From Bacillus sp. ISL-41 (GTDB taxonomy: Bacteria > Bacillota > Bacilli > Bacillales > Cytobacillaceae), in NCBI RefSeq assembly GCF_018613235.1, contig NZ_JAGGQP010000030.1:1-64000 (forward strand): a DNA stretch of 64,000 nucleotides. Direction: 5' to 3'. Both the position numbers and the translations under genes were made by a program. Below the pieces are notes generated by a model. It was not told where the DNA came from. It saw nothing but the letters and a program-made list of their open reading frames with translations, and did not search any database. The stretch's first letter is position 1; the number at the start of each line of letters is the position of its first letter. Shown here piece by piece: positions 1 through 64,000 of the stretch.

Positions 1-714
1 CAGGTAGGCGGAATGATGGAAAATAATCAAATGCCGCAGGTCGGCGGAATGATGGATGATCAGATGCCATATCAAATGCCGCCACAAGTAGGCGGAATGA
101 TGCAAGGCCAAATGCCGCATCAAATGCCGCAGGTCGGAGGAATGATGCAGGGGCAGATGCCAATGATGCCGCAGGCAGGCGGAATGATGGATAATCAGAT
201 GCCATATCAAATGCCGCCACAGGTCGGAGGGATGATGCAGGGCCAGATGCCGCATCAAATGCCGCAGGTTGGAGGAATGATGCAGGGCCAGATGCCAATG
301 ATGCCGCAGGTAGGCGGAATGATGGAAAATCAAATGCCACAGGTGGGCGGAATGATGGATAACCAATTTCCGCAGGTTGGTGGAATGATGGATAACCAAA
401 TGCCTCAAGTAGGCGGCATGATGCAGCCTCCGATGATGCCTAAGCAGGCAGTCCAGGGTGCCGGCAATGATTGTGGCTGCGGAGGTCAAATGGGTAATCC
501 TTACGGTATGATGGGAGCAGGCATGCACCATCCTCAGCATATGATGCACCACGGCTTCGCCGGTGCTCCGGGTATGCATCCTCACCCGCACCATGGATAT
601 CAAATGGGCATGGGTCCGCAGGGGTTCATGAATCCTTATGGAGCTGGTCCAATGGGTGGAGGATACGGAATGCCAATGCCTCGCTTCAATGATGAAGAGA
701 GCAATGAATATTAA
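1..714 (+). CDS. safA: SafA-type spore coat morphogenetic protein, C-terminal part (5' end outside window)
   Basis: The reading frame is open from base 1, so this is the last 237 residues of a longer protein. The visible part is low-complexity: about ten Met/Pro/Gln-rich units around MPQVGGMM, then a short Cys segment (NDCGCGGQMG) and a His/Met/Gly-rich tail. No catalytic motif is visible. SafA is the LysM-containing protein that organises the inner spore coat in Bacillus. The LysM domain would lie upstream and cannot be seen. The assignment rests on repeat composition plus position: a CotS-like kinase homologue, a CoxA-like lipoprotein, bofC and ruvAB follow, as in Bacillus. Another repetitive coat protein remains possible. 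The stop lies inside the next gene's start region, which suggests translational coupling. Confidence 0.7.
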   Translation, partial: QVGGMMENNQMPQVGGMMDDQMPYQMPPQVGGMMQGQMPHQMPQVGGMMQGQMPMMPQAGGMMDNQMPYQMPPQVGGMMQGQMPHQMPQVGGMMQGQMPMMPQVGGMMENQMPQVGGMMDNQFPQVGGMMDNQMPQVGGMMQPPMMPKQAVQGAGNDCGCGGQMGNPYGMMGAGMHHPQHMMHHGFAGAPGMHPHPHHGYQMGMGPQGFMNPYGAGPMGGGYGMPMPRFNDEESNEY

Positions 715-1684
715 CATCAAGAGGGGTGGAGACGATTTCTTTTTCAATCGTCTCTTCTCTTATTTATCCAGAGAACTAGATGTGGAAATCAAAGGTATGA
801 CCCATCTGAGAGGGAATGTCTATCTTATTGAAACGGTCAGCAAAAAAATTATTATAAAAGGATATAAGGATCTGCGAAAATTAAAAATTCAAGAAACATT
901 TGCTTCATCTTTACGAAAATCGGGTTTTGACCAATCCTACCGATTTTATAATCAAAATAAAGATCCGCTTCATTTCCATGGGTCATACTATGGTTGTATT
1001 GAGTTTATTGACCACCATGAACAGCGTTTTGATTATGGAGTCCAAAAGGACAGAGAGGAAGGCGTTGAACTGCTGAATAGGTTCCATGATCATACTTCCG
1101 TTCTTGTTCCTTCGTATGCTGCTATGCTGCCGAAAACGGATTTAGCGAGAAAGTGGCGGCATCGAACGAATGAATTCACGAAAAACCTCCCTGCAGTTAA
1201 TCGCTATGTAAATAAAAGCTTGACCAATGAGCTGCTCGAATGGGCGGATTTTTCCCTGACGAATTTTGTGAAGTTGAAAAATGAGCTTGAAACAGAGCCG
1301 CCAGTCATCCTACATGGGGATGTAGCCCATCACAATTTTCTGCGTTCGAAGGCTGGGAAGCTGATCATAATTGATTTCGATTTGATCAGCACTGGATCGA
1401 GAGCATATGATATGCTGCAGTACGCAAATCGGATTCTGCCATTCCTGGATTGGCAGTTTGAGTCACTGGAAAAAATAAATCATTTAAATAAATGGTTGCA
1501 CTTTGATGCTTTCTTATGCGGGCTATTGTACCCTGCTGATATTCTAAGGGAGTGGAACCGCTTGTTGAGAGACAGAAATCAGTCCAATCCATATAGTCTG
1601 GCACCAATCGTTGAAATGACTGTCAGCCAGTATCAGCAAAGGAAACGATTTCAGGAAGAGGTTAAATCCAGACTGGATGATTAG
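704..1684 (+). CDS. CotS/YsxE-like phosphotransferase-fold spore protein
   Basis: This 326-residue protein has an aminoglycoside-phosphotransferase or choline-kinase-like fold. The Brenner-type motif HGDVAHHNF is at about residues 204-212 and the metal-binding IDFD at about 223-226. Homologues in Bacillus (CotS, YsxE) are spore coat-associated and their substrates are mostly unknown. The frame extends upstream to base 638, inside the safA reading frame. I chose the ATG at 704, which overlaps the safA stop and has GAAGAGAG just upstream; ATG 689 is an alternative. A strong AGGGGTGGAG at 722-731 has no usable in-frame start after it, so the true start is uncertain. The position directly after safA points to a role in spore coat assembly. 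Confidence 0.7.
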   Translation: MNINIKRGGDDFFFNRLFSYLSRELDVEIKGMTHLRGNVYLIETVSKKIIIKGYKDLRKLKIQETFASSLRKSGFDQSYRFYNQNKDPLHFHGSYYGCIEFIDHHEQRFDYGVQKDREEGVELLNRFHDHTSVLVPSYAAMLPKTDLARKWRHRTNEFTKNLPAVNRYVNKSLTNELLEWADFSLTNFVKLKNELETEPPVILHGDVAHHNFLRSKAGKLIIIDFDLISTGSRAYDMLQYANRILPFLDWQFESLEKINHLNKWLHFDAFLCGLLYPADILREWNRLLRDRNQSNPYSLAPIVEMTVSQYQQRKRFQEEVKSRLDD

Positions 1685-1718
1685 GTTTTTGGACGTATCT
1701 GTCAGAATGAAAATCCAG

Positions 1719-1782
1719 CCCCATCCGCACTCTAATAATGAGCATATAACATTGCTCATTTTAGCTAGGATGGGGGTTTTTC
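1719..1782 (+). terminator. Hairpin and T-run just before the coxA start; its 3' arm holds the coxA ribosome binding site
   Basis: CCCCATCC (1719-1726) pairs with GGATGGGG (1768-1775). Inside it a second stem pairs AATGAGCA (1737-1744) with TGCTCATT (1753-1760). Five T residues follow. The G-rich 3' arm ends 9 bases before the TTG start of the next gene and is also its best Shine-Dalgarno sequence, so folding would hide the ribosome binding site. Confidence 0.65.
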
Positions 1783-1784
1783 GA

Positions 1785-2495
1785 TTGAACAAAAGGATGT
1801 TGTTCTTACCTATAGCTTCCTTGCTCACAATCGGGCTGACGGCTTGTAATGGAAATGAGGAAGCCGCTGTACAGGACAGGAATGCCAACGGTGGGCAGCC
1901 ACTTGGCTATTACTCGAACGAAAAAGGGAATGAAATTGACGTGATGGATGACAGAGAGGGTGCGATCACGGAAATTTTTGACCATAATTTTGGAAAAGAG
2001 GGAATAGCTGCAGAAAACGAGCAACGGAGGATGCTTCAATCCAGAGATGAAAATGGCAATCCTCCGAATCCAACCGTCCCGCGTTCTGACCATGACCATA
2101 ACTTTTTCCAAAGAGATAATAAATACAGCCGTGGTGATTTAAATTACCATGGACACCTGAGTGAGAACAGGGGAAGCGGTCAGGCAAGAATCTACAATAA
2201 TTCTGAACAAGATAACAGATTGGCCCGCAAAGTAGGAATTGCTGCTGAGTCTGTCGATAATGTTGATAAGGTAAGATCGGTTTTATTTGGCAGGAAAGTA
2301 GAAATTGCCGTGACCTATAAGGACAAGTCACAGAAAAAACAGACAGACAAGAAAATCAAACAGGCTGTCCTTCCATATACCGAAGACAGAGAACTTCGAA
2401 TCATCGAGGATGAAGGAACTTTCAGCAGATCAAGGAATATTGATTATGACCGGAAGAATGGAAATCCAAGGGAAAGCATCAACTTCAATCCGTAA
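1785..2495 (+). CDS. coxA: YhcN/YlaJ-family sporulation lipoprotein (CoxA-like)
   Basis: The product is a 236-residue lipoprotein. A short lipoprotein signal ends in the lipobox L-T-A-C with Cys at residue 21, followed by a hydrophilic Asn/Glu/Arg-rich region and a C-terminal domain of the YhcN/YlaJ type (RKVGIAAESVDNVDKV, then a V-rich strand). I chose the TTG at 1785 because it gives a standard signal peptide and is preceded by GGATGGGGG; the in-frame extension upstream to 1677 is not signal-like and overlaps the previous gene. ATG 1797 is a weaker alternative. In B. subtilis CoxA is a spore cortex protein encoded next to safA. The ribosome binding site lies inside a terminator-like hairpin, so expression may be modulated there. 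Confidence 0.8.
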   Translation: MNKRMLFLPIASLLTIGLTACNGNEEAAVQDRNANGGQPLGYYSNEKGNEIDVMDDREGAITEIFDHNFGKEGIAAENEQRRMLQSRDENGNPPNPTVPRSDHDHNFFQRDNKYSRGDLNYHGHLSENRGSGQARIYNNSEQDNRLARKVGIAAESVDNVDKVRSVLFGRKVEIAVTYKDKSQKKQTDKKIKQAVLPYTEDRELRIIEDEGTFSRSRNIDYDRKNGNPRESINFNP

Positions 2496-2500
2496 GCAAG

Positions 2501-2537
2501 ATAGAAGGCAGAGAGTAACCTCTAGCCTTCTATTTTT
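2501..2537 (+). terminator. Rho-independent terminator after coxA
   Basis: ATAGAAGGC (2501-2509) pairs with GCCTTCTAT (2524-2532) and is followed by TTTTT. Confidence 0.85.
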
Positions 2538-2545
2538 ATGTTTAT

Positions 2546-2745
2546 TTAAAGCTCTTTTCGTAACTTTGTCGCTTCTTTACCCAAAAGTAAAATATGGCTG
2601 CTGGATTTTTACGAGTTTCTTGTCTTCGTCGGTAAGGAGCAATAAGAAAAGAACCCTGAAGCCTAGTGATATGCGGCTAAGTACTATTATTCGAATAGCA
2701 ACAGTCCATTCGAAAACATCCTTTTTTAGAAAGGATAAATAAGAA
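2546..2745. repeat. Divergent copy of a TIR-bounded intergenic element (copy A)
   Basis: The left end (AAAGCTCTTTTCGTAACTTT) and the reverse complement of the right end (AAAGGATGTTTTCGAATGGA) are imperfect terminal inverted repeats. They resemble the ends of the elements at 18838-19006 and 56755-56948. The interior is not clearly alignable with those copies. The short open frame across it (2410-2742) starts inside coxA and looks non-coding. Confidence 0.45.
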
Positions 2746-2808
2746 CATTTTGGCTACACTATTAGTGAAAAAGAAACAAATTTTAGCAAATAAGAGAGGT
2801 GGACAGCA

Positions 2809-3369
2809 ATGGCTTCAAACAAATTATTAAAAGTATTAAGCTCAGCTGTTATGCTCCTAATCAGTCTATCGGGATACAGTTTAGTACTTCAGACAGAGCC
2901 AGTTTTTGCTGAGAAGCCTGAAGAAGCAGTTTATGAAATCAACGAACCTCTTAAGGTCACCATCATTTTGCAAAGAGTCTATCTTGATGGTGAAATGAGT
3001 GAGGAACGGATTCAGGAAACGATTTGGTCTATGGAGGACTTTTGGGCAAAATATGACGAATGGCAGCTAGTAGATATGGAAGCGAATAAGGCAGTATTCA
3101 GGCAGGAATATGATGATATTTCGCCGCTATTGAAGGCAAATGGATATTTTGGGCTGTCAGATGAAGGAGTTCTTACTATTTTTAATGGAAGGCCGGATGG
3201 TTCGAATATTATCCAATCCTTCTTTCAGATTGACCTTGGCAGACTTGAAAGTATTAAGCGTGATCAATTGAAAAAAGGCATACCAATCCGGAATAAACAA
3301 TGTTATGAAGAGGTATTGGAGACTTTTAAACCATATACAGTAAGAGAAAACAGTGAAGAGCCGGGCTGA
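2809..3369 (+). CDS. bofC: BofC, forespore regulator of pro-sigma-K processing
   Basis: The protein has 186 residues. An N-terminal signal peptide with a hydrophobic core at residues 9-27 has probable cleavage after VFA at 34. A BofC-type intermembrane domain follows. In B. subtilis BofC is made in the forespore, acts in the space between the two spore membranes and restrains the SpoIVB protease, so delaying sigma-K activation. The ATG at 2809 is preceded by AGAGAGGTGGACAGC, a strong ribosome binding site. Position upstream of ruvAB is conserved in Bacillus. The gene for sigma-K, its downstream target, is also in this window at 56986-57708. Confidence 0.88.
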   Translation: MASNKLLKVLSSAVMLLISLSGYSLVLQTEPVFAEKPEEAVYEINEPLKVTIILQRVYLDGEMSEERIQETIWSMEDFWAKYDEWQLVDMEANKAVFRQEYDDISPLLKANGYFGLSDEGVLTIFNGRPDGSNIIQSFFQIDLGRLESIKRDQLKKGIPIRNKQCYEEVLETFKPYTVRENSEEPG

Positions 3370-3450
3370 CTGGCTCTTATTTGTGTTTTCCGAGGTTTCG
3401 GAGAGATTTTATTACTGGATAAGAAATTATTAATTTATCCACTTAGATTA

Positions 3451-3846
3451 GTGTCTAGCTCTAGCGCCTACCAGTTTTCATCCCTGAATTCGCTCCCCGA
3501 GTATCTTGCGAGAAGCGTTAGCTTTAAGCAGCTCTAGTCGCTTGTCTAGCTGAGGCTCCTAACTCCTCGAGACGTTTGTCTAGTGTCGCCTCCTAGAAAC
3601 TTCGAAACTTTAACTCCGCCGGCAGAAGCAAAAAGCGCTTCTTTGTCGGAGTCTCCAGTTTCTGCGTTTCTGGACAGGCGGCTATACTTTTCGATTTCGG
3701 TCCGCCCAATGAAGTTAAAGAGCGACTTCACCGATCGGCCCTCTGAGACACACGATGTGCTAGACCCGCCAGCCACAGGACGTGGCGTGGCGTTATAGGG
3801 GGGCAACGCTTGTCGGGGCTGACCAAGGCGCTTGCGCTTTTCTTAT
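3451..3846. repeat. Long structured intergenic repeat element of the Bacillaceae type
   Basis: This block of about 400 bp is richer in G+C than its surroundings. It begins GTGTCTAGCTCTAGCGCCTA and ends near GACCAAGGCGCTTGCGCTTT. The two ends carry related AGCGCC-type sequences in opposite orientation. Internally it folds: CTCCG..GAAGC (3614-3629) with GCTTC..CGGAG (3637-3651), nested inside GAAAC/GTTTC arms, and a CGCCA..TGGCG stem near 3769-3793. From memory, very similar blocks recur between genes in many Bacillaceae genomes. The short open frames in it (3546-3806 minus, 3583-3798 plus) have no ribosome binding site and follow the inverted repeats, so they are not called as genes. Confidence 0.65.
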
Positions 3847-3883
3847 AAAAATGATCATACGTTCGCCTTTTTGCATATTTTTA

Positions 3884-3913
3884 TTCATACCTTTAAAAGG
3901 AGTATGTTAAAAT
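3884..3913 (+). promoter_or_regulatory. Probable sigma-A promoter for ruvAB
   Basis: TTCATA (3884-3889), an 18-bp spacer and TAAAAT (3908-3913), with an extended -10 TG at 3905-3906. It lies 31 bp upstream of the ruvA start. Confidence 0.45.
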
Positions 3914-3943
3914 GAGTTACAGCAAAGCAGAGGAGCGAGAGAA

Positions 3944-4552
3944 TTGTATGAATTCATAAAGGGTACCGTCGATTTCGTCGGTCCTGAATATATAGTGATT
4001 GAAAATGGCGGGATTGGGTATCAAATCATGACACCAAACCCATTCGTATTTACAAAAGAAGCAGGTAAAGAGATTTGTATTTTTACATATCATTATGTCA
4101 GAGAAGACCTCATTGCTCTATACGGATTCAAGAATAGAGAAGAAAAGGGGCTTTTCACAAGGCTCTTGAATGTTTCGGGAATTGGTCCGAAAGGGGCTCT
4201 GGCCATCCTGGCATCGGGTGAGCCTGGTCAGGTGGTTCAGGCAATTGAAAATGAAGATGAGTCGTTCCTGGTCAAATTCCCTGGGGTAGGGAAGAAGACC
4301 GCCAGACAAATGATCCTCGATCTGAAGGGAAAGCTGCATGACCTTGTGCCAGATTACTTTCCAAATCTTTTCAATTCGGACGAGGTTACTGCCACAATAA
4401 GCCAGTCAGCCGAATTTGATGAGGCGGTTTTGGCACTTAAGGCGCTGGGTTATTCTGAAAAGGAAATCCGCAAAATTACTCCAGATTTGAAGAAGGAAAC
4501 ATTGACGACAGATCAATATATAAAGAAAGCCTTACAGAAGCTATTAAAGTAA
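3944..4552 (+). CDS. ruvA: Holliday junction branch migration protein RuvA
   Basis: The 202-residue length is typical for RuvA. An N-terminal OB-fold ([18 protein letters not shown]) is followed by two helix-hairpin-helix DNA-binding motifs, GIGPKGAL near residue 78 and GVGKKTAR near residue 113, and a C-terminal helical domain that contacts RuvB ([12 protein letters not shown]). RuvA tetramers hold four-way junctions and load RuvB. The start is TTG at 3944 with GAGGAGCGAGAG upstream. The gene is followed by ruvB with a gap of 70 bases; both are probably co-transcribed. Confidence 0.95.
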
Positions 4553-4622
4553 TGCTGAGTTAAAATAGACCGATACCATTGAGGAGATCGGTCAACCAGC
4601 TTATTAGAAGGGTGAGAAACTG

Positions 4623-5624
4623 ATGGAAGAGCGAATCATCTCCAGTGAAGCGGGCGACCAGGATGTTTCATTTGAGCAGAGCCTGCGTCCGCAGACACTC
4701 AGGCAATATATCGGCCAGGATAAAGTGAAAGCAAATCTTGAGGTATTTATTGAAGCGGCCAAAATGAGGCGTGAAACGCTGGACCATGTGCTGCTCTACG
4801 GACCGCCTGGTTTGGGCAAGACGACACTGGCAGCAATCATCGCCAATGAAATGGGAGTCAACCTCAGGACGACATCCGGACCGGCGATCGAAAGGCCTGG
4901 GGACCTGGCAGCCATCCTGACGGCGTTGGAACCTGGAGATGTCCTGTTCATTGATGAAATTCACAGACTCCCAAGGACGATTGAGGAAGTACTCTATCCT
5001 GCTATGGAAGACTTTTGCCTTGATATCGTCATAGGGAAAGGGCCAAGTGCCCGATCTGTCAGGCTTGATCTCCCGCCGTTCACGCTTGTTGGTGCGACAA
5101 CCCGCGCTGGTTCGTTGTCAGCTCCATTAAGAGACAGGTTTGGAGTTTTGAGTCGTTTGGAATACTATAATGAGAACCAGCTTACTGATATTGTCGTCAG
5201 GACAGCTGAGCTTCTGGAAACTGACATCGACTGGCCTGCCGCTCAGGAGCTTGCGAGGAGATCGAGAGGGACGCCGAGAATCGCCAACCGCCTATTGAAG
5301 CGAGTACGCGACTTTGCGCAGGTGCGTGGCAATGGCGCTGTTGAGGAAACTCTTGCCCAGGAGGCATTGGAACTGATGCAAGTAGACCGCCTGGGACTTG
5401 ACCATATAGACCATAAATTGCTCAAAGGCATCATTGAAAAATACCGCGGCGGACCGGTTGGACTAGAGACGATTTCCGCAACCATCGGAGAGGAATCGCA
5501 GACAATTGAAGATGTGTATGAGCCATATTTATTGCAGATCGGTTTTTTACAGAGGACACCAAGGGGAAGAATTGTAACGGAGGCAGTATACCGGCATTTT
5601 GAAATGGAGGCGCCTGAACGATGA
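4623..5624 (+). CDS. ruvB: Holliday junction branch migration DNA helicase RuvB
   Basis: The product has 333 residues and is an AAA+ ATPase. Walker [10 protein letters not shown] is at about residues 60-68, Walker B LFIDEIHR at about 108-115, sensor 1 GATTRAG at about 157-163, and an arginine-finger region (RDRFG) follows. The C-terminal winged helix ([16 protein letters not shown]) binds DNA. RuvB hexamers drive branch migration on RuvA-bound junctions. The ATG at 4623 has GAAGGGTGAGAAAC upstream. Its TGA stop overlaps the ATG of the next gene (ATGA at 5621-5624), indicating translational coupling. Confidence 0.96.
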
Positions 5625-5827
5625 CAGGTGCAGCTAAATTCGTGATGATCGCCGGGGCAGTCATTTTCATCATTGGCTTTATCATGCAGTTTGTCAATTT
5701 GGGAAGGCTGCCAGGAGACATCGTCATTAAAAAAGGCAACACGACCTTTTACTTCCCAATTGTGACATCCATATTGGCAAGTATTATCTTATCTGCGATC
5801 TTTTACTTTATCGGCCGATTCAGATGA
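5621..5827 (+). CDS. DUF2905 small membrane protein
   Basis: This 68-residue protein has two predicted membrane helices (about residues 5-23 and 46-64) separated by a conserved loop, [20 protein letters not shown], which is the DUF2905 signature. Function is unknown. It overlaps ruvB by four bases and precedes queA, an arrangement seen in related Bacillaceae, so it belongs to the ruv-queA-tgt transcription unit. Confidence 0.85.
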
Positions 5828-5872
5828 CCGGCCCATGAACAAAATAAATAGAAACTTAGTAAGGGTGACAAC

Positions 5873-6901
5873 ATGAAAGTAGATTTGTTTGATTTCCATT
5901 TACCTGAGGAACTGATTGCCCAGACTCCGCTTGAACAAAGAGCGGAAAGCAGGGTGATGGTCCTGAATAAAGAATCGGGCAATATAGAACATGATGTTTT
6001 CAAGAACATCAAAAGCCATCTGGAGCCGGGTGACTGCCTCGTCCTGAATGACACGAAAGTTCTTCCGGCAAGGCTTTTTGGCATGAAAGAGGACACGGGA
6101 GCTAAAGTTGAAGTCCTTCTCCTGAAGCAGCTTGAGGGGGATGAGTGGGAAACACTTGTGAAACCGGCAAAAAGAGTGAAGGAAGGCACGAAAATTATCT
6201 TTGGAGACGGCCTTTTGACAGCAGAATGCACCGGGGAAGCGGAACACGGCGGGAGGAATCTCAAGTTTACATATGAAGGCATCTTCTATGAAGTGCTGGA
6301 ACAGCTGGGTGAAATGCCGCTTCCACCTTATATAAAGGAGCAGCTGGAGGATAAGGACAGATACCAGACTGTGTTCGCAAGGGAAAGAGGTTCGGCGGCG
6401 GCACCGACTGCCGGGTTGCATTTTACCGAGGAACTGCTGGAAGAAATCAAGGAGATGGGCGTCCATATCGCCTTCATTACCCTTCATGTCGGGCTGGGAA
6501 CTTTCAGGCCTGTCAGCGTGGATTCGATTGAAGAACACGATATGCACTCTGAATTTTACCAGGTGACTGAAGGAACGGCCTTGCTGCTGAACACCGTTCG
6601 TGAGCAGGGCGGCAGGGTCATCACTGTTGGAACGACTTCGACACGTACCCTCGAGACGATTGCGACAGCCAATGATGGTAAGTTTGTCGCTGAAAATGGC
6701 TGGACAAACATCTTCATTTATCCTGGATATGAGTTTAAGGCGATCGATGGGATGATTACGAATTTCCACTTGCCAAAGTCGACATTGATTATGCTTGTAA
6801 GTGCCCTGGCTGGACGAGAAAATGTCCTTAATGCCTATAATAAAGCTGTAGAGGAAAGGTATCGCTTTTTCAGTTTCGGCGATGCGATGCTGATCTTATA
6901 G
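5873..6901 (+). CDS. queA: S-adenosylmethionine:tRNA ribosyltransferase-isomerase QueA
   Basis: The 342-residue protein transfers and isomerises the ribosyl moiety of SAM to preQ1 at tRNA position 34, giving epoxyqueuosine. Family motifs are visible: the N-terminal [29 protein letters not shown] near residue 60, [12 protein letters not shown] near 175-186, and the C-terminal [20 protein letters not shown]. The ATG is preceded by AGTAAGGGTGACAAC. It is followed at 60 bp by tgt, which performs the preceding pathway step. Confidence 0.96.
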
Positions 6902-6915
6902 TTCTATCATTGTAA

Positions 6916-8100
<1,185 letters not shown>

Positions 8101-8171
8101 ATAAACTGCTTTTTAATAAGGCTGCTCTCGCATAGCGTCATTAGCCTTAAACATGAAAGGAGGGGAAATGA

Positions 8172-8447
8172 ATGGAAGGATTAGTAGGTACAGTATTCCC
8201 GCTATTGCTGATGTTTGTACTATTCTACTTCTTGTTGATCCGCCCTCAGCAAAAGAGGCAGAAAGCGGTTCAGCAAATGCAAGGCGACCTGCAAAAAGGT
8301 GATAAAGTAGTAACAATCGGCGGTTTGCATGGAATTGTCGATGCACTTGATGAAGGTACTGTTGTCATCAAATGTGGAGACGGAAGCCGTCTTACATATG
8401 ATCGCGCGGCAATCCGCGACGTGAAAGAATCAGCAGCAGGAGTATAA
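8172..8447 (+). CDS. yajC: Preprotein translocase accessory subunit YajC
   Basis: This 91-residue protein has one N-terminal membrane helix (about residues 5-23) followed by RPQQKRQK and a small cytosolic beta domain (GDKVVTIGGLHGIVDALDEGTVVIK). YajC associates with SecDF at the Sec translocon; secDF lies about 3.6 kb downstream. The ATG is preceded by AAAGGAGGGGAAATGA. A strong terminator closes this transcription unit. Confidence 0.94.
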   Translation: MEGLVGTVFPLLLMFVLFYFLLIRPQQKRQKAVQQMQGDLQKGDKVVTIGGLHGIVDALDEGTVVIKCGDGSRLTYDRAAIRDVKESAAGV

Positions 8448-8458
8448 TCCAAACGAAA

Positions 8459-8490
8459 AAGAAGCGAACTCTCGGTTCGCTTCTTTTTTA
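8459..8490. terminator. Bidirectional terminator between yajC and yrzE
   Basis: AGAAGCGAAC pairs with GTTCGCTTCT (8460-8484), with T-runs on the plus strand and A-runs (T on the minus strand) before it. It serves the two convergent genes. Confidence 0.88.
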
Positions 8491-8874
8491 TGCCTTTGAA
8501 GGACCGCCAACGATGTTCACACCGAGTATGCCGCCCATCATAGCTGTGAGAATATAGCAAATGTGGTAGATGATTTGTTCGAGTGAAAATAAGCTGTCAT
8601 AACCCAGGTATTGGAACAGGAATATAATTAAAGAATAAACCAGGCCTGTTGCTCCTCCGATCATCCATCCTTTTTCTTTTCCGTTCCCGCCAGTAATAAA
8701 GCCGCCGATGAAAATGGATAAAAAAGAAATAGATGTCATGACGTACTGAAGTGAAGATTCTTGGACGGAAGTGAATTTTAAAAGAAGAGAAAATATCAAA
8801 CTGCTCACGATTGCCAGTAGAAATATTGCGATTACCCCGTACAGGACGGCCCTTCCTAAACTTTTGGATTCCAT
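8488..8874 (-). CDS. yrzE: TIGR04086/YrzE-family membrane protein
   Basis: A 128-residue protein with four hydrophobic segments typical of the TIGR04086 family (SFLSIFIGGFITGGNGKEKGW in the middle, MMGGILGVNIVGG at the end). Function is unknown. I chose the ATG at 8874 because it has AGGAGAGGGGTTA just upstream; the longer frame to 8949 adds a non-conserved extension. The gene is convergent with yajC and divergent from yrbG. Confidence 0.78.
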   Translation of the reverse strand: MESKSLGRAVLYGVIAIFLLAIVSSLIFSLLLKFTSVQESSLQYVMTSISFLSIFIGGFITGGNGKEKGWMIGGATGLVYSLIIFLFQYLGYDSLFSLEQIIYHICYILTAMMGGILGVNIVGGPSKA

Positions 8875-9062
8875 TAACCCCTCTCCTCTCTGATCTAATC
8901 CCTTTAAACGGGAATTGCCTAGTACAAGCATATTCACGAAAAAGGACAAATAGAATCAGTTTTTATTCGGGAATTTCCTTTAAAAAATGCTGAAACAATA
9001 AGTATTAATTTAGTTGTAAGTAAAAGACTAAAGAAGAATGCTGTGTGAAGGGCGGGGGAAAA

Positions 9063-9725
9063 GTGGAACAATATTTCATCATCCTTTTTAGGACAGTTTT
9101 TCTTTACTTATTGATCCTGTTGATTTTTCGTTTAATGGGAAAAAGGGAAATTGGTGAATTGAGTATACTGGACTTGGTTGTCTATATCATGATCGCTGAA
9201 ATGGCATCGTTGGCGATTGAAAATACGAAAGATCCTTTGATTAACACTCTTCTCCCAATCGGTATTTTTGTCATCATTCAAATCACCTTGGCGATGCTCT
9301 CACTTAAAAGCAAAAAGTTCAGGGATCTCGTCGATGGGAAGCCGACAATCATTATTAATGATGGGAAAATCGATGAAAAAGCCATGCGATCGCAAAGATA
9401 TAATTTTGACGATTTGCTGCTTCAATTGCGTGAAAAGGATGTAGGGGATATTGCAGATGTGGAGTATGCCATCTTGGAGCCATCAGGGACCTTGTCCATT
9501 TTTCAAAAGAAACAGGGTGAGCAGGAAGGACAGCAGGACAGCAGCAGCCTTGCACTACCGTTAATCATTGATGGGGAAATCCAGGAAGATAATTTAGGTA
9601 TGATAGACAAATCGCGTTCCTGGCTGTTAATGCAGCTGAGGGAACAAGGGTACGAAGATCCAGGAGAGATTTCTTTTTGCAGCTTTCAAAATGGAAAATT
9701 CTATATCGATTTAAAGGATAAATAA
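9063..9725 (+). CDS. yrbG: DUF421 membrane protein YrbG
   Basis: The protein has about 220 residues. Three N-terminal membrane helices are followed by the cytosolic DUF421 domain, with the family signature [16 protein letters not shown] and [25 protein letters not shown]. Relatives (YetF, YrbG) are inner-membrane proteins linked to spore germination or stress; the precise role is unknown. I chose GTG 9063, preceded by GGGCGGGGGAAAA; GTG 9045 in the same frame is the alternative. Confidence 0.82.
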
Positions 9726-9755
9726 AAACGTGGAACCAACGCCCACGTTTTTTTA
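9724..9755. terminator. Bidirectional terminator between yrbG and spoVB
   Basis: AAACGTGG (9726-9733) pairs with CCACGTTT (9743-9750); a T-run follows and an A-run precedes. It separates convergent genes. Confidence 0.82.
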
Positions 9756-11312
9756 CTTGCCTTTTTTTAAGAAGGAAGTTAGTAAGGATCGTATTTTTGA
9801 AAGCTCATTTTGCCTGATCAATCCAAGGGCAACAGATAGCGATACGTATAGTATGCTTACAGTCCCTGCATTTAAAAGAATCCTGAGTGCCAATGAGAGA
9901 TTTTCATCAAGCCTATCCCATAGTAGGAAACCCAGAGATCCCGTGAGTATGATTACAGCCAAAACCTTCACATAATCTTTTACATAAAAGGTGAACGAAA
10001 CAGCCTTCAGCATGGTCGCGAAATGGAGGAGAGTGATCAGGACGATCCCCATGACCATTCCGAGGGCTACGCCGTTTATGCCGAAAGCAGGCTGGCTTGC
10101 CAACAGGAAGATCACAGCGGTCTTAGCAAGATTTCCGATCAGGCTGTTGATCATCGCAGCCCTGGCCAAATCAAGAGCCTGCAGTGCTGCCTGCAGGGGC
10201 CCCTGCAAATAGTAGAAAAGGAAGAATGGAGCCATCAGCTTGATGAATTGTGCACCATTGGAAGTCCCGTACATCAACGTCATTAATGGTTCAGCCAGTA
10301 CATATAAAACGACGATCGCCAGGCCCCCGGTCAACAGGGAAAATCGCAAAGATTGCTGCAGAAGATGTTCTATCACCTTCATGTTTTTACGGGAGTTCGC
10401 TTCACTAATAGCAGGTACAAGTGAAGTGGACAAAGAATAGGTGATGAAGGAAGGCAATAACAGCAAGGGCATGGCAAAGCCAGTCAATGCCCCATATTGT
10501 TTGGTGGCAGCGACGGCAGCTACACCGGCAAGCGCTAGACTATGAGCAACGACGATCGGTTCAAAAAACCAGGAAACAGATCCAATCAGTCTTGAACCCG
10601 TTGTTGGCAGTGCAATCCCCATTAAATCATTGAAAGTCGATTTTCCAGAATGGACGAACTGAAAGAAGTTTTTTCGCAGCCTGAATTTTTTTCTAAGCTT
10701 AAAGGTCGTCATTAAATAAATCAATGAGATAAGTTCCCCTATCACTGACGCAATCATGGCACCTGCTGCCGCATACTCAATTCCATACGGCATGAAGGCC
10801 TTTGTCAAAACAGCAATCAACGTGATTCTGACAAGCTGTTCGATCACTTGTGAAATCGCGGATGGCCGCATATTCTGTCTTCCCTGGAAGTAGCCGCGGA
10901 GAACCGATGATACTGCAACGATTGGAACAATTGGTGCAATGGCAAGCAGCGGCCATTGTGTTCTTGGATCCGTGAACAATGTCTCGGACAGGTATGGAGC
11001 AAGGAGAATGAGTGCCGGTGTAAAGACAATCGATAGAGATATTGTGGTGGCAAGGGAAACGACAAGGATTTTCTTGATTTTTCGGAAGTCGCCTCTTGCC
11101 TCAGCTTCAGCCACATTTTTTGAAATCGCAACTGGGAGACCTAGCTGAGTAATCGTAACGACAAGCACCATGGTGGGGAAGGCCATCATGTAAAGGCCAA
11201 CACCTTCCTCGCCAATGAAACGGGCAATGAAAATCCGATTTATGAAACCAAGCACCCTCGTGACGAGCCCGGCCATTAACAAAATAAATGTTCCTTTTAA
11301 AAACTTCGACAT
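9753..11312 (-). CDS. spoVB: Stage V sporulation protein B, MVF/MOP-family flippase
   Basis: A 519-residue polytopic membrane protein of the polysaccharide/lipid II flippase superfamily with about 14 predicted helices. The N-terminus MSKFLKGTFILLMAGLVTRV, followed by LGFINRIFIARFIGEEGVGLY, is typical of SpoVB. SpoVB is needed for spore cortex peptidoglycan synthesis, probably moving lipid-linked precursor. The ATG at 11312 is preceded on the minus strand by GGCAGGGAGCGGA. The position between yrbG and comN matches B. subtilis. Paralogues (YtgP, MurJ-like) exist, but position supports spoVB. Confidence 0.9.
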   Translation of the reverse strand: MSKFLKGTFILLMAGLVTRVLGFINRIFIARFIGEEGVGLYMMAFPTMVLVVTITQLGLPVAISKNVAEAEARGDFRKIKKILVVSLATTISLSIVFTPALILLAPYLSETLFTDPRTQWPLLAIAPIVPIVAVSSVLRGYFQGRQNMRPSAISQVIEQLVRITLIAVLTKAFMPYGIEYAAAGAMIASVIGELISLIYLMTTFKLRKKFRLRKNFFQFVHSGKSTFNDLMGIALPTTGSRLIGSVSWFFEPIVVAHSLALAGVAAVAATKQYGALTGFAMPLLLLPSFITYSLSTSLVPAISEANSRKNMKVIEHLLQQSLRFSLLTGGLAIVVLYVLAEPLMTLMYGTSNGAQFIKLMAPFFLFYYLQGPLQAALQALDLARAAMINSLIGNLAKTAVIFLLASQPAFGINGVALGMVMGIVLITLLHFATMLKAVSFTFYVKDYVKVLAVIILTGSLGFLLWDRLDENLSLALRILLNAGTVSILYVSLSVALGLIRQNELSKIRSLLTSFLKKGK

Positions 11313-11435
11313 TCCGCTCCCTGCCTTCTCAAAAATGCATATTTCATATACAATTAACTATATGCAAGAAAGTGGACAAAGCATGACAAGGTTAAGACAT
11401 TAAAAGACTGGAAAATTGGACGAGGAGGCCAGGTA

Positions 11436-11732
11436 ATGAATCAAAGCCATCAATATGGACGGTTTTACAAGCAAGTAAAGCCCGCTCTGGAAAGTAAAAT
11501 CGAAGAATTCAAAATATTCGGGTATGAACAAGTTAGAGAAAAAGAATTATGGGATTATCTCACGAAGAAAAAGTGGAAGAAACCGAAAGAAGAAATACAA
11601 ATGTATGAAATCGTCGCTGATATTTTATCCGCGAAAATCGGAGACGTAATGAATTTCACCACCGTTGAAGCCTTCAAATTAGGCGATTTTACGATGGATG
11701 ACGAAGAGGAACGAAAAGCACTGTTTAAATAA
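11436..11732 (+). CDS. comN: ComN/YrzD post-transcriptional regulator
   Basis: A 98-residue charged protein of the ComN family (KIFGYEQVREKELWDYLTKKKWKKPKEE, then MYEIVADILSAKIGDVMNF). In B. subtilis ComN associates with DivIVA at the cell pole and controls comE mRNA. The ATG follows GAGGAGGCCAGGTA. The gene sits alone between spoVB and secDF as in Bacillus. Confidence 0.85.
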   Translation: MNQSHQYGRFYKQVKPALESKIEEFKIFGYEQVREKELWDYLTKKKWKKPKEEIQMYEIVADILSAKIGDVMNFTTVEAFKLGDFTMDDEEERKALFK

Positions 11733-11789
11733 TGAAGCTTTTTACCTTAAAAGTTCATAGGTATTGCTGATATCTCCTTTATATGGTTT

Positions 11790-11895
11790 ATTGGACATTT
11801 TGAGCGAGGTACCCCTGAGAAATGTCTAAAAAGAGGTCTTTAATAGACATTTTGAACAGATAACACCCTTGAAATGTCTATATCGGATAATGATA
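11790..11895. repeat. Two tandem palindromic units, period 52 bp (locus 1)
   Basis: GACATTTTGA starts at 11794 and again at 11846, exactly 52 bp apart. Each unit has the outward palindrome GACATTT...AAATGTC, and the junction reads AAATGTCTA...TAGACATTT. The units sit between comN and the secDF promoter. Sequence differs from the other 52-bp loci, but architecture is shared. Confidence 0.6.
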
Positions 11896-11966
11896 CCCGA
11901 AAAAATCCAGAACCGCTTTTTTCTAGAGTGAAAGACTTTCTATATGCAGATAACGGAAATGCTTAA

Positions 11967-11995
11967 TTGACAGTTTTTTTAAACTGTTACATAAT
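11967..11995 (+). promoter_or_regulatory. Sigma-A promoter for secDF with inverted repeat in the spacer
   Basis: TTGACA (11967-11972), 17 bp, CATAAT (11990-11995). A perfect 7-bp inverted repeat, ACAGTTT/AAACTGT (11970-11976 and 11981-11987), fills the spacer and could be an operator. Confidence 0.6.
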
Positions 11996-12092
11996 TAGAA
12001 TGCTATAAATTGGCTACTGTTTAATTTCTTAGTCTTATGTTTTATTTGTCTGGCAGCATGTTTGCGCGAAGAATAAGGAGGATTTATACATA

Positions 12093-14363
12093 ATGGTAAA
12101 ACGCAGCCGCATCGTGGCCTTCTTTTTGCTGGTTATTTTAATCGGAAGTGCCATGGGTGCAACAACCCAGAATATATTGAAAGATATCAAGCTCGGCCTA
12201 GACCTGCAGGGTGGTTTTGAGGTTCTTTATGAAGTCACGCCTCTAAATGGAAAAAAGGGCGAGAAAGTTGACCGTGAAACACTGAAGAGTACTGCTGAGG
12301 CTCTTGAGCGCAGGGTCAACGTCCTCGGTGTCAGTGAACCGAACATCCAGATTGAAGGAGATGACCGGATTCGCGTACAGCTGGCTGGCGTAAAAGACCA
12401 GAACAAAGCGCGTGAAATTCTTTCTACAGAAGCGAATCTTACTTTCCGTGACGTGAACGACCGCGTCATGATGGACGGCAGTGACCTCGAAGAAAATGGC
12501 GCTAAACAAAGCTTCGACCAGCAAAACAAGCCGAGCATTTCAATCACACTTAAAGATGGGGATCAATTCGGGGAAATCACAAAGGAAATCCGTGATATGT
12601 ACCCGGAGAATCAGCTAATCATCTGGCTTGATTTCGAAGAAGGGGTAGATTCCTATAAGGAAGAAAGGATGAAGCCTGAACCTAAATTCCTTTCCAATCC
12701 TAATGTTGATAAGATCCTGAACCAAAAGAATGTTGAGATTACTGGTAATTTTACAATTGAAGAAGCCCAGCAGCTTGCTTCACTTCTTAATGCGGGATCA
12801 TTGCCTGTTAATCTTGAAGAAACCTACTCTACTTCAGTAGGGGCTAAGTTCGGTGAACAGGCATTAAATGAAACGATCTTTGCCGGAATCCTCGGTATTC
12901 TTGCTGTTTTCGTATTCATGCTTGCTTTATATCGTATCCCTGGAATTGTTGCCGTTATTACGTTATCTATTTACGTTTACCTCATCCTTCTTGTATTTGA
13001 TTGGATGAACGGTGTACTCACACTTCCTGGAATCGCTGCCTTGATCCTCGGTGTCGGTATGGCGGTCGATGCGAATATTATCACGTATGAGCGGATTAAA
13101 GAAGAACTGAAGGTTGGCCGTAATATCAAAGCAGCATTTGACGCGGGCAGCAAAGGCTCCCTGTCTACGATCTTTGATGCCAACATCACGACATTGCTTG
13201 CGGCAATCGTATTATTCGCGTATGGGACAAGCTCAGTAAAAGGCTTCGCGACCATGCTGATCATCAGTATCCTTGCGAGCTTTATCACAGCAGTCTTTGG
13301 TGCACGCTTGTTCCTTGGATTGCTCGTGAACAGCGGATTGTTCAAAAACAAACCAGGCTTGTTTGGCGTAAAACCTAGTGAAGTCCATGATATCTCTGAA
13401 GGTTTAGATTCGCTGGATTTAAAAACTAAATTCGATCGATTCGATTTCATCAAAAGCCGTAAAAAGTTCTTTATTGCATCAGCCGTTCTTGTCGGTGTTG
13501 GACTGATTACAATCCTCGTGTTCCGCCTGAATCTGGGAATCGATTTTGCGGCTGGGACAAGGGTAGAAGTCATGTCTAACAACAAGCTTACAGCCGAACA
13601 GTTAAAAGCTGAGCTTAAGCAAGTTGATTTGGAAACGAACGATATTGTCATTTCTGGCGATAATGGTGAAATTGGCGTTGCTAGATTTAAAACAGTTCTA
13701 TCCAAAGATGAGATCTCTGAGCTTAAATCACACTTCAAGGAAGAATTCGGTGCCGAGCCGAATGTTGGAACAGTTTCACCAACAATCGGTAAAGAACTGG
13801 CGAAGAATGCCATGATTGCTGTTGCGATTGCTTCAGTCGGGATCATTATTTACGTAACGGTTCGATTTGAGATTTACATGGCGCTTGCTGCCATTATCGC
13901 ATTGCTTCACGATGCATTCTTCATCATTGTCTTATTCAGTATCACAAGGCTTGAAGTAGATATTACCTTCATCGCAGCCGTCCTGACAATTGTTGGTTAT
14001 TCAATCAATGATACGATTGTTACTTTTGACAGGATGCGTGAGAATATGGTGAAGAAGAAACGCTTGAAAACGCCACAAGACATTGCAGATGTAGTAAATA
14101 CTGCTCTTCGCCAGACGCTCGGTCGTTCAGTCAACACCATTCTGACTGTTGTCATAACAGTCGTGGCTCTGTTGATCTTCGGCAGTGCATCAATCTGGAA
14201 TTTCTCTTTTGCTCTCCTGATCGGCCTGATTGCCGGTACGTATTCCTCCATTTTCATCGCAGCACAGCTGTGGTATGTATGGAAAAATAAAGAGCTTAAG
14301 AAAAAAGGCACCATCAAGACTTACAAGGAAAAGAAAGTCTACTCAGATGAGCCGCAAGTTTAA
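12093..14363 (+). CDS. secDF: Protein translocase SecDF, fused
   Basis: A 756-residue natural fusion of SecD and SecF. The SecD half has the first membrane helix, the D1 motif DLQGGFEV near residues 37-44, a large extracytoplasmic domain and helices containing AALILGVGMAVDANIITYERIKEEL. The SecF half begins around residue 450 (KKFFIASAVLVGVGLITI) and contains LGIDFAAGTRVEV and GYSINDTIVTFDRMREN. SecDF uses the proton motive force to help late steps of Sec export. The ATG follows AATAAGGAGGATTTATACATA. It is monocistronic between its own promoter and a terminator. Confidence 0.96.
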   Translation: MVKRSRIVAFFLLVILIGSAMGATTQNILKDIKLGLDLQGGFEVLYEVTPLNGKKGEKVDRETLKSTAEALERRVNVLGVSEPNIQIEGDDRIRVQLAGVKDQNKAREILSTEANLTFRDVNDRVMMDGSDLEENGAKQSFDQQNKPSISITLKDGDQFGEITKEIRDMYPENQLIIWLDFEEGVDSYKEERMKPEPKFLSNPNVDKILNQKNVEITGNFTIEEAQQLASLLNAGSLPVNLEETYSTSVGAKFGEQALNETIFAGILGILAVFVFMLALYRIPGIVAVITLSIYVYLILLVFDWMNGVLTLPGIAALILGVGMAVDANIITYERIKEELKVGRNIKAAFDAGSKGSLSTIFDANITTLLAAIVLFAYGTSSVKGFATMLIISILASFITAVFGARLFLGLLVNSGLFKNKPGLFGVKPSEVHDISEGLDSLDLKTKFDRFDFIKSRKKFFIASAVLVGVGLITILVFRLNLGIDFAAGTRVEVMSNNKLTAEQLKAELKQVDLETNDIVISGDNGEIGVARFKTVLSKDEISELKSHFKEEFGAEPNVGTVSPTIGKELAKNAMIAVAIASVGIIIYVTVRFEIYMALAAIIALLHDAFFIIVLFSITRLEVDITFIAAVLTIVGYSINDTIVTFDRMRENMVKKKRLKTPQDIADVVNTALRQTLGRSVNTILTVVITVVALLIFGSASIWNFSFALLIGLIAGTYSSIFIAAQLWYVWKNKELKKKGTIKTYKEKKVYSDEPQV

Positions 14364-14379
14364 TAATAAGTGCATTCAA

Positions 14380-14411
14380 AATACCACGGAATTTTTCGTG
14401 GTATTTTTTAT
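14380..14411 (+). terminator. Terminator after secDF
   Basis: AATACCACG (14380-14388) pairs with CGTGGTATT (14397-14405), followed by a T-run. Confidence 0.9.
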
Positions 14412-14525
14412 TTCTGGTTAGAACAACCATTTTTCAGGATAAAATAAAAGGAATGCCGACAGACTAATTATGGTTGAAAAATAAAAACACGGAATAAAAG
14501 CTCTTTACAGAGAGGTGTTTTGCTA

Positions 14526-15449
14526 TTGGAAAAAGATGTTCGTTTTAAGAAAGCTGAATTTGCCGCAATGGTAGGCGTTGTTGGCAATATTATACTTGCT
14601 GGCTTGAAGTGGGGGGTCGGCATCTATGCTAACAGTAAAGCGCTTGTAGCCGATGCTGTCCATTCTGCTTCTGATGTAGTGGGTTCATTAGCTGTATACA
14701 TAGGTCTCAAGGCGGCGAAAGCTCCGCCGGATGAAGATCACCCTTATGGTCATGGTAAGGCTGAATCAATTGCTGCCATCATCGTGGCAGTATTATTAAT
14801 GCTTGTGGGAGTCGAAATCGGCAGATCATCGTTCGAAGCATTTTTTCATCCTATTGAACCTCCCAAATCAGTGGCGATTGTGGCTGTTGTCGTTTCAATC
14901 ATAGTAAAAGAGGGAATGTTCAGGTACAAATACAAATTGGGAAAGCAATTGAATAGTGATGCGCTGATCGTCAATGCATATGAGCATAGATCGGATGTCT
15001 ATTCCTCCATAGCAGCACTAATAGGAATCAGCGCGGCTGTGCTTGGCGGTATATTTGGAATTGGATGGCTGGAATACGCCGACCCGGTGACGGGACTGCT
15101 AGTAGCCTTACTGGTCATCAGGATGGCATGGAAGCTTGGCAAGGAGTCAATCCATAACACACTTGACCATGTGCTTCATGATGAGGATACAGAAGAATTC
15201 AAGACTGTTGTGCAGTCAATTGCAGAAGTGAAAAAACTGGATGAATTACATGCCAGAGAGCATGGTCACTATGTTATCATTGATTTGAAAATATCTGTCG
15301 ATCCACATATCACCGTGGAACAGGGCCACCGGATTGGAAAAAGTGTGAAAAAGAAACTGATGGAAAATAAAAATGTCCAAAATGTTCTGGTCCATATAAA
15401 TCCGTTCAATGAGAGTGGAAATTCCGAGGATGGTGTAGATATTCAATAA
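14526..15449 (+). CDS. Cation diffusion facilitator (CDF) family efflux protein
   Basis: A 307-residue CDF transporter. Membrane helix 2 carries the metal-site Asp residues in ADAVHSASDVVGS. Helix 5 carries the HxxxD pair in AYEHRSDVYSS, and the HPYGHGKAE loop is typical. The C-terminal cytosolic dimerisation domain (LHAREHGHYVIIDLKISVDPHITVEQGHRI) holds extra His and Asp ligands. Family members export Mn, Zn, Fe or Co by proton antiport; the metal cannot be decided here, although the helix pattern fits Mn/Fe-type members such as MneP/MneS. I chose TTG 14526, 9 bases after AGAGAGGTG; TTG 14520 lies too close to it. Confidence 0.85.
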   Translation: MEKDVRFKKAEFAAMVGVVGNIILAGLKWGVGIYANSKALVADAVHSASDVVGSLAVYIGLKAAKAPPDEDHPYGHGKAESIAAIIVAVLLMLVGVEIGRSSFEAFFHPIEPPKSVAIVAVVVSIIVKEGMFRYKYKLGKQLNSDALIVNAYEHRSDVYSSIAALIGISAAVLGGIFGIGWLEYADPVTGLLVALLVIRMAWKLGKESIHNTLDHVLHDEDTEEFKTVVQSIAEVKKLDELHAREHGHYVIIDLKISVDPHITVEQGHRIGKSVKKKLMENKNVQNVLVHINPFNESGNSEDGVDIQ

Positions 15450-15469
15450 GTCTCAGGGGAGGAGATAGA

Positions 15470-15787
15470 ATGAAGTTTCAATGGACATTGCTGCTGGGAC
15501 TTGCTTTTGCATTGATTGTGGCTGTTTTCGCCGTCATCAATGTTGATCCAGTAACAGTGAACTATTTATTTGGGGAGTCAGAATGGCCGTTAATCTTGGT
15601 CATATTAGGTTCTGTATTGATGGGCGGGATTATCGTTGGCTCTGTCGGTCTGTTCAGGATGTTTGTGCTTCAAAGAGAAGTAAAATCTTTGAGGAAGAAA
15701 AACAATTCATTAGAAGAGCAGCTGGCCCAAAAAGATACAGCCCAGGAAGAAACAGCGAACGAACAACAAATCGAAGATATCCATTAA
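15470..15787 (+). CDS. yrvD: LapA-domain membrane protein (YrvD-like)
   Basis: A 105-residue protein with two membrane helices (about 5-25 and 41-63) and a C-terminal coiled coil (LQREVKSLRKKNNSLEEQLAQK) ending in an acidic tail. It fits the LapA domain family; in Bacillus the function is unknown. Position just before recJ agrees with B. subtilis yrvD. The ATG follows GGGGAGGAGATAGA, 20 bp after the CDF gene, so the two are probably co-transcribed. Confidence 0.78.
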   Translation: MKFQWTLLLGLAFALIVAVFAVINVDPVTVNYLFGESEWPLILVILGSVLMGGIIVGSVGLFRMFVLQREVKSLRKKNNSLEEQLAQKDTAQEETANEQQIEDIH

Positions 15788-15876
15788 TCCAGCACTCATG
15801 GCAGCATACAATTATGCTGCCATTTTAATTCATCACATTTCCTTACTCGAAAGTCCCTTATTAACATTCATTGTCA

Positions 15877-15905
15877 TTGAAACACACTCTCCGCTTTTGT
15901 ATAAT
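15877..15905 (+). promoter_or_regulatory. Sigma-A promoter for recJ-apt
   Basis: TTGAAA (15877-15882), a 17-bp spacer and a perfect TATAAT (15900-15905), 22 bp before the recJ start codon. Confidence 0.75.
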
Positions 15906-15927
15906 GAATAAGCTGAGAGGTGAACGT

Positions 15928-18294
15928 ATGTTAAAGCCAAAATCAAGGTGGATTGTAAAAAAATCCGACCAGACAGTAATAGATTCACTCGCCAAGGAAT
16001 TGAACATCAATCATCTGACTGCTTCACTGCTAGTCAATCGCGGACTGGATACCGTGGAAGATGCCCGGTATTTTTTGTTTGGGCAAAAAAGCGAATTTCA
16101 CGACCCCTACTTGCTGAAGGACATGGATAAGGCAGTTGAGCGGATCAATAAAGCAATAGAAACGCAAGAGCCCATTCTGGTGTTTGGTGACTATGATGCA
16201 GACGGTGTGAGCAGTACGACGGTCATGATGAAAGCCCTGGCTGAACTTGGGGCGAACGCCGACTATTACATACCGAACCGTTTTACAGAAGGATATGGTC
16301 CTAATGAAAAAGCATTCCGGAGTGTCGCAGACAGCGGAGTAGGCTTGATCATCACTGTCGATACGGGTATTTCTGCTCTCCATGAGGCAGATGTTGCCAA
16401 AGAGGTGGGTATTGACCTGATCATTACAGACCACCATGAACCTGGACCGGTCCTGCCAGATGCATTTGCGATCATCCATCCAAAGCTGGACGACAGTGTA
16501 TACCCTTTCAAGGATTTAGCTGGTGTGGGTGTCGCTTTTAAGGTTGCCCATGCCCTGCTGGGGAGAGTCCCAGAGCATTTGCTAGAGTTCGCGGCTATCG
16601 GAACCATTGCCGACCTTGTCCCCCTGATGGGAGAGAACAGGCTGATTGCCCTGAGGGGAATCGAGAAGTTGAAGTCGAGCCAGACGCCTGGCTTGAATGC
16701 GCTGCTTAAACTCGCGAAAACGGACAGATCGTCCATTGATGAAGAAACAATAGGTTTTATGATTGGACCGAGGGTCAATGCAGCAGGGAGACTTGGCAGT
16801 GCAGATCCAGCTGTGCAATTAATGATGACAGATGATCCGGAAGAAGCGATGATGCTTGCGGAAGAAATAGATTCTATCAATAAAGAGCGGCAAAACATCG
16901 TTTCACAAATTGCCGAAGAAGCTGTTTCTGAAGTGGAAATGAATTATCCAATCCATGAAAATTCAGTCCTTGTTGTTGGTAAGGAAGGCTGGAACGCAGG
17001 GGTCATCGGCATCGTAGCATCCAAGCTTGTAGAAAAATATTACCGGCCAACAATCGTTCTTAGTTTTGACAAAGAAAAGGGGCTTGCGAAAGGGTCGGCA
17101 CGTAGTATCGCTGGTTTCGATCTTTTCAAAAATCTATCAACCTGCAGAGAAATTCTTCCGCATTTTGGCGGGCATCCGATGGCTGCGGGCATGACGTTGA
17201 ATCTTAATAATATGGATGAATTAAGGTCAAGATTGAATGCACTGGCAAAAGAGCAGCTGAAAGAAGAAGACTTAATTCCTGTCTCCCACATCGATGCGAG
17301 AATAGATGTTAAAGAGATTACGATTGAGACCATAAACGAACTAGGGCTCCTATCTCCATATGGAGTCAGCAACCCAAAACCCAAGGTCCTGATTGATGGA
17401 GCTAATATATCAACCCTCAGAAAGATTGGGGCAGATCAGTCCCATCTTAAGCTGGCACTGGAAGAGGAAGGTAAGGTTATTGATGGAATTGGATTCGGGT
17501 TTGGCCATCTCCATGACCATATCTCGCCGAGCTCGAAGCTGTCAGTCATCGGTGAACTGTCCATTAACGAATGGAACAATATCAGGAAGCCGCAAATTTT
17601 TCTCAGGGATGTCGCGGTCAAGTCCTGGCAGCTATTCGATTTCCGCGGTCTTAAAAGACTGGAAAAGCTTCCTGAAATGATTCCAGGGGATCATATTAAA
17701 TGGGTTCTCTTTAACGCTGATTTGAAAAATAAGTTTTCTCCTATTATCGGAGACTCATTGGAACTGGTAACCACCGATGAACAAGCTGAACAGCTGAATC
17801 TCGATCATTCGTATGTTGTTCTATTGGACCTGCCGCCATCCAAAGAAATCCTGGAGAAGTTATTTTCCGAAAAAAATCCGGGAAGGGTCTATGTCCATTT
17901 TTATAAAGAAAGCAGCGATTTCTTCACGACGATGCCAACGAGGGAGCATTTCAAATGGTTTTACGCATTCCTCGCCAAGAAAGGGCCATTTGATCTTAAA
18001 CGGTATGGCGACGATTTGGCCAAGCATCGAGGGTGGACAAAAGAAACAATAGATTTCATGTCGAAGGTGTTTTTTGAACTGGATTTTGTTAAAATAAACA
18101 ATGGGTTTATTTCACTAGAAGAAAATGTCCCCAAAAGGGATCTGACTGAATCCAAAACATATCAGCACAAGGTGCAAGCATTCACTCTTGAAAATGAATT
18201 GCTCTACTCATCGTATGAGCAATTGAAGAACTGGTTTGACCAATTCATTCAAGAGTCGGTGAAAAATGAGGAGGCAATTATTCAATGGATTTGA
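15928..18294 (+). CDS. recJ: Single-stranded-DNA-specific exonuclease RecJ
   Basis: A 788-residue DHH-family nuclease that degrades 5' single strands in recombination and mismatch repair. Motif [14 protein letters not shown] and the DHH motif IITDHHEPG are present, then GTIADLVPL, and DHHA1 with [12 protein letters not shown]. An extended C-terminal domain typical of Bacillus RecJ follows. I chose ATG 15928, directly after GAGAGGTGAACGT and 22 bp from the promoter -10 box; the open frame to 15871 would begin inside the promoter. The end overlaps apt by 10 bp. Confidence 0.95.
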
Positions 18295-18797
18295 AACAAT
18301 TTGTAACAATCGTTCCCGATTGGCCAAAGCCCGGCATTAAATTTAAGGACATCACAACCTTAATGGACAATGGCGATGCTTATAGATATGCAACAGACCA
18401 AATCGTGGCCTATGCCCGTGAAAAACAAATAGATCTTGTTGTCGGACCTGAAGCTCGCGGCTTCATTATCGGCTGCCCGGTTGCTTACGCACATGGAGTA
18501 GGTTTTGCTCCTGTAAGAAAAGAAGGGAAGCTTCCGCGCGAGACAATCAAGGTCAATTACGGTCTTGAATATGGCAGTGACGTCTTGACGATCCATAAAG
18601 ATGCGATCAAGCCAGGACAAAGAGTCCTGATCACCGATGACCTGCTGGCAACTGGCGGAACGATTGAAGCAACGATCAAGCTAGTTGAAGAACTAGGTGG
18701 AGTTGTGGCAGGAATCGCCTTCCTGATTGAACTTACTTATCTCGATGGCCGTCAAAAGCTGGATGGCTATGATGTTTTAACCTTGATGCAATATTAA
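18285..18797 (+). CDS. apt: Adenine phosphoribosyltransferase Apt
   Basis: A 170-residue purine salvage enzyme that makes AMP from adenine and PRPP. The PRPP-binding motif [13 protein letters not shown] is near residues 108-120, and the adenine-binding [10 protein letters not shown] segment is near 52-61. The ribosome binding site GAGGAGG lies inside the end of recJ and the genes overlap by 10 bp, so they are translationally coupled as in B. subtilis. Confidence 0.96.
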
Positions 18798-18802
18798 ACG
18801 GA

Positions 18803-18835
18803 CAGGGTGCTTCATTGCGAAGTGCCCTTTTTTTA
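18803..18835 (+). terminator. Terminator after apt
   Basis: AGGGTGCTTC pairs with GAAGTGCCCT (18804-18828) using two G-U pairs, followed by a T-run. Confidence 0.82.
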
Positions 18836-18837
18836 TA

Positions 18838-19006
18838 AGGCTCTTTTCTCGAGCCTTGTTGCTATTGACTAAAAAATAGGTTGAATGACTTTCTTTCGAA
18901 AGGTTAACTCTTTTACAAACTTTATACCGACCTGCAAAATGGCCATCTATTACGTTAAAATCGGTTTTAGGATTTTAACAACAAGCTTTACAAAAACAGC
19001 TCTTTA
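18838..19006 (+). repeat. TIR-bounded intergenic element, copy B
   Basis: This block, set immediately after the apt terminator, matches the reverse complement of 56755-56948. The shared core includes CTGCAAAATGGC, ACGTTAAAATCGG and TTTAGGATTTTAACAACAA. Its ends are imperfect terminal inverted repeats of the form GGCTsTTTTyGtAAAG-TTGTTG. The rest of the gap to relA (19007-19277) is A+T-rich, and I see only a weak minus-strand frame there that I do not call. Confidence 0.7.
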
Positions 19007-19277
19007 TAAGAAGAAACACATCCAATCGCAGGCAGGTTTGCTAAAATAAACCTATAATTGAATGAAATTAAATATCTTTCGACAATTTTTTTAATTTCTG
19101 CTGTAAAATCTCTTCCTTTCTCTTTACATCTTCGATTTTTTCTTTGATAATAGTAACAATCCTTTATAAGAATAATTATTGTATATAAAGGTTTAATTTT
19201 TTTGATGTCCACTTTTCCTTGGTTCCCGCTGGAGAGAAAATGCGGGTTAATATAAAGAAATTAAATTAGGTGATCCT

Positions 19278-21470
19278 ATGGCGAATGACCAGGTAATGAC
19301 CGCAGAACAAGTCATTGACTGTACAAAATCATATTTGAATGATGAACATGTTGAAATGGTAAAAGAGGCATATGAGTTCGCCAGACAGGCTCATCATGAT
19401 CAATTCAGGAAATCCGGGGAACCGTACATCATCCACCCAATCCAAGTAGCGGGGATTCTCGCTGACCTGGAGATGGATCCGGCGACGGTCGCAGCTGGTT
19501 TTCTTCATGATGTCGTCGAGGATACGGACGTGACTCTTGATGATATAAGAAAGGCGTTCAATGACGAAGTGGCCATGCTTGTTGATGGAGTCACGAAGCT
19601 TGGTAAAATCAAGTATAAGTCGCATGAAGAGCAACAGGCAGAGAACCACCGGAAGATGTTTGTTGCAATGGCACAGGATATTCGTGTCATCTTGATCAAG
19701 CTTGCTGACCGCCTTCATAACATGAGGACTTTGAAGCATTTGCCGAGTGAAAAACAGCGGAGGATTTCGAATGAAACGCTGGAGATTTTTGCGCCGTTGG
19801 CTCACAGGCTCGGTATTTCAAAAATCAAATGGGAACTTGAAGATACTGCTTTACGCTATCTTAATCCCCAGCAATATTACCGTATCGTCAACCTGATGAA
19901 AAAGAAACGGGCAGAACGCGAGCAATATCTTGATGAAGTCATCGATGAAGTAAAGGAAAGGCTGAATGAGGTTTCAATCAAGGCTGAAATTTCAGGAAGG
20001 CCAAAGCACATATATAGCATCTATCGGAAAATGGTACTGCAAAACAAGCAGTTCAATGAAATCTACGATTTGCTGGCTGTCCGTATTGTCGTCAACAGCA
20101 TCAAGGACTGCTATGCAATCCTGGGAATCATCCATACATGCTGGAAACCGATGCCAGGCAGATTCAAAGACTACATCGCGATGCCAAAGCCTAATATGTA
20201 TCAGTCCCTGCACACTACAGTGATCGGCCCTAAAGGTGATCCGCTGGAAGTCCAGATCAGGACAGATGAAATGCACAGGATCGCGGAATTCGGGGTTGCG
20301 GCCCACTGGGCATATAAAGAGGGCAAACCAACTGACGGATCCAATTTTGAAACAAAGCTATCATGGTTCCGTGAAATTCTTGAATTCCAGAATGATACTG
20401 CAAATGCAGAAGAGTTCATGGAGTCTCTAAAAATTGATCTTTTCTCGGATATGGTGTTTATTTTCACACCGAAAGGCGATGTCATCGAGTTGCCAGCTGG
20501 TTCAGTGCCAATCGATTTTGCCTATCGAATTCACTCTGAAATCGGCAATAAGACAATCGGTGCCAAGGTCAATGGCAAGATGGTGACTCTGGATTATCAA
20601 TTGAAAACTGGGGATATCATCGAAATCCTTACTTCAAAACATTCTTATGGACCGAGCAAAGATTGGTTAAAGCTTGCACAGACCTCCCAGGCTAAAAACA
20701 AGATTCGCCAATTCTTCAAGAAGCAGCAGAAGGATGAAAATGTTGAAAAGGGCCGTGAGCTTCTGGAAAAAGAAATCCGCAATATGGATTTTGATGTTAA
20801 AGAGATTTTGACAACCGAAAACCTGAAAAAGGTTTCTGAGAAATATAATTTTACCAATGATGAAGATTTGTTTGCTTCAATCGGGTACAACGGAATAACA
20901 GCTCTCCAGGTAGCGAACAGGCTGACAGAAAAGCTCCGCAAGCAGCGTGACCTGGAACAGGAAAAGGATATTTCGAATGCTGTTTCCGAGCTTAAATCAT
21001 TTTCACCTGCTAAAAAGCGAGAGTCTGGAGTCCGAGTGTCGGGTATCGATAATTTGCTGATCAGGCTATCCCGCTGCTGTAACCCTGTACCTGGGGATGA
21101 TATTGTAGGTTTTATCACAAAAGGCAGGGGTGTATCTGTTCACCGTTCTGACTGCACAAACATCCACACTGAGGATGCGCAGGCAAGATTGATTCCGGTA
21201 GAATGGGAGACCGGCTTGAATGACCGCAAAGAATATAATGTGGATATCGAGATCAGCGGCTATGACCGAAGGGGCTTGCTGAACGAAGTCCTGCAGGCGG
21301 TAAATGAAACAAAGACGAACATTACAGCCGTTTCCGGAAAATCTGACAAAAATAAAATGGCAACCATCAATATGTCCATCGCCATCCATAATGTCAGCCA
21401 TCTGCAGAGAGTCGTCGACAGGATTAAGCAAATCCCTGATATCTATGCGGTTAGAAGGGTAATGAGTTAA
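19278..21470 (+). CDS. relA: Bifunctional (p)ppGpp synthetase/hydrolase RelA (Rel)
   Basis: A 730-residue stringent-response enzyme. The N-terminal HD hydrolase domain shows [12 protein letters not shown] and HDVVEDT (about residues 53-82). The synthetase domain follows with [13 protein letters not shown] and YQSLHTTV. Then come the TGS domain ([24 protein letters not shown]), a zinc-finger-like region with [26 protein letters not shown], and a C-terminal ACT domain. Both catalytic halves look intact. The ATG at 19278 follows TTAGGTGATCCT, a modest ribosome binding site. dtd follows as in B. subtilis. Confidence 0.96.
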
Positions 21471-21528
21471 GCATACTTAGTAGTCATGCAGCAACAAATG
21501 GTGAAACCGATGTGTAAGGAGATTACCG

Positions 21529-21969
21529 ATGCGTTTAGTGATACAGAGAAGCAAAGAAGCAAAAGTGACGGTTGATGGGGAAGTAACAGGCTCCATTAAT
21601 AAGGGATTTGTGATTCTTGTCGGAGTTACACATGAGGATACAGAAAAAGATGCAGCCTTTCTTGCCGAGAAATCTGCGAATTTACGGGTATTCGAAGATG
21701 ATGCAGGAAAGATGAACTTGTCCCTCCTCGATGTAGGAGGAGAGATTCTTTCCGTTTCACAGTTTACCCTGTATGGTGATTGCCGCAAGGGACGCCGTCC
21801 AAACTTCATGGACGCAGCAAAGCCAGACCACGCAGAAGCTGTCTATGAAGCATTCAACCGTTTCCTTTCCGAAAAGGGAATCAAGGTTGAAACTGGTGTG
21901 TTCGGCGCCATGATGGACGTTCAATTGACAAATGACGGTCCGGTTACATTAATCATTGACAGCAAATAA
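21529..21969 (+). CDS. dtd: D-aminoacyl-tRNA deacylase Dtd
   Basis: A 146-residue enzyme that hydrolyses D-aminoacyl-tRNA, protecting translation from D-amino acids. The family motifs [15 protein letters not shown] (about residues 78-92) and the C-terminal [10 protein letters not shown] are present. ATG 21529 follows GTAAGGAGATTACCG. It lies 58 bp after relA and is probably in the same unit. Confidence 0.95.
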
Positions 21970-21974
21970 TTCAA

Positions 21975-22007
21975 AGAAGGAATCCCAATAGCGGGATTCC
22001 TTTTTTT
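21975..22007 (+). terminator. Terminator after dtd
   Basis: AAGGAATCCC (21977-21986) pairs with GGGATTCCTT (21993-22002), followed by seven T residues. Confidence 0.92.
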
Positions 22008-22084
22008 AGTATATAGGGGACTTGTCATGCCTATAGATTCTCTTATGGAAAAGGATTCGAAGTCATAAAGGCACTTTTACAACA

Positions 22085-22118
22085 CAAAAAAACTGAAGAC
22101 AGTTTGGATGTCTTCAGT
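22085..22118 (-). terminator. Terminator for the minus-strand amidase gene
   Basis: ACTGAAGACA pairs with TGTCTTCAGT (22092-22118); on the minus strand a T-run follows (A-run 22086-22091). Confidence 0.85.
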
Positions 22119-22126
22119 CGGTCTGC

Positions 22127-23896
22127 TTAATTATTCTTAAAATAGCGTGCAAGTCCTTCAAATATCCCGTTTGCTACTGCTTCCTGATATTGAGGTGTAT
22201 TGACTAGCATCTCTTCGGCAGGGTTGCTCAAATAGCCTAATTCCAGGAGGACGGCTGTTTGCTTGTTTTCCCTGATGACGTGATAGTCGCCAAACCGAGT
22301 GCCCCGATCCTTCAACATCGTTTTGCTTATGGCCGAAGAGTGGATTTGTTCACCCAAAGGCTTTTGCTTTGAATTGTAATAGTAAGTCGTCATGCCTCTG
22401 ACGGTCCGATCGTTAATGCTGTCGTAATGGATACTGATAAACGCGTCGGCATTATGGTAATGGGAGCTGCTGACTCTTGAACCTAGTGAAATATATTGAT
22501 CATTGTTCCTGGTCAGGATGACGTTTGTGCCGGCAGCTCTTAGTTTGTCATATAAAAGCTGGGCTGTTTTCAGGGTAAGCGTCTTCTCCAGGGTTCCTCT
22601 TACACCTGTTGTCCCATTATCCCTGCCTCCGTGCCCAGGATCAATGACGATTGTTTTGTTTTTGGTGTGCTTTTCCGCTCCCGGTCTTTCTATTTGCGGC
22701 GCAGTACCCTTTACCGAAACAATCCAGCCGGCAACAAACCCGCTAGTCCCATTGGGCAGCGCAATCTTATACCAATCTTTCTCGACGCTTATAACTTCAA
22801 AGCTGTCACCCTGATTGGCACGGTAAATGACTGGTGTGCCTGTGCTTGGTCCTTTACGTATATTTGTCCCGTTGTGAAGCATAGAGACGCTGCTGTTTTG
22901 AACTGACTGGCTGGGTGCTGCTGCTGGTCCATTTTTCTTTTTTTCGAAAAACCAGCCGGCTGCCCAGCCTGTTTTGCCAGGCTGGTATTCAATCTGGACC
23001 CAATTGTTTTGTTCATCGAGAATCCTGAAGCTTTGTCCCTTTGATACAGAACCTATGACGCTGCCATCCAGTGAATTCTTATCCCGGATATTGAGCTGTG
23101 AGGCAGTTACTGTGCCTGTGAACTGATCAGCAGGGGTTGAGGGCTTGCTGCTGTCAGCCGTTGGTTTTCCTCCGATTTTCACATACTCAGCGCTTATCCA
23201 GGCATTTTTCCCTTCGTATGTAATTTCGGCCCAGCCATTGGACTGTGAATGAACAGTCACTGCAGCTCCATAACTTAATTGCCCCACTTTGCTAGAGTTC
23301 AATGAAGGCTTTTCTCTAACATTCAAGGAAGTAGCTGTGACCGTCCCGCTTGTTTTAGTGCTTGCTGTCGGTGCTTCTGAAGCCTTGCTTTCTTTTACCG
23401 ATATGTATTCCTTTGAGACCCAGCCGCTTATGTTACTAGTGCGCACTTCCGCCCAATTTCCATTGTATCCAAGAATTTCGACAGCTTGTCCACTGTTAAA
23501 AGATCCAATGACCTGGTGGTTGGTGCCTGGTCCTTTTCTTACTCTTAACCCATTGACGGTGATGCTGCCTGTGCCACTGGAATTTGCCGATACAGCTGGT
23601 GAAACTGCTGTCTTGGGAGATTCCTTAGCAGTAAACCATTCAGCGACCCATACGTTTTTACTGCCGTCAATGCTGATTTGTATCCAATCGCCTTCTTCCT
23701 TTACGATTGAAAACTTTTCTCCCTTTTTGACTGTTCCTGTTACCGGGTAACTTAGTCCCGGTCCCGACCTTACATTCAAGCTTGTGGCAGTAATCGAGAC
23801 ACTTCCATTATCCGCCCGAGCCGAATCTAAAGCTGGAAGGCTCCCGAAAATGAGCATCAAGCAAAGGATGATCGGAACCACTTTATTTCTGGGCAA
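22127..23896 (-). CDS. yrvJ: Multi-SH3 N-acetylmuramoyl-L-alanine amidase (YrvJ-like)
   Basis: A 589-residue secreted cell-wall hydrolase. A signal peptide (residues 1-28, core IILCLMLIFGSLPAL) is followed by five bacterial SH3b domains, each recognisable by a T-x-LNVRSGPG-type start and a W-[AV]EWF/GW-x-S end. A C-terminal Amidase_3 catalytic domain begins near TIVIDPGHGGRDNG, with zinc ligands in DPGHGG, the following Glu (TLEKTLTL) and SIHYDS, and the catalytic Glu in LLELGYLSNPAEE. It cleaves the MurNAc-L-Ala bond. The location between dtd and hisS on the opposite strand matches B. subtilis yrvJ. Confidence 0.9.
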   Translation of the reverse strand: MPRNKVVPIILCLMLIFGSLPALDSARADNGSVSITATSLNVRSGPGLSYPVTGTVKKGEKFSIVKEEGDWIQISIDGSKNVWVAEWFTAKESPKTAVSPAVSANSSGTGSITVNGLRVRKGPGTNHQVIGSFNSGQAVEILGYNGNWAEVRTSNISGWVSKEYISVKESKASEAPTASTKTSGTVTATSLNVREKPSLNSSKVGQLSYGAAVTVHSQSNGWAEITYEGKNAWISAEYVKIGGKPTADSSKPSTPADQFTGTVTASQLNIRDKNSLDGSVIGSVSKGQSFRILDEQNNWVQIEYQPGKTGWAAGWFFEKKKNGPAAAPSQSVQNSSVSMLHNGTNIRKGPSTGTPVIYRANQGDSFEVISVEKDWYKIALPNGTSGFVAGWIVSVKGTAPQIERPGAEKHTKNKTIVIDPGHGGRDNGTTGVRGTLEKTLTLKTAQLLYDKLRAAGTNVILTRNNDQYISLGSRVSSSHYHNADAFISIHYDSINDRTVRGMTTYYYNSKQKPLGEQIHSSAISKTMLKDRGTRFGDYHVIRENKQTAVLLELGYLSNPAEEMLVNTPQYQEAVANGIFEGLARYFKNN

Positions 23897-24086
23897 TGCT
23901 CTCCCTCCCTCTCTTACTCTCTCTAAAAAATATATTACCGGATTTTTCCGGTAAAATCACGAGGACTTTTCTCTTATATCGGTAAAGAACGAAAAAAATT
24001 CAAGTGTTGAAGAATATCTTAAAATCATGAAAAGTTTTCTCAGAGGTGGGCAGAATAGTTAGCAATAAACATTGGAAGGTGATACC

Positions 24087-24263
24087 ATGCGGTTCAGTGA
24101 CAAAGGAAATTCTGCATCATTCGGGGAGAATCAATTATTTGGAGTGGATTTTCACGATTTTATCCAAAAGGAACAAAGCTCCAACACGGTAGAATTAGCT
24201 TCGGAATTTGGGCTTTCTCTCCGTGATGTCCGAAAACTGAAAAAACAGATTGAACGTTCTTGA
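24087..24263 (+). CDS. yrzK: YrzK-like small protein with helix-turn-helix-like C-terminus
   Basis: A 58-residue protein. The C-terminal part (VELASEFGLSLRDVRKLKKQIER) looks like a sigma-region-4-type helix-turn-helix. Position just upstream of hisS agrees with B. subtilis yrzK. ATG 24087 follows TTGGAAGGTGATACC. Function is unknown; DNA binding is inferred only from the helical pattern. Confidence 0.62.
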   Translation: MRFSDKGNSASFGENQLFGVDFHDFIQKEQSSNTVELASEFGLSLRDVRKLKKQIERS

Positions 24264-24270
24264 ATTGTGC

Positions 24271-24302
24271 TTGACAAGGCCATTTGGACTCCGTATTATA
24301 AT
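24271..24302 (+). promoter_or_regulatory. Sigma-A promoter of hisS-aspS
   Basis: A perfect TTGACA (24271-24276), then TATTAT at 24294-24299 after 17 bp (a TATAAT at 24297-24302 overlaps it). It starts the T-box leader. Confidence 0.75.
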
Positions 24303-24307
24303 ATAAA

Positions 24308-24596
24308 TAAAATGTTATATAGAAAACATACCGTTGATGGAGCATAGTAGCCAAGAAACAAGTGAAAAGAGAGGGAATGCCCTGGCTGAAAGCATTTCTG
24401 CACGATGACCTGGTGAATGAACACTCCGTAGGATTTTCTCTGAACATGGGCTGCCCCATCATTAGGAGGAGACGTAATCAGGCGTTAACTGTTAAAGAGG
24501 AAGTGCATTCAAGCGCTTCAATTAGGGTGGCACCACGGGAATTCAAAGCTCTCGTCCCTTGTTATTATAGCAAGGGATTGGGGGCTTTTTTGTATT
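24308..24596 (+). promoter_or_regulatory. T-box riboswitch leader of hisS-aspS, probable His (CAC) specifier
   Basis: The T-box sequence AGGGTGGCACCACG is at 24524-24537, followed by the antiterminator/terminator region. The terminator pairs AGCTCTCGTCCCTTG with CAAGGGATTGGGGGCT and ends in a T-run (24549-24595). Stem I lies around 24355-24435; the specifier-like loop reads GAACACTCC with CAC at 24422-24424, the histidine codon. Uncharged tRNA-His should stabilise the antiterminator and switch on both synthetase genes. The specifier call comes from motif context and has not been folded by program. Confidence 0.85.
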
Positions 24597-24744
24597 CTTT
24601 TTTTTACATAAGGCCGGTTTTGCATTGGAATGTTGCTTTCAGTAAGGGTTTTTTATTCGAAAAATTCCCGAACCCGTTAAAAGTAACGAAAAGGTGAAAA
24701 CGCCTATAAAGTAATGATTTGAAATGAATGGAGGAGGATGCACT

Positions 24745-26022
24745 GTGGCTAATCAAATCAATATCCCACGCGGTACACAGGACATTTTGCCAGGCCAGAC
24801 AGAGAAATGGCAGCTTATAGAAGCGAAGGCGAGAGAACTTTGTGAAAGATATCAATATCGGGAATTAAGGACTCCGATTTTTGAGCATACAGACCTTTTC
24901 AAGCGAAGCGTTGGTGATACAACAGATATCGTCCAAAAAGAAATGTACACGTTCACTGACAGAGGTGACCGCAGCCTGACGCTCCGTCCTGAAGGTACGG
25001 CAGCGGCTGTTCGCTCTTTTGTCGAGAATAAAATGTTCGGAAGTCCTAATCAGCCAGTGAAGCTTTACTACATGGGACCGATGTTCCGCTACGAACGCCC
25101 GCAGGCTGGACGTTTCCGCCAGTTTGTCCAGTTCGGTGTCGAGGCAATGGGCAGTGCAGACCCGGCGATTGACGCTGAGGTGATCTCCCTTGCCATGTCC
25201 CTTTATCAGGAACTTGGATTGAAAAAGCTCAAGCTTGTCGTGAACAGTCTCGGTGATAAGGAAAGCAGAAAAGCTCACAGGGATGCTTTAGTGAGCCATT
25301 TCCAGCCTAGAATCGGGGAATTCTGCAGCGATTGTCAGAACCGCCTTGAAAAGAATCCAATGCGCATTCTGGACTGCAAAGCCGACCGGGACCATGAACT
25401 GATGAAGTCGGCACCATCGATCATTGATTACCTGACTGATGACTCTGCTCAATATTTTAGTAAAGTGACGAAGTATTTGACTGATCTCGGGATTGAATTC
25501 GAGGTTGACGCCAATCTAGTACGCGGACTGGACTACTATAACCACACAGCATTTGAAATCATGAGTGATGCTGAAGGGTTTGGGGCAATTACGACTCTTT
25601 GCGGCGGCGGCAGATACAATGGCCTTGTCGAAGAAATCGGCGGACCGGAAACACCGGGTATTGGTTTTGCGTTAAGCGTTGAAAGATTGCTTGCAGCACT
25701 GGAGGCGGAAGGGATTGAGCTTCCTGTAAAAGAAGAAATTGATTGCTACCTCGTTTCATTGGGGGACGAAGCAAAGGATTATACTGTCGGCTTGCTCCAC
25801 AACTTGAGAATGGCAGGTTTCTCTGCGGAAAGAGATTATCAAGACCGCAAAATCAAAGCCCAGTTCAAGGCTGCTGACAGGATGAATGCTAGATATGTAG
25901 CAGTGCTGGGAGAAGACGAATTAAAAGAGAAGAAGATTAACCTGAAATCAATGGCGGATGGGGAGCAAATTCAACTGCCGCTTGAGAGCTTTGTTGAAAA
26001 ATTCAAGGATATTTGTAAGTAG
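24745..26022 (+). CDS. hisS: Histidyl-tRNA synthetase HisS
   Basis: A 425-residue class II synthetase. Motif 1 region [12 protein letters not shown] is near residue 41, motif 2 [21 protein letters not shown] near 105-125, the His-binding [14 protein letters not shown] near 257-270, and motif 3 [13 protein letters not shown] near 304-316. A C-terminal anticodon-binding domain follows. I chose GTG 24745, with GGAGGAGGATGCACT upstream; the frame starting at 24724 would contain that ribosome binding site inside the gene. It is controlled by the T-box leader and co-transcribed with aspS. Confidence 0.96.
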
Positions 26023-26035
26023 AGGGGGAGTTTCG

Positions 26036-27811
26036 ATGTTTGGGAGATCATATTTTTGCGGTGAAGTAACAGAAGAAGCAATCGGTGAAAAGGTAACGCT
26101 GAAAGGCTGGGTGCAGAAGCGCCGGGATCTAGGCGGGCTGATTTTCATCGACTTGCGTGACAGGACAGGACTTGTACAGATTGTCTTCAATCCTGATGTG
26201 TCCCCAGAGGCGCTGGCGCTTGCTGAAAAAGTTCGTACGGAATACGTTCTTGATGTGAAAGGGACGGTTATCGCCCGCAGTGAAGGAAGCATCAATGAAA
26301 ATTTAAAGACTGGCAGAATTGAAGTCCAGGCTGAAGAGCTTACAATCATAAATGAAGCGAAAACAACTCCTTTCGTGATTGCTGATAAAACGGATGTATC
26401 AGAAGATGTGCGCTTGAAATACCGTTATCTTGATCTCCGTCGTCCGGTCATGTTCGAAACATTCAAGATGAGGCACCAGGTTACAAAAGCGATTCGTGAC
26501 TTCCTTGATGGAGAAGGCTTCCTTGATGTAGAGACGCCGATTTTAACGAAAAGTACACCTGAGGGAGCGCGTGACTATCTAGTACCAAGCCGTGTCCATC
26601 CAGGTGAGTTCTATGCTCTTCCTCAATCACCACAAATTTTTAAGCAGTTGATGATGGTTGGCGGCTTTGAGCGTTATTACCAGATTGCCCGCTGCTTCCG
26701 TGATGAGGATTTGCGAGCTGACCGCCAGCCCGAATTCACGCAAATCGATATTGAAACAAGCTTCATGAGCCAGGAAGAAATCATGGGCCTTACTGAACAA
26801 ATGATGCAAAAGGTCATGAAGGATGTAAAAGGCATAGATGTTCCTGCGCAATTCCCGCGTATGAGCTATGAAGAAGCAATGAGCCGCTTTGGATCTGACA
26901 AGCCGGATACTCGTTTTGGGATGGAGCTTGTCGATCTATCGGAAACGGTTAAGGACTCTGGCTTCAAGGTATTTGCTTCTGCAGTCGCAAACGACGGGCA
27001 GGTAAAGGCCATCAATGTAAAAGGTGCTGCAGCTAACTACTCCCGCAAAGATATTGATGCTTTGACAGAGTTTGTTTCTGTGTACGGTGCCAAAGGCCTT
27101 GCCTGGCTGAAAGCAGAAGAAGATGGACTTAAAGGGCCAATCTCCAAGTTCTTTGGGGAAGAAGAACAAGCGGCACTTAAGGACAAGCTGGAAGTTTCAG
27201 CTGGAGACCTCCTTTTGTTCGTTGCCGATAAGAAGTCTGTTGTAGCAGATGCGCTTGGTGCTTTACGCTTAAAGCTTGGAAAAGAGCTTGGGTTGATTGA
27301 CCAGAGCAAATTCAATTTCCTTTGGATTACAGACTGGCCGCTATTGGAGTTCGACGAGGAAGCAGATCGCTATTTCGCCGCTCACCATCCATTCACGATG
27401 CCAGCGCGCGAAGACCTGGCTTTACTCGAGAGCGATCCGGCAAGTGTCAAGGCACAAGCGTATGACCTTGTCCTGAACGGCTATGAACTTGGGGGCGGAT
27501 CACTAAGGATTTTTGAAAGAGATGTCCAGGAAAAAATGTTCTCCGTTCTGGGCTTCACAAAGGAACAGGCAGTCGAGCAGTTTGGATTCCTTCTTGAGGC
27601 ATTCGAATATGGAACGCCTCCACATGGCGGAATAGCGCTTGGCTTGGACAGAATGGTAATGCTCCTTGCTGGCAGATCAAACCTGCGCGATACGATTGCT
27701 TTCCCGAAAACAGCAAGCGCAAGCGACCTGCTGACAGACGCTCCTGGCGAGGTAAGCGGATCTCAGCTGGACGAACTTCACTTGTCATTAAATGTTAAAA
27801 AAGACCAGTAA
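26036..27811 (+). CDS. aspS: Aspartyl-tRNA synthetase AspS
   Basis: A 591-residue bacterial-type class II synthetase. The N-terminal OB anticodon-binding domain ([26 protein letters not shown]) is followed by motif 2 ([24 protein letters not shown]), the bacterial GAD insertion domain and motif 3 ([15 protein letters not shown]). ATG 26036 is preceded by AGAGGGGGAGTTTCG, 13 bp after hisS; the in-frame extension to 25958 overlaps hisS and is rejected. 6S RNA lies directly downstream. Confidence 0.96.
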
Positions 27812-27829
27812 TATCCATTAGTCATATCC

Positions 27830-27858
27830 TTGAAGTTCATTCAGGCCTGTGGTAATAT
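27830..27858 (+). promoter_or_regulatory. Promoter of 6S RNA
   Basis: TTGAAG (27830-27835), 17 bp, TAATAT (27853-27858), overlapping a TATAAT at 27856-27861. It lies about 10 bp before the inferred RNA start. Confidence 0.55.
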
Positions 27859-27869
27859 AATAACAACAG

Positions 27870-28066
27870 ATGAAGAGTCCTGATGTGTTCGTTGTTTAAC
27901 CTGAAGTTTTGACCTAACATCTATCCTTCGGGAGTTCGCGTTTCCGGGCCGCGTAAATGCCTCTGGCTAGAGGACTTACAGAAATCCGGAACAGGGCACC
28001 CACCTGCTGAGAGCGGGTTCAAGACGAAGGCAACCAACACGACGGCACGATTGGGACTCTTCCTAC
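27870..28066 (+). ncRNA. bsrA: 6S RNA (6S-1, bsrA type)
   Basis: The segment starts with GAGTCCTGATGTGTTCGTTG and ends with GATTGGGACTCTTCC, so the ends pair (GAGTCC with GGACTC) as in 6S RNA. The intervening sequence carries the expected large internal bubble region. The conserved location is right after aspS, as for B. subtilis bsrA. 6S RNA binds sigma-A RNA polymerase and lowers its use in stationary phase. The exact ends are inferred to within a few bases. Confidence 0.85.
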
Positions 28067-28076
28067 ATACGTAACC

Positions 28077-28106
28077 AAAAACCATGCGGAAATGCATGGT
28101 TTTTTT
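28077..28106 (+). terminator. Terminator after 6S RNA
   Basis: AACCATGC pairs with GCATGGTT (28080-28101), followed by a T-run. Confidence 0.88.
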
Positions 28107-28197
28107 GATGCCTTAAAGATCATTCTTATAAAGGGATATTCGGGCATATACGAGACTAAATGTTAAAGGACAGCTTTTGTAATCTTGGTCTTCTTAT

Positions 28198-28460
28198 TGT
28201 CCGATAGAGCTCTTCTAACGGACACTTTTGGTGATTTTCTCCTTCAGTTTTTCCGATAGAGCCTTCTAACGGACACTTTTGGTGATTTTCTCCTTCAGTT
28301 TGTCCGATAGAGCTCTTCTAACGGACACTTTTGGTGATTTTCTCCTTCAGTTTGTCCGATAGAGCTCTTCTAACGGACACTTTTAAGGATTTACTCCTTC
28401 AGTTTTTCCGATAGAGCCTTCTAACGGCCACATTTCAGAATTTCCCGCTTCTGTTATCCG
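28198..28460. repeat. Five tandem palindromic units, period 51-52 bp (locus 2)
   Basis: CCGATAGAGC starts at 28201, 28253, 28304, 28356 and 28408. Each unit holds an inverted repeat (GTCCGATAGA / TCTAACGGAC) followed by a linker CACTTTTGGTGATTTTCTCC that is nearly identical between copies 1-3. Copies 4 and 5 drift. No unique spacers occur, so this is not CRISPR. It lies between the 6S terminator and the tcdA promoter. Confidence 0.85.
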
Positions 28461-28540
28461 AAAAAACTCTTATACTAGGCGTTCATTCAGTATATCGGCA
28501 CAGTCAGCGCTAATATATACTTTAATTCCTATAAAAATAC

Positions 28541-28568
28541 TTGAAATTAATGAAGGGTATGTTATATT
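28541..28568 (+). promoter_or_regulatory. Promoter of tcdA
   Basis: TTGAAA (28541-28546), 16 bp, TATATT (28563-28568), with a TG at 28560-28561. Confidence 0.5.
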
Positions 28569-28619
28569 CAAAAGCGGGTATAGATAGTAACATTAATCTT
28601 AAATTTGGAGTGAGTATGG

Positions 28620-29381
28620 ATGCTTCATCAATTTTCTCGTAATGAATTGGCCATTGGCAAGGAAGGCCTTGATATAATGAAGAACAGTACCGTCGCTGTT
28701 TTGGGAATAGGCGGAGTTGGTTCGTTTGCGGCAGAAGCCCTGGCGAGGTCGGGAGTTGGCAAGTTGATCTTGATTGACAAGGATGATGTGGATATCACGA
28801 ATGTCAACCGACAGCTTATTGCTCTTCTTTCCACTGTCGGCAAGCAGAAGGTAGAAGTGATGCGTGACAGAATCATGGATATAAATCCTGAATGCGAAGT
28901 CATTGCGTTGAAAATGTTCTATACAGAAGAAACATATGAAGAAATTTTTGGCTATGATCTGGATTTTATTGTTGATGCATCGGATACAATCTCTTACAAA
29001 ATCCATTTGATCAAAGAAGCAATCAAGCGTGACATCCCAATGATCTCGAGCATGGGAGCAGCTAACAAAATGGATCCGACACGTTTCCAGATTGCTGATA
29101 TTTTCAAAACACACACTGACCCGCTTGCTAAAGTCATTCGTACCCGTTTGCGCAAAGAAGGAGTCAAAAAGGGGATACCGGTCGTATTTTCAGATGAAAG
29201 CCCGATCGTGATCCGGGAAGATGTCCGAAAAGAGGTCGGCAATGATAATGCGGAAATCCGGAAAGCGAAGATGCCGCCATCTTCCAATGCCTTTGTTCCG
29301 TCAGTAGCAGGGCTCATCATGGCAAGTCATGTTGTCAGGGAGCTGTTAAAGGATATTGAAATTGAACGTGTGAATAGCTAA
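28620..29381 (+). CDS. tcdA: tRNA threonylcarbamoyladenosine dehydratase TcdA (YrvM)
   Basis: A 253-residue E1-like enzyme that cyclises t6A37 to ct6A in ANN-decoding tRNAs using ATP. The nucleotide-binding loop GIGGVGSFAAEALARSG is near residues 31-47, then DKDDVDITNVNRQ, and the later segment PPSSNAFVPSVAGLIMAS. ATG 28620 follows TTGGAGTGAGTATG. It is monocistronic and convergent with rarA. Position between aspS and rarA matches B. subtilis yrvM. Confidence 0.92.
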   Translation: MLHQFSRNELAIGKEGLDIMKNSTVAVLGIGGVGSFAAEALARSGVGKLILIDKDDVDITNVNRQLIALLSTVGKQKVEVMRDRIMDINPECEVIALKMFYTEETYEEIFGYDLDFIVDASDTISYKIHLIKEAIKRDIPMISSMGAANKMDPTRFQIADIFKTHTDPLAKVIRTRLRKEGVKKGIPVVFSDESPIVIREDVRKEVGNDNAEIRKAKMPPSSNAFVPSVAGLIMASHVVRELLKDIEIERVNS

Positions 29382-29386
29382 AAAAG

Positions 29387-29420
29387 CGGAAGAGCCGAAG
29401 TCGGCCCTTCCGTTATTTTT
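29387..29420. terminator. Terminator between tcdA and rarA
   Basis: CGGAAGAGCCGA (29387-29398) pairs with TCGGCCCTTCCG (29401-29412) with one mismatch; a T-run follows and an A-run precedes, so it can serve both convergent genes. Confidence 0.82.
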
Positions 29421-30687
29421 TTTGCCCTGTAATCTTTTCATAGATTGCAGCAATGGCCTGTTCGAATTTACCGGTTTTCTTGGGCTTGTAATAGACCTTG
29501 TTCTTGATCCTGTCCGGGAGATACTGCTGTTTGACCCACCCGCCTTCATAATCATGCGGATATAGATAATCAACGCCTCTTCCCAGGTCTTTTGCCCCTT
29601 TATAATGGGCATCCTTTAAGTGGTCGGGAACTTCCCCGCTGATTCCGGAACGGATGTCAGCCAGTGCCAAATCAAGAGCAACATAAGCAGAATTGGACTT
29701 CGGTGACAGACATAATTCTATAACTGCATTGGCCAGTGGGATCCTTGCTTCCGGAAAGCCAACCCTTTCCGCTGCTTCGATGGCTGCCAGAGTCCTTTGT
29801 CCTGCCTGCGGGCTAGCCAGTCCAATATCTTCATAGGCAATGACAAGGAGCCTGCGGTTAATGCTGACAAGGTCGCCTGCTTCTATCAATCTGCCAAGAT
29901 AGTGGAGGGCGGCATTCACGTCGCTGCCCCGGATGGATTTTTGGAAACCTGACAGTACATCGTAATGAGCATCACCGTCTTTATCATGCGAGAGACTTTT
30001 TTTCTGCATGCATTCTTCTGCAGCGGCTTCATCTATATGGATGACCCCGGCTCCATCTGGTTCAGTGGACAGTACTGCGAGTTCAAGAGCATTCAATGAG
30101 CTTCTGACATCACCGCCTGAAGCTGTCGCAAAATGGGTAAGCGCCTCATCGGTAATCTCGATCTTCAAGTCTCCAAGGCCTCTTTCTTCATCGGCAATAG
30201 CCCGGCGCAATGCGGTTTTAATATCATCTGGTTCAAGCGGCTTCAGTTCGAAAATCTGGCATCTTGACCGGATTGCAGGATTGATTGCGTGGTAAGGATT
30301 GCTTGTCGTCGCTCCAATTAAGACAATCATTCCGTTTTCAAGATAAGGGAGCAGGAAGTCTTGTTTCGCCTTGTCGAGACGGTGAACCTCATCTAGAAGC
30401 AGAATCACCTTTCCGGACATTTTTGCCTCAGCGGCGACTACTTCCATATCCTTTTTATTATTCGTAACAGCATTCAGTGTCCTGAACGCGAAATTCGTGC
30501 TTCCCGCAATGGCGCTGGCAATCGATGTTTTTCCAATGCCAGGCGGGCCGTAAAGGATCATCGATGATAATTGCCGAGCCTTGACCATCCGGTTTATGAT
30601 TTTTCCTTCAGCTACTAGATGTGACTGGCCGATCACTTCCTCGATCGTCCTCGGCCGCATCCTGAAAGCAAGAGGTTTAAGATTCAT
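29413..30687 (-). CDS. rarA: Replication-associated recombination protein RarA (MgsA)
   Basis: A 424-residue AAA+ ATPase acting at stalled replication forks. Walker A GPPGIGKTS, Walker B LLLDEVHRLD and sensor 1 IGATTSNPY are followed by an arginine-finger region (IRSRCQIFEL) and the C-terminal tetramerisation domain (YEDIGLASPQAG; HYKGAKDLGRGVDYLYPHDYEGGWVKQQYLP). I chose the ATG at 30687, with GGAGCGATGAGC upstream at proper spacing; the longer frame to 30762 runs into the intergenic region. The gene is divergent from cymR. Confidence 0.94.
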   Translation of the reverse strand: MNLKPLAFRMRPRTIEEVIGQSHLVAEGKIINRMVKARQLSSMILYGPPGIGKTSIASAIAGSTNFAFRTLNAVTNNKKDMEVVAAEAKMSGKVILLLDEVHRLDKAKQDFLLPYLENGMIVLIGATTSNPYHAINPAIRSRCQIFELKPLEPDDIKTALRRAIADEERGLGDLKIEITDEALTHFATASGGDVRSSLNALELAVLSTEPDGAGVIHIDEAAAEECMQKKSLSHDKDGDAHYDVLSGFQKSIRGSDVNAALHYLGRLIEAGDLVSINRRLLVIAYEDIGLASPQAGQRTLAAIEAAERVGFPEARIPLANAVIELCLSPKSNSAYVALDLALADIRSGISGEVPDHLKDAHYKGAKDLGRGVDYLYPHDYEGGWVKQQYLPDRIKNKVYYKPKKTGKFEQAIAAIYEKITGQKK

Positions 30688-30766
30688 GCTCATCGCTCCA
30701 ATAACGCATATTTCGTATATATACAATAACACGAACGGGGGACTTGCGCATGGGACACGCAATTTG

Positions 30767-30775
30767 TGCTATAAT
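30767..30775 (+). promoter_or_regulatory. Probable cymR promoter (extended -10)
   Basis: TGC followed by a perfect TATAAT (30770-30775); no good -35 at 17 bp. The start would give a leader of about 120 bases before cymR. Confidence 0.45.
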
Positions 30776-30902
30776 TGCAAAAGCCTACCTATTGACTGAG
30801 GATTTTGGTACTATTTATAGTGAGAGAATGCCATATGGGGCATTATGAATATATCTGAAAATAATAGCTAACTTTTTAAGAAAATTGGAATAGAGGTGCA
30901 AT

Positions 30903-31325
30903 ATGAAAATATCGACGAAAGGACGCTACGGATTGACGATCATGATCGAGCTGGCCAAAAAATATGGTGAAGGTCCGATATCACTAAAGTCCATTGCGCA
31001 AACGAATGATTTATCAGAGCATTACCTGGAGCAATTGGTTGCTCCGCTCAGAAATGCCGGCCTGGTGAAAAGCATCAGAGGAGCATATGGAGGGTATATT
31101 CTCAGTTCAGAACCATCAACCATCTCGGCTGGAGACATTATCCGTGTACTCGAGGGCCCGATCAGCATCGTCGAGGGTATCGAGGATGAGGAACCTGCCA
31201 AGCGCGAGCTCTGGACAAGAATCAGGGATGCCGTGAAGGACGTACTTGACAATACAACAATCGAAGATCTCGCCAATCATTCCGACAACTTTGGCGAGTC
31301 CGACGCTTATATGTTTTATATATAA
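30903..31325 (+). CDS. cymR: Cysteine metabolism repressor CymR (Rrf2 family)
   Basis: A 140-residue Rrf2-family winged-helix regulator. N-terminal MKISTKGRYGLTIMIELA, wing helix DLSEHYLEQLVAPLRNAGLVKSIRGAYGGY and a C-terminal dimerisation helix are typical. It has no cysteines at all, so it lacks the Fe-S ligands of IscR and fits CymR, which senses cysteine status with CysK. ATG 30903 follows TAGAGGTGCAAT. It precedes iscS and mnmA, as in B. subtilis, but a repeat element lies between. Confidence 0.92.
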   Translation: MKISTKGRYGLTIMIELAKKYGEGPISLKSIAQTNDLSEHYLEQLVAPLRNAGLVKSIRGAYGGYILSSEPSTISAGDIIRVLEGPISIVEGIEDEEPAKRELWTRIRDAVKDVLDNTTIEDLANHSDNFGESDAYMFYI

Positions 31326-31437
31326 AGCCTGTAGTATAGAATGCTGCTTGTTCTGGTTCAGAAATTTTCGGATGATTAAGCAGCATAGTTTATGAAAGTT
31401 AGTGGCTCTGTTATATCCCATCGAGGTTTTTATAACC

Positions 31438-31634
31438 TGTTGATTGTAGTGTAAGGCGCGAAGACTCCTCCGAAAATGCTAACGCATTTTCATCGTGCGT
31501 GGGCAGGTTCGAGGATGCACAATCAATGTCCTGCGGGATGAGAAAGTCATGGGGAGACCCCGCAGGCGCTTAAAGCGCCGAGGAGGCTCCCCGACTTCCC
31601 GCGGAAAGCGAAGCGCCTGGAACGGAAATCAACA
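31438..31634. repeat. Structured intergenic repeat between cymR and iscS
   Basis: The element of about 197 bp is bounded by inverted ends: TGTTGATT (31438-31445) and AATCAACA (31627-31634), with AGGCGC inside the left end and GCGCCT inside the right. The interior is GC-rich and self-complementary, for example GGCGCTTAAAGCGCC near 31564 and GGGGAGACCCCGC. From memory, closely similar blocks are scattered between genes in many Bacillaceae. The 62-codon frame at 31495-31683 runs through it without a ribosome binding site and is not called. Confidence 0.7.
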
Positions 31635-31687
31635 GCCGAATTTTACAGAGTCAATTCAAAAAAAACTTCTGAAGAGAGGGTAAGACT

Positions 31688-32842
31688 TTGGAAAGAATCT
31701 ATTTGGACCATGCAGCCACTACACCAATGCATCCGGACGTACTGACCGAAATGGTCAAGGTAATGGAAGCAGAATTCGGCAACCCTTCTAGCATCCATCA
31801 TTTCGGTCGTGAGGCAAGGAAGATCCTCGACGATACCCGCGATGAACTAGCGAAAAGCATCGGGACGAAGGGAAATAATATTATTTTTACGAGCGGCGGC
31901 ACTGAAGCAGATAACCTGGCCATCATCGGTTATGCGGAAAGCAATCGCTCTATAGGTCAACATATCATCACGACACAGATTGAACATCATGCTGTCCTGC
32001 ACAGCTGTGAGGAATTGGAGAAGCGTGGATTTGAGGTCACTTATCTCCCGGTCGATGAAAATGGCCTGGTTTCTTTGGGAAAATTGGATGAGGCATTACG
32101 TGATGATACGATCCTTGTGACAATCATGTACGGAAACAATGAGATTGGCACCATCCAGCCGATCAAAGAGATTGGTGAAATGCTAGCTGAGCATCAAGCT
32201 GTTTTCCATACAGATGCTGTCCAGGCTTATGGCATTGAAAAATTGGATGTCGAAGAACTGAAGGTTGATATGCTTTCTGTTTCAGCCCATAAAATCAATG
32301 GTCCTAAGGGGATTGGTTTTCTTTATATCCGGGATGGAATCAAGCTGTCCAGGCAGATATTCGGTGGTGAACAAGAACGGAAACGCCGTGCCGGAACCGA
32401 GAATGTCGCGGCGATTGCCGGGTTCCGCAAAGCTGTTCAGCTATCCCAAACGGAGCTTGAAACAAAGCGAAGCTTCTATAATGATTTAAGGAATTTGTTT
32501 ATCGAACAACTTAAAAGCAGCGGAATCTCTTTCCAGCTGAACGGATTGCTTGATAAATCACTTCCTCATATTTTAAACTTAAGCTTTCCGGGCACGAATG
32601 TCGAAGCGATGCTGGTCAACCTTGACCTATCTGGCATTGCTGCTTCAAGCGGTTCAGCATGCACGGCTGGATCAATCGATCCTTCGCATGTGCTGGTGGC
32701 GATGTTCGGAAAAGAAGATGATAAGCTGACCAATTCCATCCGTTTTAGCTTTGGGCTGCACAATACGAAGGAACAGATTGAAAAAGCAGCTGAGGATACT
32801 GCGAAAATTGTCAGCCGGCTTGCGAAAAATAGCTTGTTTTAG
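31688..32842 (+). CDS. iscS: Cysteine desulfurase (YrvO/IscS type)
   Basis: A 384-residue PLP enzyme that removes sulfur from cysteine as persulfide. N-terminal ERIYLDHAATTPMHPDV, PLP-Lys in SVSAHKINGPKG and catalytic Cys in SSGSACTAGS (about residue 325) are all present. The start is TTG at 31688 after AAGAGAGGGTAAGAC. It is followed at about 60 bp by mnmA. In B. subtilis YrvO donates sulfur to MnmA for 2-thiouridine, and the pairing here supports the same role. Confidence 0.94.
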   Translation: MERIYLDHAATTPMHPDVLTEMVKVMEAEFGNPSSIHHFGREARKILDDTRDELAKSIGTKGNNIIFTSGGTEADNLAIIGYAESNRSIGQHIITTQIEHHAVLHSCEELEKRGFEVTYLPVDENGLVSLGKLDEALRDDTILVTIMYGNNEIGTIQPIKEIGEMLAEHQAVFHTDAVQAYGIEKLDVEELKVDMLSVSAHKINGPKGIGFLYIRDGIKLSRQIFGGEQERKRRAGTENVAAIAGFRKAVQLSQTELETKRSFYNDLRNLFIEQLKSSGISFQLNGLLDKSLPHILNLSFPGTNVEAMLVNLDLSGIAASSGSACTAGSIDPSHVLVAMFGKEDDKLTNSIRFSFGLHNTKEQIEKAAEDTAKIVSRLAKNSLF

Positions 32843-32897
32843 AAAAATAGCCAGGTTTAAGGGAAGAATAAGTTTTAAAGGAAGAGAAAAGAGGTGA

Positions 32898-34019
<1,122 letters not shown>

Positions 34020-34028
34020 TCCTGATCA

Positions 34029-34064
34029 AATCCCCGGCGGGCCAGCTTCGCCGGGGATTGTTTT
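34029..34064 (+). terminator. Terminator after mnmA
   Basis: ATCCCCGGCG pairs with CGCCGGGGAT (34030-34058), followed by a T-rich run. Confidence 0.85.
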
Positions 34065-34067
34065 GGA

Positions 34068-34138
34068 TTTGGCTCTTTTTGAAAACTTTCGCTTTTACAA
34101 ACCAAGAGTAAAGTTCAGCAGTACTAGAAGAGAGCCTA
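34068..34138. repeat. Possible short remnant of the TIR element
   Basis: GGCTCTTTTTGAAAACTTTCGC at its left end resembles the terminal repeat of copies A-C, and GAGAGCC near the right end is its partial inverse. At about 70 bp it would be an internally deleted copy. Weak evidence. Confidence 0.3.
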
Positions 34139-34186
34139 AAATACCCCTTAATATGGTATACTTTCATGGAGAATGGAGTGTTAATT

Positions 34187-34846
34187 ATGGATAAAAACCA
34201 GATTGGTATTGATTTTATGAGAGAAGGCAAATGGGAAGAGGCTGCCAAGGCATTTGCTGAAGCGATCGACGACCATCCTGAGGATCCCGTTGCATACATA
34301 AACTTTGGAAATGTTCTTACCGCGGTAGGCGATACGGAAAGAGCGATGAATTTTTACGATAAGGCGATCGGCCTTGATGAATATGCTACAGCAGCATACT
34401 ACAGCAAGGGCAGTGTTTATTACGATAACCAGGATTTCGATGAAGCCAGAAAGATGTTTGAGCTGGCTATGAAAAAAGGGCTGGACAATGGAGACAATTT
34501 TTTTATGCTGGGTATGAGTCTCGCGCAGTTGGGCAGCAGCAAGCTGGCTCTGCCATATTTACAGCGCAGCACGGAGCTACTCGAATATGATGCTGAAGCC
34601 CATTTCCAATATGGCCTATGCCTGGCCAGGGAAGCTTTTATCGATGAAGCGATTATTGCGCTTGAACAGGCAATCCAACTAGACCCGGAGCATGCGGACG
34701 CACTTTATAATCTTGGGGTAGCTTATGGGTACAAAGAAGATGGCGACAAGGCACTCGCAATGTTCAATCGTGCATTGGAAGTCCAGCCAGATCACTTGCT
34801 TGCAGGACACGGCAAAAAATTGATTGAGGGTCAGGATCTCCATTAA
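34187..34846 (+). CDS. yrrB: Tetratricopeptide repeat protein (YrrB-like)
   Basis: A 219-residue protein made of about six TPR units, for example GKWEEAAKAFAEAIDDHPEDPVAYINFGNVL and the last AMFNRALEVQPDHLLAGHGKKL. TPR proteins mediate protein contacts; no enzyme domain is visible. Position between mnmA and recD2 matches B. subtilis yrrB. I chose ATG 34187, ten bases after GGAGTG; the frame to 34166 adds seven residues including that site. An extended -10 TGGTATACT lies at 34154-34162. Confidence 0.88.
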   Translation: MDKNQIGIDFMREGKWEEAAKAFAEAIDDHPEDPVAYINFGNVLTAVGDTERAMNFYDKAIGLDEYATAAYYSKGSVYYDNQDFDEARKMFELAMKKGLDNGDNFFMLGMSLAQLGSSKLALPYLQRSTELLEYDAEAHFQYGLCLAREAFIDEAIIALEQAIQLDPEHADALYNLGVAYGYKEDGDKALAMFNRALEVQPDHLLAGHGKKLIEGQDLH

Positions 34847-34994
34847 TTAGCCTGTTTTCGTAAATTTTATTGCTTTGAGAAACATTTGCTGTTGATCCTT
34901 TATGATTTTTATGTCTTACAGCATCCGGCTGAAGCAAGATTCAATGCGAAAACAGTCATCAATTAAAAGTCATTGGACGGAAGGGGGAAGTGCT

Positions 34995-37451
34995 TTGGAC
35001 AAACAGGACTCGCTTGATTTGTTTTCAGAACAGGGTAAGTTCATGAAAGGAAAGCATCTTGTCACTATTTTTCATAATGAACAAAATCTTTACACAGTCC
35101 TGAGGATCAGGGTTGAGGAAACGAATGAGCAGTACGAGGATAAGGAAGCAGTCATAACAGGCTATTTCCCCCGGATTCATGAGCAGGAGACTTATATTTT
35201 CTTTGGTGAGGTAAAAGAGCATCCTAAATTCGGCGCCCAATTCCATGCCACACATTTCCGCAAGGATTTGCCACAGTCGAAGCAGGGGATCATCAGTTAC
35301 CTATCAAGTGATCTCTTTAAAGGAATCGGAAAAAAAACGGCTGAGAAAATCGTTGATACACTTGGTGAAAAGGCGATAACGCGAATCATTGAGACCCCTT
35401 CAGTACTTGACCAGATTCCAAAGCTTGCTCCTGAAAAAGCGAAGGAACTATATGACACATTGATGGAGCATCAAGGCCTTGAACAAGTCATGGTCGCATT
35501 GAACGAATATGGCTTTGGCCCTCAGTTGTCGATGAAAATATATCAGGTCTACAAAGAATCAGCGATCGACATCATCCAGAAAAACCCTTATAAGCTGGTG
35601 GAGGATATCGAAGGCATTGGATTCGGAAGGGCGGATGAACTGGGAAGCCAGCTTGGTCTGACAGGTAATCATCCTGACCGGATCAAGGCGGCCTGTCTCT
35701 TTACTCTCGAGAGTTCAAGCATCCAGGGCGGGCATGTTTTCATGGATGCGGAGAATTTGCTTGTCGAGGTAAAAAAGCTCCTTGAAGACAATCAGAATAT
35801 CGAGATTGAATTCACTGATATCTCCAACGAAATCATCAAGCTCGGTGAAGAAGGAAAACTGGTTCCCGAAGAACAGAGGATCTATCTGCCGTCCCTTTAT
35901 TACTCCGAAAAAGGCCTGGTTATGAACATAAAAAGGATTCTCGACCAGGATGAATATGAAAATCAATTTCCTGAGTCAGAGTTTTTGCTGGCTCTCGGTA
36001 ATCTAGAGGAGCGCCTGGGTGTCCAGTACGGGCCAAGTCAGAAGGAAGCGATCCAGACTGCGCTCATGTCACCAATGATGATCCTGACAGGCGGACCCGG
36101 CACCGGGAAAACAACAGTCATCAAGGGAATTGTTGAGCTATATGCAGAGCTGCATGGCTGTTCCCTGGACCCGAAGGATTATAAAAAAGAAGAGCCATAT
36201 CCGTTCTTGCTTGCGGCTCCGACCGGTCGTGCGGCTAAGAGGATGACGGAATCAACCGGCCTGCCTGCCGTGACCATCCACAGGCTGCTGCGCTGGAATG
36301 GGGCAGAAGGCTTTGACCATAACGAAGACCAGCCACTTGAAGGGAAGATTTTGATCATCGATGAAACCTCGATGGTTGATATATGGCTGGCTCATCAATT
36401 GTTCAAGTCGCTCCCTGACAATATACAGGTCATCGTAGTGGGAGATGAAGACCAGCTCCCATCAGTAGGTCCCGGCCAGGTACTGAAGGATTTGTTGGAT
36501 TCAGGAAGGGTCCCGACCGTCAGGCTGACGGATATCTACAGGCAGGCTGAAGGTTCTTCGATCATTGAACTAGCCCACCAGATTAAGAATGGCTATATGC
36601 CAGACGATATTTCCGCACAACAGCCAGACCGATCGTTTATAAAATGTACGACCAGCCAGATACCACAGGTAGTTGAAAAGGTAGTCGCAAATGCCAAAAA
36701 GAAAGGGTATTCGCCTAGGAACATCCAGGTGCTGGCACCGATGTACAGAGGTCCTGCCGGTATCGACCGTTTGAACGAGCTGCTGCAGGAGTTATTCAAT
36801 GCGAATGCGGATGGCACCAGGAAAGAGCTGGCGTTTGGCGATGTGAAATACCGTATCGGCGATAAAGTCCTCCAGCTAGTTAATCAGCCGGAAGCCAATG
36901 TATTCAATGGGGATATGGGTGAGGTAGTCGCGATTTTTTACGCAAAGGAAAACACGGAAAAACAAGATCAGCTGATTGTTTCCTTTGACGGCATCGAAGT
37001 CACTTACAACAGGCCGGACCTGTCGCAAATCACACATGCTTATTGCTGTTCAGTGCATAAGTCCCAGGGAAGTGAATTTCCGATTGTTGTCCTTCCAGTG
37101 GTAAAAAGCTACTACAGGATGCTGCGCCGGAATTTGATTTATACAGCGATCACCAGAAGTAAGCAATTCCTTATTCTTGTTGGTGAAGAAGAAGCATTGA
37201 AAATGGGGATTGAACGCGGTAGTGATACAGCAAGGAATACTACACTCGTTGAGAAGCTTGTACAAATGCTGCCTGAATTGAATGGTGAAGCGGCAAAGGA
37301 ACAAAGCAAGCAGCGGTCGGTAATTCAAAGTGAACAACTTACCGGTAAAGATGATGAAGTGGATTATATCGACATCATCAAAAAAGCTGATCCGATGATT
37401 GGAATGGGAAACCTGACTCCTTATGATTTCATGGAGGAAAATGAGGCTTAA
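34995..37451 (+). CDS. recD2: ATP-dependent DNA helicase RecD2 (YrrC)
   Basis: An 818-residue SF1 helicase of the RecD2 type. An N-terminal OB/HhH region (SSDLFKGIGKKTAEKIVDTLGEKA) precedes the motor. Walker A GGPGTGKTTV and AAPTGRAAKRMTE follow, then Walker B ILIIDETSMVDIWL, VVGDEDQLPSVGPGQVL, and C-terminal HKSQGSEFPIVVLP with YTAITRSKQFLILVG. It has a role in DNA repair outside RecBCD. I chose TTG 34995, directly after GGAAGGGGGAAGTGC; the upstream frame to 34902 has no ribosome binding site. Confidence 0.94.
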   Translation: MDKQDSLDLFSEQGKFMKGKHLVTIFHNEQNLYTVLRIRVEETNEQYEDKEAVITGYFPRIHEQETYIFFGEVKEHPKFGAQFHATHFRKDLPQSKQGIISYLSSDLFKGIGKKTAEKIVDTLGEKAITRIIETPSVLDQIPKLAPEKAKELYDTLMEHQGLEQVMVALNEYGFGPQLSMKIYQVYKESAIDIIQKNPYKLVEDIEGIGFGRADELGSQLGLTGNHPDRIKAACLFTLESSSIQGGHVFMDAENLLVEVKKLLEDNQNIEIEFTDISNEIIKLGEEGKLVPEEQRIYLPSLYYSEKGLVMNIKRILDQDEYENQFPESEFLLALGNLEERLGVQYGPSQKEAIQTALMSPMMILTGGPGTGKTTVIKGIVELYAELHGCSLDPKDYKKEEPYPFLLAAPTGRAAKRMTESTGLPAVTIHRLLRWNGAEGFDHNEDQPLEGKILIIDETSMVDIWLAHQLFKSLPDNIQVIVVGDEDQLPSVGPGQVLKDLLDSGRVPTVRLTDIYRQAEGSSIIELAHQIKNGYMPDDISAQQPDRSFIKCTTSQIPQVVEKVVANAKKKGYSPRNIQVLAPMYRGPAGIDRLNELLQELFNANADGTRKELAFGDVKYRIGDKVLQLVNQPEANVFNGDMGEVVAIFYAKENTEKQDQLIVSFDGIEVTYNRPDLSQITHAYCCSVHKSQGSEFPIVVLPVVKSYYRMLRRNLIYTAITRSKQFLILVGEEEALKMGIERGSDTARNTTLVEKLVQMLPELNGEAAKEQSKQRSVIQSEQLTGKDDEVDYIDIIKKADPMIGMGNLTPYDFMEENEA

Positions 37452-37482
37452 GAATCTGCAATTATTTGCGGATTCTTTTTTA
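37450..37482 (+). terminator. Terminator after recD2
   Basis: AAGAATCTGCA pairs with TGCGGATTCTT (37450-37477) followed by a T-run. Confidence 0.82.
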
Positions 37483-37564
37483 ATTTTCCATGGAAAACCT
37501 TACACCTCATGAATTGCCTGCAGTCAGTGGAAACTAAGAGTGTTCGGAAAGGCGGGACACTCTT

Positions 37565-38041
37565 TTGCGGACATTTTCACTTTTAAAGGGACTGCCTGTA
37601 TATGAATTGGCGAGTGGTCAAAAACTGGGCGAAGTTTGTGATGTGAGCATTTCAGGCAATGGAAGCGTAGTAGGCTTACTTGTAAAAAAGGGTGCGTTCA
37701 TCAAGAAAACGTTTCAGGTCAAAGTGAACCAGGTTTCATCATTTGGTGAAGATGGGGTCATGGTGAAAGACAAGTCAGCCTTGGAGCGATTGGAGACAGA
37801 GCCTGAATATACATTCGAGCATAATGAAAGCCTCGCTGGGAAAAAGCTTCTTTCGAAGGAAGGGGAGCAGCTCGGCTTGCTGGAGGATGTATATTTTATG
37901 GAAGAAGTGGGCACGATTGTAGGGTACGAATTAACGGATGGCTTTTTTTCGGATATCGCGAATGGGAAGCGTGTCATTAAGACCACTGGTCCGCCTGCAA
38001 TCGGAAAGGATGCCATCGTCGTCACTGTCAAATCGAGATGA
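37565..38041 (+). CDS. yrrD: PRC-barrel domain protein (YrrD-like)
   Basis: A 158-residue protein with two PRC-barrel-like halves: LKGLPVYELASGQKLGEVCDVSI at the N-terminus and LAGKKLLSKEGEQLGLLEDVYFMEEVGTIVGYELTDG from about residue 90. PRC-barrels occur in RNA-processing and sporulation proteins; the role here is unknown. The start is TTG 37565 after GGAAAGGCGGGACACTCT. The position after recD2 matches B. subtilis yrrD. Confidence 0.82.
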   Translation: MRTFSLLKGLPVYELASGQKLGEVCDVSISGNGSVVGLLVKKGAFIKKTFQVKVNQVSSFGEDGVMVKDKSALERLETEPEYTFEHNESLAGKKLLSKEGEQLGLLEDVYFMEEVGTIVGYELTDGFFSDIANGKRVIKTTGPPAIGKDAIVVTVKSR

Positions 38042-38050
38042 GGTGTCCTT

Positions 38051-38242
38051 ATGTTAAGTTGTCCCAATTGCAGGAGCAAGGATATCGGTAAAATTGGCAT
38101 CAACCAATATTACTGCTGGAATTGCTTCATCGAACTGTCTCTGAACAAAGGCTTGATTCATACCCATCAAGTCGAAGAAGATGGAACATTGAGCTCACTT
38201 GATGATTTATTTGAAGAAGATCAACGTCAATACGGCATATAA
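38051..38242 (+). CDS. Small zinc-ribbon protein
   Basis: A 63-residue protein with two CxxC pairs, CPNC (residues 4-7) and CWNC (about 22-25), forming a likely zinc ribbon, and an acidic C-terminus (SSLDDLFEEDQRQ). B. subtilis has a similarly placed small gene, yrzR, but I cannot prove orthology. The ATG is 10 bp after yrrD, preceded by GAGATGAGGTGTCCTT. Confidence 0.75.
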   Translation: MLSCPNCRSKDIGKIGINQYYCWNCFIELSLNKGLIHTHQVEEDGTLSSLDDLFEEDQRQYGI

Positions 38243-38266
38243 AATAAATAGAAGAGGTGAAGCACA

Positions 38267-38401
38267 TTGAATAAAATGTTAACCTCCATAATCGCTTTTG
38301 GTGCTGGCATGGCAGCTTACAACTATACGTCCAACAATAATATGATGTCAGGCAGAAAAATGAAGAAGCTTGGCAGGAAAATGACGAAAGCTTTATTTTA
38401 A
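38267..38401 (+). CDS. yrzQ: YrzQ-like DUF3918 small protein
   Basis: A 44-residue protein starting at TTG 38267 after an excellent GAAGAGGTGAAGCACA site. The sequence has a short hydrophobic segment, LTSIIAFGAGMAAYNYT, and a basic tail with KMKKLGRKMTKALF. This pattern is the DUF3918/YrzQ family of Bacillus. Function is unknown. It is followed by a strong terminator, so it ends the yrrD-zinc ribbon-yrzQ unit. Confidence 0.78.
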   Translation: MNKMLTSIIAFGAGMAAYNYTSNNNMMSGRKMKKLGRKMTKALF

Positions 38402-38423
38402 TATGCTGCAACAGTCTTATCGA

Positions 38424-38456
38424 TAAACCCCTGTAATTTTTTGCAGGGGTTTCTTT
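38424..38456 (+). terminator. Terminator after yrzQ
   Basis: AAACCCCTG pairs with CAGGGGTTT (38425-38452), then CTTT. The following stretch to 38797 (about 340 bp) is A+T-rich and I see no gene or clear regulatory site in it. Confidence 0.85.
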
Positions 38457-38806
38457 ACTGCTTAGCAGGAAAAAAGCTTTGTTTTTTCTAAATTTATGCA
38501 GACGGCATGATTATCAGCTTTTATTGCTCAAATAGGGATTATATTTGGGAGATTATCTGTTTTTTTTTGCTTAATTATGTTCGATTATTAAGAGAATGAT
38601 TTTTCCAATTGCACTTTTCTGGATTCATTTTACAAAAAAACAAAACGAAAACCATTACGCAGGAAAAAATAACCTAACAGATAAGATAAATACCTACATA
38701 ATCTCCAAAAAAATCTCAATAAGCTTGTAAAATATCCTCAAAAGGCCAAAAAATGCATAATCCTCCACCTTTCTTTCAAGAATAAACAGGAAGGTGGGTG
38801 AAGATA

Positions 38807-39886
38807 TTGAATATCCAGATGAAATGGTATTACCGGCTCGGATTTCTTCTCCTTTTATTAATTGTGCTATTTGTTTTTATTAAATTGCAGTCCATTTGGG
38901 TCCCTTTTTTGGAAGTATTGATATCATTGCTTGTACCTTTTTCCGTTGCAGCGTTTATTACATATTTGCTCAATCCTATTGTTGAGGCCCTTCATCAAAA
39001 GGGGCTTCACCGAGGGGTTTCGATCCTGATCATCTATATTTTGTTCTTTGGCGGAGCTGGATTTGCTTTTTACAAAGGCGTACCAGCGCTGATCCGCCAG
39101 CTGGGCGACCTGGCGGAGAATGCTCCGTATTTTGCTGAGCAATATAGGCAAATGGTCAATAATATTGTTGACCAGACCTCGACTTGGCCGGCAGGTATCC
39201 ACGAAAGAATCGAGGATGGGATTACCCGGATGGAGCAATGGCTTGATGGTGTGCTCGCAGGTACGATGACATTCCTGATGGATATCATAAATTCAATTTT
39301 GACGATAGCGGTTATTCCGTTTATCGCTTTTTACATGCTGAAGGATTTCGATGTCATGAAAAAAGCAGCATGGTATCTGACACCGCGGCAGTGGAGACAG
39401 CCAGGCACAAAGTTCCTGCACGAAGTCGACAAGTCGCTCGGGAGTTATATCCGGGGCCAGCTGCTCATATGTCTTATCATTGGTGTCCTGTCTTCATTGT
39501 TTTTTTGGATGGCGGGCATCAAGTATTCGCTGCTGTTAGGAGCAATCGTTGGGATAACCAATGTAATCCCTTATTTTGGCCCAATCATTGGAGCTATTCC
39601 AGCCGTGATCATTGCAGCGACCATGTCGGTGAAGATGGTGATTCTTTCACTTGTAATTGTTTTTTCTCTGCAATTCCTTGAGGGAAATATCCTGTCCCCG
39701 CTGATTGTCGGCAAAAGCCTGCATATGCATCCGCTGATGATCATGTTTGCGCTCCTGGCGGGGGAAGAGGTTGGCGGCATCCTTGGATTGATTCTTGCGG
39801 TTCCCGTCCTGGTTGTATTGAGGGCTGCATTGATTCATGCAAAAGACCATATCATCCTTGAGAGAAAGAAAGAACACCATTCATAA
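38807..39886 (+). CDS. yrrI: AI-2E family transporter (YrrI-like)
   Basis: A 359-residue membrane protein of the AI-2E/PerM family with about eight helices. The central GVLSSLFFWMAGIKYSLLLGAIVGITNVIPYFGPIIGAIPAVIIA and the later QFLEGNILSPLIVGKSLHMHPLMIM are family signatures. Substrates are unproven; some members are Na+/H+ antiporters. I chose TTG 38807 after AGGAAGGTGGGTGAAGATA; GTG 38798 and ATG 38819 are alternatives. Position before alaS matches B. subtilis yrrI. Confidence 0.88.
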   Translation: MNIQMKWYYRLGFLLLLLIVLFVFIKLQSIWVPFLEVLISLLVPFSVAAFITYLLNPIVEALHQKGLHRGVSILIIYILFFGGAGFAFYKGVPALIRQLGDLAENAPYFAEQYRQMVNNIVDQTSTWPAGIHERIEDGITRMEQWLDGVLAGTMTFLMDIINSILTIAVIPFIAFYMLKDFDVMKKAAWYLTPRQWRQPGTKFLHEVDKSLGSYIRGQLLICLIIGVLSSLFFWMAGIKYSLLLGAIVGITNVIPYFGPIIGAIPAVIIAATMSVKMVILSLVIVFSLQFLEGNILSPLIVGKSLHMHPLMIMFALLAGEEVGGILGLILAVPVLVVLRAALIHAKDHIILERKKEHHS

Positions 39887-39901
39887 TTTTTGCCAAGTCG
39901 T

Positions 39902-39930
39902 TTGACAAACCGCAACAGGCTATATATAAT
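39902..39930 (+). promoter_or_regulatory. Sigma-A promoter of alaS
   Basis: Perfect TTGACA (39902-39907), 17-bp spacer and perfect TATAAT (39925-39930). Confidence 0.85.
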
Positions 39931-39939
39931 TCGGCTATA

Positions 39940-40184
39940 GATTAATAATTCGAAAAATGTAGAAGGAACGAGTATGTTATAGACCATCGTCAAGAGAGGG
40001 ATTCCCAGGCTGAAAGAATTCCCGGTGAAGGATAACAGAAGGCTATTCCGGAGTGCAGGCAAAACCTGCCGTAGCAGCTGCGTTAAAGCGTTTTTGAGAG
40101 ATGGGCGTGCGTTTTTGCGTCCATAATCAGGGTGGTACCGCGAGCAAGCTCTCGTCCCTGTCCAGGGATGAGGGCTTTTTTTGT
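39940..40184 (+). promoter_or_regulatory. T-box riboswitch leader of alaS (Ala specifier)
   Basis: The T-box AGGGTGGTACCGCG lies at 40129-40142. The terminator pairs GCTCTCGTCCCTG with CAGGGATGAGGGC (about 40149-40176) and ends in seven T residues. In stem I the specifier region reads CAGAAGGCTATTCCGG, with the alanine codon GCT at 40042-40044. Uncharged tRNA-Ala should favour read-through into alaS. Confidence 0.9.
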
Positions 40185-40237
40185 TGCCTAAAATCCCTGA
40201 AAGCTTAAATTTCACTTGGGTTTAGGAGGTTAGTTTT

Positions 40238-42871
40238 ATGAAAAAACTGACAGGTGCTGAAATTAGAAAAATGTATCTTGATTTTTTCAAGGAAAAGGGC
40301 CACGCAATCGAGCCGAGCGCATCGCTTGTACCTCACGATGATCCTTCCCTTCTTTGGATCAACAGTGGTGTAGCCACATTGAAAAAGTATTTCGACGGCC
40401 GTGTGATCCCGGCAAATCCGCGTATCACAAATGCGCAGAAATCGATCCGTACGAACGATATCGAAAATGTCGGCAAAACAGCGCGCCACCACACTTTCTT
40501 TGAGATGCTTGGAAACTTCTCGATCGGTGATTATTTCAAGGTGGAAGCAATTGAATTCGCTTGGGAATTCCTTACTGATGAAAAATGGATTGGTTTTGAT
40601 CCTGAAAAGCTTTCGGTGACAATTCATCCGGAAGATGACGAAGCCTTCAATATCTGGAGAGAGAAAATCGGTGTTCCTGAAGAGCGTATCATCCGCCTTG
40701 AAGGAAACTTCTGGGATATCGGTGAAGGTCCAAGTGGTCCGAACACAGAAATCTTCTACGACAGAGGACCTGAGTACGGCAATGATCCTGAAGATCCGGA
40801 ATTGTATCCTGGAGGAGAAAATGACCGTTATTTAGAAGTCTGGAACCTTGTGTTTTCTGAATTCAACCATAATCCTGACGGAACATATACTCCGCTGCCG
40901 AAGAAAAATATTGATACAGGTATGGGGCTTGAGCGTATGGCTTCTGTTGTTCAGGACGTTCCGACTAACTTTGAAACAGATTTGTTCATGCCAATCATCA
41001 ATGCGACTGAAGAAATCTCCGGTGAAAAATACGGAAAGTCCAAGGAGAAGGATGAGGCGTTTAAAGTTATTGCTGACCACATCCGTACGGTAGCTTTTGC
41101 TGTCGGCGATGGTGCACTTCCTTCAAACGAAGGCCGCGGTTATGTACTTCGCAGACTATTGCGCCGCGCTGTACGTTATGCGAAAAAGCTGAACATAAAT
41201 CGTCCATTCATGTACGAGCTTGTACCAGTGGTTGGTGAAATCATGCACGACTTCTATCCGGAAGTAAAAGAAAAGACAGACTTCATCCAGAAGGTCATCA
41301 AGAATGAAGAAGACCGTTTCCATGAAACACTTCATGAAGGACTTGCGATTCTTTCTGAGCTGATCAAGAAGGAGAAGGAAAAAGGCAGCGGCATGGTTCA
41401 GGGAGAGGATGTATTCCGCCTTTATGACACTTATGGTTTCCCTGTCGAATTGACAGAAGAGTATGCTGAGGAAGAAGGCTTGAAAGTCGACCATGAAGGC
41501 TTTGAAAAAGAGATGGAGCTGCAGCGTGAAAGAGCACGTGCTGCACGTCAGGACGTAGGTTCCATGCAGGTTCAAGGCGGTATTCTTGGCGAAATTAAAG
41601 AGAGCAGTGAATTCGTCGGCTATGATAATTTTGAAACAAACAGCAAGATTGTTGCATTGGTCAAGGAAGGCGAGCTAGTTGAAGAAGCGAATGCCGGCGA
41701 TGAGATCCATTTCATCCTTGATGTTACACCTTTCTACGCAGAAAGCGGCGGCCAGATTGCCGATAAAGGAACCCTTACAGCGAATGGAATTAAGGTATCT
41801 GTAAAGGATGTAAAGAAAGCTCCGAACGGGCAAAATCTTCACCATGCAGTTGTAGAAGAAGGCAAGGTAACCAAAGGCCTTGAAGTGACAGCTAAGGTTG
41901 ACCAGGAAAATCGTGCTCGAATCATCAAGAACCATACAGCGACACACTTGCTCCACCAGGCATTGAAGGATGTGCTCGGAGGTCACGTAAACCAGGCAGG
42001 ATCTCTTGTCGAGCCTGACAGACTGCGATTCGACTTCTCTCATTTTGGTCAGGTGACTGCAGAAGAGCTTGAGCAAGTAGAAACAATCGTCAACGAAAAA
42101 ATCTGGAGAAGCATTCAGGTTGAGACCAGCTTCAAGCCGATTGCTGAAGCAAAAGCTATGGGCGCGATGGCATTATTCGGTGAAAAATACGGCGATATTG
42201 TCCGTGTCGTAAAAGTCGGCGATTACAGCCTGGAGCTTTGCGGCGGCTGCCATGTTCCAAACACATCCGTCATCGGACTGTTCAAGATTGTTTCTGAAGG
42301 CGGCATCGGAGCAGGAACAAGAAGGATTGAAGCAGTAACAGGCGAAGCAGCTTACAAAGTGCTGAATGATCAAATCGGCATACTGAAAGATGCTGCAGCC
42401 AAATTGAAGACATCTCCTAAAGAAGTTGCGAACAGAATTGACTCCATGCTTGCTGAAATGAAGCAGATTCAGCGCGAAAATGAATCCCTTTCGGCAAAAT
42501 TGGGTAATATTGAAGCAGGAAGCCTGACTTCCAAGGTCAAAGAAGTGAATGGTGTCCAACTGCTGGCAGCGCGTGTCGAAGCAGCTGATATGAACAGCCT
42601 GCGAAATATGGCTGATGACTTGAAGCAGAAGCTTGGTTCAGCAGTCATCCTCCTTGGCATGACCGACGGCAGTAAAGTGAATCTGATTGCAGCAGTGACG
42701 GATGACCTGATCAAGAAAGGCTATCAGGCTGGGAAACTGATCAAGGAAGCAGCGGCAATTTGCGGCGGAGGCGGCGGAGGCCGTCCGGATATGGCCCAGG
42801 CTGGCGGAAAAGACCCTTCAAAACTCGACAATGCGCTTCAATTTGCCGAAGAATGGGTAAAATCAATTTGA
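40238..42871 (+). CDS. alaS: Alanyl-tRNA synthetase AlaS
   Basis: An 877-residue class II synthetase. The N-terminal catalytic core starts [18 protein letters not shown] and contains [14 protein letters not shown] and [31 protein letters not shown]. The editing domain shows the zinc motif [11 protein letters not shown] and [11 protein letters not shown]-terminal oligomerisation/C-Ala domain ends with [20 protein letters not shown] 40238 follows TTTAGGAGGTTAGTTTT. It is controlled by its own T-box and is probably followed by read-through into ireB-ruvX-yrzB. Confidence 0.96.
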
Positions 42872-42950
42872 TATAAAAGTAAAGTAGTGTAGAATGAAGG
42901 TATCTTGAAGAAAATTTTACCGGCCATTTTTTAAAAGTGAGGTGCATTCG

Positions 42951-43220
42951 ATGAGCTCGTTTGACAAGACGATGAGATTTAATTTTCCCGAAGAGCCTTT
43001 TGAGCATGATGCCAACGAAGTCCTGCTGCAGGTGTATGAAGCATTGCAGGAAAAGGGATATAACCCGATCAATCAGATTGTCGGTTATTTGCTCTCCGGC
43101 GACCCGGCCTATATTCCACGCCATCGGGATGCCCGCAACATCATCCGCAAGCTGGAGCGGGATGAAATTATCGAGGAACTGGTTAAATCCTATTTAAGGA
43201 ACCATCGAGAGGGGAAATAA
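42951..43220 (+). CDS. ireB: IreB-family regulatory phosphoprotein (YrzL)
   Basis: An 89-residue protein of the IreB/UPF0297 family: [15 protein letters not shown] at the start, [36 protein letters not shown] in the middle. In Enterococcus IreB is phosphorylated near the N-terminus by the PASTA kinase IreK and negatively regulates cephalosporin resistance; Thr7 is in that region here. I chose ATG 42951 after AAGTGAGGTGCATTCG; the frame start at 42942 would destroy that spacing. It sits in the conserved alaS-ireB-ruvX-yrzB order. Confidence 0.92.
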
Positions 43221-43221
43221 A

Positions 43222-43638
43222 TTGCGGATCATGGGACTCGATGTCGGCTCGAAAACAGTCGGCATTGCACTGAGCGATGAACTCGGATGGACAGCTCAGG
43301 GGCTTGAAACATTGAAAATCAACGAAGAAGAAAATGTGTTTGGTTTTGATGAAATTGGTAAAATAATAAAAGAGTATGAAGTCGGCAAAGTTGTCGTCGG
43401 GCTGCCTAAAAACATGAATGGCACAATCGGCCCTCGCGCAGAGGCGAGCCAATTCTATGCCCGTGAATTGGAAGAAAGGTTCGGCATCCCCGCCATCCTT
43501 TGGGACGAGCGTCTGACGACAGTGGCTGCAGAGCGTGTTTTGCTCGAAGCGGACATGAGCCGAAAAAAAAGGAAAAAGGTCATTGATAAGATGGCTGCAG
43601 TAATGATTTTACAAGGCTATTTAAACAGCCAAAATTAA
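43222..43638 (+). CDS. ruvX: Pre-16S rRNA/Holliday junction nuclease family protein RuvX (YqgF, YrrK)
   Basis: A 138-residue RNase H-fold protein: [22 protein letters not shown] with the first catalytic Asp, then [20 protein letters not shown] and [24 protein letters not shown]. In E. coli YqgF helps mature the 16S rRNA 5' end; a resolvase role was proposed on fold grounds. The start is TTG 43222, one base after the ireB stop region, with AGAGGGGAAATAAA upstream. Confidence 0.93.
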
Positions 43639-43653
43639 ATTGAGGTGACTATA

Positions 43654-43941
43654 ATGGACCACGGCGAAAACAACATCACAGTAGTAGACGAAAACGGCAA
43701 TGAACAATTATGCGAAGTACTTTTCACATTTGACTCAGAAGAATTCGGCAAGTCATATGTGCTGTATTATCCAGTAGGTGCAGAGGAAAACGATGACGAA
43801 GAAATCGAAATCCACGCTTCCGCATTCAACCCTTCAGAAGACAATGAAGATGGCGAACTAATGCCAATCGAAACTGACGCAGAATGGGACATGATCGAAG
43901 AAATGCTAGAAACATTCCTTGCTGAGCAAGACGAAGAATAA
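43654..43941 (+). CDS. yrzB: DUF1292 protein YrzB
   Basis: A 95-residue strongly acidic protein (DUF1292/UPF0473): [34 protein letters not shown], then an acidic tail. Function unknown. I chose ATG 43654, preceded by TTGAGGTGACTATA; GTG 43645 lies inside the ribosome binding site. Third gene of ireB-ruvX-yrzB, followed by a terminator. Confidence 0.9.
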
Positions 43942-43954
43942 AATAGACGAACTG

Positions 43955-43988
43955 GGACCAGGCGAATGACGCCTGGTCTTTTTATTTT
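43955..43988 (+). terminator. Terminator after yrzB
   Basis: GACCAGGCG pairs with CGCCTGGTC (43956-43978), then a T-rich run. Confidence 0.9.
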
Positions 43989-44035
43989 TCAATGGATCAC
44001 CTATTGGCCGTGAAAATAGAATATTCCTTGGAAAT

Positions 44036-44220
44036 TGCCGATAGAAGGGCTCTATCGACCAAACAGGGGGAAGAAGTACGTGGAAATGTCCGATAGAAGG
44101 GCTCTATCGGACAAACAGGGGGAAGAAGTACGTGGAAGTGTCTGATAGAAGGGCTCTATCGACCCAAATTGAGTGAAGAATCCCCGCGATGTGCCCGATA
44201 GATCAACTCCAATAATACAG
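44036..44220. repeat. Four tandem palindromic units, period 52-53 bp (locus 3)
   Basis: The core CCGATAGAAGGGCTCTATCG begins at 44038, 44090 and (as CTGATAGA) 44142; a degenerate fourth starts at 44195. Each core is a near-perfect palindrome separated by a conserved linker AAACAGGGGGAAGAAGTACG in the first two copies. The palindrome resembles that of locus 2, but the linker is unrelated. Confidence 0.85.
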
Positions 44221-44421
44221 GGATGGCTCTCTCCCACGAAAAAAGCAATAACTAGTATTTTATCCTACAAGTTCAGTTGTCGAATTTTTAGTATATTTGT
44301 CGTCTGCGGTATTTTTTCGTAATTATTTGCAAATAGAAATAGAAAATATAGTATAATGGTTCGAGATGTGATATTAGAGAGTATCCAGGAAGGAAGTTTT
44401 TTGTTAACTGGAGGGGGAACT

Positions 44422-45573
44422 ATGTCAGACGAGAAGAATATAAAAGATTCGAAAACAGATAAAAAGCAACTGATTTCTGAAAAGCTGGTTGAACAGCAGA
44501 AGGAAGCGAGAATCGTTAGGAAGATTGTTTTCATCACCTCAATCGTGGCGATTCTGCTCATTGGGGCAATTGGCGGGGGCGGCTATTATTATGTCAAGGA
44601 AGCCCTGAAACCAGTGGATGAGAACAGCAAAAAAACTGTGAATGTCAATATACCGATAGGCTCGTCAACGACTGGAATCGGACAGATTCTCGAGGATCAG
44701 GGGATCATCAGGGATGCGAGAGTCTTTAAATATTACGTGAAGTTTAAAAACGAAGCGGGCTTTATGGCGGGCGATTATAAAATGAAGCCATCCATGACAC
44801 TTCCTGAAATCATCACTAGCTTGAAGACAGGAAAAGTCATGCAGGAAGTTGTCATGAAAATAACGATTCCTGAGGGTAAGCAATTAAAGCAAATCGCTGG
44901 AATTATTGCCGAAAAGACACAGCAGGACGAGGAAGAGATTTTCAAACAGCTGAACGATAAAGAGTTCATCAATAAATTGATGGGCAAATATCCGGATGTA
45001 CTTACAGAGGATATCCTGAAAGAAAATGTGAAGTATCCACTTGAAGGCTATCTGTTCCCGGCAACTTATCCGTTTTATTCTGAAAAGCCGACAGTCGAGG
45101 AGATCGTTACTGTCATGCTGACTAAAACTAAAGAAGTTCTAGGTGAATTCAGGGGCCAGATGGAAGAAAAGGAAATGACGACACATGAATTGATGACTAT
45201 GGCATCGCTCATCGAAGAGGAAGCCACTGAGAAAGTAGACCGCGATAAAATCGCCAGCGTGTTCTACAATCGACTTGAAGACGGAATGATGCTGCAGACA
45301 GACCCAACTGTTCTGTATGCGCATGGTGAACATAAAGATCGGGTATTTTACAAGGATCTTGAAATCGATGATCCATATAATACCTATAAGATACAGGGAT
45401 TGCCTCCGGGCCCGATCGCCAATCCCGGGGTAATGTCAATCGAAGCGGCTCTCGCTCCGGCTGATACAGATGATATGTATTTCCTTGCTACTTCGACAGG
45501 GGATGTGCTATTCTCCAAGACACTGGCAGAGCACAATCGCAAAGTAAATGAACATATCACAAATAAAAAATAG
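44422..45573 (+). CDS. mltG: Endolytic peptidoglycan transglycosylase MltG (YceG-like)
   Basis: A 383-residue membrane-anchored enzyme that cuts nascent glycan strands. One membrane helix (IVFITSIVAILLIGAIGGGGYYY, about residues 33-55) is followed by a LysM-like subdomain and the YceG domain: GYLFPATYPF, catalytic Glu in MASLIEEEATEKVDRDKIASVFYNRL, then LQTDPTVLYAHG and YNTYKIQGLPPGPIANPG. I chose ATG 44422 after CTGGAGGGGGAACT; the frame start at 44356 lies in the promoter region (TATAAT at 44352-44357). Position matches B. subtilis yrrL. Confidence 0.93.
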   Translation: MSDEKNIKDSKTDKKQLISEKLVEQQKEARIVRKIVFITSIVAILLIGAIGGGGYYYVKEALKPVDENSKKTVNVNIPIGSSTTGIGQILEDQGIIRDARVFKYYVKFKNEAGFMAGDYKMKPSMTLPEIITSLKTGKVMQEVVMKITIPEGKQLKQIAGIIAEKTQQDEEEIFKQLNDKEFINKLMGKYPDVLTEDILKENVKYPLEGYLFPATYPFYSEKPTVEEIVTVMLTKTKEVLGEFRGQMEEKEMTTHELMTMASLIEEEATEKVDRDKIASVFYNRLEDGMMLQTDPTVLYAHGEHKDRVFYKDLEIDDPYNTYKIQGLPPGPIANPGVMSIEAALAPADTDDMYFLATSTGDVLFSKTLAEHNRKVNEHITNKK

Positions 45574-45582
45574 CAGTAAATT

Positions 45583-45618
45583 AAAGGGAAATGCATAAAG
45601 GTTAGCATTTCCCTTCTT
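45583..45618 (+). terminator. Terminator after mltG
   Basis: AAGGGAAATGC (45584-45594) pairs with GCATTTCCCTT (45605-45615), then CTTATTG; the short T-tail makes it moderate. Confidence 0.75.
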
Positions 45619-45699
45619 ATTGTGATAAAATAATACAAGTGTTTTTTTGTAGTAATATTACTGTCCAGTGTGGGCTCTCGATGGGGGCTCAGATTCATT

Positions 45700-45804
45700 T
45701 GATAGCGTGTATTGCAGATGTAGGAGTTGTGGCTTTTAGCTTATGAACCTGTAAGGCAGCATTGCCTGAAGGTGTTCCTCTTAACCTGTGAACGCTATTT
45801 TTTT
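45700..45804 (+). ncRNA. Structured RNA ending in an intrinsic terminator, upstream of trmR (attenuator or small RNA)
   Basis: ATAGCGT (45702-45708) pairs with ACGCTAT (45792-45798), directly followed by a T-run (45798-45804). Inside, AGGCA (45754-45758) pairs with TGCCT (45763-45767) within an outer AACCT/AGGTGTT helix. AGGTGTT can alternatively pair with a second AACCT at 45784-45788, giving competing folds. The terminator lies about 70 bp before the trmR start. No known riboswitch consensus is recognised. Confidence 0.5.
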
Positions 45805-45872
45805 CATGCTCGGACAGTCATCCATATACCTACTCTGGCTGAGAGAAAGTCTTTGAATAGAGGTGAAGCAGC

Positions 45873-46511
45873 TTGCTGAGTCAAGAGCTGCAAAGTTATA
45901 TAGATTCTTTAATACAACCCAGGAATGGCCTCCTTTTAGAGATGGAGGAATATGCAGATCGAAATGGTGTCCCGATCATGGAGCCGGCAGGTATTGAAAC
46001 CATGCTCCAGCTCTTGAGGATACAGCAGCCGGAAGCGATCCTTGAGGTAGGAACGGCAATTGGCTATTCCGCACTAAGGATGGCATTCGCTCTGCCGAAA
46101 ACAAAGATCGTCACTTTGGAACGTGATGAGGAACGGTTTAAGCTTGCTGTTGATTACATTAAAAGGGCAGACAGGCAGCAGCAGATCATCCAAATCAGTG
46201 GTGATGCGCTTGAGCTGGAAGAGGAAGTTGCCGGCCATGCTCCGTTTGATGCCATTTTTATTGATGCTGCCAAGGGGCAGTATAAGCGCTTTTTCGAAAT
46301 GTACTCCAGGTACTTGAAACCGGGAGGAATGATCATTACGGATAACGTCCTTTTTAAAGGGCTTGTATATAATCAGGAAGCTGATAGCAGAAGACTTCGT
46401 AGCCTGGTAAAAAAAATTGACGAATTCAATCGCTGGCTTGCAGCCAATCAGGAGTATGATACGGTCATCCTGCCGATTGGCGATGGAATAGCGATTAGTA
46501 AGAAGAGGTGA
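45873..46511 (+). CDS. trmR: tRNA 5-hydroxyuridine O-methyltransferase TrmR (YrrM)
   Basis: A 212-residue SAM-dependent O-methyltransferase of the caffeoyl-CoA/catechol type: SAM loop ILEVGTAIGYSALRMA near residues 56-71, VTLERDEERF, DAIFIDAAKGQYKRFFE and GGMIITDNVLFKG. In B. subtilis YrrM (TrmR) methylates ho5U34 to mo5U34 of tRNA. The start is TTG 45873 after AGAGGTGAAGCAGC. It is followed immediately by the two hydroxylation genes, confirming the pathway. Confidence 0.92.
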   Translation: MLSQELQSYIDSLIQPRNGLLLEMEEYADRNGVPIMEPAGIETMLQLLRIQQPEAILEVGTAIGYSALRMAFALPKTKIVTLERDEERFKLAVDYIKRADRQQQIIQISGDALELEEEVAGHAPFDAIFIDAAKGQYKRFFEMYSRYLKPGGMIITDNVLFKGLVYNQEADSRRLRSLVKKIDEFNRWLAANQEYDTVILPIGDGIAISKKR

Positions 46512-46516
46512 ACGGA

Positions 46517-47446
46517 ATGAATAAACCTGAATTATTGGTAACTCCAAAGAGTGTTGAGGATATTATTCCACTGGCGGAGGCAGGAGCAGATGCTTTCTTG
46601 ATTGGTGAACAGAAATTCGGGCTGCGCTTAGCTGGCGAATTTAACCGTGAGGACGTAAAGCAGGCGATCGAACTGGCCCATTCAAAAGGCAAAAAAGTGT
46701 ATGTCGCTATGAATGCGTTATTCCACAATGAAAAAGTGGACTTGCTTGGTGATTACCTGACTTTCCTTAAGGATGCCAATGCGGACGGAGTCACATTCGG
46801 CGACCCTGCTGTATTGATGGCCGCAAAGGAATATGCTCCGGAAATGAAGCTTCACTGGAGCACGGAAACAACAGGCACGAACTGGTATACTTGCAACTAC
46901 TGGGGCAGAAAAGGTGCAAAACGAGCCGTTCTTGCAAGGGAAATCAATATGGACGCTATTGTTGAAATCAAGGAAAATGCCGAGGTGGAAATCGAGGTGC
47001 AGGTTCACGGAATGATGAACATGTTCCAGTCTAAACGTCCATTGCTCGGACATTACTTTGAATATCAAGGCAAAGCGCTTGAAGTGGAGAACCGCAAACA
47101 AGAACGCAATATGTTCCTTCACGATAAAGAACGCGAGAATAAATATCCTATCTTCGAGGATGAAAATGGAACTCATATCATGAGTCCTAATGATATTTGC
47201 ATCATTGATGAACTTACGGAGCTAGTGGAAGCAGGGATCGATTCTTTTAAAATTGACGGCATCCTGAAGAGCCCTGAATATATTCTTGAAGTCACGAAAC
47301 TTTACCGAAAAGCCATTGACCTGGCTGTTGAAGATCCAGACCAATACGACGAAGAAAAAGACGGCTTGCTGGAAGCAGCAGAAGAACTGCAGCCGCCAAA
47401 CCGCCCGCTTGATACAGGATTCTTTTTCAAAGAGACGGTTTATTAA
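46517..47446 (+). CDS. trhP1: U32-family tRNA hydroxylation protein TrhP1 (YrrN)
   Basis: A 309-residue member of the peptidase U32 family: KPELLVTPKSVEDIIPLAEAGADAFLIGEQKFGLRLAGEF at the start. In B. subtilis YrrN and YrrO together give prephenate-dependent 5-hydroxylation of tRNA U34. This protein has none of the Cys cluster seen in its partner at the equivalent place (here VQVHGMMNMFQSKRPLL), so it is probably not the Fe-S subunit. ATG 46517 follows AAGAGGTGAACGGA and overlaps the end of trmR's context by a few bases. Confidence 0.9.
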   Translation: MNKPELLVTPKSVEDIIPLAEAGADAFLIGEQKFGLRLAGEFNREDVKQAIELAHSKGKKVYVAMNALFHNEKVDLLGDYLTFLKDANADGVTFGDPAVLMAAKEYAPEMKLHWSTETTGTNWYTCNYWGRKGAKRAVLAREINMDAIVEIKENAEVEIEVQVHGMMNMFQSKRPLLGHYFEYQGKALEVENRKQERNMFLHDKERENKYPIFEDENGTHIMSPNDICIIDELTELVEAGIDSFKIDGILKSPEYILEVTKLYRKAIDLAVEDPDQYDEEKDGLLEAAEELQPPNRPLDTGFFFKETVY

Positions 47447-47473
47447 CAGTAAGAACTATAAGGAGGTTGCGTA

Positions 47474-48742
47474 ATGACAGCAGTAGCAGATAATATCTCG
47501 CAGATTGTTGACGGTAAGCGTGTTATCGTGAAAAAGCCAGAACTGCTTGCGCCAGCCGGAAATCTTGAGAAGTTGAAGATTGCCGTCCAATATGGTGCAG
47601 ATGCCGTTTTTATTGGCGGGCAGGAGTATGGCCTGCGCTCGAACGCAGATAATTTCACGTTTGAAGAAATGAAGGAAGGCGTTGAGTTCGCCAAGAAATA
47701 CGGAGCAAAAATATATGTTACAACAAACATTTTTGCCCACAACGAAAATATCGATGGTCTTGAAGACTATCTATTAGGCTTGAAGGGAGCAGGCGTGCAC
47801 GGTATCATCGTCGCTGATCCTCTGATTATCGAAACATGCCGCAGGGTCGCTCCAGAGATCGAAGTTCACCTAAGCACACAGCAGTCCCTTTCAAACTGGA
47901 AGGCTGTCCAGTTCTGGAAGGAAGAAGGACTTGAGCGTGTTGTTCTTGCTCGTGAAACTAGTGCAGATGAAATCAAGGAAATGAAGGAAAAAGTCGACAT
48001 CGAAATCGAAACCTTCATCCACGGCGCAATGTGTATTGCCTACTCAGGACGTTGTACATTGAGCAATCACATGACAGCACGTGATTCTAACCGTGGCGGC
48101 TGCTGCCAGTCCTGCCGCTGGGATTATGATTTGTATACACTTGAAGGAAATGACGAGAACGCATTGTTTACAGAAGGCGACTCACCTTTCGCGATGAGCC
48201 CTAAGGACCTTAAGCTGATCGAGTCTATCCCTCGCATGATCGAGCTTGGCATCGACAGCCTTAAGATCGAAGGCCGCATGAAGTCGATCCACTATATCGC
48301 AACGGTAGTAAGTGTATACCGCAAAGTAATTGATGCTTATTGCGCGGACCCTGAAAACTTCGTCATCAAGCAGGAATGGCTTGAGGAATTGGACAAATGT
48401 GCGAACCGTGAGACAGCAACTGCCTTCTTTGAAGGAGTTCCTGGGTATAAAGAGCAAATGTTTGGAAACCATAGCAAAAAGACAACTTTCGATTTTGCCG
48501 GCCTTGTGCTTGATTACAATGCTGAGACACAAATGGTGACACTTCAGCAAAGGAACTACTTCAAGCCTGGCGACGAGGTTGAATTCTTTGGACCGGAAAT
48601 CGAGAACTTCACTCATGTTGTCGATAAGATTTGGGATGAAGATGGCAATGAACTGGATGTTGCCCGCCACCCGCTGCAAATCGTCAAGTTCAAGATGGAC
48701 AAGCCTGTCTACCCAAATAACATGATGCGGAAGGAGAAGTAA
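47474..48742 (+). CDS. trhP2: U32-family tRNA hydroxylation protein TrhP2 (YrrO)
   Basis: A 422-residue U32-family protein. The N-terminal domain is [35 protein letters not shown]. The conserved Cys set appears in [20 protein letters not shown] and [12 protein letters not shown], likely Fe-S ligands. A C-terminal beta-barrel-like domain ends near residue 415. Works with TrhP1 on ho5U34 formation, upstream of TrmR in the pathway. ATG 47474 follows ATAAGGAGGTTGCGTA. Confidence 0.92.
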
Positions 48743-48746
48743 ATCA

Positions 48747-49382
48747 ATGGACCGCAAACCTGTTGTAATTGGTGTAGCCGGCGGCTCCGGCTCAGGAAAG
48801 ACAAGCGTTACAAAAGCAATATATGATAGCTTTAAGAGTCAATCAATCCTGATGATTGAGCAAGACTACTATTACAAGGACCAAAGCCATCTGCCAATGG
48901 AAGAACGTCTAAAGACAAATTATGACCATCCGTTGGCATTTGACAATGATCTGTTGATCCAGCATATCCAAAAGCTGCTCCGCCATGAGGCGATTGAGAA
49001 GCCAGTTTATGATTATGCCATCCATACTCGTTCTAACGAAGTGGTCCATGTTGAACCGAAGGATGTTATCATCCTTGAAGGGATCCTGATCCTTGAGGAC
49101 GAAAGATTGCGCGATTTGATGGATATCAAGCTCTATGTCGATACAGATGCCGATCTGCGCATCATCCGCAGGCTGCTGCGTGACATCAAGGAGCGCGGCC
49201 GTTCAATGGACTCGGTCATCGAACAGTATGTTAATGTAGTCAGGCCGATGCACAACCAGTTCATCGAGCCGACCAAGCGATACGCAGATGTGATCATTCC
49301 GGAAGGCGGCCACAACCATGTTGCGATCGACCTGATGGTAACAAAAATTCAAACAATTCTTGAACAAAAATCATTTTTGTGA
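48747..49382 (+). CDS. udk: Uridine kinase Udk
   Basis: A 211-residue pyrimidine salvage kinase. The P-loop [13 protein letters not shown] is at about residues 9-21, then [13 protein letters not shown] and the substrate loop [23 protein letters not shown] and the lid [17 protein letters not shown]. It phosphorylates uridine and cytidine. ATG 48747, four bases after the trhP2 stop, follows GGAAGGAGAAGTAAATCA. Same order as B. subtilis yrrO-udk-greA. Confidence 0.96.
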
Positions 49383-49589
49383 CACAATAGCATAGATAAT
49401 GTGGACATGGAAGTACTTGAATAAAGTGCTTCCTTTTGTCCAATGAGAAATAAATGGCCTGAAATGGCTCTATTTAATTCGCGCGCCCTGCCCAAGGACG
49501 CGCTCCTGTATATTTTTCAGGATACATAATATAATATTACACAATCTATTTTATTGGGGATTTGTGAAGACTAGAAGGAGTGAAGTATT

Positions 49590-50066
49590 TTGGCTACAGA
49601 AAAAGTGTTTCCTATGACACAGGCAGGAAAAGAAAAGCTGGAACAAGAATTGGAACAATTAAAGACTGTCAAACGAAAAGAAGTTGTTGAGAGAATCAAG
49701 ATCGCTCGCAGCTTTGGCGACCTTTCAGAGAACTCTGAGTACGATTCCGCAAAAGAGGAACAAGCCTTTGTAGAAGGACGTATCACGACTCTTGAAAATA
49801 TGATCCGCAATGCAAAAATCATTCAGGAAGATGAAGTGAGCACAGATGCAGTCAGCCTTGGCCGAACAGTGACTTTCGTCGAGCTTCCTGATGGCGATGA
49901 AGAATCTTATACAATAGTAGGAAGCGCTGAAGCTGACCCGTTTGAGGGCAAAATCTCGAACGATTCTCCGATTGCGAAAAGCCTGATGGGCAAAAAAGTA
50001 GGCGACGAAGTGACTGTCCAGACTCCTGGCGGTGAAATGAACGTTCGCATCACGACAATAAAGTAA
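49590..50066 (+). CDS. greA: Transcription elongation factor GreA
   Basis: A 158-residue factor that stimulates RNA polymerase to cleave backtracked RNA. The N-terminal coiled coil with the acidic tip ([25 protein letters not shown]) is followed by the FKBP-like C-terminal domain ([55 protein letters not shown]). The start is TTG 49590 after AGAAGGAGTGAAGTATT. A weak promoter with TATAAT at 49530-49535 lies about 55 bp upstream. Confidence 0.96.
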
Positions 50067-50087
50067 ATACCATATGTTTGAAACATG

Positions 50088-50122
50088 AGCACCTCGTCAA
50101 CACTTTTGACGAGGTGTTTTTT
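50088..50122 (+). terminator. Terminator after greA whose 3' arm is the pbpI ribosome binding site
   Basis: CACCTCGTCAA (50090-50100) pairs with TTGACGAGGTG (50106-50116), followed by six T residues that touch the pbpI ATG at 50123. GAGGTG in the 3' arm is the only Shine-Dalgarno available to pbpI. Confidence 0.85.
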
Positions 50123-51895
50123 ATGCGTAAAAAAAGAATGGTGGCGTGGATCTCCATTTGTATAGCTGCCTTTGGTCTGCTGCTGTTAAGGCTGGCCCAG
50201 CTGCAGTTATTTGAAACGGAATCCTTTTCCAGGCATGAAATAAATCTTATAGAGGCAAGCGTCAAGCAAAGGTCGCAGGAAATGGTGGTAGATAATGGGA
50301 GAGGTAACTTCCTAGACCGCTCAGGAGACCCTCTTTCCTATGAAACTTCATCCGTTCTCGTCCTGTTCCCTTTTTTAAAGAAGATGGACTGGAAAGCAAA
50401 TAAGGTCGCGAGTACTTTAGGCATATCTGAATACTCTTTGCAAAAAGCAGTGGAAAAGTCGAAGGAACCATTTGCTTTTGGCGACCCGGATCCGGTGATT
50501 TTGACAAAGAGTCAGATGGAAATCATTAATGAGCTGGAAATACCGGGAGTATTTGCTGTTGAGCGGAAGTATCCAATGGAAAAAGTGCCGGCTGCCCAGC
50601 TTCTGGGTATCATAGGCGAGAATGAAGCACTTCTGAAATCAAGGTATGGTGAGAAAGATTTCTTCCCAAGAACCTTGATTGGTCTCTCCGGATTGGAAAA
50701 GAGCTTTGACGAGTTCCTTGTTGCCGAAGGGAAATCAAAGCTGGTTTATCATGTTGACGGAGAAGGAGCACCATTATTTGGGATTAATGTGAAATACATA
50801 GATCCCGCAAATCCATTTTATCCAATCAACCTCCAGACATCGATAGACAAAGACCTGCAATTGCTCTTAGAGGATCAAGTTGATCAGCACAACATCAACA
50901 GGGGCGGTGTGGTGCTTCTCGATATTGAAACGAATAGTATACTGGCAATGGTGTCTAGGCCTGCCATAAATCAGGCAAAACCCTTCGATGATGAAGGAAT
51001 AGAAAATATGATGGTCAAGCAGCATATCCCCGGATCCGTCTTTAAAACGGTTGTCGCGGCGGCAGCGATTGAGCAGGGGCTGGATGATCCTGCCAGGAAA
51101 TTTGATTGCAGCAAGACGATCAGCGGTGCTCCAGATTTGAAATATGACTATGGAATGCTCAATTTCACTGATAGCTTTGCAGTAAGCTGCAACAGGGCTT
51201 TTGGAGAACTGGCCAGGGAGCTTCAGGAGCAAGACCCCAATAAGCTCGAAAAATACGCAGAGAAGCTGTCAATTACCGGGGGTGTGGGTTGGCAGGGGGA
51301 TATTTTTCATCTTGAAGATTTCAAACAGCTACAGGACGAGGAAAAGGGAAGGGTCTTTTTATCGGATGAAGCACGGAAGGATAAAAATTTTGCAGGTTTA
51401 TCGGGGATAGGCCAGCATGAAGTAAGGGTGTCTCCCCTTGCTGTTGCGAACATGATGGCTGCGATTGCCAGGGGCGGAGAAAAAGACATGGTCAGGGCTG
51501 TTCTGTCCATTCAGTATCAAAATGGTGCTGAAATGACTGAATTCCCTAGTCAGAAGCTTGAAGGAGACAAAATATCTCCATTCACCGCGATGAAACTGCA
51601 AAAGCTTTTACGGGAGGTTGTCGTGAATGAGAAGGGTACGGGGAGGTGGTTCAGGGACTTGCCATATGCTGTGGCTGGAAAGTCAGGTACGGCCGAAACC
51701 GGGATATACAAAGGTGACAAACAGCTGCACAATAAATGGTTCTCCGGATATTTTCCCTACGAAAACCCAAAGTATGCGCTTGTAACTGTCAACTTAGGTG
51801 TTTTTGAAGATGAGGGCGGGGTGAATCCCCTTTTTGCAGATATAGTAAAAGAGGTTTATGCATTTAACCATGCTGATGGTCCTGAAAACAATTGA
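50123..51895 (+). CDS. pbpI: Penicillin-binding protein PbpI (PBP4b, class B transpeptidase)
   Basis: A 590-residue class B PBP. One membrane anchor (MVAWISICIAAFGLLLLRLAQLQLF) is followed by a dimerisation domain and the transpeptidase domain: SxxK as GSVFK at about residue 308, SxN as SCN near 356, and K-S-G-T near 515. It makes D,D-crosslinks in peptidoglycan. I chose ATG 50123; its ribosome binding site lies in the greA terminator stem, and the longer frame to 50078 crosses that hairpin. Position matches B. subtilis yrrR. Confidence 0.92.
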   Translation: MRKKRMVAWISICIAAFGLLLLRLAQLQLFETESFSRHEINLIEASVKQRSQEMVVDNGRGNFLDRSGDPLSYETSSVLVLFPFLKKMDWKANKVASTLGISEYSLQKAVEKSKEPFAFGDPDPVILTKSQMEIINELEIPGVFAVERKYPMEKVPAAQLLGIIGENEALLKSRYGEKDFFPRTLIGLSGLEKSFDEFLVAEGKSKLVYHVDGEGAPLFGINVKYIDPANPFYPINLQTSIDKDLQLLLEDQVDQHNINRGGVVLLDIETNSILAMVSRPAINQAKPFDDEGIENMMVKQHIPGSVFKTVVAAAAIEQGLDDPARKFDCSKTISGAPDLKYDYGMLNFTDSFAVSCNRAFGELARELQEQDPNKLEKYAEKLSITGGVGWQGDIFHLEDFKQLQDEEKGRVFLSDEARKDKNFAGLSGIGQHEVRVSPLAVANMMAAIARGGEKDMVRAVLSIQYQNGAEMTEFPSQKLEGDKISPFTAMKLQKLLREVVVNEKGTGRWFRDLPYAVAGKSGTAETGIYKGDKQLHNKWFSGYFPYENPKYALVTVNLGVFEDEGGVNPLFADIVKEVYAFNHADGPENN

Positions 51896-51980
51896 GCCAT
51901 CATTAGATGAATATAAAATCCTTCAAGTTTGCCCCCAGTCATGGTAGAATGTTGACAACCTTATAAGGGAGGGAAAGATC

Positions 51981-52673
51981 TTGAAGCACGATGATTATGA
52001 TAACCTAAATGAGGGGACACGTTCACGAATAAGGGCTAAGCGCAGAAAAACGAACCTTATTTTAAATAGCTTGATTGTTGTCGTCGTTTTGTTGATTGGA
52101 ATTGTCTCATTTAACATTTTCTTCAGCAATGATGAAGGGGCAGCCGACCAAAACGGTGTAGCGGCTGAGAAGAATCAGGACGCAGCCTCTCCGGATAAAA
52201 AAGAGGACAGCAAGGGTGCTGGCAAAAAAGACGATAGCCAGGAATCCGATAAAAAGGAAGCAGATGAATCAGAGTCAGAAGAGGCTGCTGATGAGTCTGA
52301 AGAACAGGAAGAATTGTCCGATCCAATCGTGACAGAAGGCGGCAGTGATGCCAACGTGAAACAAACGATCGAGAATCCTGAATGGAAACCGGTTGGTACG
52401 ACCCAATCCGGCGAACATAATACTGTATTCGACCAAAATGCAGTGGATTGGCAGGAAATGATTCTGGCCTATTCTTATGCTACAGGAATCGATAAAGATA
52501 ACATGACAGTATGGTTTAATGGAAATGGCGGTGCGCCTAATACAGCGGTTGGAACAATCTCTGAGAAGGGCAGTGACCAGACATTCAGGGTTTGGATTCA
52601 GTGGGTGGACGGCGAAGGCTGGAAACCGGTAAAAGTGGAAGAACTGATTCAAAATGATCAAAAACCATCGTAA
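51981..52673 (+). CDS. yrrS: DUF1510 protein YrrS
   Basis: A 230-residue protein with one membrane anchor (LILNSLIVVVVLLIGIVSFNIFF, about residues 25-47), a long acidic/Lys-rich linker (about 52-110) and a C-terminal DUF1510 domain (NPEWKPVGTTQSGEH...VWIQWVDGEGWKPVKVEEL). Function unknown, but encoded next to pbpI here and in B. subtilis, suggesting a cell-envelope role. The start is TTG 51981 after AAGGGAGGGAAAGATC. Confidence 0.88.
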   Translation: MKHDDYDNLNEGTRSRIRAKRRKTNLILNSLIVVVVLLIGIVSFNIFFSNDEGAADQNGVAAEKNQDAASPDKKEDSKGAGKKDDSQESDKKEADESESEEAADESEEQEELSDPIVTEGGSDANVKQTIENPEWKPVGTTQSGEHNTVFDQNAVDWQEMILAYSYATGIDKDNMTVWFNGNGGAPNTAVGTISEKGSDQTFRVWIQWVDGEGWKPVKVEELIQNDQKPS

Positions 52674-52676
52674 AGT

Positions 52677-52715
52677 TGGAAGGGGGATGAAGCAGCGTCC
52701 CCCTTTTATTTTTTT
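52677..52715. terminator. Terminator between yrrS and yrzA
   Basis: AAGGGGGA pairs with TCCCCCTT (52680-52705), then a T-rich tract; it lies between convergent genes. Confidence 0.82.
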
Positions 52716-52912
52716 GCCTTGAAGTGAACAACCGCCGAATAGAACAGCCTGCCTTTATCGTCTAGATGCATCTGATGGGACACATGATGGACGGACAGCA
52801 TGATCGCTTTATTGATTTCGATTTGCTTATTGATTTTTTGTTCAAGAGTTTTCAAATCGACCGCTTCAAAAAATTCAACTTTGTCTTCTATTAGTTCAAA
52901 TTGGAAATCCAT
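52706..52912 (-). CDS. yrzA: DUF2536 small protein YrzA
   Basis: A 68-residue protein, MDFQFELIEDKVEFFEAVDL at the start and HHVSHQMHLDDKGRLFYSAVVHFKAKK at the end, matching the DUF2536/YrzA family of Bacillus. Function unknown. I chose the ATG at 52912, which has AAAAGGAGAACGATTCT upstream; the ATG at 52933 has no ribosome binding site. Convergent with yrrS. Confidence 0.8.
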   Translation of the reverse strand: MDFQFELIEDKVEFFEAVDLKTLEQKINKQIEINKAIMLSVHHVSHQMHLDDKGRLFYSAVVHFKAKK

Positions 52913-52989
52913 AGAATCGTTCTCCTTTTGCATTCAACTGTATCTACACAAAATAAAATAGCAAATTCTCTATAAAAATGAAACTAATT

Positions 52990-53018
52990 TTGATAAATTA
53001 AAACGGCAGGCATATTTT
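52990..53018 (+). promoter_or_regulatory. Possible mtaD promoter
   Basis: TTGATA (52990-52995), 17 bp, TATTTT (53013-53018), 55 bp before the mtaD start. Confidence 0.35.
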
Positions 53019-53072
53019 AAGGACAAGCACCAGATTCTAGTAAGTAAGTGTTCTTACATAGGAGAGATCAAT

Positions 53073-54368
53073 ATGACAAGAAAGATATTTTATAATGGAA
53101 CGATTGTTACGAGTAACACAGATCATGAAGTGATCGAGAATGGGGCTATTGGCATTGAAGGGGAGAAAATTATCTATGTGGGCATCACGCCTGATGATTT
53201 AACCTCTTATGTGGAAAAAGTAGATTTAAAAGGGAACATCCTGCTCCCCGGCCTGGTCAATACCCATGGACACACCCCGATGTCACTGCTGAGAGGCTAT
53301 GGTGATGATTTGCCTTTGCAGACATGGCTGGAAGACAAAATTTGGCCGCTTGAAGCTAAATATACACAAGAGCATGCAAGATGGGGTGCAAAGCTTTCTA
53401 TCCTTGAAATGATCCGAACGGGTACAACTACTTTTGTTGATATGTATGACAATATGGATGAAATCGCAATGGCTGTTGACGAAGCTGGCATCCGTGGAGT
53501 ACTGACCCGGGGTGTGATAGGCTTTGGTTCGGAGGAAGTTCGACAGAGCAAGCTTAAGGAAGCGGCAGATTTTGCGAGGAGCTGGAATAACGGCGCTAAT
53601 GGAAGGATTACGACAATGCTGTCGCCTCATTCTCCGTATACCTGCTCACCAGAGTATATCTCCCAGATCATTGATAAATCAGCTGAGCTGAATGTTCCGC
53701 TGCATACTCATATGTCCGAAACGAAATTTGAAGTTGAGAAGAATATTGAGGAATACGGCGCTACACCGGTACGCCACCTGGAAAAGCTAGGATTCTTTGA
53801 CCGGCCTTCACTTGTCGCCCATGCGGTGCATGTGAATGACGAAGATATTCAAATCCTCGCGGAAAAAGATGTGAAAGTATCTCATAATGTCATTAGTAAC
53901 CTCAAATTGGGGAGCGGCATTGCCCCGGTTGGCAAAATGCTGGCAAAGGGAGTGACCGTCAGCCTTGGGACAGACAGTGCAGCTTCCAACAATAATCTCG
54001 ACTTATTTGAAGAGCTGAAAGCTGCGGCGACGATCCATAAAGGATTCGCCCAGGATGCGACAATCATTACCGCTCAGGAAGCTTTGAGGATGGCTACGAT
54101 CCATGGAGCAGAATCCCTCTGGCTGGATGATCGGATTGGATCTCTTGAAGCAGGCAAAGACGCAGATTTTATTGTCGTAAATTCCAATCAGTCTTTCTTT
54201 TATCCTAAGCATAATCCAGTTTCCCACCTTGTTTATTCTGGGTCTGGACGTGATGTGAAGGATGTCTATGTACAGGGAAAACAAATTCTTGCCAGCGGAC
54301 AGTTTACAACGATAGATGAAGAAAGAGTGCTTTATGAGGGAAATCGAATGTCGAAACTCCTGTCGTAA
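53073..54368 (+). CDS. mtaD: 5-methylthioadenosine/S-adenosylhomocysteine deaminase MtaD (amidohydrolase)
   Basis: A 431-residue metal-dependent amidohydrolase. Metal ligands are visible: HGH in LVNTHGHTPM (about residues 66-68), His in LHTHMSETKFE (near 211), HAVHVNDEDI and the catalytic Asp in LGTDSAASNN. These motifs are those of the MTA/SAH deaminase group. It would deaminate MTA or SAH to the inosyl forms. ATG 53073 follows ATAGGAGAGATCAAT. It is followed by mtnN, so both act on SAM by-products. Other amidohydrolase substrates cannot be excluded. Confidence 0.85.
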   Translation: MTRKIFYNGTIVTSNTDHEVIENGAIGIEGEKIIYVGITPDDLTSYVEKVDLKGNILLPGLVNTHGHTPMSLLRGYGDDLPLQTWLEDKIWPLEAKYTQEHARWGAKLSILEMIRTGTTTFVDMYDNMDEIAMAVDEAGIRGVLTRGVIGFGSEEVRQSKLKEAADFARSWNNGANGRITTMLSPHSPYTCSPEYISQIIDKSAELNVPLHTHMSETKFEVEKNIEEYGATPVRHLEKLGFFDRPSLVAHAVHVNDEDIQILAEKDVKVSHNVISNLKLGSGIAPVGKMLAKGVTVSLGTDSAASNNNLDLFEELKAAATIHKGFAQDATIITAQEALRMATIHGAESLWLDDRIGSLEAGKDADFIVVNSNQSFFYPKHNPVSHLVYSGSGRDVKDVYVQGKQILASGQFTTIDEERVLYEGNRMSKLLS

Positions 54369-54484
54369 AATTTTTCATTCTAGTAAATGGGCATAGGGGA
54401 TCGGAAGAAAATCAGTCGCCTGAAGCCAGGAGAGAATAAACCGGAAGTTAGATTAGAACTTATTATAAATTGGAGGACACAATG

Positions 54485-55189
54485 ATGAGCAGAATCGGTA
54501 TTATTGGTGCAATGGATGAAGAAATACAGCATATCCTCGACGCTATGAAGGATTATGATGAAAAAAAGAAAGCAGGCATTACTTTCTATGTCGGCACCTT
54601 CCATGGGTATGACGTTGTGCTATGTAAATCTGGGGTAGGAAAAGTGAATGCGAGTGTATGTACTCAAATCCTGATTGATGAATTCTCTGCATCACAGATT
54701 GTTTTTACAGGCGTAGCGGGTGCTGTGAACCCTGACCTGAGAATTGGAGATATCGTCATCTCCACTGATTGTTTGCAGCATGATATGGATGTTCGTGCAC
54801 TGGGTTTCAAACTAGGGGAAATCCCTTATACGGATGTCTCTGTATTTAAAGCCGACGAGCGATTGGTGGATTTGGCGATTTCAGCAAGCAAAGAAATTGT
54901 TGAGGATAAGAAAATTATCAGCGGCAGGATTCTATCAGGTGATCAGTTCATCGCCGACCGAGATAAAGTAAAGTTTCTATATGAGGAACTTAATGGGTAT
55001 TGTACAGAAATGGAAGGGGCAGCAGTAGGACAAGTATGCAGCATGAACAGCATCCCATTCGTGATCATCCGGTCGATGTCTGACCAGGCAGATGGCTCAG
55101 CAGACGTTAACTTCCTGGAATTTACGAAACTCGCTTCAAAAAATTCTTTCGAGATCGTCAATGAGATGGTCAAGAACTGGAAGATATAA
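54485..55189 (+). CDS. mtnN: 5'-methylthioadenosine/S-adenosylhomocysteine nucleosidase MtnN (Pfs)
   Basis: A 234-residue nucleosidase that splits MTA and SAH into adenine and the thioribose sugar. Motifs: IGIIGAMDEEIQHIL at the start, VLCKSGVGKVNASVCTQILID, VFTGVAGAVNPDLRIGDIV, EMEGAAVGQVC near 172, and the catalytic Asp in IIRSMSDQADG near 194. ATG 54485 lies 8 bases after GGAGG; ATG 54482 next to it is equally possible. Followed by a terminator. Confidence 0.95.
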   Translation: MSRIGIIGAMDEEIQHILDAMKDYDEKKKAGITFYVGTFHGYDVVLCKSGVGKVNASVCTQILIDEFSASQIVFTGVAGAVNPDLRIGDIVISTDCLQHDMDVRALGFKLGEIPYTDVSVFKADERLVDLAISASKEIVEDKKIISGRILSGDQFIADRDKVKFLYEELNGYCTEMEGAAVGQVCSMNSIPFVIIRSMSDQADGSADVNFLEFTKLASKNSFEIVNEMVKNWKI

Positions 55190-55214
55190 TTCATGTGAAA
55201 AGCGAAGCTTTTTT

Positions 55215-55246
55215 AGCGTGGAATTTATTCCACGCTATTTATTTTT
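55215..55246 (+). terminator. Terminator after mtnN
   Basis: AGCGTGGAA (55215-55223) pairs with TTCCACGCT (55228-55236), then ATTTATTTTTG. Confidence 0.85.
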
Positions 55247-55299
55247 GTTGGGATATAAGGTTAAGAGTAGTAACTGGTCTGGAGGAAGAAACAGTAGAT

Positions 55300-55475
55300 T
55301 AGGCGCAGGTTCGGACAAAAACACAGCTGGAGCAGCCAGACTTGTCCGAAGTAGTCCCAGGTTCAGACAAAATCACATACCTACCCGCTAGTTTTGTCCT
55401 AAGTAGCCACAAGCTCGAACAAAATCACAGGGAATCAGCTAGTTTTGTCTGAAGCAGCAGCTCTGGTACATCTGA
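55300..55475. repeat. Three to four tandem palindromic units, period 52 bp (locus 4)
   Basis: CAGGTTCGG starts at 55306, CAGGTTCAG at 55358 and CAAGCTCGA at 55410, exactly 52 bp apart; a degraded fourth start is near 55458. Each unit has the inverted pair TTCGGACAA / TTGTCCGAA. Linker bases drift strongly. It fills the gap between mtnN and yrhC. Confidence 0.8.
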
Positions 55476-55603
55476 AAAGACCTTAATCACCTCACATAAT
55501 ATCTCAACTCCCACCCTTTTTCCAAATATTACATGAATAAAACATGTTTAAAAGATGTTACAGTAGGGTTGTGGTTAAGTCTATTAAAATGCAGGTGATA
55601 TTA

Positions 55604-55858
55604 ATGAAGGCTAAGCAACTCTATGAGAAAATGGTTGATTTTAAACAGTTTGCGACAGTCCTGCTTGCTGTAGGAGTTTTCTTTTATCTTGGTACGATCC
55701 TTCCGTCTGAAACGAAAGTGATGACAGATATATATATTGCTACTGGTGCGTCCATCGTGTTTCTTGCTGGTTCAATCGTATTCTTTTCTTTTGCGAAAAA
55801 ATACCGCAACGAGCTGATTGAGTCAGAAGAAGGCCAGGAATTATTGATGAAGAAATAA
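55604..55858 (+). CDS. yrhC: YrhC-family membrane protein
   Basis: An 84-residue protein with two membrane helices (FATVLLAVGVFFYLGTIL and IYIATGASIVFLAGSIVFFSF) and a short charged C-terminus. It fits the YrhC family found near mtnN in Bacillus. Function unknown. I chose ATG 55604, preceded by GCAGGTGATATTA; the frame to 55544 has no ribosome binding site. Confidence 0.8.
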   Translation: MKAKQLYEKMVDFKQFATVLLAVGVFFYLGTILPSETKVMTDIYIATGASIVFLAGSIVFFSFAKKYRNELIESEEGQELLMKK

Positions 55859-55883
55859 AAACGTCCTTAGGGGCGTTTTTTTT
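55857..55883 (+). terminator. Terminator after yrhC
   Basis: AAAACGTCC pairs with GGGCGTTTT, followed by a run of T. Confidence 0.8.
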
Positions 55884-55999
55884 GTTGGATTTTGACGAAT
55901 ACTTTTTTGGAAAAATCGGCCATAAAAAGGTTTACAAATTAAAGTAAAGTGGATATACTTACCAATGTGGTTAAATAATTCAAAAGGAGGTCGAGTGAA

Positions 56000-56080
56000 A
56001 TGATCATGAATGGATACTGGAATAACGCACAAACTTCATATTGCAATACGCATTCGACCGGATCGGACTGGATTATTTAA
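56000..56080 (+). CDS. Putative 26-residue peptide
   Basis: ATG 56000 is preceded by AAAGGAGGTCGAGTGAA, a near-perfect ribosome binding site. The frame encodes 26 residues rich in Asn, Thr, Ser and Trp and contains a single Cys (QTSYCNTHSTGSDWII). It is followed by two tandem terminators. I recognise no family. The strong translation signal is the main support; a regulatory leader peptide is also possible. Confidence 0.45.
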   Translation: MIMNGYWNNAQTSYCNTHSTGSDWII

Positions 56081-56109
56081 GCTGTTTTTTTGACACTTAT
56101 ACATCCATG

Positions 56110-56183
56110 GCCGCAGGGAGAATCGTGCCCTGTGGCTTTTTTGTGCCCATTTTGCCGCAGGGGAGGAATCCTTGCGGCTTTTT
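56110..56183 (+). terminator. Two tandem, related terminators
   Basis: The first pairs GCCGCAGGG (56110-56118) with CCCTGTGGC (56128-56136), then TTTTTT. The second pairs GCCGCAGG (56154-56161) with CTTGCGGC (56171-56178), then TTTTT. Both stems share GCCGCAGG, suggesting local duplication. Confidence 0.8.
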
Positions 56184-56214
56184 GGGGTGGAAATAAAAAG
56201 GAGGTGAACCGATC

Positions 56215-56352
56215 ATGACCTTAAATATCTTGTTCTTTACAATTACAATTAACAAACGCCAGATGTCTTTAGAAGAAATTCGCCATAACGAAATGGTAGA
56301 AAAAATGGTGGAAGACAATAAAACTCGTCAAACAATGCTGCGCCCGTTTTAA
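56215..56352 (+). CDS. yrzI: YrzI family small protein
   Basis: A 45-residue protein starting at ATG 56215 after AAAAAGGAGGTGAACCGATC. Sequence MTLNILFFTITINKRQMSLE followed by a charged helix and the end MLRPF matches the YrzI family of Bacillus small proteins. Function unknown. It sits in a cluster of micro-ORFs with strong ribosome binding sites. Confidence 0.78.
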   Translation: MTLNILFFTITINKRQMSLEEIRHNEMVEKMVEDNKTRQTMLRPF

Positions 56353-56394
56353 TTCATTTGAATAATCAACTAAAGAAAGGTGGAATGAATAAAA

Positions 56395-56454
56395 ATGATT
56401 TATCTAATTCAAAGAAGACTGGCTAGCTTATGGGTGGAGAAGGACACCACCTAA
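56395..56454 (+). CDS. Putative 19-residue peptide
   Basis: ATG 56395 lies about 11 bases after AAAGGTGG. The frame gives MIYLIQRRLASLWVEKDTT. A shorter overlapping frame from ATG 56385 gives 13 residues but has almost no spacing to the ribosome binding site. No family recognised; weak. Confidence 0.3.
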   Translation: MIYLIQRRLASLWVEKDTT

Positions 56455-56478
56455 CGACGGAGTCGGGAGGTAATCTGT

Positions 56479-56538
56479 ATGTCACTGCACGTATTGCTGT
56501 TAACATTAATATTCAGGAAAAAGAAATCCCATCGTTAA
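56479..56538 (+). CDS. Putative 19-residue peptide resembling the YrzI N-terminus
   Basis: ATG 56479 follows TCGGGAGGTAATCTGT. The frame encodes MSLHVLLLTLIFRKKKSHR. Its first half resembles the YrzI start MTLNILFFTITI (M-[TS]-L-x-[IV]-L), so it may be a shortened relative. Support is the good ribosome binding site and the context. Confidence 0.42.
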   Translation: MSLHVLLLTLIFRKKKSHR

Positions 56539-56626
56539 CAAAATGTTCACAACCTCTTCCTTTTAGCACCGTCATTATATGGTAAATTTGGTGTAAACAC
56601 GGGTGAATGCTGAAGGGGTGATAGGC

Positions 56627-56704
56627 ATGTTCTTGATTGTCATGGGATTGGTAATCTGCGGCGCTGTCGGTCTCGTTGTTGCTGCAGAAGTAAGCGTGGA
56701 ATAG
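56627..56704 (+). CDS. Putative 25-residue single-span membrane peptide
   Basis: ATG 56627 follows TGAAGGGGTGATAGGC. The frame encodes a hydrophobic peptide (MFLIVMGLVICGAVGLVVAA, then EVSVE) long enough for one membrane helix. A terminator follows at once. No family recognised. Confidence 0.5.
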   Translation: MFLIVMGLVICGAVGLVVAAEVSVE

Positions 56705-56708
56705 AGTG

Positions 56709-56750
56709 TTAAAAAGGTATCAACCAATATTGGTTGATGCCTTTTTTTTT
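56709..56750 (+). terminator. Strong terminator after the micro-ORF cluster
   Basis: AAAGGTATCAACC pairs with GGTTGATGCCTTT (about 56712-56743), followed by a T-run. Confidence 0.92.
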
Positions 56751-56754
56751 GTTA

Positions 56755-56948
56755 AAGGCTGTTTTCGTAAAGATTGTTGTTAAAATCCTAAAGCCGATTT
56801 TAACGTGATAAAAAGCCATTTTGCAGTTCGGTATTAAGTGTGCAAGCTCTTTTCTCATTAATAAGCTTTAATTTTGTGAAGAAACATAGGTCATTCAATC
56901 ATACTTTGTAGTCAATAGCTACAAAGTATGAGAAAAGAGCCTTGTAAA
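56755..56948 (-). repeat. TIR-bounded intergenic element, copy C
   Basis: Its reverse complement aligns with 18838-19006: both contain CTGCAAAATGGC, ACGTTAAAATCGG and TTTAGGATTTTAACAACAA. The ends form imperfect terminal inverted repeats (GGCTGTTTTCGTAAAG at the left, the inverse of AAGGCTCTTTTCTC at the right). It also contains a perfect hairpin, ATACTTTGTAG (56901-56911) with CTACAAAGTAT (56919-56929). It lies between two terminators. Confidence 0.72.
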
Positions 56949-56982
56949 AAAGCGAAAACCCGGAGCGTAGGCCCGGGTTTCT
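56946..56982 (-). terminator. Terminator for sigK
   Basis: AAACCCGG (56956-56963) pairs with CCGGGTTT (56973-56980); on the minus strand a T-run follows after a few bases. Confidence 0.75.
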
Positions 56983-56985
56983 GCG

Positions 56986-57708
56986 TTACTTCCCTTTATT
57001 CTTCTTCTTTTCTTTTTCGGCCCGATAAAATTCATGAAACATCTTCATCAATGCCCTCTTCTCGATCCTGGAAACATAGCTTCTTGAGATGCCGAGTTCT
57101 TTCGCAATTTCACGCTGTGTTTTTTCCTTCTTTAAATCAAGGCCAAATCGGCCAACAATGACCTCTTTTTCACGCTCATCGAGGACATCGATATATTCTT
57201 TTACTTTTTCAAGCTCCATATTGAGCTGGATGGTATCAATGACATCTTCGGATTCTGACTTCAGGACATCGATGAGCGAAATTTCATTTCCTTCTTTGTC
57301 CTGGCCGATGGGATCGTGCAATGATACATCCTTCTTGGTTTTTTTCAATGCTCTTAAATGCATGAGGATTTCATTTTCTATGCATCTGGCAGCATATGTT
57401 GCCAGTTTGGTGCCTTTGCCTTCCGAATAGCTTTCAATAGCCTTGATCAGGCCGATTGTTCCGATAGAAATCAAATCCTCCGAATCCTCGCCGGTGTTTT
57501 CGAATTTTTTCACGATATGTGCGACAAGCCTCAAATTGTGCTCAATCAGCATGTTTCTTGCGTGTGGATCTCCATTAGCCATCAACCTTAAGTACTTTCG
57601 CTCATCAGCTGCAGATAACGGTTGAGGAAATGCATTGTTTTTAACATACGAAACAAGAAGGATCACTTCTTTAACTAAGTACCCGAGTGCTGTTAGTATG
57701 CCCGACAT
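56986..57708 (-). CDS. sigK: RNA polymerase sporulation sigma factor SigK, uninterrupted
   Basis: A 240-residue pro-sigma factor. The first 20 or so residues ([18 protein letters not shown]) are the hydrophobic pro-sequence removed by SpoIVFB. Region 2 follows ([51 protein letters not shown]), then region 4 ([39 protein letters not shown]). The frame is complete, so there is no skin-like insertion of the kind that splits sigK in B. subtilis. ATG 57708 follows GCGGGGGTGGAAAC on the minus strand. It directs late mother-cell gene expression. Confidence 0.95.
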
Positions 57709-57924
57709 GTTTCCACCCCCGCTTTTTTAGGCTTTCGCCTATAATAAATTCCTATGTCTGAAGGGGGACGATTGTGTCTGTCCGCTTAAATATTTTATTT
57801 GGAAATTTAATCCAGAATAATATTCTGAAGAAGCAAGAGATATTTCTATGAACACCTTGTTTTGTCACTTTTTAGACTAAGAACGTTCACATAAAAGAAA
57901 CAGACATAGACATAGGGGTATAGG

Positions 57925-57930
57925 TATAAT
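57925..57930 (+). promoter_or_regulatory. Possible -10 box for the sulfur-handling operon
   Basis: A perfect TATAAT sits 47 bp before the first gene, but the -35 region (AGACAT) is poor. Imperfect direct repeats AGACATAGACATAG lie just upstream and could be a regulator site. Confidence 0.35.
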
Positions 57931-57976
57931 TCAGGTGTAAGGTAAATCATTCGAATTTATTAGGAGGAAATAAATT

Positions 57977-58378
57977 ATGGAACAACAAGCTCCATCTTTA
58001 GCCGTTATTTTATTATCAGAAGATCTTGAGAAACTGCATGCTGGTGCATTGGTCGGATCAGTTGCATCAATGTCAGGCATGACTGTGAATGTTTTCGTCA
58101 CAATGAACGCTTTGAAATCTTTCCGCAAAGACAGCTTTGAAACTACTGATTTCATTACTGGTACAATCGGAAAGGAAATGCTGGCTAAAAAGATCCCATT
58201 ATTTGATTCACTTTTACAAGAAGGAAAGGACATGGGAGAACTTAATATTTACGGCTGCGCATTGGCGATGGACATCATGGATTGGCAAGAAGAAGACATG
58301 ATTGATGTATTCGATGGAGTAATTGGGGTTACAAAATTCCTTGGAATGACTCAAGGAGCAACAGTAATTACAATGTAA
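57977..58378 (+). CDS. DsrE/DsrF-like family protein
   Basis: A 133-residue protein of the DsrE/DrsE-like fold: LAVILLSEDLEKLHAGALVGSVASMSGMTVNVFVTMNAL, then ELNIYGCALAMDIMDW with a single Cys at the place where DsrE proteins carry their sulfur-binding Cys. Related proteins move persulfide sulfur between partners. ATG 57977 follows TTAGGAGGAAATAAATT. First gene of a four-gene unit with TusA and an SQR-like oxidoreductase. Confidence 0.82.
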   Translation: MEQQAPSLAVILLSEDLEKLHAGALVGSVASMSGMTVNVFVTMNALKSFRKDSFETTDFITGTIGKEMLAKKIPLFDSLLQEGKDMGELNIYGCALAMDIMDWQEEDMIDVFDGVIGVTKFLGMTQGATVITM

Positions 58379-58499
58379 GCTGCAGAAGCAGGAAAAAGTG
58401 GTACGGCGTGCAGGCCTTTCAACCTTTTCCCCTTCATGCAAAAATAAAAAATCTTTTCTAATTTTAACATAGAACTTAACTATACAGGAGGAAAAAATC

Positions 58500-58739
58500 A
58501 TGAGTGAAGTACAAGTAACTAAATCAATCGATGCAAGAGGAGCATATTGCCCAGGTCCTTTAATGGAATTGGTAAAAGGAATCAAGACAGCTCAAGTTGG
58601 CGATGTTGTAGAAGTTCTTTCAACTGATAAAGGTTCAGCAGTCGATATTCCTGAATGGGTAAACAAAATGGGCCACGAAATTGCCTACCTTGAAAATGAA
58701 GGCGATGAATTCAAAATCGCAGTTAAAAAGGTTAAGTAA
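58500..58739 (+). CDS. TusA-like sulfur carrier protein
   Basis: A 79-residue TusA/SirA-fold protein. The signature CPGPLMELVKGI is at about residues 18-29, with Cys18 as the persulfide carrier. TusA proteins relay sulfane sulfur. ATG 58500 follows ACAGGAGGAAAAAATC. It lies between the DsrE-like and SQR-like genes. Confidence 0.88.
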   Translation: MSEVQVTKSIDARGAYCPGPLMELVKGIKTAQVGDVVEVLSTDKGSAVDIPEWVNKMGHEIAYLENEGDEFKIAVKKVK

Positions 58740-58802
58740 TCGATCGCTGTTTGTTCAGATAACAGCCTTCATCAAAGAATCCAGTAAAGAGGTGTGGACC
58801 AA

Positions 58803-59939
58803 ATGACAAAGAAAATTGTTATTCTTGGTGCCGGCAGCGCGGGTACAATGGTCGCAAACAGACTAGCCCGCCAGCTTGGGGAAGAAATCAAGAAGCGTGA
58901 AGTCGAAATCACTTTGATTTCCAATACAGAAAAGCATATCTACCAGCCAGGATACTTATTCATCGCTTTCAATGAAAAGCCATCTGAGCACTTCATTAGA
59001 AAACAGGAAGCACTCGTTCATCGTCATGTGGACCTCGTATACGATGATGTAGAAAAAATCGATGTCGAGAAGAAGACGGTCAAAGGCAAGAAGCAGTACC
59101 AGTATGACTACCTTGTCATCGCAACTGGATCACATCCTGACCTCGACAGCGTGCCTGGTTTAAGAGAAGGAGCGCACAATTTCTATACGCTTGATGGCGC
59201 TGAACGCCTGCGTGATGATCTGGCAGCGATGGAAAAAGGAAAAATCCTGATCACCATCGATGTGCCGCATAAATGTCCTGCTGCACCACTTGAGCTGGCA
59301 TTGATGCTGGATGATTATTACCGCAAGAATGGCCGCCGCAAGGACATCGAAATCAAATACGCTTATCCTATCGGCCGTATCCATTCATTGGTTCCAGTTG
59401 CAGAATGGGGACTTCCTCAATTCGAAAAGCGCGATATCAAATACGAGACATTCTTCAATCTTGAAGAAGTGGATCCAAAGCGCAAAGTCGCGATTACAAT
59501 GGACGGCTCGGAACACGAGTATGATATGCTCATCACGATTCCTGCACATACAGGAGCAAAAGCAGTGATTGATTCTGGCATCGGCGATGAATCAGGCTTC
59601 ATTCCGACAAACCGTTCAACATTGAAAATGATTGGCCAGGATGATGTATATGTAATTGGTGATGCTACGAATCTTCCAATCAGCAAAGCTGGATCAACAG
59701 CGCACTACCAGTCTGAATCACTTGTTGCCAACATCATCAGCAGACTGACAGGACGTCCGGAAACTGCTGTATACAATGGCAAGGTCGCTTGCTTCCTTGA
59801 AAACAGTCTTGAAGATGCGAGCATGATTACATTTGATTACAACAACCCGCCGCAGCCTGCAGAAACTTCTGACCTGCTGCACTGGTTCAAAGCTGTATAC
59901 AATGAGCTTTACTGGTTAAATGCCAAAGGGATTTTATAG
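58803..59939 (+). CDS. Sulfide:quinone oxidoreductase-like FAD/NAD(P) oxidoreductase
   Basis: A 378-residue flavoprotein. The N-terminal dinucleotide-binding loop IVILGAGSAGTMVANRLA is at residues 4-21, YLVIATGSHPDLD near 103 and the second FAD motif VYVIGDATNLPISKAGS near 282. The Cys in VPHKCPAAPLELALML (near 160) and the later GKVACFLE match places of the redox Cys pair in sulfide:quinone oxidoreductases. It may oxidise sulfide to persulfide passed to the TusA/DsrE partners. I chose ATG 58803 after AGAGGTGTGGACCAA; GTG 58794 is inside that site. Confidence 0.82.
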   Translation: MTKKIVILGAGSAGTMVANRLARQLGEEIKKREVEITLISNTEKHIYQPGYLFIAFNEKPSEHFIRKQEALVHRHVDLVYDDVEKIDVEKKTVKGKKQYQYDYLVIATGSHPDLDSVPGLREGAHNFYTLDGAERLRDDLAAMEKGKILITIDVPHKCPAAPLELALMLDDYYRKNGRRKDIEIKYAYPIGRIHSLVPVAEWGLPQFEKRDIKYETFFNLEEVDPKRKVAITMDGSEHEYDMLITIPAHTGAKAVIDSGIGDESGFIPTNRSTLKMIGQDDVYVIGDATNLPISKAGSTAHYQSESLVANIISRLTGRPETAVYNGKVACFLENSLEDASMITFDYNNPPQPAETSDLLHWFKAVYNELYWLNAKGIL

Positions 59940-59953
59940 AAGGGGTGGTTGAG

Positions 59954-60514
59954 ATGGCTACAGAAACACCTCAAGCTCAACAAAAAGAACAACATAAACT
60001 CGTCAGTTTCACCGATGCAGCCATGAATGCGGTAACCGGTGAAATGGTCTCGACGATTGCCGAAACAGGCGTAAAGATGGTCGAGATGGCTGATGATCTG
60101 CTTCAGCCTGAAACACTTTCCCTATTAAAGGCCCTTCCTGAGGTGGCAGAAAACCTGGAGCGTACTTTAATGGAAGTAAAACGCATGGAAGAAACAGGCG
60201 TCTTGAAATCCTTGATGCAGCTTGCAGATATGGCAGCTGCCATGAAGGGTGCGATGACTGGTCCGATGGTGACGGAGATGGCCGAGAAGGCAATCAAAGG
60301 TGTAGAACTTGCAGACTCCTTCGTCCAGCTTGGTGCTATTGACTTGGTAGACGGTATGCTCACTGCGTTCCATGATGCTCAAGAGCAAACAAAGGATAAA
60401 GAACCGTTGTCGTCCATGCAGCTGATGAAGGCAGTTACACAGAAAGAAACCAGGGAAGGCATGACCTTGATGATTTCTTTCCTGCAAAATCTGCCTCGAC
60501 AATTGAATAAATAG
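59954..60514 (+). CDS. DUF1641 domain protein
   Basis: A 186-residue mostly helical protein with repeated M/A/E-rich amphipathic helices (LLKALPEVAENLERTLMEVKRMEETGVLKSLMQLADMAAAMKGAMTG), typical of DUF1641. Such proteins occur next to redox enzymes, for example formate dehydrogenase in Bacillus; function unknown. ATG 59954 follows AAGGGGTGGTTGAG, 14 bp after the SQR-like gene, so it is the last gene of that operon. Confidence 0.8.
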   Translation: MATETPQAQQKEQHKLVSFTDAAMNAVTGEMVSTIAETGVKMVEMADDLLQPETLSLLKALPEVAENLERTLMEVKRMEETGVLKSLMQLADMAAAMKGAMTGPMVTEMAEKAIKGVELADSFVQLGAIDLVDGMLTAFHDAQEQTKDKEPLSSMQLMKAVTQKETREGMTLMISFLQNLPRQLNK

Positions 60515-60545
60515 AAAAGGAGAGGGGATTTCCCTTCTCCTTTCT
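60515..60545. terminator. Terminator between the DUF1641 gene and the haemoglobin gene
   Basis: AAAGGAGAGGG pairs with CCCTTCTCCTTT (60516-60543). It lies between convergent genes; the T-run is imperfect. Confidence 0.7.
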
Positions 60546-60550
60546 TCTTC

Positions 60551-60907
60551 TTATTTATAGAGAATATCATTTTTCATTTCTGTCAGCTTTGCCAGAACTT
60601 GATTGATGTCTTCTTCCGATACATTGAATTCCCTCAGGCTTGCTGCAAGATGATTGGCGATGGCTCCAAAATGCTCATCATTAAGATTCATGCCTTTATG
60701 CGCAAGTTCCATGCTTCTTCCGGAATATTGGTTAGGACCGCCTAATGCCCAGCTTATGAACAATGATTGGTGCCGGCGCTGTTTTTCCATGTCCGTTTCC
60801 TCGAAAAACTTGTTGACTGTTTCATCAGCCAGTACCTTTTCGTAAAATACATCCACTACTTTTGAAATGGCAGCCTGTCCGCCCAGACGATCGTATAATG
60901 TTTCCAT
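60551..60907 (-). CDS. Group 1 truncated haemoglobin
   Basis: A 118-residue truncated globin: METLYDRLGGQAAISKVVDVFYEKVLADETVNKFFEE, then SWALGGPNQYSGRSMELAHKGMNLNDEHFGAIANHL with the proximal-His region. Group 1 members bind O2 or NO and often act in NO detoxification or sulfide binding. I chose the ATG at 60907 with AGGAGGAATATAGA upstream; the frame to 60940 has no site. It ends convergent to the sulfur operon. Confidence 0.9.
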   Translation of the reverse strand: METLYDRLGGQAAISKVVDVFYEKVLADETVNKFFEETDMEKQRRHQSLFISWALGGPNQYSGRSMELAHKGMNLNDEHFGAIANHLAASLREFNVSEEDINQVLAKLTEMKNDILYK

Positions 60908-60997
60908 TCTATATTCCTCCTGACTAAAAGTTAACGTCACTATTATCTCTCTTTATCCAAAGGGTTATGAATGAAACCATTTATAGCAAAAATTCAA

Positions 60998-61669
60998 TCA
61001 ATCAGTCCACTTATACCCTACACCCCAAACGGTAGACAAATGATTGTCCGCGGCAAAACCGGATTTCCGAAGTTTATCTCTAAGGTTCCTTACATGTGAA
61101 TCGATCGTACGGTCTTCTGTATCAACACCATATCCCCATATTGTGGTAATTAGGTGTTCCCTTGTAAAGACCTTGTTGACGTTTTGCAGGAAAAGGCTGA
61201 GCAGGGCAAATTCCTTTGGGGTTAGCGGAATTAAAGTTCCGTTAAACTGTACATCATAGGAATCTATATTAAGTTTTAAACCATTGAAAGAGAGAAGGGG
61301 ACTTTGGGCAGTTTGTCTCCGCAGCACTGCCTCAATCCTAGCAACTAATTCACCTTCATCGAACGGTTTGGTGATATAATCATCAGCTCCAATTTTCAAG
61401 CCTCGGACAATGTCAGGCTTTTCACTCCTGGCAGTAAGCATGATGACGGGAATATCCCAATGTTTGCGAATTTCATTGCATGTCTCCCAGCCATCCATCT
61501 CAGGCATCATGACATCAAGCAACACGAGATCAGCGTTGTCGTCCTCGAGAAAGCTGATGGCTTCACTGCCTGAAGTTTTTTTTATGCAGTTATATCCTAA
61601 TGGTGTTAAATACAGTGCAAGCAAATCAAGCATTCGTGTTTCATCGTCTACTAACAAAATCGTAGCCAT
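60998..61669 (-). CDS. OmpR/PhoB-family response regulator (orphan)
   Basis: A 223-residue two-component regulator. The receiver domain has the acidic pair DDE near residue 8, phospho-Asp in LLDVMMPEMDG (about residue 52), T in IMLTARS and Lys in DDYITKPFDEGELVARI. The C-terminal winged helix ends TREHLITTIWGYG and DSHVRNLRDKLRKSG. No histidine kinase is encoded next to it in this window, so the partner is unknown. ATG 61669 follows AAGGAGTTTTTTAT on the minus strand. Confidence 0.93.
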   Translation of the reverse strand: MATILLVDDETRMLDLLALYLTPLGYNCIKKTSGSEAISFLEDDNADLVLLDVMMPEMDGWETCNEIRKHWDIPVIMLTARSEKPDIVRGLKIGADDYITKPFDEGELVARIEAVLRRQTAQSPLLSFNGLKLNIDSYDVQFNGTLIPLTPKEFALLSLFLQNVNKVFTREHLITTIWGYGVDTEDRTIDSHVRNLRDKLRKSGFAADNHLSTVWGVGYKWTD

Positions 61670-61786
61670 ATAAAAAACTCCTTGAAAATATAATTGTTAG
61701 GTTAATCCTACCCTAAAAGTTTGGAAAAACTGTGCACGTATAACGAGTTTTACATAACATTTTTGAAAAGGTTAGCCAAAAGCCCA

Positions 61787-61815
61787 AACCAAAATGGACA
61801 GAATCCCATAAAGTA
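61787..61815 (+). promoter_or_regulatory. Sigma-K-type promoter for the YjcZ-like gene
   Basis: AACC (61787-61790), 16 bp, CATAAAGTA (61807-61815) matches the sigma-K consensus (mACm, then CATAnnnTA). It is 32 bp upstream of the gene. Confidence 0.55.
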
Positions 61816-61846
61816 ATAATAGGATATAGAAAAGGAGTGTGAAAGT

Positions 61847-61993
61847 ATGCCTTACGGTTACTATCCACCATACGGTGCACCTTATGGGGGTTATCCGGGA
61901 TATTACGGCGGAAGTGGTGTATGGTTTGCACTGTTCATCATCCTGCTAGTCATAGTCCTGATCTTTGGCGGCTGGTGGTACTTCTACGGATAG
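61847..61993 (+). CDS. YjcZ-like small Gly/Tyr-rich spore protein
   Basis: A 48-residue protein: a Pro/Gly/Tyr-rich N-terminus (MPYGYYPPYGAPYGGYPGYY) followed by one hydrophobic helix (VWFALFIILLVIVLIFGGWW). This layout is that of the YjcZ/SscA family of small sporulation proteins. ATG 61847 follows AAAGGAGTGTGAAAGT. A sigma-K-like promoter precedes it, which fits late mother-cell expression. Confidence 0.72.
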   Translation: MPYGYYPPYGAPYGGYPGYYGGSGVWFALFIILLVIVLIFGGWWYFYG

Positions 61994-62000
61994 AAGGCAG

Positions 62001-62037
62001 AAAGGTTTATCCTGCAATCAAGGGTAAGCCTTTATTA
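62001..62037 (+). terminator. Possible terminator after the YjcZ-like gene
   Basis: AAGGTTTATCC pairs with GGGTAAGCCTT (about 62000-62032) then TATTATTTTG; imperfect. The rest of the gap to 62218 is A+T-rich with TATAAT boxes at 62181 and 62189 that may serve the next gene. Confidence 0.5.
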
Positions 62038-62218
62038 TTTTGATTCTTGCTTTCATTATCTCCCTACGAATAATTTAATTTTTAATCAGGTTCATAAGCA
62101 TAAACACATTTTCTGCAGCATCCTTTAGAATCATATCTTGAAAAACATTTGAAAAAATAGAAATTTTAGAAAAATAACATTATAATAATATAATAGAAAA
62201 AAAAGGGGGTACTATTCA

Positions 62219-64000
62219 ATGTCCAATACATACTCTGAAGTTTGGGACTTAGACGTGTTTTTTGAAGGGGGAAGTGATTCACCCGCATTTGCTGAGCACC
62301 TTAAGTCTGCAGGTAAAGATATCGCAAGTTTTAAGAAGGAAGTTGAGAACTGGCAGCCAGCCGACAAGAAAAGCGAGGGAGAAAGGCTTGCGAGTCTTGT
62401 TGAAATGTTTGATGGAGCAGCCAGGAAGGTAAGGCAGGCTGGGGCTTTTGTAAGCTGTTTGCATGCTCAGAATACTGCTGATAAAAAAGCCGGACAATTA
62501 AAATCGGCAGTCACAGAACTGAGTGCTTCATTGCAAACAGCGCTGACGATCTTTGACCAGAAGCTATCCAGCTTTTCTGAAAGTATTTGGGAGGAGCTTG
62601 TCCAGGAAGGATTGCTGCAGGAGCTGCGTTTTGTACTGACAGAGCGACGCGAGCGTGCTGCGGAAAAACTTTCCGAAAAAGAAGAATCCGCAATCAATGC
62701 CTTGAGTGTAGACGGATACCATAGCTGGGGCCAGATGTATGACCTACTTGTTGGAAATACGAAAATCAATTATAAAGAGGAAAGTTTATCTGTCGGCCAG
62801 GCAGCCAATAAGCTTTCCGATGCTGACCGCTCTGTCCGTAAGGGAATTTTTGCTCAATGGGAAAAAGCCTGGGGAGAGAATGAGGACGCCTTTGCAAAAA
62901 CTCTTAACCATCTTGCAGGCTTTCGTTTGAATGTCTATAAACTTCGCGGCTGGGAAGATGTATTGAAAGAGCCGCTTGATATTAACCGGATGAAAAAAGA
63001 AACACTTGATGCCATGTGGGAGGTCATTTCCGACAATAAGGAGCCATTTGTTCAATTCCTGAATCGGAAAGCAAAGCTTCTTGGACTTGAAAAGCTGAGC
63101 TGGTATGATTTAGATGCCCCGATTGGCGGTACCGAGTCTAAAATGTCCTATCAGGAAGGCGCAGAGTTTATCATCGAGAATTTTGAGCAATTTGGCAAGG
63201 AGAAGGCAGACTTTGCTAAGATGGCATTTGAAAACAACTGGATTGAGGCGGAGGATCGCCCTGGAAAGGCTCCAGGCGGATTCCATACCTTCTTCCCTGA
63301 GAGCAGCCAATCCCGTATTTTCATGACTTACTCAGGAACTCCATCAAATGTTTCTACACTTGCACATGAGCTTGGACATGGATTCCACACATATGCGATG
63401 AGGGATTTACACTTGCTGAATCGTAATTATGCGATGAACGTTGCCGAAACTGCCTCTACTTTTGCAGAAATGATTGTTTCTGATGCATCTGTCAAAAACG
63501 CAAAAACAAAAGAAGAGAAACTCAGTCTGTTGGAGGATAAAATCCAGCGTTCTGTTGCACTTTTAATGAATATTCATTCGAGGTTCCTGTTTGAGACAAA
63601 ATTCTACGAAGAACGCAAGCAAGGAGTTGTCACTGCAGAAAGACTGGGTGAATTGATGGAAAATGCACAGACAGAAGCATACGGCGGCGCGCTGGATCAG
63701 TATCACCCATTATTCTGGGCTTCAAAGCTGCACTTCTTTATCACTGGAGTACCGTTTTATAACTTCCCGTATACATTCGGTTACTTATTCTCTCTTGGCA
63801 TTTATGCGATGGCCCAGGAAGAAGGCAAGGGATATGAAGAAAAATATATCGCTCTGTTGAAGGACTCTGCTTCCATGACGGTCGAGGACCTGGCACAAAA
63901 ACACCTGAACGTCGATCTCACGAAAAAGGATTTCTGGGAAAAAGCTGTCCGTATGTGTGTGGAGGATGTCGAGGAGTTTATGGCTCTGATTGAGGAGTAA
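62219..64000 (+). CDS. M3-family oligoendopeptidase (PepF-type)
   Basis: A 593-residue zinc metallopeptidase of family M3. The active site HELGHGFHTYAM (HExxH) is at about residues 385-396, with the third ligand Glu in NVAETASTFAEMIV near 411. The N-terminal helical domain and LNRKAKLLGLEKLSWYDLDAPI region are typical of the oligoendopeptidase F group. It degrades short peptides in the cytoplasm. ATG 62219 follows AAAAAAGGGGGTACTATTCA. The stop codon is the last three bases of the window, so the gene is complete. Confidence 0.92.
   Translation: MSNTYSEVWDLDVFFEGGSDSPAFAEHLKSAGKDIASFKKEVENWQPADKKSEGERLASLVEMFDGAARKVRQAGAFVSCLHAQNTADKKAGQLKSAVTELSASLQTALTIFDQKLSSFSESIWEELVQEGLLQELRFVLTERRERAAEKLSEKEESAINALSVDGYHSWGQMYDLLVGNTKINYKEESLSVGQAANKLSDADRSVRKGIFAQWEKAWGENEDAFAKTLNHLAGFRLNVYKLRGWEDVLKEPLDINRMKKETLDAMWEVISDNKEPFVQFLNRKAKLLGLEKLSWYDLDAPIGGTESKMSYQEGAEFIIENFEQFGKEKADFAKMAFENNWIEAEDRPGKAPGGFHTFFPESSQSRIFMTYSGTPSNVSTLAHELGHGFHTYAMRDLHLLNRNYAMNVAETASTFAEMIVSDASVKNAKTKEEKLSLLEDKIQRSVALLMNIHSRFLFETKFYEERKQGVVTAERLGELMENAQTEAYGGALDQYHPLFWASKLHFFITGVPFYNFPYTFGYLFSLGIYAMAQEEGKGYEEKYIALLKDSASMTVEDLAQKHLNVDLTKKDFWEKAVRMCVEDVEEFMALIEE

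Follow-up and report, generated by a model that had tools for sequence, protein, structure and literature searches.

Intergenic palindrome arrays with a common 52-bp period and mutually unrelated sequences in Bacillus sp. ISL-41 and related genomes

INTRODUCTION

What holds tandem palindromes to a single period when their sequences differ? The question is raised by an array near position 28198 of a 64,000-nucleotide stretch of Bacillus sp. ISL-41 (the window), in which the original prediction named four intergenic loci that repeat every 52 bp around palindromes related to TGTCC/GGACA. Families of repeats are usually defined by the sequence that their members share. In these arrays the spacing, not the sequence, is conserved, and a search based on sequence would therefore split them into about 20 small unrelated repeats and miss the phenomenon.

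RESULTS

Four loci in the window share one unit anatomy

The array at 28198 was verified with TRF, and the R1 covariance model described below finds four strong units in it, spaced 51, 52 and 52 bp. The features of the window arrays are as follows.

28197..28435, + strand: subfamily A array of 27-bp palindromes and 25-bp linkers (TRF period 52, 4.6 copies)
28214, 28265, 28317 and 28369, + strand: units of the 28198 array matched by R1
28162..28208, + strand: decayed left half-unit of the 28198 array (weak R1 match, 15.2 bits, E 0.063)
28420..28465, + strand: decayed right half-unit of the 28198 array (weak R1 match, 15.8 bits, E 0.039)
44029..44202, − strand: second subfamily A array (TRF period 52, 2.6 copies at 44029-44164; R1 scores of 46.5, 46.1 and 17.1 bits)
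11793..11879, no strand assigned: two-linker array with arms AAATGTC/GACATTT (27/25 geometry, score 17 of 20)
55313..55451, no strand assigned: array of a third arm family, TTCGGACA/TGTCCGAA (27/25 geometry, score 19 at 55313 and 13 at 55365)

The 28198 array is flanked by aspS and then 6S RNA on one side and by a ThiF-family gene on the other, for which TcdA is the nearest model with a score under the TcdA cut-off. At gathering score, the Rfam matches in the window were two T-box leaders (24325-24562 and 39951-40162) and the 6S RNA (27874-28061), and no RNA family matched the arrays there.

At all four loci the unit consists of a 27-bp TGTCC/GGACA palindrome and a 25-bp linker. Scored against the pattern GGACA-25-TGTCC-17-GGACA-25-TGTCC (maximum score 20), the loci reached 17, 20, 17 and 19, and 27/25 was the top split at every one of them. 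A score of 17 was reached at six positions of the window and in none of 200 mononucleotide shuffles of it, which confirms the common 52-bp palindromic design. The accompanying claim that the linkers are unrelated fails for the pair 28198 and 44038, since BLAST of the first against the genome matched the second on the opposite strand (74% identity, E 4.8e-14). The arrays at 11794 and 55306 have other arms and are absent among the R1 matches listed.

The 28198 array belongs to a repeat family dispersed between genes

A BLAST search of G000, the Mesobacillus-like genome of origin, with the 28198 array returned 28 matches. The covariance model R1 has 47 columns (right arm, linker, left arm) and was built from 27 units of 23 loci, which it matches by construction; 23 of 36 G000 arrays fed the model and 13 did not. 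In G000, R1 gave at least 128 matches at E up to 1, at no fewer than 122 distinct places and in at least 36 arrays, and these counts are lower bounds from the best 150 of 2798 candidates. At most the best 150 candidates per genome were scored in the R1 searches, and at most the best 38 per genome in a search of 161 genomes. Among 86 R1 spacings in G000, 75 are 52 bp, four are 53 and three are 51, with 50, 54, 58 and 104 once each; 84 of the 86 are within 50-54 bp. A broad genome-wide spread of periods, as expected if the agreement among the window loci were chance, did not appear. The family comprises two arm subfamilies with common anatomy, A (TGTCCGATAG) and B (TGTCCGTCAT).

R1 has matches in 18 of 21 genomes of the genus and, under stricter filters, in 52 of 161 sampled genomes of the family, representing 12 of 25 genera. 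In six genomes that carry the labels of four other genera, the best 150 matches listed give 98 spacings below 520 bp, of which 90 equal a multiple of 52 and the other eight come within 2 bp of one. The exact A core was found in records of Mesobacillus boroniphilus, M. selenatarsenatis, Pseudoneobacillus rhizosphaerae, Cytobacillus depressus and Bacillus species and in one record labelled Chryseobacterium, and 19 of 21 stretches with this core carry a period-52 tandem array.

The period is common to palindromes of unrelated sequence

Periods were sampled in 20-kb stretches at regular positions, together with the window, for 464 kb of G000 and 800 kb of a second genome, G011 (1.26 Mb); the G000 stretches came from contigs that had appeared in hit lists, and the window itself contributes 2 of the 16 G000 arrays. 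Genes were called by codon-usage heuristics, and the repeat finder is biased towards arrays that contain few indels. The 16 intergenic arrays of period 25-150 in G000 have periods of 52 (twelve), 53 (two), 50 and 89, and the 36 in G011 have periods of 52 (26), 53 (four), 51 (two), 54, 40 (two) and 41. Altogether, 48 of 52 (46 of 50 with the window excluded) fall at 50-54 bp, a range chosen after the data had been seen, with a mean of 52.08.

Smaller samples of other genomes gave periods of 51, 52, 52, 53 and 27 in G039 (100 kb; a genome with no R1 match in the 161-genome search), 52 in G079 (100 kb), 52 and 146 in G065 (200 kb), 57 and 109 in G106 (200 kb) and 127 in G042 (100 kb). No intergenic array of period 25-150 was seen in 100 kb of G030, and the sampled 100 kb each of G030 and G042 held no 52-bp array. 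The G106 arrays (L265:1374-1729 and 6356-6654, with a TTTAATCAAACGTTTGATTA palindrome) are outside the 52-bp rule.

The sampled stretches of eight genomes, five of them with matches, yielded 54 arrays of period 50-54. These form 20 single-linkage clusters at 62% identity, the largest with 16 members and 13 of them singletons, and their median pairwise identity is 0.42, compared to 0.40 for shuffled units. A palindrome score of at least 7 was obtained for 37 of the 54, compared to 2.6% of shuffled units, and 17 score below 7. By simple word matches, which may misplace an array, the 33 G011 arrays were labelled TGACAGCTTT/AAACCTGTCA (10), TTCGGACA/TGTCCGAA (5), GTACCCTTAT/ATAAGGGTAC (5, with periods of 53-54), B (3), AAATGTC/GACATTT (3), GGTCACC (2), A (1) and other (4). 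The period is common to unrelated palindromes, as had been predicted from the diverged content of the window loci.

Could this be descent alone? The arrays may have a deeper common ancestry than identity reveals, as TGTC/GACA recurs in several families with the 27/25 geometry unchanged, and one old 52-bp array could have diverged in sequence while its length drifted little, without any ruler. Such drift is consistent with families that differ by a constant one bp up or down (53-54 for GTACCCTTAT, for example). We consider this origin improbable, given that most between-cluster identity is at the shuffled level, that some families lack TGTC and that a peak at 20-21 bp, described next, is separate.

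Intergenic periods cluster near whole helical turns

When arrays of period 10 and above are included, G000 and G011 have 78 intergenic arrays. Below 50, the periods are 12 (two), 15, 18 (three), 19 (three), 20 (three), 21 (13), 40 (two) and 41; from 50 upward they are 50, 51 (two), 52 (38), 53 (six), 54, 89 and 209. None of the 78 has a period of 22-39 or 42-49. In coding arrays (n = 23), 22 periods are multiples of three, as the reading frame would require, and none is 50-54. One stretch of tandem repeats within an open reading frame, with units of 45, 135 and 33 bp, is found at 25-423 of the window.

The DNA helix has 10.4-10.5 bp per turn, and 21 and 52 bp are close to two and five turns. 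The two peaks fit the earlier proposal that 52 bp represents about five helical turns, and the recurrence of 52 bp across unrelated sequences suggests that the spacing is set by something that reads the helix and not by a common sequence. Nine of the 78 arrays have periods of 12-19, which do not fit whole turns. The 20-21-bp arrays (16 of 78) constitute a second intergenic class, A+T-rich with words such as TTCGCTATA or TCGACCACAT, with the following examples.

L221:13269, L224:10899, L231:8597 and 16864, L235:4902, L237:161, L253:12802, L296:1068: 20-21-bp arrays

Array orientation follows the replication fork

To assign fork direction in G011, a match to NF001154 (PRK00149), which we take to be DnaA, at base 34 was treated as dnaA and the terminus was assumed to lie opposite; the NF001154 matches score under the curated cut-off although E is ∼1e-102. 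Of the 33 R1 arrays of G011, 29 carry the purine-rich linker on the strand that runs with the fork (two-sided binomial 1.1e-5). Sorted by gene context in the frame of the fork, the ratio of arrays with and against this rule is 13:3 where both neighbours run with the fork, 12:0 between convergent genes, 3:0 where both neighbours run against it (contexts checked by reading the ORFs) and 1:1 between divergent genes. Linker purine content is 0.69-0.90 in the 29 arrays that follow the rule and 0.23, 0.41, 0.50 and 0.55 in the four exceptions.

In the stretch sample, purine content exceeds 0.5 on the fork strand in 29 of 33 arrays, and in 25 of 29 outside A and B, families in which polarity was judged from purine content alone; all four arrays whose neighbouring genes both oppose the fork follow the fork. 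The p value of this polarity against background is only 0.006, since 67% of array-free gaps (n = 316; mean 0.521, sd 0.041) also exceed 0.5. The flanks of the R1 arrays average 0.51. With flanks and array-free gaps at 0.51-0.52 purine, a neutral leading-strand skew was rejected as the source of the purine linkers, and termination of neighbouring genes was rejected as the cause of orientation because the gene contexts do not fit it.

Among the matches listed for other genera, the rule is followed in 6 of 6 arrays in G079 (three of them near the assumed terminus), 3 of 3 in G106 and 3 of 3 in G065. By reading, with 150 of 219 matches listed, 18 arrays of G009 are with the rule and 3 against, and 11 and 2, respectively, in G007. 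The 28198 array is itself an exception. Its pyrimidine linker is on the + strand. Since the fork there is inferred to run along +, from the inverted orientation in which L001 and L015 align to G011 loci at ∼3.43-3.45 Mb, the array has the minority orientation; the 44038 array is in the majority orientation, with the purine linker running with the inferred fork.

Arrays occupy 9 of 45 convergent gaps of at least 100 bp, compared to 20 of 300 other gaps (Fisher p = 0.007), and 3 of 81 divergent gaps.

Fork polarity would also be expected of signals for a polar DNA translocase, such as KOPS or the SpoIIIE recognition sequences (SRS), which the available part of one study describes as built on GAGAAGGG (PMC5869595). 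Part of subfamily A has a loop, AGAAGGG, read with the fork, that can be set beside this motif. We find this reading barely credible: GAGAAGGG is missing among the enriched linker words listed, the loops vary and other families have other loops, and several species retain minority-orientation arrays at the window gap.

Sequence covariation points to duplex DNA

If the arrays acted as folded RNA, we would expect the pairing on one strand to be favoured. Across 270 distinct palindromes the outer TGTCC/GGACA is almost fixed and the inner pairs vary on both sides. Mismatches read on the pyrimidine strand comprise 94 G•T and 115 A•C, a balance that favours neither strand as a single-stranded fold, and selection for an RNA hairpin on one strand is unsupported. 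The two-sided covariation of the arms, together with the lack of a wobble-favoured strand, points to duplex DNA.

A role in RNA might lie instead in the transcribed pyrimidine-rich strand, which could serve as an array for Rho loading or termination and halt transcripts that are head-on or antisense. Linker composition and orientation do match the Bacillus subtilis Rut sites, which are rich in pyrimidines, poor in G and ∼80% antisense to genes in the accessible sections of PMC12350095, sections that describe neither tandem palindromes nor a fixed period. A Rut-like window is found on the pyrimidine strand of 24 of 33 arrays and on the other strand of 9 of 33, and an array hairpin of −16.5 kcal/mol is followed by CUUUU. 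However, on each strand 129 of 246 control windows are Rut-like by this test, a scan of two arrays for intrinsic terminators (stem-loop and T run) found no site, there is no G•U excess on the pyrimidine strand and the fixed period is left unexplained. We accordingly regard an RNA-level function as very doubtful.

Arrays keep their positions and change in unit number

The anatomy of the unit is nearly constant. In G011, a gap of 15 separates the two hexamers of the palindrome in 127 of 140 cases, and the linker is 25 in 136 of 151; 25 is the modal linker length at 33 of 36 loci in G000 and 30 of 32 in G011. Deviations in loop length and linker length do not compensate for each other. Linkers of 25 have 78% identity within a locus and 48% between loci, and a CRISPR array, in which unique spacers are expected, was rejected on this basis.

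Of the 36 G000 array loci, 30 have a flank match in G011, four a match of the array sequence only and two no match. The comparison covered 28 pairs; two contig-end loci with a match to one and the same G011 array were set aside. Linker identity is 80% between orthologues and 53% between paralogues, with orthologues higher in 27 of 28 pairs; the lone exception is the window locus. Unit number differs in 25 of the 28 pairs. Per substitution, alignable flanks have 0.107 indels and linkers 0.049, a twofold difference that is a weak sign of length constraint. Our impression from coordinates is that the arrays of G009 and G007 are located at places of G011 arrays. The flanks shared by G000 and G011 arrays speak against the suggestion that the family is now spreading by seeding palindromes, as do the searches for carriers: the exact A core had no match in viral contigs and the window array no BLAST match in plasmid or phage records, and carriage of subfamily A by mobile elements was rejected.

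The gap at the window locus, read across 21 genomes, holds from 0 to ∼14 units. It contains A in 11 genomes, B in G015, G016 and G008, and relics in G018 and G019; no units were seen in G010 and G017, and the gap was incomplete or not found in G001, G012 and G005. In G004 (L154), some 14 A units after the 6S RNA alternate two linker types and make a higher-order repeat of ∼105 bp. Long inserts that by eye resemble mobile elements are present in the gap after the 6S RNA in G009 (A; L145) and G005 (L148).

Changing unit number would be expected if the ruler lay in the making of arrays, that is, if an enzyme or a replication process duplicated ∼52 (or 21) bp at hairpins and the arrays were neutral or selfish. 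Fork polarity would then come from action on the exposed lagging-strand template, and the greater likeness of linkers within a locus and the avoidance of divergent gaps are consistent with it. Against such duplication, orthologous positions are kept and no enzyme was found. For Y1_Tnp (PF01797), R1, a model of A and B only, has no match within ∼1.5 kb of the 30 matches examined among 47 in the genus. Three genomes with 105, 28 and 89 R1 matches (G016, G019 and G020, respectively) have no PF01797 match, and Y1_Tnp is present in G010, G012 and G017, which have no R1 match. We consider duplication by a ruler unlikely, if less so than descent alone. Y1/RAYT mobility as the present mechanism was rejected on these data, as was membership of the REP/RAYT (REPtron) systems, in which units flank a transposase gene that is present where the repeats are abundant.

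DISCUSSION

We favor, at a little under even confidence and by analogy, the reading that the arrays are DNA-level, BIME-like docking arrays kept in helical phase for a putative dimeric or architectural protein, with no transposase link. Five turns of B-DNA would place every palindrome centre on the same face of the helix, and one or more such DNA-binding proteins could occupy successive units, with selection keeping the phase. Slippage or recombination would alter the number of units, those out of phase would be lost by selection, and the direction of the array would derive from the purine-rich strand running with the fork.

In favor of docking arrays we count the concentration of periods (48 of 52 at 50-54) across 20 clusters of which 37 of 54 arrays are palindromic, the peaks at 20-21 and 52, the fixed linker (136/151) and inner gap (127/140), the multiples of 52 in other genera (90/98), and the covariation of both arms with no wobble-favoured strand. 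Against them we count the 17 of 54 arrays below a palindrome score of 7, the 9 of 78 periods of 12-19, the missing compensation between loop and linker, an indel excess of flanks over linkers that is only twofold, the periods of 57 and 109 in G106 and the lack of 52-bp arrays in the sampled parts of G030 and G042. Enrichment between convergent genes counts against them as well, because pneumococcal repeats with the same enrichment are read by their authors as parasitic, according to the portion of that paper available (PMC3049150).

The nearest working analogue of the 52-bp arrays, without the transposase link, is BIME-2 of Escherichia coli. In the extracts available of PMC2817692, enterobacterial REP/BIME-2 elements lie between genes as tandem palindromes, regularly spaced and alternating in orientation, and are said to bind gyrase and to favour Rho-dependent termination. 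The 52-bp arrays are likewise tandem intergenic palindromes at regular spacing; they differ in having no adjacent Y1/RAYT gene seen, mutually unrelated families at one period, and fork polarity. The CGTC- and GTAG-tagged REP superfamilies are also short palindromes, and the CGTC type too occurs without a dedicated transposase; however, as far as the partial text of PMC3733652 goes, CGTC stems are 8-9 bp, loops 4-5 and clusters rare, whereas here stems are 10-11 bp and arrays are usual, and the word Firmicutes is absent from that text. Pneumococcal BOX, RUP and SPRITE elements resemble the arrays as Gram-positive intergenic repeats, with tandem boxB in BOX and enrichment between convergent genes. 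In the same portion of PMC3049150, however, their leading-strand share is 61-63% and mirrors coding bias, compared to 29 of 33 here, where contexts track the fork and not the genes. No description of the 52-bp arrays was found in titles and the starts of abstracts, a coverage that takes in few subscription papers.

Beyond any one protein, the ruler may be independent of sequence, with a machinery that, by selection, shaping or duplication, turns almost any palindrome between genes into a fork-oriented tandem array of whole turns (52 bp, and probably 21 bp). This generalisation is tentative, and we hold it with less confidence than the docking arrays themselves. Scaled up from 33 arrays in 800 kb, a genome would hold roughly 200 of the 52-bp class. 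Should the arrays have helical phase in common, they would be a natural bait for a protein of Bacillaceae that organises the chromosome or acts on its topology, and their polarity links them to replication. Both properties, period and polarity, are measurable in any genome, which makes the idea directly testable. Arrays typical of Bacillaceae are also found in a record titled Chryseobacterium sp. ISL-80 (L117, L119, L128 and L129), a title that may be a mislabel.
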